From Candidatus Woesearchaeota archaeon (lineage in GTDB: Archaea > Nanobdellota > Nanobdellia > SCGC-AAA011-G17 > GW2011-AR20): DNA of 32,898 nucleotides. The notes under the pieces were generated by a model, which had not been told where the DNA came from, did no database searches, and saw only the letters and a list, made by a program, of their open reading frames with translations. Shown here piece after piece: positions 1-32,898 of the stretch; the first letter of the stretch is position 1, and each line of letters starts with the position of its first letter. The stretch covers positions 1-32,898 of the forward strand of contig JAGVYY010000047.1 in assembly GCA_018303005.1 (NCBI GenBank). Reading direction: 5' to 3'. The translations under genes and the position numbers were made by a program.

Positions 1-2
1 TC

Positions 3-851
3 TTCATTGAACAAAACGGAAGTGAAAACCTTATTATAATACGTAAATCAAGGGAATATAAAGAACCAAACAAAGAGATTAATATAGACATCACTGGTAA
101 GGATATTGAGCTTATAAAGAGAATCATAATTTCTTCATATCTAAACAACTACAAACAGATACGAATATACGGAAAAGACCTGGCAACGAAAAAAGATGAA
201 ATCAAAAAGATAGTCCAAAACCTGGTTGCCTCTGAAATTATCGATGAAAACAACTCTGAAATTCTGATAAAAGATTTCCTTAATATAAAAGATGTTAATG
301 TACATCTATTGCTTCGCAAAATAGATAATCTGACAAGATCCATGATGTACAACCTTAAAAACTATAATAAAAATGATATGGACGATGTTGTCAAGCGTGA
401 TCAGGAAATAAACAAACTTTTATTCCTGATAATAAGAACTGTGAAGCATAGCTTTGATGACCCTTACATACTGAAAACACTGAACTTGCCCGAACATGAC
501 AAGCTGCTTGTTTTATGGGACATGTCAATGATTATAGAAAAAATTGCTGATGAAATCAAGAGAATTGCCAGAAGATTTAAAAGACTGAACTGCAATGAAA
601 AGACATTTTTTGAACTGATTAATCTATGCAATGATGTAGAAAAGTTTTACATAGATACAATGAAATCTTATTACAATTCTGACAAAGAATTAGCATTATT
701 ATTGAGCACCAATAAAAAACTTATTTCAAACAAATGCAATGTTATAATGGAAAAACACTGGAGAATAAAAGGTGTTCCGGAAATTCTTGAGAATTATAAG
801 GATATAACTGCATCAGTACACAACATGGCCAGGAAGATATACCAGACCTGA
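3..851 (+). CDS. AbrB/PhoU-like phosphate-uptake-regulator-type protein (5' truncated by window edge)
   Basis: Frame 3 is open from the window start (FIEQNGSENLIIIRKSREYKEPNKEINIDITGKDIELIKRIIISSYLNNYKQIRIYG...) into the listed ORF 309-851; layout resembles the minus-strand protein at 9110-10057 (hydrophilic N-domain, then helical PhoU-like part). Confidence 0.75.
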   Translation, partial: FIEQNGSENLIIIRKSREYKEPNKEINIDITGKDIELIKRIIISSYLNNYKQIRIYGKDLATKKDEIKKIVQNLVASEIIDENNSEILIKDFLNIKDVNVHLLLRKIDNLTRSMMYNLKNYNKNDMDDVVKRDQEINKLLFLIIRTVKHSFDDPYILKTLNLPEHDKLLVLWDMSMIIEKIADEIKRIARRFKRLNCNEKTFFELINLCNDVEKFYIDTMKSYYNSDKELALLLSTNKKLISNKCNVIMEKHWRIKGVPEILENYKDITASVHNMARKIYQT

Positions 852-928
852 ACAATAGCTTTAAAAAACTTATTAACCCTTTGTTTACAGATAGTTTTGA
901 CGTTTATATCTGTATTAATATAATCAAC

Positions 929-1294
929 ATGAAAAAATTAAGTTCTTATAAAGAAACGCTGGAAAGTTTGTACAGTGAAATAAGTCAGACTATAGAAAAA
1001 CTAACTACATCAGAGAATAAAATCCTTTATAATACTGAAGTAAGGTTAGATGAACTATCAGAAAGACTTTCTGAGAACGATCTTTACCTTACATTAAAAC
1101 ATATACCAAGAGGTCTTGGTGATGCTCATGTCTATCAACTCAGGCTATATGACCGTAACATAAATTCTCCTTTAGAAACCGTCATGATCAAATATTTCCC
1201 TGCAAGAGAACCAGAACAAACTAACAAGAGAAGGAGATCTGATGATTATGGCAAGAAATGGCACAAATATCTCAAGGACATTGCCGGTACCTAA
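929..1294 (+). CDS. N-lobe-like part of an APH-fold kinase, ends at a stop in the middle of the apparent domain
   Basis: Listed ORF 881-1294; ATG at 929 has a TATA-like tttatat about 26 nt upstream. 'YQLRLYDRNINSPLETVMIKYFP' resembles the kinase N-lobe strand carrying the ATP-binding Lys. Confidence 0.55.
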   Translation: MKKLSSYKETLESLYSEISQTIEKLTTSENKILYNTEVRLDELSERLSENDLYLTLKHIPRGLGDAHVYQLRLYDRNINSPLETVMIKYFPAREPEQTNKRRRSDDYGKKWHKYLKDIAGT

Positions 1295-2165
1295 TTTTAT
1301 AAGCTCTGTTGAGTCACCTAGAGGAAGTACTATTATTTTTGAATATGCTGGAAAAAAATGTCTGGATGAGATTCTTCCTGACAAGAATGAGAAAGAAAAG
1401 AAACTGTATGCAAAAAAAGCCATTGATATTCTGATAAAACTGCATTATTACTTCTCTCTTTATCCTACAGCCTATGATTATGTCAGGGATAAAGAAAATT
1501 TTTCAGAAGAAATGCTTAAGAATATTGGCAAAGTAATTCTAAAGAAAAACTCTGATCTATTTGGACAATGGAAATCAAGGGATGAGGATATATTAAGAAA
1601 CGACTTAAGACCTATAACAGATATATTAGAGAAGGATTCATACTGGATAATACATGGCGAATATTCTCCGCAGAATATCGTTGTAAACGACAAGAAAATG
1701 TATGCTCTAGACCTTGAACATGTTTCTGTAGCTCCGTGGCAGTTTGATCTTGTAAATCTCCTGAAACATCCTTGTTTTGATTTCAATTACAAGACTATTC
1801 ATGAACTCTTTGAATATTTCCTTGTTAAAAGAACAAACAGCTATATTGGATCTGTTTTGCATGTAAAAAGTGCTGGTATAGGTTCATTAGAAGATTTAGA
1901 TAATGATTATGTCAAACAAGCATTAAAAATATTTTATTTTTCTAATATTTTTAATGACCTACGCACTCTGGGATTTTCATACAGCTACAAAGATAGCCTC
2001 GAAAAAAATATACATCCATCAAAAGAATCTGAAGAGTGGTATACAAAAGACCTAGAAAATATTTTAGTTGACACAGGAGAATTAGAGTTGTTAGATAGTA
2101 ATGAGTCTTGTTCTGTTCAAAAAATAGCAAAGTTTTGTAACATATATAAGGTCTTTGATGCTTAG
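1242..2165 (+). CDS. APH/choline-kinase-fold phosphotransferase-like protein (C-lobe)
   Basis: HGEYSPQNIVV...ALDLEHVSVAPWQFDLVNLL resembles the APH catalytic loop (HxDxxxxN) and DxE/DFG-like motif; overlaps the preceding ORF in another frame. Confidence 0.6.
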   Translation: MIMARNGTNISRTLPVPNFISSVESPRGSTIIFEYAGKKCLDEILPDKNEKEKKLYAKKAIDILIKLHYYFSLYPTAYDYVRDKENFSEEMLKNIGKVILKKNSDLFGQWKSRDEDILRNDLRPITDILEKDSYWIIHGEYSPQNIVVNDKKMYALDLEHVSVAPWQFDLVNLLKHPCFDFNYKTIHELFEYFLVKRTNSYIGSVLHVKSAGIGSLEDLDNDYVKQALKIFYFSNIFNDLRTLGFSYSYKDSLEKNIHPSKESEEWYTKDLENILVDTGELELLDSNESCSVQKIAKFCNIYKVFDA

Positions 2166-2244
2166 ACTAATTTCAAAACATTTAAAAAACTCTTCTCCAA
2201 CAATTATATGCTGAACTAGAAATATCTGTTTCTAGAAATGTAAA

Positions 2245-3963
2245 ATGGCAAACATAAGATCTTTAATATGTTTATTAACAGGACACGTAGATCATGGAAA
2301 GTCCCAGATAATTGAATCTATCTCCGGCATAAACATAATCCAGAAAGAAGCTGGAAGAATCACACAGACGATATACGCTGTCAATGTCTCTATTGAAAAG
2401 ATTGAAGATATTGCAGGATACCTATTAAAAAACATGAAATATAAGATTAATATCCCTGGTTTTCTATTGATAGATAGTCCGGGACATTCTGCTTTCTCAA
2501 ACTTAAGGAAAAGAGGAGGGAGCATCGCTGATATCGGCATTGTTGTAATTGATGTTAATGAAGGAATCATGCCTCAGACAAAAGAAGCTGTTGAAATTCT
2601 AAAAAACCATAAAACACCTTTTATTATTGCCCTGAACAAGATAGATAACATTCCTGGCTGGAAGTCCAATAAAAATTCCAGTATTCTAGACAATGTAAAC
2701 AAACAGGCTGAATCTGTCAAGAACTATTTAGATACCAAATTATATGAAATTGTCGGAAAACTGTATGATCTTGGCTTTAATGCTGAAAGATTTGACAGGG
2801 TTGAGGATTACACAAAGCAGCTGGCTATCATACCGATATCAGCCAAGACAAAAGAAGGTATTCCTGAATTACTAATGGTCTTGACAGGACTAGCGCAGAA
2901 ATATCTTGAAAAAAATCTGGCTGTTGAAACTGACAAGCCTGCGAAAGGTGTTATCCTGGAAGTCAGAGATGAAAAAGGATTAGGTGTTGTCTTAGACACA
3001 ATTGTCTATGATGGAACCTTAAACGTGAATGACAATATTGTTATTGCCTCTCTAGAAGAACCTATAATCACAAAGGTCAGAAGCCTTATAAGCTTAAAGA
3101 ATAATGTTAACAGTGTAAGAGCTGCAGCCTCTGTCAAGATATCTGCTCCAAATATCGATTATGTTATCCCTGGAATGCCTTTTAGAGCCTTAGACAGTGA
3201 AAAAAATATAGAGAGAATAAAAAAAGAATTAAAGGCTGAAATAAAAGAAGTTGTGATAGAAACTGAAAAAAAAGGGATTATTGTCAAAGCAGATTCTCTC
3301 GGAAGCCTGGAAGCTTTGATTTCTATATTGAAGGGAAAGAACATCAAAATAAGAACAGCAACAATTGGAGAAATAACAAAAAAAGATATCTCGAGAGCTG
3401 AGTCAGAAGAGGATGCGATATACAGAATAATAATTGGTTTCAATGTCAAGAATGTCAAACATGAAAATGTAAAAATAATCACATCAAATGTAATCTATAA
3501 GCTTGTAGAGGATTATGATAAATGGGAAAAAGAAAAGAAGGCAGAGTTAGAATCAATAAAATTGCAAAAGATAAAGAAACCCTGCAAATTAAGGATAATG
3601 CCCGGGTATGTATTCAGACAGAACAATCCTGCTGTTGTCGGTGTCGAAGTCATGGAAGGAATTGTTCTAGAAGGAACACCTCTGATGAAAAAAGATGGTT
3701 CTAAAATTACCGGTGTCAAGAGCATACAGAACAATGGCAAGAATGCTGAAAAAGCTGTGAAAGGAGAACAAGTTGCTATTGCCCTGCCAAATGTTACTGT
3801 CGGAAGGCAGATAGTTGAAGGTGACATTTTAATAAGCGATTTTACAGAAAATGAATTTAAAAAATTAAAAGAGGTTAAGGATTATCTAAATCATGAAGAA
3901 ATTGAGCTTCTAAAGGAAATTGCTGTTATTAAAAGAAAGCAGAATTCAATATGGGGTTTGTAA
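2245..3963 (+). CDS. infB: translation initiation factor IF-2/aIF5B, no intein
   Basis: GTPase motifs GHVDHGKSQ, DSPGHSAF, NKID; C-terminal domains typical of aIF5B. Confidence 0.95.
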   Translation: MANIRSLICLLTGHVDHGKSQIIESISGINIIQKEAGRITQTIYAVNVSIEKIEDIAGYLLKNMKYKINIPGFLLIDSPGHSAFSNLRKRGGSIADIGIVVIDVNEGIMPQTKEAVEILKNHKTPFIIALNKIDNIPGWKSNKNSSILDNVNKQAESVKNYLDTKLYEIVGKLYDLGFNAERFDRVEDYTKQLAIIPISAKTKEGIPELLMVLTGLAQKYLEKNLAVETDKPAKGVILEVRDEKGLGVVLDTIVYDGTLNVNDNIVIASLEEPIITKVRSLISLKNNVNSVRAAASVKISAPNIDYVIPGMPFRALDSEKNIERIKKELKAEIKEVVIETEKKGIIVKADSLGSLEALISILKGKNIKIRTATIGEITKKDISRAESEEDAIYRIIIGFNVKNVKHENVKIITSNVIYKLVEDYDKWEKEKKAELESIKLQKIKKPCKLRIMPGYVFRQNNPAVVGVEVMEGIVLEGTPLMKKDGSKITGVKSIQNNGKNAEKAVKGEQVAIALPNVTVGRQIVEGDILISDFTENEFKKLKEVKDYLNHEEIELLKEIAVIKRKQNSIWGL

Positions 3964-5331
3964 AGTTATATCATCCACTGTATTTTTTAAAGATGTTTTT
4001 AGAGCAGCAATCTGCTGCCGGGTATATTTTCCTTCTTGAAATAGTTCTATAATCTCAGTTGATTTATAACCTTCATTTAATAAACTGATAATTACTTCTC
4101 TTTCTTCTCCATCTATTGTATTTCCTGGTTGTTTATATTCAGTGCTTTCTGGTGTTAATAGAATTCTTTCAATCGGAAGTATGGAGTCAATTCTTTTTGT
4201 TGCCTCAATTTGGTCTTGTGCTTGTCTATTCATACAAGAAAGAAATTTAGCATATTTTCCAGGATCTTTAACTAAAACATCAATTTTATTACCAAGGATT
4301 TGTACCTTTACAGATTTCTCTAAATTTTCAAAAGCATGATAAGACCCATCTTCTACAAAATAATAAAAATCACTGATCATGGGTCGTCCGGAATTACTGA
4401 TATATTTATAAGTTTCATGATCTTTGATAATAAAACTTCCAACATCTTTGCCTAAAAAATATCCGATAACTGATCTAGTCCTTGCATCTTCTATTCTTTC
4501 ATAAAATTCGATAAGGATACCTGGCGAGAAAGGATACCTGTTCCTGTTTATCATATCAACGAACTCAGATAACTCATTTTTTACCCCATTTTCTGATGAT
4601 ATACCAAGAATTTTTCTGAATAAGGGAGTATTCCAATATCCAACACCATCATACATCTTAGATATTGGAGCTTTTTGTACAACGCTATCCCTAAGTTTGG
4701 TTAAATCAGATTTTCCAACAAAAGTTTCATATAATCTCTCTTTATCATTGATAATATCAGCACATTGTAATAAGTTTTTTTTAATATCATTTACGCTTAG
4801 TGTATCACTATGAGAAACCATATCCATTATCAAAGAACTGAAGAAACTTCCTTTCTGCATAGCTTCTTGTGCGTTGTTACTTTCTCTCTGCATTAAGTAG
4901 TTTGTAATTAAAATAGGTCTATCACGCATTAAACTCCTTATTGCTATATAGTGCAAGATATCATCTTTGGCACTATCAAAGTAACCGCAAAAATCTAAAG
5001 AAAACAAATCAAACTTTCGTTCAGTGTTTGTTGATTTTACAAAATCTAAAGCAGAACTGTTATACACTTTAATCTTATCTTCCAGAGAATCATTATTGCT
5101 TTTTAATTTTTGATACTCAATACCTATTTCTTCTAAACCAGTTATATTCTTTCTTTTAACGCCAAGTTCATCATAAACTTCAAAAATCTCTAGCATCTCA
5201 GAACCAGGAAGGCAAAAAACATTAAAATTTCTAATCTGTTTTTCACTAAAGTGCTTTCTAACAAATTCTACTATTTTTCTTCTCCATAATCTCTTAGCTG
5301 AGTCTTTTGCAAATGATTTTACTTCATTCAT
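3946..5331 (-). CDS. Rossmann-fold (methyltransferase-like) protein with C-terminal HTH-like segment
   Basis: NVFCLPGSEMLEIFEVYDELG and KFDLFSLDFCGYFDSAKDDILHYIAIRSLMRDRPILITNYL resemble a SAM-MTase fold; C-terminus ISLLNEGYKSTEIIELFQEGKYTRQQIAALKTSL looks like HTH. 3' end overlaps the end of infB. Confidence 0.5.
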   Translation of the reverse strand: MNEVKSFAKDSAKRLWRRKIVEFVRKHFSEKQIRNFNVFCLPGSEMLEIFEVYDELGVKRKNITGLEEIGIEYQKLKSNNDSLEDKIKVYNSSALDFVKSTNTERKFDLFSLDFCGYFDSAKDDILHYIAIRSLMRDRPILITNYLMQRESNNAQEAMQKGSFFSSLIMDMVSHSDTLSVNDIKKNLLQCADIINDKERLYETFVGKSDLTKLRDSVVQKAPISKMYDGVGYWNTPLFRKILGISSENGVKNELSEFVDMINRNRYPFSPGILIEFYERIEDARTRSVIGYFLGKDVGSFIIKDHETYKYISNSGRPMISDFYYFVEDGSYHAFENLEKSVKVQILGNKIDVLVKDPGKYAKFLSCMNRQAQDQIEATKRIDSILPIERILLTPESTEYKQPGNTIDGEEREVIISLLNEGYKSTEIIELFQEGKYTRQQIAALKTSLKNTVDDITLQTPY

Positions 5332-5357
5332 TTTAAGGATAAAATTAGCTATTTTCA

Positions 5358-5373
5358 GTATGTACTATCATAC
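5358..5373. promoter_or_regulatory. Short inverted repeat GTATG-tactat-CATAC just upstream of a TATA-like tttaaaaat in the divergent promoter region
   Basis: Direct reading of the intergenic region 5332-5414. Confidence 0.25.
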
Positions 5374-5414
5374 GAAATGTTTAAAAATCTATATTAAAAC
5401 CTTCTAGACAAAGG

Positions 5415-5855
5415 ATGAATAAAATGGTAGTAAAACTATGCATCAATGATGTAAAAACCGGAAAAAGCTATAACAAAGAGCTGAAGGAAACCGAGATAGA
5501 TGCCTTTTTAAATAAAAGGGTCAATAGTAAGATAGAAGGACATTTCTTCGGTTTTTCAGGTTATGAGTTTCAGATTACAGGTGGTAGCGATGATGCAGGA
5601 TTCCCAATGAGGTTTGATGTTGAAGGTACAGGAAGGAAAAGAGTCTTGCTAACAAGAGGCCCAGGTGTTAAAATAAATATCAAGGGTATGAGAAAAAGAA
5701 AAGCTGTAAAAGGCAACACTATTAACAATGCCATCAACCAGATTAACCTGAAAACATTAAAGTATGGAAACAAAAGTATCGCTGAAAACCTTGGTGTTGA
5801 GGAAAAAACTGCTGAAGAAAAAGAGGCAAAAGTAACCGAAGAAAAGAAGGAATAA
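5415..5855 (+). CDS. rps6e: 30S ribosomal protein S6e
   Basis: Characteristic GFSGYEFQITGGSDDAGFPMRFDVEGTGRKRVLLTRGPGVK; start may be ATG 5415 or 5424. Confidence 0.93.
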   Translation: MNKMVVKLCINDVKTGKSYNKELKETEIDAFLNKRVNSKIEGHFFGFSGYEFQITGGSDDAGFPMRFDVEGTGRKRVLLTRGPGVKINIKGMRKRKAVKGNTINNAINQINLKTLKYGNKSIAENLGVEEKTAEEKEAKVTEEKKE

Positions 5856-5874
5856 GAGATAGTTAATTCTTAAA

Positions 5875-7227
5875 ATGGGTGATGTTATCATAAGCAAATA
5901 TGGTGGGAGTTCTATAACCTCCCATACTGATATAGAAAGGATAAAAAGAATTACATATGATAATCCAAGAAGAAAGATTATAGTTGTTTCTGCACCTGGA
6001 AAAAGAGATAATGATGATGTAAAAGTTACTGATATGCTGATAAAATTAGCAAGAACTAAAGATTCAGATTTATTTGATAGAATTTTAAACAGGTATAAGA
6101 TTGTATTCCCGGATGAAAACCTTGAAGATATAACTGCAATGCTTGATCGCAGATTAAATCAGAATTTGGAGGGAAAGAATGATGCAGATAGGGAAAGCCC
6201 TTATAAGGATGGAATAGCAGCGTTTGGAGAAGAGGCTTGCGCTAGACTATTAGCAAAGTATCTTGGTGCTGAATATGTTGATTCTAGAGAATTATTCATG
6301 GTAACAAATGATTTTGGTAATGCTATAATTCTACCATGTTCTGAAAAAATGATAACAAAAAGATTAAATAAAACAAATAGTTTATATGTTGTTCCTGGTT
6401 TTTATGGGTGTACTGAAAATGGTTTAACAGCAATTTTTGGCAGGAATAAATCTGATTTGACAGGAGCTTATGTTGCATATTCCTTAGATGCTATGTTATA
6501 TGAAATTTTTAGCGACAAAGAGGGTGTTCTTGCATCTGATCCAGATATTGTTAAAGATCCGGTAAAGATAGATAAAATTACATTTGAAGAAATGAGAGAT
6601 TTGGCATATTCAGGATTTAATATATTTCACCCTGAAGCAATGGGGCCTGTTGCTAAAAAAAAGATACCTGTTCATATCAGGGAAACTGCAAAATACCCGG
6701 CAGAAGGCACTTATGTTGTTCATGAGAGAGTTAGTGATTTAAATAAACCAATAGTAGGAATTGCATATCAAAATGGTTTTTGTGCATTTAATATTTGGGC
6801 TTTTGGTTTAAATGACAGGGTTGGAATAGCTTATGATATTTTAGGGATATTTAAAGAAAGGAATATTTCAATGGAATTTATGCCTGGTGTAATTGATGAT
6901 ATTTCAGTTGTACTGAAGCGTAATCAACTAAAAAACCATAGTATTGAAAATATAATAGCTGAAATTCATTCTCTAAATGACGAAGGTATAGAAATTAATT
7001 TTCAGGATGATCTTGGATGTATTGTAGTTGCCGGAATAGGCCTGAAAAACAGGAAGGTAAGCTCTGCTAATATTCAAAGAACAATAGAGAGCTCTGGGGT
7101 TGATATTGAATTTATTTCCCGGGGCTCAAAAAAAAGATGTATTGTTTATGGCGTTAATCATTCTGATGGCAGAAAGGCAGTTAATGCTGTCTATAATAAG
7201 TATATAAGAAGCAAAACACACGTTTAG
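5875..7227 (+). CDS. lysC: aspartate kinase
   Basis: N-terminal SKYGGSSI; FGRNKSDLTGAYVAYSLDA; C-terminal ACT-like repeats (VGIAYDILGIFKERNISMEFMPG). Confidence 0.85.
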   Translation: MGDVIISKYGGSSITSHTDIERIKRITYDNPRRKIIVVSAPGKRDNDDVKVTDMLIKLARTKDSDLFDRILNRYKIVFPDENLEDITAMLDRRLNQNLEGKNDADRESPYKDGIAAFGEEACARLLAKYLGAEYVDSRELFMVTNDFGNAIILPCSEKMITKRLNKTNSLYVVPGFYGCTENGLTAIFGRNKSDLTGAYVAYSLDAMLYEIFSDKEGVLASDPDIVKDPVKIDKITFEEMRDLAYSGFNIFHPEAMGPVAKKKIPVHIRETAKYPAEGTYVVHERVSDLNKPIVGIAYQNGFCAFNIWAFGLNDRVGIAYDILGIFKERNISMEFMPGVIDDISVVLKRNQLKNHSIENIIAEIHSLNDEGIEINFQDDLGCIVVAGIGLKNRKVSSANIQRTIESSGVDIEFISRGSKKRCIVYGVNHSDGRKAVNAVYNKYIRSKTHV

Positions 7228-7375
7228 TTGTTAAAGTAAAAATCTTATCAACATATTTTTTTTCAGATACATTGTTGATTTTTTGGCCAGTTATAAATGT
7301 ATTTTAAGGTGACTATTGTTAAGTAGTATAAAAGAAAACATTAATAAAGTGGTTTATCTTCTATGTGTAAGGAAA

Positions 7376-9109
7376 ATGTCACTTGTAGATATAATTTCAA
7401 ATGTGAGTATTACAGGGAAGAAAATTGTTATAGTTGAGACTCCACCAGATAATTTTCAACAATATGAAGAGCAAAAAGCTAAAATAAATGATGAATTAAA
7501 AAAGGTTAGTGGAAGGAATACCTCTATCACAGCTATATCTTCAGACCAGATTGACTCTTATGATCTCAGAGATTCTGTGGTTTTGATAAATGGAAATAAT
7601 GTATCAGAAAATGGTTCGGGCAGACCGGTATTATTATCATATATCATTCAAGCTGTGGCTATTCGTAATAGAATCATAGATAAAGTTCTGGATATAAATC
7701 CAAGAATTCTTTTTAATAACGGTAAAAACTCTACAGTGAATGGAGCAATAGCTTCTGTTCTAAAAGCCATAATTGGAAACGAGCAAGTACAAGGGTTAAC
7801 AGAGAGTTTTGAAGATCTGGGATTTAAAGGCAATGTTGTTGAGGGATTATATTCTCAGTTAGAATCATTAAAGCACGGCATAGGCACAAGAAAAAATGCC
7901 ACATTTTTAGATGATTTATCTCAAAGATTTACTGAAGGAAACTTGCAATCTACAGAAAATAAAACGTTTTTGATTATTACAGATAAAGCTGGAAATTATA
8001 AAGGCAAATTTGATATCCTAAAACAAGATTCAGATTTAAACGGATTAAATTTTGAAAAATATCACCTGGTTGTCATTGATAATAATGATGAATTAAGCTC
8101 AAACAGTGCAAAACTAGGTAGAGGTATTAATACACTAGAGAGATTAGCAGAGGAGTTCATTAACAGGGGAATTGAAGTTCCAGTAATTTATCAATCTGCC
8201 CATACCATAGATAATTTTAGTGAAAATGAAAGAGCTAGAATAACCTCTTTTCCAAATACGAATTTCATGCCGAAAAACTGTGCACCAAAAATTGTAAGAA
8301 GTAAAAAAGTTGCAAGAAAAGAGATTTCTGTTGGAGAACTTGTACAATCATATGAACATCTTGCAAGATATACTCTATATGTAGAAAAGGTTGGAGATCA
8401 AGGATTCATTAGAAGCTCTGATAAGGAACGATTTATTACTTTTAGCAGAGCAGTTCCCATAGAGATAGATAATGATGAATTCAGAAATAATATTCTGCAG
8501 AAAGCAGGAGTGGAATATGATAAAATAAATCATAAGATGTATGTATTATCCTTATTTCATACTTATTTGAAAAATGAATTGAAAAATGAGAACTTGAAAC
8601 GATGTGGAAAAGATTATTTCGATTTCACAGAGGTGCAATCAGATATTACATCAGTAATGCCGGAAATTTCAGGCAGATTAGAAAGCTTAAGGAATGTTTA
8701 TGATGAGGCTGTTAGAGAACAGAAGGTATTAGAACCCAGAGTAATTGCGCATAATGATGCAAAGTGGGATAATTGGTTTAACGGAATGATACTTGGAGAT
8801 TATGGTAGTGTAGCTCCGGGCAGAGAGTATAATGATGTAGCAAGAGCATTGCTTGATACAGATCATGAATTTAAGGATGTTTTTGATATAAATAAAGTTA
8901 ACAGTGCTGTAACTAATTATCTTGCACTTCGAAGTACTGTTGATCCAGCTTTCAATGATAATAAAGATGAATTTAGAAGAAATGTGTACCGTGCATTTGT
9001 AACAGAATCCTTGAGAATTGCAAAGTATAAAGCTAAAACAGATAAAAATCTAACATATGGTCTAATCAAGGTTGCTGAGATATATGCAGAAATCCTATCT
9101 GCTGAATAA
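7376..9109 (+). CDS. Receiver-like region fused to APH-type phosphotransferase domain
   Basis: Listed ORF starts at TTG 7316; ATG at 7376 (MSLVDII) is in frame. Central FLIITDK...YHLVVIDNNDE...VPVIYQSAH is receiver-like; C-terminal VIAHNDAKWDNWFNGMILGDYGSVAPGREYNDVARAL matches APH catalytic and DxG motifs. Confidence 0.65.
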   Translation: MSLVDIISNVSITGKKIVIVETPPDNFQQYEEQKAKINDELKKVSGRNTSITAISSDQIDSYDLRDSVVLINGNNVSENGSGRPVLLSYIIQAVAIRNRIIDKVLDINPRILFNNGKNSTVNGAIASVLKAIIGNEQVQGLTESFEDLGFKGNVVEGLYSQLESLKHGIGTRKNATFLDDLSQRFTEGNLQSTENKTFLIITDKAGNYKGKFDILKQDSDLNGLNFEKYHLVVIDNNDELSSNSAKLGRGINTLERLAEEFINRGIEVPVIYQSAHTIDNFSENERARITSFPNTNFMPKNCAPKIVRSKKVARKEISVGELVQSYEHLARYTLYVEKVGDQGFIRSSDKERFITFSRAVPIEIDNDEFRNNILQKAGVEYDKINHKMYVLSLFHTYLKNELKNENLKRCGKDYFDFTEVQSDITSVMPEISGRLESLRNVYDEAVREQKVLEPRVIAHNDAKWDNWFNGMILGDYGSVAPGREYNDVARALLDTDHEFKDVFDINKVNSAVTNYLALRSTVDPAFNDNKDEFRRNVYRAFVTESLRIAKYKAKTDKNLTYGLIKVAEIYAEILSAE

Positions 9110-10057
9110 CTATTCAATCTTCTTATGATCTGTAAGACTAAAGATATTTATGGAAGACAGGTGAATAAGCCTTATTATCTCTCCTATATGAAAGAGGATA
9201 ACATTTTCCGGACCTCTCGTTGATTCAAAAATTTTATAGAGTGAAGAAAATATCAATTCATCTTTTAGCATTCCTATTTTATGTGCCTTTCTTAAATCGT
9301 TTTCATAGAATGCCTCATGCAGCAGAATGAAAAGATTTGGGAGTTTTGATAAAATTTCCGATGTTTTTTTTGTTAATCTTAAGTTTTTCTGTGAAGAAGC
9401 AAATTTATACATATAATAAAAAGAATGGTAAATTAATGAAAGATGAGAAACAACCAAAAAAAATTGGTAGGAACTTTTCAATTCCGGAATTCTTTCTTTA
9501 ATTATAAGACGTCTACAGAAATTTGTATAAGTATCTACAAGATCTTTTGATTCTTGATATTTACCAATATTCTTTATATTATTGTTTTGAATATCTTTGA
9601 TTATTTCAGAAGATTCATGCTGGATAGTATGAAATATCTTTCTTAAAATAACAGAAAATCTCTCATTTGATGGTTCCGCTATACTCTCCACATAACACTT
9701 ATTCATCTCTTCTTTTACTATTTCAAATCCAAGCAATGTAGATCTAGTTATTTTTCTAATATGTTTAAGCTGCTCTTCTGTATTATAGGAAAGAATTATT
9801 TGATTATACCCTTTTCTATAATTTTGATTTAATATATTTCTTATTGTTCTTTCATTGTAATCTTCTAGATCTAAATGTATTGAAGAAGCTGGTTTTTTAT
9901 AGTTAATAGGCAATGAGATTAACAATGAGTTATCCTCCCTATTAATCTCAAGCTCTGCATTATCCTTAATTTCATACTCTCTTATCCATTTTATTGGAAG
10001 AGTTAAAGTATATGAATTATTTCCCTGCTTTATTAGTTTTCTTCTCATGTTTCGCAT
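9110..10057 (-). CDS. AbrB/PhoU-domain regulator
   Basis: N-terminal MRRKLIKQGNNSYTLTLPIKWIREYEIKDNAELEI is an AbrB/SpoVT-type swapped-hairpin sequence, followed by PhoU-like helices. Confidence 0.8.
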   Translation of the reverse strand: MRNMRRKLIKQGNNSYTLTLPIKWIREYEIKDNAELEINREDNSLLISLPINYKKPASSIHLDLEDYNERTIRNILNQNYRKGYNQIILSYNTEEQLKHIRKITRSTLLGFEIVKEEMNKCYVESIAEPSNERFSVILRKIFHTIQHESSEIIKDIQNNNIKNIGKYQESKDLVDTYTNFCRRLIIKERIPELKSSYQFFLVVSHLSLIYHSFYYMYKFASSQKNLRLTKKTSEILSKLPNLFILLHEAFYENDLRKAHKIGMLKDELIFSSLYKIFESTRGPENVILFHIGEIIRLIHLSSINIFSLTDHKKIE

Positions 10058-10106
10058 ATACGGACCGGGTTTATAAGTATTACTATTTTTTTGAAAATTT
10101 TAATAT

Positions 10107-10135
10107 AAAGAATATTCTTTATATCGAAAGAATAT
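10107..10135. promoter_or_regulatory. Putative operator: palindrome AAAGAATATTCTTT plus a second AAAGAATAT 20 bp downstream, in a divergent promoter region
   Basis: Direct reading: 10107-10120 is a perfect 14-bp palindrome; AAAGAATAT recurs at 10127-10135; a TATA-like tttatat overlaps. Confidence 0.4.
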
Positions 10136-10149
10136 ATAAATAATCTGTA

Positions 10150-11058
10150 ATGAATCAACCACTAAGCTATGGAAGAAGAATGACATTAGAAAAAATATTA
10201 ATAATAAATGATGATATTGAGGATATCTTAGCTATACAGTCAAGATTACCAAAAAACATAGAAATAACTACAGCTAGCCAGTGGCAAGCAGGACTTTTAA
10301 GAGATATCTCTAAGTACGATCTAGTAATTATAGATAATGACGCAAATAATCTAAAAAAATCTAAAGGAAAAGAAATTCTGCAGAAAATCAGAAGTAACAA
10401 TAGCTCTGTTCCGGTATTATATACTAGTTTCCAGCCAGGTTGGGTTGATGGAAGTGTGTTTCAAACCCGGAATGTCGAAGTTGTCAGGACAGATCAGGTA
10501 ATTGATAGAATTGGAAACAGGTTTGGTCTTGAGCTTAAAAATTCTATAGACATTAGTAATCCAGAACCTGAACTGAATCTTATACTGACATATAACCCTG
10601 TTAAAGGATATAATCCTGGTATTTTTTCAGATGGAAAGTTATTAGTTGTATCTTATGATAGACATTCTCAAATAAGAGCAAGAGAAGTTTTAGCAGAGCA
10701 AATAAGACAAATTTACACCAGTTTTGAATGGAAAAGTGATAGGGACTTAGTCAGGAATATCTTTGTTTATGACGGTATAAATGGAAGGGAATTGCCGGGG
10801 CACATTGCTCAAAGTTTAGGCCATGATGTAAGAATGTGTGTAAATCTTATGGCATGTAAATGTGATTGGGACAGAAAACAAAGATTATCAAATAGCAGCT
10901 ATGTTAACCTATACCCTGTAGAATGTGGTGGGAGTGAAACACTTGGTGCTGTTGCAGATGTAATCCTGGGGATTAAAAGACCGGAAATAGACTACAATAG
11001 ATTGGTTATTTCTCCTGAAAAAATTCTGGAAAAAGGGGAGAGATTCAATCTTAGATAA
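10150..11058 (+). CDS. Receiver-like protein with an uncharacterised C-terminal domain
   Basis: EKILIINDDIEDIL, YDLVIIDNDA, VPVLYTS are receiver-type strands; alternative start MTLEKIL at 10189. Confidence 0.55.
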   Translation: MNQPLSYGRRMTLEKILIINDDIEDILAIQSRLPKNIEITTASQWQAGLLRDISKYDLVIIDNDANNLKKSKGKEILQKIRSNNSSVPVLYTSFQPGWVDGSVFQTRNVEVVRTDQVIDRIGNRFGLELKNSIDISNPEPELNLILTYNPVKGYNPGIFSDGKLLVVSYDRHSQIRAREVLAEQIRQIYTSFEWKSDRDLVRNIFVYDGINGRELPGHIAQSLGHDVRMCVNLMACKCDWDRKQRLSNSSYVNLYPVECGGSETLGAVADVILGIKRPEIDYNRLVISPEKILEKGERFNLR

Positions 11059-11087
11059 AATAATCAATTTTTCTTGGTAGAACAAAA

Positions 11088-11774
11088 ATGGCACTTGAAA
11101 AGATATTAGTAGGGGATGATATGATTGACTTTGCTAAGAAAGTTTTTCCTGCTATACCTGACACAGAAGTCGAATTTGTAAATAATCCTGAAGAAGTTAT
11201 AAAAAAAGCTAGAACTGAAAATTATACCATAATTGTAACAGATCTTATGTATACTCCTGATGGACAAGAAGGATTTGATGTACTTGAAAATCTGAAAGAT
11301 TTAAAAATTAGAAAGATACTTTGGACCGGAAATGCATATAATCAGGGAATTCGGGAAAGAGCTGAAGATTTAGGTGCTGAAACACTCAACAAAAATGAAA
11401 TAGGATCTCTTGTTGGTATTACTGTCTCTAAAGCTCCTTTAAAAAAAGATGGCTCTGTTTTGGTATATTGCCAAAATGAAGATAGTGTTCTGTACAAATC
11501 CATAAAAAAATCTGTAGAAACAGTGTTTGATTCAAGCAAAATCAGAATTTGTGCTAATCTAGAGGAAGAGCTTGAGAAAGGAGTATATGGACTAGTAATT
11601 GATACAACAACAATTTTGTCAAGAGAAAAAAACTCTGTGGGAAAAGTATCGCATGATATAAAATATATTCAGTTAGCAGAAGTTCCAAGAGTTGTCTGCC
11701 TCTATAATGTTTCTACTGTTATTATAGACATAGGAATTATTTCGTCTAATTATTATAAGAACCTAAAAATTTGA
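11088..11774 (+). CDS. Response-regulator receiver-like protein
   Basis: EKILVGDD, IIVTDLMYTPDGQEGF, KILWTGNA, TLNKNEI match the DD / Asp / Thr / Lys receiver signature. Confidence 0.7.
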   Translation: MALEKILVGDDMIDFAKKVFPAIPDTEVEFVNNPEEVIKKARTENYTIIVTDLMYTPDGQEGFDVLENLKDLKIRKILWTGNAYNQGIRERAEDLGAETLNKNEIGSLVGITVSKAPLKKDGSVLVYCQNEDSVLYKSIKKSVETVFDSSKIRICANLEEELEKGVYGLVIDTTTILSREKNSVGKVSHDIKYIQLAEVPRVVCLYNVSTVIIDIGIISSNYYKNLKI

Positions 11775-11828
11775 AAAAAATAATTACAACTCAACAAACT
11801 CTGTTTTCAATTGTTTAAAAGAGAGTAG

Positions 11829-12146
11829 AGAATTTATCTTGATAACGCCTTTCCTAGATATAACATTTTTAATAAAGAATTAATCCTGCCAAATAAAGTA
11901 GATCAAAGGTTCATTAGTAGTTGTATCTTAAGAATCATAAACAACAAAACAAGAAGTAAAGATAAGCTTAGGTTATTACAGATAATCAAAAAAATTGAAG
12001 AGAATAGTGGAGAAAGTGTAATCTTAGGTTGCACAGACCTGCCTTTATTGATAAGCCAAAAAGACACTTCTTCAAGGATTATTGATAGCTGTAAAATATT
12101 AGAAGAAAGTACAGTAAGTATCCTAAAACAAAACATAAATTTTTAA
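11829..12146 (+). pseudogene. C-terminal remnant of an aspartate/glutamate racemase-family protein
   Basis: Stop-free frame with no start: RIYLDNAFPRYNIFNKELILPNKVDQRFISSCILRIINNKTRSKDKLRLLQIIKKIEENSGESVILGCTDLPLLISQKDTSSRIIDSCKILEESTVSILKQNINF*; VILGCTDLPLLI is the conserved second-Cys motif. In-frame stop TAG at 11826-11828. Confidence 0.75.
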
Positions 12147-12170
12147 ATTATCATCAAATGTACTATTTTT

Positions 12171-13838
12171 ATGAATCAGGAAGCATTTAAAGAATTTATT
12201 GAGAACAAAGATAGAAATGATTTTGATAAAATAAAGATCCAAATTGTTAAAAAATATAAGCTAAACAAAATCCCAAAGAACATTGATATCTTAATAGAAG
12301 ATCCGAAATCAAATTTCAAGAGTAAACCAATTAGAACTATTTCAGGAGTTGCACCAATTGCGATAATGACATATCCTAAAAGATGTAATCATGGTGTCTG
12401 TATTTTTTGCCCGGGTGGACCTGAAAGTTATTTTGGTGACGTTCCTCAAAGCTATACAGGAAATGAGCCAGCTTCAATGAGAGCAATAAGAAATAAATTT
12501 GATCCTTATTTACAGGTTTTCAATAGATTAGAGCATTATATTTTAATGAAGCATTTTCCTAATAAAGTAGAATTAATAATAATGGGCGGAACATTTCCTT
12601 CTTACGAGATAGAATACCAAGATGAATTCATAACATATGCATTAAAAGCCATGAATGATTTTTCAGAAATATTCTTTGACAATGATGAACTTAATTTTAG
12701 TAAATTCAAGGAATTCTTTGAATTGCCCCATGAAATTGGAAATAGGGAAATTATTCAAAAAGTTCAAGAAAAATTACTTTTATTAAAAGAAAAATCTACA
12801 TTAGAAAAAGAGCAGCTTAGAAATGAAACTTCTAAAATAAGATGTACTGTTATGAATGTGGAAACAAAACCAGATTGGTGTTTTGAAACCCATTTAAATC
12901 AAATGTTAAAAATTGGAGCTACAAGAGTTGAAATCGGGATACAAACATTATATGATAAAATATTAAGGATAACTAACCGTGGTCATAATTTACAGGATAC
13001 GATAAAAGCGATACAGCTTACAAAAGATAGTTTTCTAAAAATCTGTGCACATTTAATGATAGGATTACCAGAGACTACAGAAGAAATGGATATTAATAAT
13101 TTTAAACAATTGTTTGAAGATGAAAATTATAAACCGGATGCATTAAAAATATACCCTTGCATGGTAATGCCGGGAACACCATTATATTTACAATATAAGA
13201 ATAATCAGTTTAAACCATTAAATACAGATGAAGCTGCAGATTTATTACTAAAAGTTAAACCATTAATTCCTAAATTTTGTCGAGTTATGCGTATTCAGCG
13301 TGACATCCCAACAAAAGTTACAATCGATGGAGTAAATATAACCAACTTTAGGCAATATTTGCATGAATTAATGGCAAGAAATAATATAAAATGCAATTGT
13401 ATTAGATGCAGAGAGCCGAGAAATAAAAAAATAAATTTTGATAAAGTTAAATTAGTAAGATATGACTATAACTCTAGCAGGGGAGAAGAAATATTTCTTT
13501 CTTATGAAGATGTTTCACAGGATATCTTAGTTGGATTTATTAGGCTAAGGATTCCTTATAAACCATTTAGACCAGAGATAACAAACAAAAGTGCTGGGAT
13601 ACGGGAGATACACGTTTATGGCAATATAGTCCCTATCGGAAAAAAAAGTGAAAAAGATGCACAACATCACGGTTATGGTACAAAATTAATGCAAGAAGCT
13701 GAACGAATCGCTAAAGAAGAGTATGATATTAATAAAATTTTAGTTACTTCTGGAATTGGCGCAAAAGCTTATTTCTATAAATTAGGATACAAAAAAGAAT
13801 CAGTTTACGTAACTAAAAATATATCAAAAGGTTTATAA
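12171..13838 (+). CDS. elp3: Elp3-type tRNA uridine acetyltransferase (radical SAM + GNAT)
   Basis: CNHGVCIFCPGGPESYFGDVPQSYTGNEPASMRA, IMGGTFPSY, RVEIGIQTLYD, GNAT C-terminus HHGYGTKLMQEAERIAKEEY. Confidence 0.95.
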   Translation: MNQEAFKEFIENKDRNDFDKIKIQIVKKYKLNKIPKNIDILIEDPKSNFKSKPIRTISGVAPIAIMTYPKRCNHGVCIFCPGGPESYFGDVPQSYTGNEPASMRAIRNKFDPYLQVFNRLEHYILMKHFPNKVELIIMGGTFPSYEIEYQDEFITYALKAMNDFSEIFFDNDELNFSKFKEFFELPHEIGNREIIQKVQEKLLLLKEKSTLEKEQLRNETSKIRCTVMNVETKPDWCFETHLNQMLKIGATRVEIGIQTLYDKILRITNRGHNLQDTIKAIQLTKDSFLKICAHLMIGLPETTEEMDINNFKQLFEDENYKPDALKIYPCMVMPGTPLYLQYKNNQFKPLNTDEAADLLLKVKPLIPKFCRVMRIQRDIPTKVTIDGVNITNFRQYLHELMARNNIKCNCIRCREPRNKKINFDKVKLVRYDYNSSRGEEIFLSYEDVSQDILVGFIRLRIPYKPFRPEITNKSAGIREIHVYGNIVPIGKKSEKDAQHHGYGTKLMQEAERIAKEEYDINKILVTSGIGAKAYFYKLGYKKESVYVTKNISKGL

Positions 13839-13898
13839 ATCTTTTTATATCTACTCTTAAATAATTACAAATAAGGATTATAAATATTTTAAGACAAT

Positions 13899-15161
13899 AT
13901 GGGCACAAGTAAAAACATTATAGTTTACAAGAGAAATTCTGGTCATGATAATTCTATAACAAATAGTCCTGATACAGAGGAGAATGTACAAAGATATGTT
14001 GTGGGTTATATAAGTAATATAATGGGGAAGGATCCCGGTACAATGCTTAAAGAGGCCGAAGAGGAAGCAAGATTGGAAGCAGATGCAGTTAATACTCTTA
14101 AACAAATTGAAGGCCAGTATAATACTTTATCAAAACAAATATTAGCATCTACAAAAGGCGGGCTAAGTGTTAAGGATTCAATTAATAATATTAAAAAAAG
14201 CAATGGTGTGTTGGGAGTATCAAGATCCTTAATTGAAGCAGGTAACAATGCAATTGAGAAAATCCCAGTTATTGGGAGCATGTATTTTTCAGGCAAACAG
14301 ATGTTTATGGGTAAAACATATATTGACCATGCTCTGAAAATGCAATTTCAAGCTGCGGCTTCTCTTAAAGATAGGTTAGGAGATTTTCTTTATGGTGATA
14401 AGGGCAGTCTTAAAGAACAATACAAAATTTTAGGTAATACAATTCAACAATATGAATTAAGAATAGTGGAACTAAAAAGAACACTTGAAGATAAAAAATC
14501 AATGGTAGGTGGTATAGAGACAGATGTTCAATCAGGAAAAAATGATTTAGAGCATAGATTAAGCGCTGCATATGAAAATCTAAATCCTGACTTTCTTGGA
14601 GCAGATGATACAGACTTATACTATAAGATACAGCAAAAAAACAGAGATATAAATAGTGTGCAAATGGAAATAAAAAAAACTGAAAGTGATATAAAGAGCC
14701 TAAGCCTTGCAATGGCAGGCAAAAAAACAACACAAGCATCCATAGTCATGTATCAGGTAACCGGAGAGGAGATTCACCAAAAACTAGACACATTTCTTAG
14801 AGATTCCCAGGAAAATATTACAGCTATGGCAACTGTGGCAGAAGCAGAGAAAGTTATGGTAGATGCTGCACTCCAGGCAAGAGCATTGAGAGATAATTAT
14901 AACAAGTTACTTATCCTAACATCACAACATAGCAAAATTTTAGCTGAACATGGTGAAAGATTGGTCCCGGATTCACTGCATGATCCTGCAGCATTGGTGA
15001 AAGCAATGACAAATATAATAATTGGCGCTCAGAAATATTCAGCTCGTACCGGAAGCAATCGTGTGCTAGATGTTGCAAATAGCTTAGAAGCTATAACCAA
15101 TGATGTTGTAAAAGAGCAAAGGAATATTCTATCAGACAACAGTAATATTCAAACTGTTTAA
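13899..15161 (+). CDS. Coiled-coil-rich protein, unknown function (gene 1 of the GHKL block)
   Basis: Long helical, charged sequence (LKEQYKILGNTIQQYELRIVELKRTLEDKKS...); followed by 15171 with a 9-nt gap. Confidence 0.6.
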   Translation: MGTSKNIIVYKRNSGHDNSITNSPDTEENVQRYVVGYISNIMGKDPGTMLKEAEEEARLEADAVNTLKQIEGQYNTLSKQILASTKGGLSVKDSINNIKKSNGVLGVSRSLIEAGNNAIEKIPVIGSMYFSGKQMFMGKTYIDHALKMQFQAAASLKDRLGDFLYGDKGSLKEQYKILGNTIQQYELRIVELKRTLEDKKSMVGGIETDVQSGKNDLEHRLSAAYENLNPDFLGADDTDLYYKIQQKNRDINSVQMEIKKTESDIKSLSLAMAGKKTTQASIVMYQVTGEEIHQKLDTFLRDSQENITAMATVAEAEKVMVDAALQARALRDNYNKLLILTSQHSKILAEHGERLVPDSLHDPAALVKAMTNIIIGAQKYSARTGSNRVLDVANSLEAITNDVVKEQRNILSDNSNIQTV

Positions 15162-15170
15162 AACAATAAA

Positions 15171-16151
15171 ATGGCTATCGCAAAAATAGAGACAAAGCCA
15201 GAGATATACTCTTATTTATCTGAATTAAATAATCTGCTTGCTTTTTCATCAGAATCAATACACAACAGTGATAACCCGGAACTTAACGATTTTATAAAAT
15301 TATTAAAATTTAAAACAGACCAGGGACTAAAAAACTCTTTTGACATAGATTTAAATTCAGGAATGCCAACTTTTGTGGAGCTATGCCGGATAGTAAGTGA
15401 AAAAGAAAATTTAAGTATAAAAAAATCAGGCATTTATACACTTCAGGAATTAAAAGACAATTTAATAAAACATATTGATGATGCAAAAGATATTCAAAGT
15501 GATTTTTTTTACACCACTATACAAAGGATAGCAGAAAGATATTATCTAGACCTTCTGTCAGAGAGTAATCTTGAAAGCAAAATGCATATTGATATTTCTT
15601 TATTAGAAGAAGACTACCAAAGTAATTTAATGCTTTTTAAAGTTTCAGGATATAGCTTATCCTTGGCCACCTTCTGCAGATACGATATTGAAATGCATGT
15701 AAAAAAGGATAAGTTCTTTCCAATGATTAAATACAAAGATAAATGGAGTATTAGCAAAAGAATGCAAGATACAATATTTAGATTGTTTGGGGAAGAATCA
15801 AATCTGGCTTTCCATATTATACAAAAAAACAAGAAATTGTTTCCTAGAAAAGTAAAAAGGTTTGTTTATGGACCATATTACCAAAAATATTTAAATCCTG
15901 AGACTTTTGCATCTAGCATTGACCCTGATGCAGTTCATATTCATGACAAAATAAAAGGACATGAAAATGGTTATGTTCTCTGTCTGCATGTAGATGAAAC
16001 AACACATGATTTAAGTAATATATCAAAGAATAGTGGAATGCAGGGCTCCATTTTGAGCATAGAAAATTATTACATTACTGAATCTGAGTCAGCTGCAGAT
16101 ACAATATCCAGTCTGATACCAAAAGATAGAGTGATATTAAAGAAAAGATAA
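15171..16151 (+). CDS. Unknown protein (gene 2 of the GHKL block)
   Basis: Long ORF in tight array, 1-nt gap to the next gene. Confidence 0.6.
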   Translation: MAIAKIETKPEIYSYLSELNNLLAFSSESIHNSDNPELNDFIKLLKFKTDQGLKNSFDIDLNSGMPTFVELCRIVSEKENLSIKKSGIYTLQELKDNLIKHIDDAKDIQSDFFYTTIQRIAERYYLDLLSESNLESKMHIDISLLEEDYQSNLMLFKVSGYSLSLATFCRYDIEMHVKKDKFFPMIKYKDKWSISKRMQDTIFRLFGEESNLAFHIIQKNKKLFPRKVKRFVYGPYYQKYLNPETFASSIDPDAVHIHDKIKGHENGYVLCLHVDETTHDLSNISKNSGMQGSILSIENYYITESESAADTISSLIPKDRVILKKR

Positions 16152-16152
16152 C

Positions 16153-18297
16153 ATGACAAAATTAACAGAATTAGTAGTAGGAAAGAGAATAAATATATTT
16201 GAAGATTCAGAGCTGACAAAAAATTTTATAAGGGATAATATAAGGGATATAGTAGATGGTTTGTCTAAACAATTTCCTGAGCCGGAAGATTCATACCGTG
16301 AATTTGTGCAGAATTCTATAGATGCGGATAGCCCTCAGATAGAGATTAGACATTCGACAGAAGAAATTGATGATAATGTTTCAAGGTTTATTGTAACATT
16401 TGAGGATTTTGGTAGAGGCATGAGCATTATAGAAAGAGAGAGCTTTTTCTTGAAATTGTTCAAATCAAGCAAGGAGAACAATCCAATAAAAATTGGGAAA
16501 TATGGAATAGGGATAAGCTCTGCATTTGCATTAAACCTGGAGCAGTTTATAGCAGATTCATCAGGCTATAATGAAGAAACTAAAAAATGTGATAGCTGGA
16601 GGTTACATATAAAAGACATAAACAGTGATCCAAGTTATTATTTCCAGGATATAGAGGAAAGGAGAGGAACTAAAATAACGCTAACAAGGATAATAAGAAA
16701 TTCAGAAATTGGAGACGCCAGAAAGAAAGTCCATGAAAGGGTATCTTATTATTGCAAAAGAGTAAAGATACCGCTTTATGTCAACGACAAGCTAATCAAT
16801 GTACCATTTGACCTGGACACATCAATAAAAGTTTCAGGCAGTTTTGATGGATTTGAATACGTAATTGGAATAACAGATCCTGACAATGCAAAATATGAGC
16901 TTTTCAATAATAGACTAAAACTTGAAGAAGGACATAGCAGTGTACTATTTGTTGAGGATGCTAATTTAAGAAAAATGTCATTCTTAATTTCGTCCAATCA
17001 TTTTAGACATACTTTTTCAAGAGAATCTGTTGTGAAAGATGGTTATTTTATGAATGTCATTAAAACATTAGACCAGCAAAAATCTAATCTGTTCCTTAAA
17101 TGCCTTGAGATCATTCAAAATTATGATAAGCAAATAGAAGAAATCAAAAGACCTGTTCCTCCGGCTATAACAATAAAAACAGTATATGGAAGTTATAGAA
17201 TATTAACGAGATATGATATATCTTCATTAGAGAACAGACTGAATACAGATGAACAAAGAATAGGAAAAAACTTCAGACCGGTTATAACAGATGACCCCGA
17301 TGAAATAAAGAACATTCGATTCATATTGAAAGATGCTGAAAAAGAATGTTTAGAATATCAGAGAAATCTTGATTACTGGAGAAAGGAATCAGAAATCAAA
17401 AAAAGTCAGGTATCTGAAGCATGGCATTATGTCCGTGATTATTTGGAAAAAACAAAAAATAATGCAGGTAATAGAGAGAAGCAGTTTAGACATGGCAATA
17501 GAATAAAAAAAATCCTGTCCAGAAAAAAAGATTTTTTTGTCATTTTGAAAAACCTCTTGCCATCTGAAACTTCTCAATACAAAATAATAGAGACATTGAC
17601 ACATGGTAAAATCTCTATATCTGAAATAATTGACGCTTTTTGCAGGAATAACAGATTGCTTTATCTACAATCAAAAAATGAATCAATGATAGAACTCATA
17701 ACTAAAGGAGGGGATATTGCTGTTTTTGATGCAGGCTATAATATTTATGGGAAGAAAGAACAAGAAAATTTTCAGGATGCAATTATAGAACGTCTGTTTA
17801 ATCCTAGAATACAGACGTTCTATAATTATGATAGTACATATATTAATGCTTATAGAATTTACAGCACAACATTAAAGACAAAATCGTATGAAGCTAATGA
17901 TGAACAAGCAGATAGGTTCATCAAATCTGTCCGGGAAAAACTGCCAAGAAATATAAAGATTGGCCTAAATGAGATATATTACACAAAGGTTGATATGGTG
18001 TATGAAGACAAACCAATAGTCATACGTAGCAGATATGGATCAACAGAAAAAACTTCTAAAGTGAGCTTTGGCAAGAAATTTTTGCGCTTTGCCATACACG
18101 ATACAGGGGATATATCCGGGTTTGATATTGCACTTGTTTTGGATAATAATCAAATCGAAAAGCTAATCTCATTGTACAATTCAGAATATGAGAACTTAAA
18201 AGAGTTTTCTATGCACACCATGGGCAATATGATAACAAGGCAACATGCTGAATTTTTTAATCTTGGTTATAGGTATCATGTAAAAGCAAAATGGTAA
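16153..18297 (+). CDS. GHKL (Hsp90/MutL/MORC-like) ATPase-domain protein with canonical motifs
   Basis: N-box YREFVQNSIDAD, G1 EDFGRGM, G2 GKYGIGISSAFAL of the Bergerat fold. Confidence 0.85.
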   Translation: MTKLTELVVGKRINIFEDSELTKNFIRDNIRDIVDGLSKQFPEPEDSYREFVQNSIDADSPQIEIRHSTEEIDDNVSRFIVTFEDFGRGMSIIERESFFLKLFKSSKENNPIKIGKYGIGISSAFALNLEQFIADSSGYNEETKKCDSWRLHIKDINSDPSYYFQDIEERRGTKITLTRIIRNSEIGDARKKVHERVSYYCKRVKIPLYVNDKLINVPFDLDTSIKVSGSFDGFEYVIGITDPDNAKYELFNNRLKLEEGHSSVLFVEDANLRKMSFLISSNHFRHTFSRESVVKDGYFMNVIKTLDQQKSNLFLKCLEIIQNYDKQIEEIKRPVPPAITIKTVYGSYRILTRYDISSLENRLNTDEQRIGKNFRPVITDDPDEIKNIRFILKDAEKECLEYQRNLDYWRKESEIKKSQVSEAWHYVRDYLEKTKNNAGNREKQFRHGNRIKKILSRKKDFFVILKNLLPSETSQYKIIETLTHGKISISEIIDAFCRNNRLLYLQSKNESMIELITKGGDIAVFDAGYNIYGKKEQENFQDAIIERLFNPRIQTFYNYDSTYINAYRIYSTTLKTKSYEANDEQADRFIKSVREKLPRNIKIGLNEIYYTKVDMVYEDKPIVIRSRYGSTEKTSKVSFGKKFLRFAIHDTGDISGFDIALVLDNNQIEKLISLYNSEYENLKEFSMHTMGNMITRQHAEFFNLGYRYHVKAKW

Positions 18298-21200
18298 AAG
18301 AACAACAAGATATTGAAATCAATAAGGGTTTACCTTTCACTGTTGATTTTAAGAGAATGCTGGAGAAGAGCCTAGAATCTGTTAAGGCTTCACCAGAAGA
18401 TGGATTAACACAGCTATTGAAAATGGTTATTGATAGTGACTCAGATAAAATCATTATAAATGACACTCCAGGAGAACTGTCAGTAAGGTTTGACGGGAAG
18501 GGTATATCAACCGAAGATGAACTGGTAAAAACTATCTTGGGGATTTATGCTGAGGAAAAAAACAGCAATCCGGATTCAATGCAGGGATTTGGCCGTGCTT
18601 TGATTACATATCTCGCTGCGAATCCTCAGTCTATAAAACTTGAGACAAAAAGCAATGGGGGTTCTCTTTGCATGATTATAGATAATGAATTCAGACCAAT
18701 TGTTTATACCGGAGAAAAAGATATAATAGAAAATAGAATTACTGTTATTAAAGAGAAACCAATAGGCATGAGAAAAGTGCTTCAAAGATGTTATGCTAAT
18801 GACTTTTTAGATGGTAGCAAGGCTATTGGAGAATACAGTGTAAAAATTCTTAGAGACATAACTAATAGTTTAGGCTATATAATAGAATATGCATTTAATT
18901 TTGCCACACCAACAGAATTATATGACTTGGTAAAATATAACCCAAAAAAGATATATTATAATGGTAGATTATTAGACACAAATTTTTCTGATAATGACGC
19001 AATTGTGTCTGCATCATATAACATAAGGGATAGTAATGTATTGCTTTTTATTTTAAATAAAGATCCTTTTCGGAATGTAAGACTGCTGAAGAATTATACA
19101 TTACTAGGAAGAGTAGAAAAATCTAATTTGAGGAGCAACTGTTGGAATGTATTATCTCATTATGACACTAGTATTTTACCGGAAATAGTTGCTAATAACA
19201 ACAAATTAAGATTAAGTGTATCAAATGAATCAATACATATGGGCGATGTTTTTAGGGATACAGCTTTGGATATAGAAGATGCTATATTAAAATTTTATAC
19301 AGATCTTGTTGCAGGAAATATAAAACCAAGAAGAAAACTAAGCAAATCTGAACAATACAAATTGTTATCATTTAAATTATTACTTTTAAACTCTAACTTT
19401 GAAAAACAGTTTTCTTTAATCGATAAAAAAACATCAGAAGATTCATGCTCAAGCATATTTACTGATGTTAGGGGGAACAGGTATAGCAAGGCTGAATTAG
19501 AAAATATTCTTCAAGAGTATAATTATTACATACCAATAACTTTTGAGGCTAAAAAAGTTGATCTGCAACATCCGGCATTAAAAGAACTGGATTTAGAGAA
19601 TAGGGTTGTTCTTTCTTTCGAAAATACATTACATTATGCATTATTTGAACGTATGTTTGATGCAGCAATGCTTCAAGGTTCTGCTTTCCAAGGCTGGGAT
19701 GCAATAAAAAGAGAAAAGACTAATAGAAGAATTATACATGGGCTCAGCTTAGAGTCAATGATAATAGCATATAAAATGGAACAAAGTGGTATTCAATCAG
19801 TGCGAAAAAACAGGAGAAAGAGAGTTATTGATGATTTTATGTATGACACACTTAAAGAATGTTCTGTAGGAGGACATTTGTATACTGCAGGCAGCTATTT
19901 ATGCAAAGGCACACTAGTAGCAGTGGCAGGTGCTATAGGCTATTACGGTGCGAGTAATGGAGCACCAATATTGATTGATGCAACAAAGTATGGTCTTTAC
20001 ACAACCGGAGAGTATGCTACAGGGAATCCGGAAATTATTGCTCTTACAATTGGGGCTGGTTTAGCAGTAAAGTACAGGAATCATATTAAGAATACTGCGT
20101 CTTATCTTAGTGGTATTTTCGGCAATGTAATGGAAAGGCACTTTACTGGAACATATTCTAGAATTTGTGATCTGGCTGATTCTGCATACAACCCACTAGA
20201 AAAAAATCTAACAAGAGCAAGCTCAATAGTAACAGAATTTTTAAGAAGTGAAATTGAAAACATTAAAAATAAGGTTGAGAGCAGCAGAAAAAAGAAGAAA
20301 AAACGAAAAGAAGCATCTAAAACGCTAAAAGAAGGGCTCAAGACAAAAGTGCAGGAAACATCATTAAGTGTTAAAACAAATGTTCTAAAAAATGATGATT
20401 ATGAAAAATATGTAAAAGAGCTGTTAAGATATGTAGTAATACACCCAGAATCCTATCGTGAGAACATTTCAAAGGTTATATTTTTAGAAAGCAGAAAACC
20501 ATTTAAAATAGATAGAGATCGTGCAGATAACATAATTCTGTTAAGCCTAGATAGCAAAAAATTTGAAAATATTATAGAAAGATACAAGAATACAGAAGGT
20601 TTATCTTTGCTTGATGATTTAACAGATATAGCAAAATCTTCGGACTATTCTTCGCCATTGGACATATGGAAAAATCAAGGAACAATAATAAATGAAGCAT
20701 ACAGAAGATATATTAATTCTGTTGTAGACCTGCTGGTTTCAGGAGATGAAAGATTTAAATCCGGATTTTCAAGTCTTCGGTACCCTGAAAAAATATATGT
20801 GCTAAAAGAAGCTATAGAAAATGATAATTTTAGTTCAGAATCAAGGGCAGGACTGGAGAACTGGCTGGCAGAGAATTACAAAATAGAACTGGAAGAAGCC
20901 TCACAAAAACTAATCTCGCAAGAAGAAATCAATAAAATAATTGATATAACAACAGATAACGACGATCTTAATTCTGTAAACCGTGCAGAAAATTATTTCT
21001 CATTACTAACAACATCACAGAAAATTATGTTAATCAGGAAGATTAAGGAAAAAAATCTAAAAAATTACGGAAATAGCATGAATTATAGAATCATAAAAGA
21101 TAGTCCTTATTTGAAATATTATAATCAAATAGATTCTATACTTAATGCAGCATTCCCTGTACTAAGGGATTTTTACAGAAATAATATGGATGATTTTGAC

Positions 21201-21689
21201 AGACAAATGAAACTTATGGAGACAGATGGTAAATATAATCCTGATGGAGTGTTCCATGATAATCCAGATTCTCCTCTACAGCCTCTACAGAATAAAGGTA
21301 TTTACATACTGTCACAAACAATTTTCAATGAAGACTTAACAGATGAAATACAAATAAAAAAGGCAGATGATTTAAGAAAATGGGTAAGCAATCATTCCTA
21401 CTGGAATGGGTCTGAAGAAGCAATATTATCACATAAGAAAAGAGCATTTGAAGCTATCCGCCAATGGGATTATGTAAGATCCGGAATTATAGTAAGTAAC
21501 CAGATATATACCTCTCATTACCTTAATGATATGGACAATATTAATCTTACCTACTTTTATTATACATTACCTCCTTCTGATAAAGCAAAATTTTTAAAGA
21601 CGTTTCAGGAAGAACATGTTTTAAATTCACATTATCATGGACTTCTTGATATGATGAAATATACAAAAATAAAACCATATGCTGTATAA
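18291..21689 (+). CDS. Large protein with degenerate GHKL-like N-terminus, possible hydrophobic helices and a helical C-terminus
   Basis: LTQLLKMVIDSDSDKIII...VRFDGKGIST...MQGFGRALITYLAA lines up with the N-box, G1 and G2 of the upstream ATPase but key residues differ; ATG overlaps the upstream stop. Confidence 0.6.
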   Translation: MVKEQQDIEINKGLPFTVDFKRMLEKSLESVKASPEDGLTQLLKMVIDSDSDKIIINDTPGELSVRFDGKGISTEDELVKTILGIYAEEKNSNPDSMQGFGRALITYLAANPQSIKLETKSNGGSLCMIIDNEFRPIVYTGEKDIIENRITVIKEKPIGMRKVLQRCYANDFLDGSKAIGEYSVKILRDITNSLGYIIEYAFNFATPTELYDLVKYNPKKIYYNGRLLDTNFSDNDAIVSASYNIRDSNVLLFILNKDPFRNVRLLKNYTLLGRVEKSNLRSNCWNVLSHYDTSILPEIVANNNKLRLSVSNESIHMGDVFRDTALDIEDAILKFYTDLVAGNIKPRRKLSKSEQYKLLSFKLLLLNSNFEKQFSLIDKKTSEDSCSSIFTDVRGNRYSKAELENILQEYNYYIPITFEAKKVDLQHPALKELDLENRVVLSFENTLHYALFERMFDAAMLQGSAFQGWDAIKREKTNRRIIHGLSLESMIIAYKMEQSGIQSVRKNRRKRVIDDFMYDTLKECSVGGHLYTAGSYLCKGTLVAVAGAIGYYGASNGAPILIDATKYGLYTTGEYATGNPEIIALTIGAGLAVKYRNHIKNTASYLSGIFGNVMERHFTGTYSRICDLADSAYNPLEKNLTRASSIVTEFLRSEIENIKNKVESSRKKKKKRKEASKTLKEGLKTKVQETSLSVKTNVLKNDDYEKYVKELLRYVVIHPESYRENISKVIFLESRKPFKIDRDRADNIILLSLDSKKFENIIERYKNTEGLSLLDDLTDIAKSSDYSSPLDIWKNQGTIINEAYRRYINSVVDLLVSGDERFKSGFSSLRYPEKIYVLKEAIENDNFSSESRAGLENWLAENYKIELEEASQKLISQEEINKIIDITTDNDDLNSVNRAENYFSLLTTSQKIMLIRKIKEKNLKNYGNSMNYRIIKDSPYLKYYNQIDSILNAAFPVLRDFYRNNMDDFDRQMKLMETDGKYNPDGVFHDNPDSPLQPLQNKGIYILSQTIFNEDLTDEIQIKKADDLRKWVSNHSYWNGSEEAILSHKKRAFEAIRQWDYVRSGIIVSNQIYTSHYLNDMDNINLTYFYYTLPPSDKAKFLKTFQEEHVLNSHYHGLLDMMKYTKIKPYAV

Positions 21690-22659
21690 CATGGAAGAAC
21701 AATTACAATATACTGAAATTTTGTCGCAATTATTGCAAAAACCGCAGAAAGATATACCTGCAATAGAGCATATTGACAGATATGGAAGGCCAAGTAATAT
21801 CAGTTTTGATCATCCTTTATACATAATTACAGAACATGCAGATTGTTCTGGTTTCAGTGATGGATATTCTTTTGATGCTGAAATATTTAATGATTGCATT
21901 ATAAGAAGAAAAAGAATATTGGATAAATGCATTATGGACAGCAGCACACAATGTTACGTTATCGGCAAGATATCGCAGGATGAAGAAAACAAAGATTTTA
22001 GTTTAGAAACGGCTTTAACATTTATTTCAGATTTATCAGAACCATTGCATGTAGTCTCTGGATTTTTAAATGATATTACATCAGGTCCCAGCAAGATTAT
22101 ACACAACAAAAATCACCAATTACGCTTCCTGGAATATGCAAAGATTCTCAAAAATAACAATATATCATCTGAAAACGCTGCAAACATATCCCATGACTTG
22201 AATAAATCATATAAATTCAATAGATATATTCTTTATAACACCCAAAACAGTTTAATAACTTTAAATTATGGTTCGTATAACAAAGAAGGAGGTTTTTCTT
22301 TTGAATCTGAAGATATGAATATTAAGAATTTAGATTTCATTTCATTATTAAACGTGATGCATAAATCAGGTTTTATTGGAATTAATTTTGATAAAGTTGA
22401 AGAATTAAAATCGGATTATAAAGGTAAGATAATTAATCTAAGAGGTAACAGGGAAAAAAATTCAGGCCTGAGAGATTTTCGGGAAGTTATAAACTTTCTT
22501 AAGAATCATCCTACACCAATATTAAGCCTAAATGAAAATACACCTTTCTCAGAGGTATTATCTGTTATAGACAAAGATAATTTATTATTATATTTTCCAT
22601 TTAAATCAGATGTGGAACTTGCTTTTATCAGGGATATAGTAAACTATCATTATAGATAA
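21679..22659 (+). CDS. Unknown protein (gene 5 of the GHKL block)
   Basis: Long ORF overlapping the preceding gene by 11 nt. Confidence 0.6.
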   Translation: MLYNMEEQLQYTEILSQLLQKPQKDIPAIEHIDRYGRPSNISFDHPLYIITEHADCSGFSDGYSFDAEIFNDCIIRRKRILDKCIMDSSTQCYVIGKISQDEENKDFSLETALTFISDLSEPLHVVSGFLNDITSGPSKIIHNKNHQLRFLEYAKILKNNNISSENAANISHDLNKSYKFNRYILYNTQNSLITLNYGSYNKEGGFSFESEDMNIKNLDFISLLNVMHKSGFIGINFDKVEELKSDYKGKIINLRGNREKNSGLRDFREVINFLKNHPTPILSLNENTPFSEVLSVIDKDNLLLYFPFKSDVELAFIRDIVNYHYR

Positions 22660-22792
22660 TGATGCTTGCTACAAATGTAATAGAACCAGAAAAGCTTAAA
22701 GAACACAGTCTGTTTTTAAAGATTAATATCAGTTTTTATGAATTTCTTGCAATATGCTAAAAATATATAAATTACAACAGTTATAGCAGGGT

Positions 22793-24691
22793 ATGGACAT
22801 AAACAGGATAATAAAACGTATAAAGAAGTATAACAAGAACGCTGATTTTAATCTTGTAGCAAAATCCTATCTCTTTGCAAAAAAAGCCCATTCAGGCCAA
22901 TTAAGAAAATCAGGAAATGAGTATATTATACATCCTCTGAATGTGGCATATATTCTGGCAGATCTTAAACTAGACGAAAAGATTGTTTCATGCGCGATTC
23001 TGCATGATGTTCTTGAAGATACTAACGTGTCCCTAGAAATAATAGAAAGAGATTTTGGAAAAGAAATAGCAGGAATAATCCAGGGCGTTACCAAGATAAG
23101 CAAGATGAACTATTATGACAAAAAAGATTATCATGCAGAAACAATAAGGAAAATGCTGATAGCAACAACAAAAGATATTCGTGTCATTTTAGTAAAGTTA
23201 GCAGATCGCCTGGACAATATGAGGACTCTTCAGTATTTAGATGAGGAAAGACAGAAAAGGATTTCCAGGGAAACTCTTGAAATTTATGTGCCAATAGCTT
23301 ATCGATTAGGAATATGGAAAATCAAATGGGAACTTGAGGATTTATCTTTCAAATACCTGGAACCGTTGTTGTATAAGGAATTGAAACATAACATCGCAAA
23401 GAAAAGGAAAGAAAGGGAAAGAGAAGTAAAGAAAATAATAAAAATTGTAAGGAAGGAATTAAGAAAGAACAAAATCAGGGCAAAGGTATTTGGCAGGCCT
23501 AAAAATTTCTACAGTATATACAAAAAGATGAAGAAGAAAAATATTCCTTTTGAAAAAGTTTATGATCTGCAGGGGTTAAGAATAATAACAAAAGATATCA
23601 AAGAATGTTATGAAACTCTTGGTGTGCTGCATAACCTATGGAAGCCTATACCCAATGAATTTGATGATTATATTGCAAATCCTAAACCTAACTTATATCA
23701 AAGCATACACACAGTTGTTCTTATTGATGATCAAAAAGTAGAGTTCCAGATAAGGACAGAAAAAATGGACAGCATAGCTGAAGAAGGAATAGCTGCACAC
23801 TGGTCATATAAAGACATTGACAAGGATAGAAAATTTGAGAAAAGCCTTGGCTGGTTAAAGCAGATTCTTGAATGGAAAGAAAAAAAAGACAAAGACTTCT
23901 TGGAAACATTAAAAATTGATTTGTTTGGGGACAATATTTTTGTATTCACGCCAAAAGGTAATGTAATTGAACTTCCTAAAGACTCGACTCCAGTAGATTT
24001 TGCATACGCAGTCCATAGCCAGATTGGAGATAGATGCACAGGAGCCAGAATTAATGAAAAATTTGTAAGCCTGAGGCATATGCTGCAAAGCAATGATATT
24101 GTTGAAATCATGACTTCAAAAAACCATAAACCAAGCAGAGAATGGTTGAAATTTGTCAAGTCAGACAGAGCAAGGCAGAAGATAAAGCAGACATTAAAAG
24201 AGTTGTCTCAGGTTCCGATCCAGAACAAGCAGAATAATATAAAATATGAATGGAACGAACAAGGCTTGATATCTATAAACATAAGCAAGGCAGTTATAAA
24301 GATTGCAAAATGCTGCTCACCATTGCCGGGTGACAAGATATCAGGAATCTCCAGCAAGAGCAAGAGAGTCATGATACACAAAAATGATTGCCAGAACCTG
24401 AAGAATCCTGGAATAAATAAAAAAAGAATCAATGCGCACTGGAATGAAATGATAAAAAGCACCATTAATCTGAAAATACTGGCTATTGACCGGGTAGGTC
24501 TGCTGGCAGATATCTTGAACACAATAGCGTCTACCGGTAGAAATGTAGAGAAAGCAAGAGCAAGAGTTTTGGACAAAGAAAATTCTGAATGTATAGTAAG
24601 CCTGAAATTTGATAACTTAAATGAAATAAATGAGCTGATTAAAAGAATTAAAAAAATAGCAGATGTCAAGAATGTAAGCGTTGTAATTTAA
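22793..24691 (+). CDS. Bifunctional (p)ppGpp synthetase/hydrolase, long RelA/SpoT homolog (HD-SYN-TGS-ZFD-ACT)
   Basis: HD: YIIHPLNVAYILADLKLDEKIVSCAILHDVLEDT, KLADRLDNMRTL; synthetase: GRPKNFYSIYKKM, YDLQGLRII, PNLYQSIHT, VEFQIRTEKMDSIAEEGIAAHWSYK; TGS: IFVFTPKGNVIELPKDSTPVDFAYAVH; C-terminal ACT. Confidence 0.95.
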   Translation: MDINRIIKRIKKYNKNADFNLVAKSYLFAKKAHSGQLRKSGNEYIIHPLNVAYILADLKLDEKIVSCAILHDVLEDTNVSLEIIERDFGKEIAGIIQGVTKISKMNYYDKKDYHAETIRKMLIATTKDIRVILVKLADRLDNMRTLQYLDEERQKRISRETLEIYVPIAYRLGIWKIKWELEDLSFKYLEPLLYKELKHNIAKKRKEREREVKKIIKIVRKELRKNKIRAKVFGRPKNFYSIYKKMKKKNIPFEKVYDLQGLRIITKDIKECYETLGVLHNLWKPIPNEFDDYIANPKPNLYQSIHTVVLIDDQKVEFQIRTEKMDSIAEEGIAAHWSYKDIDKDRKFEKSLGWLKQILEWKEKKDKDFLETLKIDLFGDNIFVFTPKGNVIELPKDSTPVDFAYAVHSQIGDRCTGARINEKFVSLRHMLQSNDIVEIMTSKNHKPSREWLKFVKSDRARQKIKQTLKELSQVPIQNKQNNIKYEWNEQGLISINISKAVIKIAKCCSPLPGDKISGISSKSKRVMIHKNDCQNLKNPGINKKRINAHWNEMIKSTINLKILAIDRVGLLADILNTIASTGRNVEKARARVLDKENSECIVSLKFDNLNEINELIKRIKKIADVKNVSVVI

Positions 24692-24737
24692 TATTTGTAG
24701 TCTGCAATCACACATAGATGTTGAAAGAAGTAAAATA

Positions 24738-25304
24738 TTATCCTTTATTTTTAGTTTCTATAACCTTAATTATTCTGTCAGCAGTTTGATTTTCGTCTAA
24801 ATTCTCTGTGTTTATTATTAAGTTGTAATATTTCTTATTCCTGTAATCAATATTATAATGCCTTTTATACTGCTTCAACTCATTTCTTTCCCTTATCCTG
24901 GTTTCATATCCTGCTTTAGCAATGGATTTTTTCTCTCTTCTTGCAATCCTTTCGATTCTTTTTTTAAATGAAGCATGGATATATATCCTAAAATTAGCAT
25001 TTTTGAAGATGAAAGCACCTATTCTGCTGTCAATAATAAAGCTCTTGTACTTCAAAAGTTTTTTTTGTTTATCATCTATCGCAACATTGACTGAATAATC
25101 TTCACTTATCAGTTTTTCCATTTCATCTAGAGGGATTTTATTATCTTTGGCATATTCTCTGACCATATTGCCTATAGAGAAGAACTTAATCTTTAGCCTT
25201 TTAGCTATTATCTTCCCGACAGAAGTTTTCCCTGATCCAGGTAAACCGGATATGGTTATTATCACATTATGGTAAAATATTTTCAGATATAAAAACCTAT
25301 TCAA
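24738..25304 (-). CDS. cmk: Archaeal-type cytidylate kinase
   Basis: IITISGLPGSGKTSVGKIIAKRLKIKFFSIGNMVREYA; likely start downstream of the first Met. Confidence 0.85.
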   Translation of the reverse strand: MNRFLYLKIFYHNVIITISGLPGSGKTSVGKIIAKRLKIKFFSIGNMVREYAKDNKIPLDEMEKLISEDYSVNVAIDDKQKKLLKYKSFIIDSRIGAFIFKNANFRIYIHASFKKRIERIARREKKSIAKAGYETRIRERNELKQYKRHYNIDYRNKKYYNLIINTENLDENQTADRIIKVIETKNKG

Positions 25305-25374
25305 TTATAGTTATATTAAAAAATGAGCATTTCATAATAACAATATTTATAGATTATTTAACAAAAACAATGGC

Positions 25375-27135
25375 ATGACAGCTAAAAATTCTGAATTGCC
25401 TTTTGGAATATCCCGAACAAAAAGATTAACCTGTTCAACAGCAGAAGATATTTTGTACAAGGAATTCAGGGTTTTTGACCAAGGATTTGTCCGTTTGGTT
25501 GATTATATGGGTGGAGATGACTCTGTTGTTTATGCTGCCACTGGCGGAAAAGGTTTAGATTTAGTCAACAACATCAACAATTATGATTTATTTAATTATC
25601 TGCATATGTCCGAAATGAAAGACCCCTTTGATTTTGTTCAGGTAAAACTGCATATGGAGATTCCGATTTCAAATGCTTTGTTCTGGGTCTATAGGAAACA
25701 GTTCAGGATAAACGAATATTCAGGAAGATATTCTGTAATGATTAACAAGATGCAAAGATATAACAGATATGTAATCTCGCATCTTGACACAGAAAAAAGA
25801 TTGTCAAATAAAAAGATAGAAGAGATTGCAGATAAAATAACTCAAATACAGGATAATTCAAGGGAAAATTATGATTATCTGATAGAAAAGGATTTTGCAA
25901 GAGAGCTTTCCAGGATAGGACTGCCTCTATCAAATTATACTGCTTTTTATTTGTCTGCCAGTCTGAATGACCTGCTTGATGCTGTTAATTTAAGCAAGAA
26001 AAGATACAGAAACAATCCGGATTTATCTATTGTAGGTGATGCTGTTGATGATATCATTGAAAATATTGCTCCTTTAGTAACTCATTCTTATTGGCATCAA
26101 AGAGAGAGAAATAATGCAGAACATTTAGAAAAACATTTAGATTTAAAAGTTAACTATGACCTTCTTGAAAAAAATCCTGAATATGATCAAAAAGGTAGAT
26201 TCGGCATAAGCGATACCAAAAGATTGACTGTTCCTGAAGCTGAAGAAATCCTTTTCAAGCCTGAACTTTTCTTAGGAAACAGCTGGTTTATGCCAACAGA
26301 TTATATGGGCTCTGATTCGTCAATAGTTCAGTCTGCCAGAGTTAGCTATGGCGCAGGCACCAAAGATGTAAGCACTGACAAAACACTTATAAGATATCTA
26401 AAGAGGCATAAGCATACAACTCCATTTGAACATGTAAGCCTTCAATTTGAAGCTAAAACACCTATATTTAACTCACCAAGACAATGCCTAAGGCACAGAA
26501 CAATGAACAGAGAAGGCGTTTTGGGGGAGTTTGTTCCTCTAAAAGACTGGTATCATGTTCAAGAAGAACAAATGAGAGAGCAATCATCAGCTAACAGACA
26601 AGGCAGAGGCCATGAGTTAGATGATATAACAAAGAACGAAATAAGAGGCAGTCTTGAATCAGTATTCAGAAATCAATTAAAAATAAGAGAAGAAATTGAA
26701 GATGTTTCAATGCCGAAATTTATTAGTTCGGAAATAGCTGGTGTTGGCTTTTTAAATTTATGGAGCGCAAACCAGGATCTGCACAATGCCTTTCATTTTT
26801 TAAGTCTAAGAGCTGACAAACATGCCCAATACGAAATCATGGAACTGGCAAACAGGTATATGAATTTTGTTTCTAAGGTTGCACCTATTGCTTATCAGGC
26901 ATGGCTGGATTATGAGAAGAACTCTGTAAGGATAAATGATTCTGAAAAAGATCTGATCGCAAAAATGATAAGAGAAGGAAAGACAGAAATTCCGTTAACC
27001 TGGTTTAGAGAAAAAAACTGGACCTTACCAGATAAAAAAACAGGTACAGAAACACTTAACAGAGAAGCTAATGAATTGACTGAAAAAATAAAATCTATTT
27101 TAAGGGATGAACAAGGTAATTCAGAGAATGAATGA
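25375..27135 (+). CDS. thyX: Tandem (two-domain) flavin-dependent thymidylate synthase ThyX
   Basis: Internal repeat FGISRTKRLT..AEDIL / FGISDTKRLTVPEAEEIL; N-domain RINEYSGRYS, C-domain PRQCLRHRT and LRADKHAQYEI. Confidence 0.85.
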   Translation: MTAKNSELPFGISRTKRLTCSTAEDILYKEFRVFDQGFVRLVDYMGGDDSVVYAATGGKGLDLVNNINNYDLFNYLHMSEMKDPFDFVQVKLHMEIPISNALFWVYRKQFRINEYSGRYSVMINKMQRYNRYVISHLDTEKRLSNKKIEEIADKITQIQDNSRENYDYLIEKDFARELSRIGLPLSNYTAFYLSASLNDLLDAVNLSKKRYRNNPDLSIVGDAVDDIIENIAPLVTHSYWHQRERNNAEHLEKHLDLKVNYDLLEKNPEYDQKGRFGISDTKRLTVPEAEEILFKPELFLGNSWFMPTDYMGSDSSIVQSARVSYGAGTKDVSTDKTLIRYLKRHKHTTPFEHVSLQFEAKTPIFNSPRQCLRHRTMNREGVLGEFVPLKDWYHVQEEQMREQSSANRQGRGHELDDITKNEIRGSLESVFRNQLKIREEIEDVSMPKFISSEIAGVGFLNLWSANQDLHNAFHFLSLRADKHAQYEIMELANRYMNFVSKVAPIAYQAWLDYEKNSVRINDSEKDLIAKMIREGKTEIPLTWFREKNWTLPDKKTGTETLNREANELTEKIKSILRDEQGNSENE

Positions 27136-27766
27136 TGGATTATTCATAACATTTGAAGGACCAGACGGGAACGGAAAATCCACTCAGATAAGATTATTGA
27201 AAGAATACCTTGAGAAAAAAGAGTTAAGTGTTATTGTAACTCGCGAACCAGGAGCCTTGGACATAGGGAAAAAAATAAGGGACCTACTTTTAAACCCGGT
27301 TTACAAGGATCAGATGACACCTGAAGCAGAATTGTTCTTGTACGAAGCTGACCGTGCATTGCATACCAAGAATCTTATAATTCCGGCATTGAAAAATGGA
27401 AGCATAGTAATATCAGACAGATACTATGATTCAACAACAGCATATCAGGGTGTTGCCGGAAAGATTGATCTGGGCCTTGTTCTTTTGTGTAATAAAATAG
27501 CTTCCTATGGATTAATACCAGATATAACATTCTATCTTCATGCTGAATTAGATGATATAAGGAGAAAAACAACAACAGAAGAATTTGGCGTTGCAGATAG
27601 ACCAGAATCAAAGCCAGATGATGAAAAACAGAAGAGAATTGATGGGTTCTATGCCTTGTCTACCTTAGAACCTGAAAGAATAAAACTAATAAAATATATA
27701 CCGGACAAGATTGATGCTATGCAGTCAGAAATAAGGAAATATGTTGACAAAATCCTAAAAAGTTAG
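27128..27766 (+). CDS. tmk: Thymidylate kinase
   Basis: ITFEGPDGNGKSTQ P-loop, TREPGALDIGKKIRDLLL, SDRYYDSTTAYQG; ATG 27128 overlaps the thyX stop (listed ORF begins 27107). Confidence 0.92.
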   Translation: MNDGLFITFEGPDGNGKSTQIRLLKEYLEKKELSVIVTREPGALDIGKKIRDLLLNPVYKDQMTPEAELFLYEADRALHTKNLIIPALKNGSIVISDRYYDSTTAYQGVAGKIDLGLVLLCNKIASYGLIPDITFYLHAELDDIRRKTTTEEFGVADRPESKPDDEKQKRIDGFYALSTLEPERIKLIKYIPDKIDAMQSEIRKYVDKILKS

Positions 27767-27796
27767 ATTTATATTATTATTTGTCTCCTATACACA

Positions 27797-29119
27797 ATGA
27801 TAATCGGAACAAGAGAAGATCCTGAAAAATGGTTTAATACAGGTCTTATAAAAGCAACAGACATCAAAGATAACAACAAATTAATAACCAGTGAGGCTAA
27901 AACATTAGATGAAATAATCGAAGAGTTTTATGCTCTTAGGCATGATGAAGCCCTAAAAATAAATCAAGAAATACTGCCTGCTGAAGTATACCATTACAAA
28001 AGAGAGCTGTATAAGAAAAACAATAGAATTTATTCAATTAATAAATCCTATAAAGATACAAACCCGGGACCAAGAGAAGTGTGGAAATATGGGGCCAGGC
28101 TTTTATTAAGAAATGAAAATGGCGGCATAACCTGGACACTAAAACAAGGTTCTATAGAACAGTTTGATCTTGCCGGTATCTTTGCAAGGAACATTAAGAA
28201 TTTTATTGAGGAAAATGAAGATACAAGGCTGACAGGTCTTTCTCTCAGGTTTAACCAGAGTCTACTTTATCTCCCTGTGCTGCAGATAATCAGGGGAAGA
28301 GAATACTCTAATTTTTTAATGTCTGAAAAAGCAGAAGAAAAGCATGAAGGGCTGACATACAAGATTAATGATTATGGTGATGAAAGTGTTATTGGAATAC
28401 CTTCAAGGGAAAAATACAATATTTATCTGAATGGAAAAAACAAGAAAACTTACATAATTCACAAAGTTAAGTTCAGAAATTTGCCAGTTAATGAAACCAA
28501 TCTAAACTTAAGCTCTGTGTATGAAATAGAGGCTATCTGCAACTGCGAGTTTGCATTTAACATGAGCCTTCATAAAAGATTTAAAAGATCTGAGCAGCTG
28601 GTTGATGCTCATGTAAACACTGGTTATTCATTAGATTTTTTCCATAGAACCAGAGGATTAGAAAATATAGAAAAAGAGATACATAATAAGAGATTAAAAT
28701 TACAGGAAACAAGAGATCAATCAGTAATAAATGAGCTCTTAGCCAATATTACATCGCTTGATAAACAAACAGATGAATTTGTGAGAGAAAGCCCAAAGTT
28801 GCTCAGACTATTTACCCTAGATATATTGTTTGGGGGCACAATTCCTTATTTTCATAATGTTCTTGACAGAAAAGCTGTCATTGAAAATAATAGTAGGCTA
28901 AGACCTCTTGATGAGATAGAAAAAGAGATATTAACCCTTAGAAACATTGTTTATCAGTCCAGGAAATATGGTGTTGATCCAACAATAAGATACGGCTCAA
29001 CACTAGTGCCTGTGATATATCTTGAAAATCCGTATAGTTTCACAATTGACAGCCTTAAAAAAGCTGACACAGAGTCAAAGAAAATAAAAAGGGACAATTT
29101 ATCAGGACTTATTTATTGA
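27797..29119 (+). CDS. Unknown protein
   Basis: Long ORF in the same array as thyX-tmk; no motif recognised. Confidence 0.6.
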   Translation: MIIGTREDPEKWFNTGLIKATDIKDNNKLITSEAKTLDEIIEEFYALRHDEALKINQEILPAEVYHYKRELYKKNNRIYSINKSYKDTNPGPREVWKYGARLLLRNENGGITWTLKQGSIEQFDLAGIFARNIKNFIEENEDTRLTGLSLRFNQSLLYLPVLQIIRGREYSNFLMSEKAEEKHEGLTYKINDYGDESVIGIPSREKYNIYLNGKNKKTYIIHKVKFRNLPVNETNLNLSSVYEIEAICNCEFAFNMSLHKRFKRSEQLVDAHVNTGYSLDFFHRTRGLENIEKEIHNKRLKLQETRDQSVINELLANITSLDKQTDEFVRESPKLLRLFTLDILFGGTIPYFHNVLDRKAVIENNSRLRPLDEIEKEILTLRNIVYQSRKYGVDPTIRYGSTLVPVIYLENPYSFTIDSLKKADTESKKIKRDNLSGLIY

Positions 29120-29154
29120 GGATTTTTGAGGCACAGACAAAACATTAAAATAAA

Positions 29155-29436
29155 ATGCAGAACATAACAAAAGAGAAACTTGACAAATATTTCTCAATCG
29201 CTGAAAAAGCTCTTGAAAAAGCCAAAGCATCAAAAGAAAAAATTAACATAAAAAATGGAAGAAAAGAATTTATTGACATGATTGAAAATTATCTGAGCGA
29301 TGCAAGACATTTTGAGAGGAAAAAGGATTTCGTGAATGCATTTGCAGCATTGAACTATGCGCATGGCTGGCTGGATGCTGGAGCAAGATTAGGAATATTT
29401 GATGTTCATGACCCAGGATTGTTTGCCCAAGATTAA
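29155..29436 (+). CDS. DUF357-family protein
   Basis: DARHFERKKDFVNAFAALNYAHGWLDAGARLGIF is characteristic of archaeal DUF357. Confidence 0.85.
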   Translation: MQNITKEKLDKYFSIAEKALEKAKASKEKINIKNGRKEFIDMIENYLSDARHFERKKDFVNAFAALNYAHGWLDAGARLGIFDVHDPGLFAQD

Positions 29437-29477
29437 GACAGTTAACTTTTTATACATTTGAGTTCTTATTAAAAAAT

Positions 29478-29960
29478 ATGAAAATAAAAACATTAGAAAC
29501 ACTGAATATTAAGGATAAGATAATAAACAATAAAAACAAGATATCAGAGTTTAAATTAAAAACAGATGATATAATAAACAGCTTTAACGAAAATGTAAAA
29601 TCTTCAGGGATTACAGAATTTAAGAATAATCTTGAAAAATTAAAGAATAACCTGAATGATCTATATGACAGTATAAGCAAATCTATAACATTAGCCATAA
29701 TAACAACGAACGCTTATTCAGAGAAAAACTTCAGCGATATAGAAAAGTTCCATATAGGCCAAAATATAAAGCATTTAAAGAATAATGAAGATAATATCAG
29801 AAGAATTATAAAAAAAATTATAGAACATGAATCAGATACATTAAGATTGCACAAGAAACTAGAATATATAAATCTAAACAGGGACAATATGTTTTTGATA
29901 AAAGAAAATTTAAATAATGTAAATGAAAATTTGGAACAAATAGCAACAAAAATAAAATAA
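29478..29960 (+). CDS. Small helical protein, unknown
   Basis: Lys/Asn-rich coiled-coil-like ORF in operonic spacing with 29971. Confidence 0.5.
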   Translation: MKIKTLETLNIKDKIINNKNKISEFKLKTDDIINSFNENVKSSGITEFKNNLEKLKNNLNDLYDSISKSITLAIITTNAYSEKNFSDIEKFHIGQNIKHLKNNEDNIRRIIKKIIEHESDTLRLHKKLEYINLNRDNMFLIKENLNNVNENLEQIATKIK

Positions 29961-29970
29961 AAGAAACAAA

Positions 29971-30594
29971 ATGAAAAAGATACTAAGAAGATTTAGATTT
30001 TCAAAGCACGAAGTTATCGACCTGTTAAAGGCATGGATAGTTATTTCATTGGCATTTGCTATTGTTTTAACCCCTAACAAATTCTCGATGGACCTGCTTT
30101 ATAATATACTACTCGCAGCCATAACAGTGGGTGTTGGTTTTTTACTGCATGAACTAGCGCATAAGAAACTAGCGCAAAAATATGGCTGCTTGGCTGAATT
30201 TATTGCATTTGATTCAATGCTGCTGTTTGCATTGCTGACAAGCTTCTTAGGCATAGTGTTTGCAGCTCCAGGTGCTGTCTTTATTTCAGGAAATGTAAAC
30301 ATAGAAAGAAATGGGAGGATATCGGCAGCAGGCCCTATAACAAATCTGATATTGGCCTTTATATTCCTGATAATGCAATTTTTTACAGTTTCAGGAACAT
30401 TCTTAGAACAGATAGCTTCCTACGGGTTTATTGTCAATTCATGGCTTGCCTTGTTCAACATGATACCATTCTGGAACTTTGACGGCAAGAAAGTGTTTTA
30501 CTGGAACAAGACAGTTTATTTAACAATAGTGGTTATAGCTGTTGTATTCCTATTTTTTATTAATTCAATAATACAGATTATACACTTACTATAG
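29971..30594 (+). CDS. Site-2-protease-like (M50) membrane metalloprotease
   Basis: LLHELAHKKLAQKYG (HExxH) in a membrane context and LFNMIPFWNFDGKKVF (second metal-ligand motif). Confidence 0.85.
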   Translation: MKKILRRFRFSKHEVIDLLKAWIVISLAFAIVLTPNKFSMDLLYNILLAAITVGVGFLLHELAHKKLAQKYGCLAEFIAFDSMLLFALLTSFLGIVFAAPGAVFISGNVNIERNGRISAAGPITNLILAFIFLIMQFFTVSGTFLEQIASYGFIVNSWLALFNMIPFWNFDGKKVFYWNKTVYLTIVVIAVVFLFFINSIIQIIHLL

Positions 30595-32457
30595 TTTCTT
30601 CTTTTTCTTAATGTAAGAATACAATTTTTCCATATTGTCAATTAAAGAATAAAAATTCCTTGCAAAAAGTATGCTGTTTAAATCCCCTGATTCTAATCTT
30701 TCAAGTGAAGTATTATGCAAATATATTGTTACGTTTTTATCCAAAACATATTCAAAATTATACATGGTGTCTCCTAAGTCTGCATCGTTAAATAACTCCA
30801 GGTTTCTTCTGTAAGTTTCTTTATTAGAATAACAGGCTACAATCCTTCTTGCAGTATCTACATCTCTGCCATTTATATAGGTCATGAAAGCTGCTTTCCT
30901 TTGAACATTTTTTCTTAATTTTGAGAGCTCTGCTGCAGCATTGTAGGTTAGAAGGCCTTTTCTATACATATCTTTGATAGAATTATTTGATTCAACAAAT
31001 CCATATGCAGTTCTTAATGTGCTTCTGCTCATGCCAAGCTTGTCAGCTATATCCTGTTTCTTTAGATTACTGCCATTAAGTCTTGCCTGTTCCTCTCTAA
31101 GCCTTATCCATTTATGAATTGCTGAAGCCCTTTCATCAGGCCTGTCCTCTTCATGAAACTCTGCTTCAAATTGCAGTATTCTTCTTTCTACAGGACTTAA
31201 TTCTCTAGTTAAACATATTGCTTGCCTGACCCCAATATTTCTTAATGCCATTAATCTCCGATGGCCATCAACAACATCATATCTGGCATTATTTTTTGAT
31301 ACAACCAAAGGCTGTATTTGGCCAATTTCATTTATACTTTCTTCAAGATCCTTTATACCTTCAGGATCATAAGTTTGTCTTGGTTGATTAACATCATCAT
31401 CTAAAAGGCTTAAATCAATTAACTTTAGTTCTGGAACACATGCACTAACATTTGCTATGTTAAAATTTTTCTTAAGAATTAAATCTTTTTGTGATGTTCC
31501 ATCATTGATAGCACTTAATATTCTTTTTAATCTACCTTGATTTAATTTTGCTTCAAGACTTTTCTTAATAGAGTTTAACATATATAATTTTTCTGCTATG
31601 TTTTGAACATCCACGTTTGTATCAGATTGTTTATATTTAATATATTCAAGTGTTGCTATTAACACCCTATTAGCGCTGCTAAGGTAATGGATTAATTCAA
31701 TGTTCTTTTTTGGTTCATGTTTTTCCTCTATAATTAATTCAAAATTATCATACCGATATCCATTTTTTTTATTAATCTCATCTAATGTTGCAGATACTAT
31801 CTCTTCTATATCCGCTAGTCTGCCATTAAACTTTTGTACAGCTAAAAGCTGTTTATCTTCAGGCAATTTTGATATTGCCACTGCTTTGCCAAAGCTGTAT
31901 CTGTTCTTTATGACTAATTCCTGAATTTTTTTGTCTAAGGAAACAAAGGCAAAATAATCCCTGATAGTAGATTCACTTCTGCCTATTATAGCAGAAAAAT
32001 CTGTTAGTGTCAGTTTTTCCCTGTATTCTTGCATATCTGCTGGAGAATAGTTATCCAAGAATTTTGGGTTTGTGCCAAGCTTCTCGCTTACAAGGTTTTT
32101 ATAAAAGTTAAAAGCAGAATTAGCCATCTCGCCAGGATTAATATGCCTTTTTGTATTTTCAGCTAATTGTATTGTAATTATCTGCTCTTCTGTTAAATTT
32201 GGTTTGTATATAGCATCCACATCTCTTCCTAGGATTTCACAGCATCTTAGCCTTCTCTCGCCTGCAACTAATGCATATTTTTTTTCAGAATCTTCAGAAT
32301 TAAATGAATTCGTAACAATAATAGGTTGTATCAGACCTCTTCTCTCAATAGAGTTTAATAAATCTCCTAAATCTTTCCTCTTGAATTTTCTATAGTTTTT
32401 TCCTGTTTCAATATATTTAGGTTTTATTCTTATTATCCCATCAGTTAGAGTTTCCAT
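30589..32457 (-). CDS. Tandem ParB-like protein (two ParB N-terminal domain + HTH units)
   Basis: Unit 1 ALVAGERRLRCCEILG, AENTKRHINPGEMA, DFSAIIGRSESTIRDYFAF; unit 2 NQPRQTYDPEGIKDLEESI, DVVDGHRRLMALRNIG, IADKLGMSRSTLRTAYGF. Confidence 0.85.
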   Translation of the reverse strand: METLTDGIIRIKPKYIETGKNYRKFKRKDLGDLLNSIERRGLIQPIIVTNSFNSEDSEKKYALVAGERRLRCCEILGRDVDAIYKPNLTEEQIITIQLAENTKRHINPGEMANSAFNFYKNLVSEKLGTNPKFLDNYSPADMQEYREKLTLTDFSAIIGRSESTIRDYFAFVSLDKKIQELVIKNRYSFGKAVAISKLPEDKQLLAVQKFNGRLADIEEIVSATLDEINKKNGYRYDNFELIIEEKHEPKKNIELIHYLSSANRVLIATLEYIKYKQSDTNVDVQNIAEKLYMLNSIKKSLEAKLNQGRLKRILSAINDGTSQKDLILKKNFNIANVSACVPELKLIDLSLLDDDVNQPRQTYDPEGIKDLEESINEIGQIQPLVVSKNNARYDVVDGHRRLMALRNIGVRQAICLTRELSPVERRILQFEAEFHEEDRPDERASAIHKWIRLREEQARLNGSNLKKQDIADKLGMSRSTLRTAYGFVESNNSIKDMYRKGLLTYNAAAELSKLRKNVQRKAAFMTYINGRDVDTARRIVACYSNKETYRRNLELFNDADLGDTMYNFEYVLDKNVTIYLHNTSLERLESGDLNSILFARNFYSLIDNMEKLYSYIKKKKKL

Positions 32458-32537
32458 GTTTTTAAAAGATTCTTAAAATGTAAAGATAGGTAACAAAAAA
32501 TAGTTAATTATTTAATATTATTCATAAAATAAATTTA

Positions 32538-32789
32538 ATGGTGAGGTATGAGTTATCATATGAAAAAGCAAGGGAAGTTATACCGATACTTGTTAATGCT
32601 TACAAAAATAAGAAAGGTTTATTTGGATATAATGAAATATTCCCTGAACTCCCTCTTCCAAAAAATATAACATGGAACAGCTATGATCATTTTAACTGGT
32701 GGTTTGTCACAGTACTTTCAGATCACTCAACCAGTTCTGTTCATACATATGACCTCCTCTCACACCCTAAAGGGTGGAGTTTCCGGTGA
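32538..32789 (+). pseudogene. 5' part of an unknown gene, apparently truncated by the IS element; native frame probably ends near 32750
   Basis: MVRYELSYEKAREVIPILVNAYKNKKGLFGYNEIFPELPLPKNITWNSYDHFNWWFVTVLSDHSTSSVHTYD runs into IS-end sequence (CTCACACCCTAAAGGGTGGAG). Confidence 0.45.
32763..32776. repeat. Hairpin CACCC-TAAA-GGGTG at the putative IS200/IS605 end
   Basis: Perfect 5-bp stem, 4-nt loop, overlapping the tnpA stop region. Confidence 0.6.
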
Positions 32790-32898
32790 GGGTTAAGCTA
32801 TGGTGCTTTTCCTGATTTTGAATATAGGAAGTTGTCTTCTCAATATCTGAGAAGCCAATGCTTGATGCAAACTTCCCTCTGCTCCAAAGATGTCCTTG
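32767..32898 (-). mobile_element. tnpA: C-terminus of IS200/IS605-family TnpA (Y1 HUH transposase), continues beyond window
   Basis: Reverse complement translates as QGHLWSRGKFASSIGFSDIEKTTSYIQNQEKHHSLTLTGNSTL*, a typical TnpA C-terminus (LWxRGxFxSSxG...YIxNQ..H); not in the supplied ORF list. Confidence 0.8.

Follow-up and report, generated by a model that had tools for sequence, protein, structure and literature searches.

How could a flavin-dependent thymidylate synthase (ThyX) work if its polypeptide carries two ThyX domains, each with part of its active site replaced? The question is raised by a tandem thyX gene in contig JAGVYY010000047.1 of a Candidatus Woesearchaeota archaeon (GenBank assembly GCA_018303005.1). 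The contig stretch, 32,898 nucleotides long and analysed as a whole, is referred to below as the window.

Two incomplete ThyX domains in one reading frame

The thyX reading frame is intact, starting at an ATG and containing no internal stops (Table 1). The Pfam Thy1 and NCBIfam TIGR02170 profiles each match two stretches of its product, with scores that pass the curated cut-offs (139 bits against 24.8 for PF02511; 152.9 against 87.9 for TIGR02170). The two halves are recognisable repeats (35% identity over 92 amino acids, E=2e-14, FGIS-TKRLT included), and the initial annotation was correct in describing the protein as an internal duplication. Assembly duplication as the source of the two halves is ruled out by the low protein identity in the alignable part and by a DNA-level comparison that found no long repeat between them; having diverged at the DNA level, the halves cannot be an assembly artefact. 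An AlphaFold2 model of the whole chain, computed from a 62-row alignment, reached a pLDDT of 85.6 and a pTM of 0.85, with weaker regions in the linker (~250-280) and in a loop at 110-140; it replaced a model obtained from 10 tandem sequences (pLDDT 60.7). Comparison of the model with Thermotoga maritima ThyX (TM0449) by Foldseek gave TMt values of 0.81-0.89, which places the modelled chain in the ThyX fold. No tandem ThyX structure was found in the PDB, where the longest match spans 270 amino acids.

Table 1. Features of the tandem thyX locus. Residue numbers in the first column are those of the window protein; Tm denotes T. maritima ThyX numbering.
Feature	Position	Strand	Basis
Tandem thyX gene, 586 aa	25375..27135	+	Profile matches, translated ORF
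N-terminal ThyX domain, ~residues 10-250; putative dUMP-side donor	25402..26124	+	Alignment
Tyr106, at Tm R78 position; Tyr in 11/11 family-1 N-domains	25690..25692	+	Alignment
NEYSGRY (113-119), Tm N85, E86, S88, R90, Y91; dUMP-binding and lid residues kept	25711..25731	+	Alignment
RELSR (176-180); R180 is Tm R147, kept	25900..25914	+	Alignment
Interdomain linker, ~residues 251-273; lower model confidence	26125..26193	+	AF2 model
C-terminal ThyX domain, ~residues 274-535; putative FAD-side donor	26194..26979	+	Profile matches, alignment
HTTPFE (347-352), Tm H53, T55, E58 kept; putative third-subunit role	26413..26430	+	Alignment
PRQCLRHR (368-375); Q75, R78-H79-R80 kept	26476..26499	+	Alignment
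EGVLGEF (380-386); N85, E86, S88, R90, Y91 lost in C-half	26512..26532	+	Alignment
Ser452, at Tm R147 position; Arg in 9/11 family-1 C-halves	26728..26730	+	Alignment
LHNAFHFLSLRADKHAQ (469-485); position 165 is His, R174 and H178 kept	26779..26829	+	Alignment
tmk (dTMP kinase), overlaps thyX stop; next pathway step	27107..27766	+	Profile matches

Both halves were compared with 143 single-domain ThyX proteins, using T. maritima (Tm) numbering. Mapping 16 active-site positions on T. maritima ThyX revealed a non-overlapping division. The N-half keeps the dUMP-side residues N85, E86, S88, R90, Y91 and R147 and is changed at the others (H53M, T55D, E58D, Q75F, R78Y, H79R, R80K, R165N, R174S and H178R). 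Conversely, the C-half keeps the FAD-side residues H53, T55, E58, Q75, R78-H79-R80, R174 and H178 and carries N85E, E86G, S88L, R90E, Y91F, R147S and R165H, the last of these matching the norm among single-domain relatives, where position 165 is mostly His. The alignment to T. maritima ThyX upholds the motifs quoted in the initial annotation, with RHR lost and NExSxRY kept in the N-domain and the reverse in the C-domain. The same split is apparent from a phmmer search of the PDB, in which the C-half matches T. maritima ThyX up to and including RHR, the N-half takes over from NE-SGRYS to the end of the arginine helix, and the C-half returns at LRAD. Neither half by itself has the RHRx7S motif in full together with R147 and R174, and the union of the halves does; on this pattern the window protein is a variant of the ThyX family and not a canonical single-domain ThyX.

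Predicted subunit roles and number of sites

In M. tuberculosis ThyX (MtbThyX), the FAD of subunit A is held by the RHR motif of that subunit together with S71 and R190 of subunit B, and dUMP is contacted by R95 and R199 of subunit A and by R87, S105 and R107 of subunit C, whose Y108 forms a lid (PMC6514825). In Tm numbering these contacts include R78 and R174 (A), T55 and R165 (B) and S88, R90 and Y91 (C). H53 sits on "monomer-3" of ThyX (PMC11940539). In the T. maritima enzyme, R174 activates dUMP, and the S88A, R90A and Y91A changes strongly slow the dUMP-triggered step (PMC8316439).

Mapping the published MtbThyX contacts onto the retained residues supports the earlier proposal of a composite site shared between the halves, and brings in a further, third subunit role, that of H53/T55/R165, which was absent from the proposal. 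The two sets of retained residues do not share one side of the interface: the C-half would take roles A and B, the N-half role C. This assignment would satisfy all the published contacts at once, with no contradictions, and a complete three-subunit site would form only if both FAD-side roles were played by C-halves and the dUMP-side role by an N-half. Most probably a ThyX gene bearing an N-terminal extension was duplicated and then fused, and two chains of the product would assemble into a tetramer with pseudo-222 symmetry and four ThyX domains. In such a tetramer, C-halves would bind FAD via their own RHR motif and R174, with H53, T55 and H165 donated by the neighbouring C-half, and N-halves would use S88, R90, Y91 and R147 to hold the phosphate of dUMP and to close over the site. 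Given 222 symmetry, two sites would therefore be complete, and the symmetry-related ones, which need RHR on an N-half, would be dead; two chains would thus form two sites in place of the usual four. The window protein resembles single-domain ThyX/FDTS (PF02511, TIGR02170; TM0449, MtbThyX) in fold, in FAD and dUMP residues and, if both halves are counted together, in its three-subunit composite site. It differs in consisting of two fused, diverged halves, each incomplete, and in the two sites predicted per four domains.

Two families of tandem ThyX and their origin

The same tandem architecture was found in several further genera of the window's order and class. As defined here, family 1 has S88/R90/Y91 without RHR in the N-half, and RHR without S88/R90, plus S/T55 and H53, in the C-half; this pattern is present in all 11 distinct proteins of the set, the window protein included, both halves of which were aligned with the 143 single-domain proteins. 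Family-1 N-halves invariably contain S88, R90, Y91, E86 and R147 (N85 in 10/11) and never R78, which is always replaced by Tyr, nor H53, E58 or R174. All 11 C-halves hold H53, S/T55, E58, Q75, R78, H79, R80, R174 and H178, and none holds S88 or R90. Among the single-domain proteins, nearly all hold every key position (R78 and R80 in 143/143; H79, S88 and R90 in 141-142), position 165 varying and being mostly His. The complementary loss is thus conserved throughout family 1 for RHR/SxRY and for R174/H178. Of the second split put forward in the initial annotation, the LRAD side (R174/H178) stands in 11/11, but loss of the arginine helix (R147) from the C-half is confined to the window protein, where it is Ser, and one other member. 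The N-half and C-half trees are largely congruent.

The family-1 records are MAGs of Woesearchaeota or Nanoarchaeota, an archaeon, and one MAG under the label "bacterium" that encodes exactly the same protein as a genome from the window's order. A pattern-based scan of 85,462 genomes, which distant members can escape, returned full-length matches only in this DPANN set and the "bacterium" MAG. No family-1 tandem was found among the best 80 matches in a scan of viral contigs, as judged by match spans of ~0.5-1 kb; phage matches covering >80% of the query seem to be single ThyX genes that each align with both halves, since those listed span ~0.8-0.9 kb. Other genomes of the window's order carry ordinary single-domain ThyX with complete motifs, and one of these proteins (L012) has the TKRLT-AEEILF extension common to both tandem halves.

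Weak matches in DPANN genomes turned out to represent another, distant tandem ThyX, family 2, defined here by an N-half that carries S/T55, a C-half with Arg at that position, and branching on the Mtb-like side. In Chloroflexota, at least two PF02511 matches occur in ~60 of 151 genomes, mostly in a single frame of 470-640 aa. Forty family-2 proteins (36 from Chloroflexota) were aligned using an Mtb-like reference. Their N-halves contain S88, R90 and R147 in 40/40 cases, Y91 in 39, R80 in 32 and R78 in 3; their C-halves contain RHR in 40/40 and R174 in 39/40. S/T55 lies in the N-half in all 40, with Arg in the C-half in 39, the reverse of family 1. The window protein, with T55 in its C-half, groups with Tm-like ThyX and lies outside family 2. 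Two Chloroflexota proteins (L238 and L243) retain RHR as well as SxRY in the N-half and are possible intermediates in RHR loss. As R165 is present in most family-2 halves of both kinds, the third role is assigned on the strength of S/T55, with H53 in half of the sequences. The published contacts, with S/T55 in the N-half, imply that role B belongs to the N-half in family 2, which would leave the number of sites unchanged and keep a different dyad. Valas & Bourne remarked in 2009 on an uncharacterised ThyX "domain duplication" of Chloroflexi (PMC3224940), which is probably family 2. The Chloroflexi proteins share with the window protein the tandem arrangement, S88/R90/Y91/R147 in the N-half, RHR/R174 in the C-half and, usually, a genome devoid of ThyA; they differ in their Mtb-like branch and in the half that carries S/T55. 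No report of a complementary residue split in tandem ThyX was found in the open-licence literature, where that 2009 remark on duplication was the only mention of a tandem or fused ThyX to come up.

A maximum-likelihood tree, built with the catalytic columns removed and with one Mtb-like single-domain protein only, separates both halves of family 1 and the Tm-like single-domain proteins from both halves of family 2 and the Mtb-like protein by a 99/99 branch found in 100% of bootstraps. A quick tree agrees, placing the family-1 halves with the Tm-like proteins and away from those of family 2. Two independent duplications are favoured by these data, although not proven. The alternative is a single ancient duplication behind both families, from which the pattern of a dUMP-side N-half and an FAD-side C-half was inherited and is not convergent. 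The same N/C orientation in both families fits such an ancestor, and AU tests of constrained trees are only moderate (p-AU 0.068 for the two N-halves together, 0.031 for the two C-halves); set against the 99/99 branch and the presence of S/T55 in opposite halves, a single origin seems unlikely. That tandem ThyX arose at least twice with complementary loss, and that the two families kept different 222 dyads, is the reading to which we lean: the two FAD-binding halves would be related by the A-B axis in family 1 and by the A-D axis in family 2.

Function of the tandem protein

The C-half could conceivably be the whole enzyme, assembling as a normal homotetramer in which residues have been relocated, with the N-half as a structural or regulatory pseudo-domain. 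It does fit ThyX models better and holds most catalytic positions. However, S88 and R90 are missing from all 11 family-1 C-halves and present in all 11 N-halves, a decaying pseudo-domain would not be expected to hold S88/R90/Y91/R147 invariant, and the same split recurs in family 2, all of which makes this explanation very improbable.

The gene's surroundings point to thymidylate synthesis. The tmk gene adjoins tandem thyX in most related loci, following it directly in L020, L022-L026, L186 and L187, and an archaeal MAG (L021:281-2791, + strand) encodes a natural ThyX-ThyX-Tmk fusion of 837 aa. No ThyA match was found in the window's assembly, and PF00303 was likewise without a match in 37 of the 40 tandem genomes searched (that assembly and 36 others). 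With tmk adjacent or fused and ThyA mostly absent, the tandem protein most likely serves as the working thymidylate synthase. The divergence of the halves, and the failure to find serine hydroxymethyltransferase (SHMT, PF00464; present in 14/14 control genomes), an enzyme that bears on the methylene supply for dTMP, in the window's 83%-complete assembly, might suggest some other flavin- or nucleotide-dependent job, but the complete union of residues, the adjacent or fused tmk and the lack of ThyA leave this scarcely credible. We are thus largely confident in viewing the protein as a flavin-dependent thymidylate synthase, a duplicated and fused ThyX that would form a pseudo-222 tetramer with two sites and hand its dTMP to the adjacent Tmk.

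The window holds other genes of note. A full-length RelA/SpoT-type protein (HD, synthetase, TGS and ACT) is encoded at 22793-24691 (+), next to an archaeal-type dCMP kinase gene, in this archaeal-looking genome. The 440-aa ORF after tmk (27797-29119, +) has no Pfam or NCBIfam matches. A second internally duplicated protein, 622 aa long, in which ParB_N and ParB HTH stretches each occur twice, is encoded at 30589-32457 (-).

The ThyX of Chlamydia trachomatis is a long protein (~530 aa) with published biochemistry and is possibly tandem, in which case it would be a characterised example. It is cited as Griffin et al. 2005 (PMC8316439).

A motif check of one half alone would label a tandem enzyme of this kind inactive. 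The window protein illustrates a route from an obligate homomer with shared sites to an obligate pseudo-heteromer, by fusion followed by complementary loss. If there were indeed two origins, duplication with complementary degeneration could be tested within one enzyme in two natural replicates, with a clear readout in how many FAD sites form and how they are arranged. If the two families also kept different dyads, they would represent convergent subfunctionalisation, in which one fold reached two alternative geometric solutions for a composite site.
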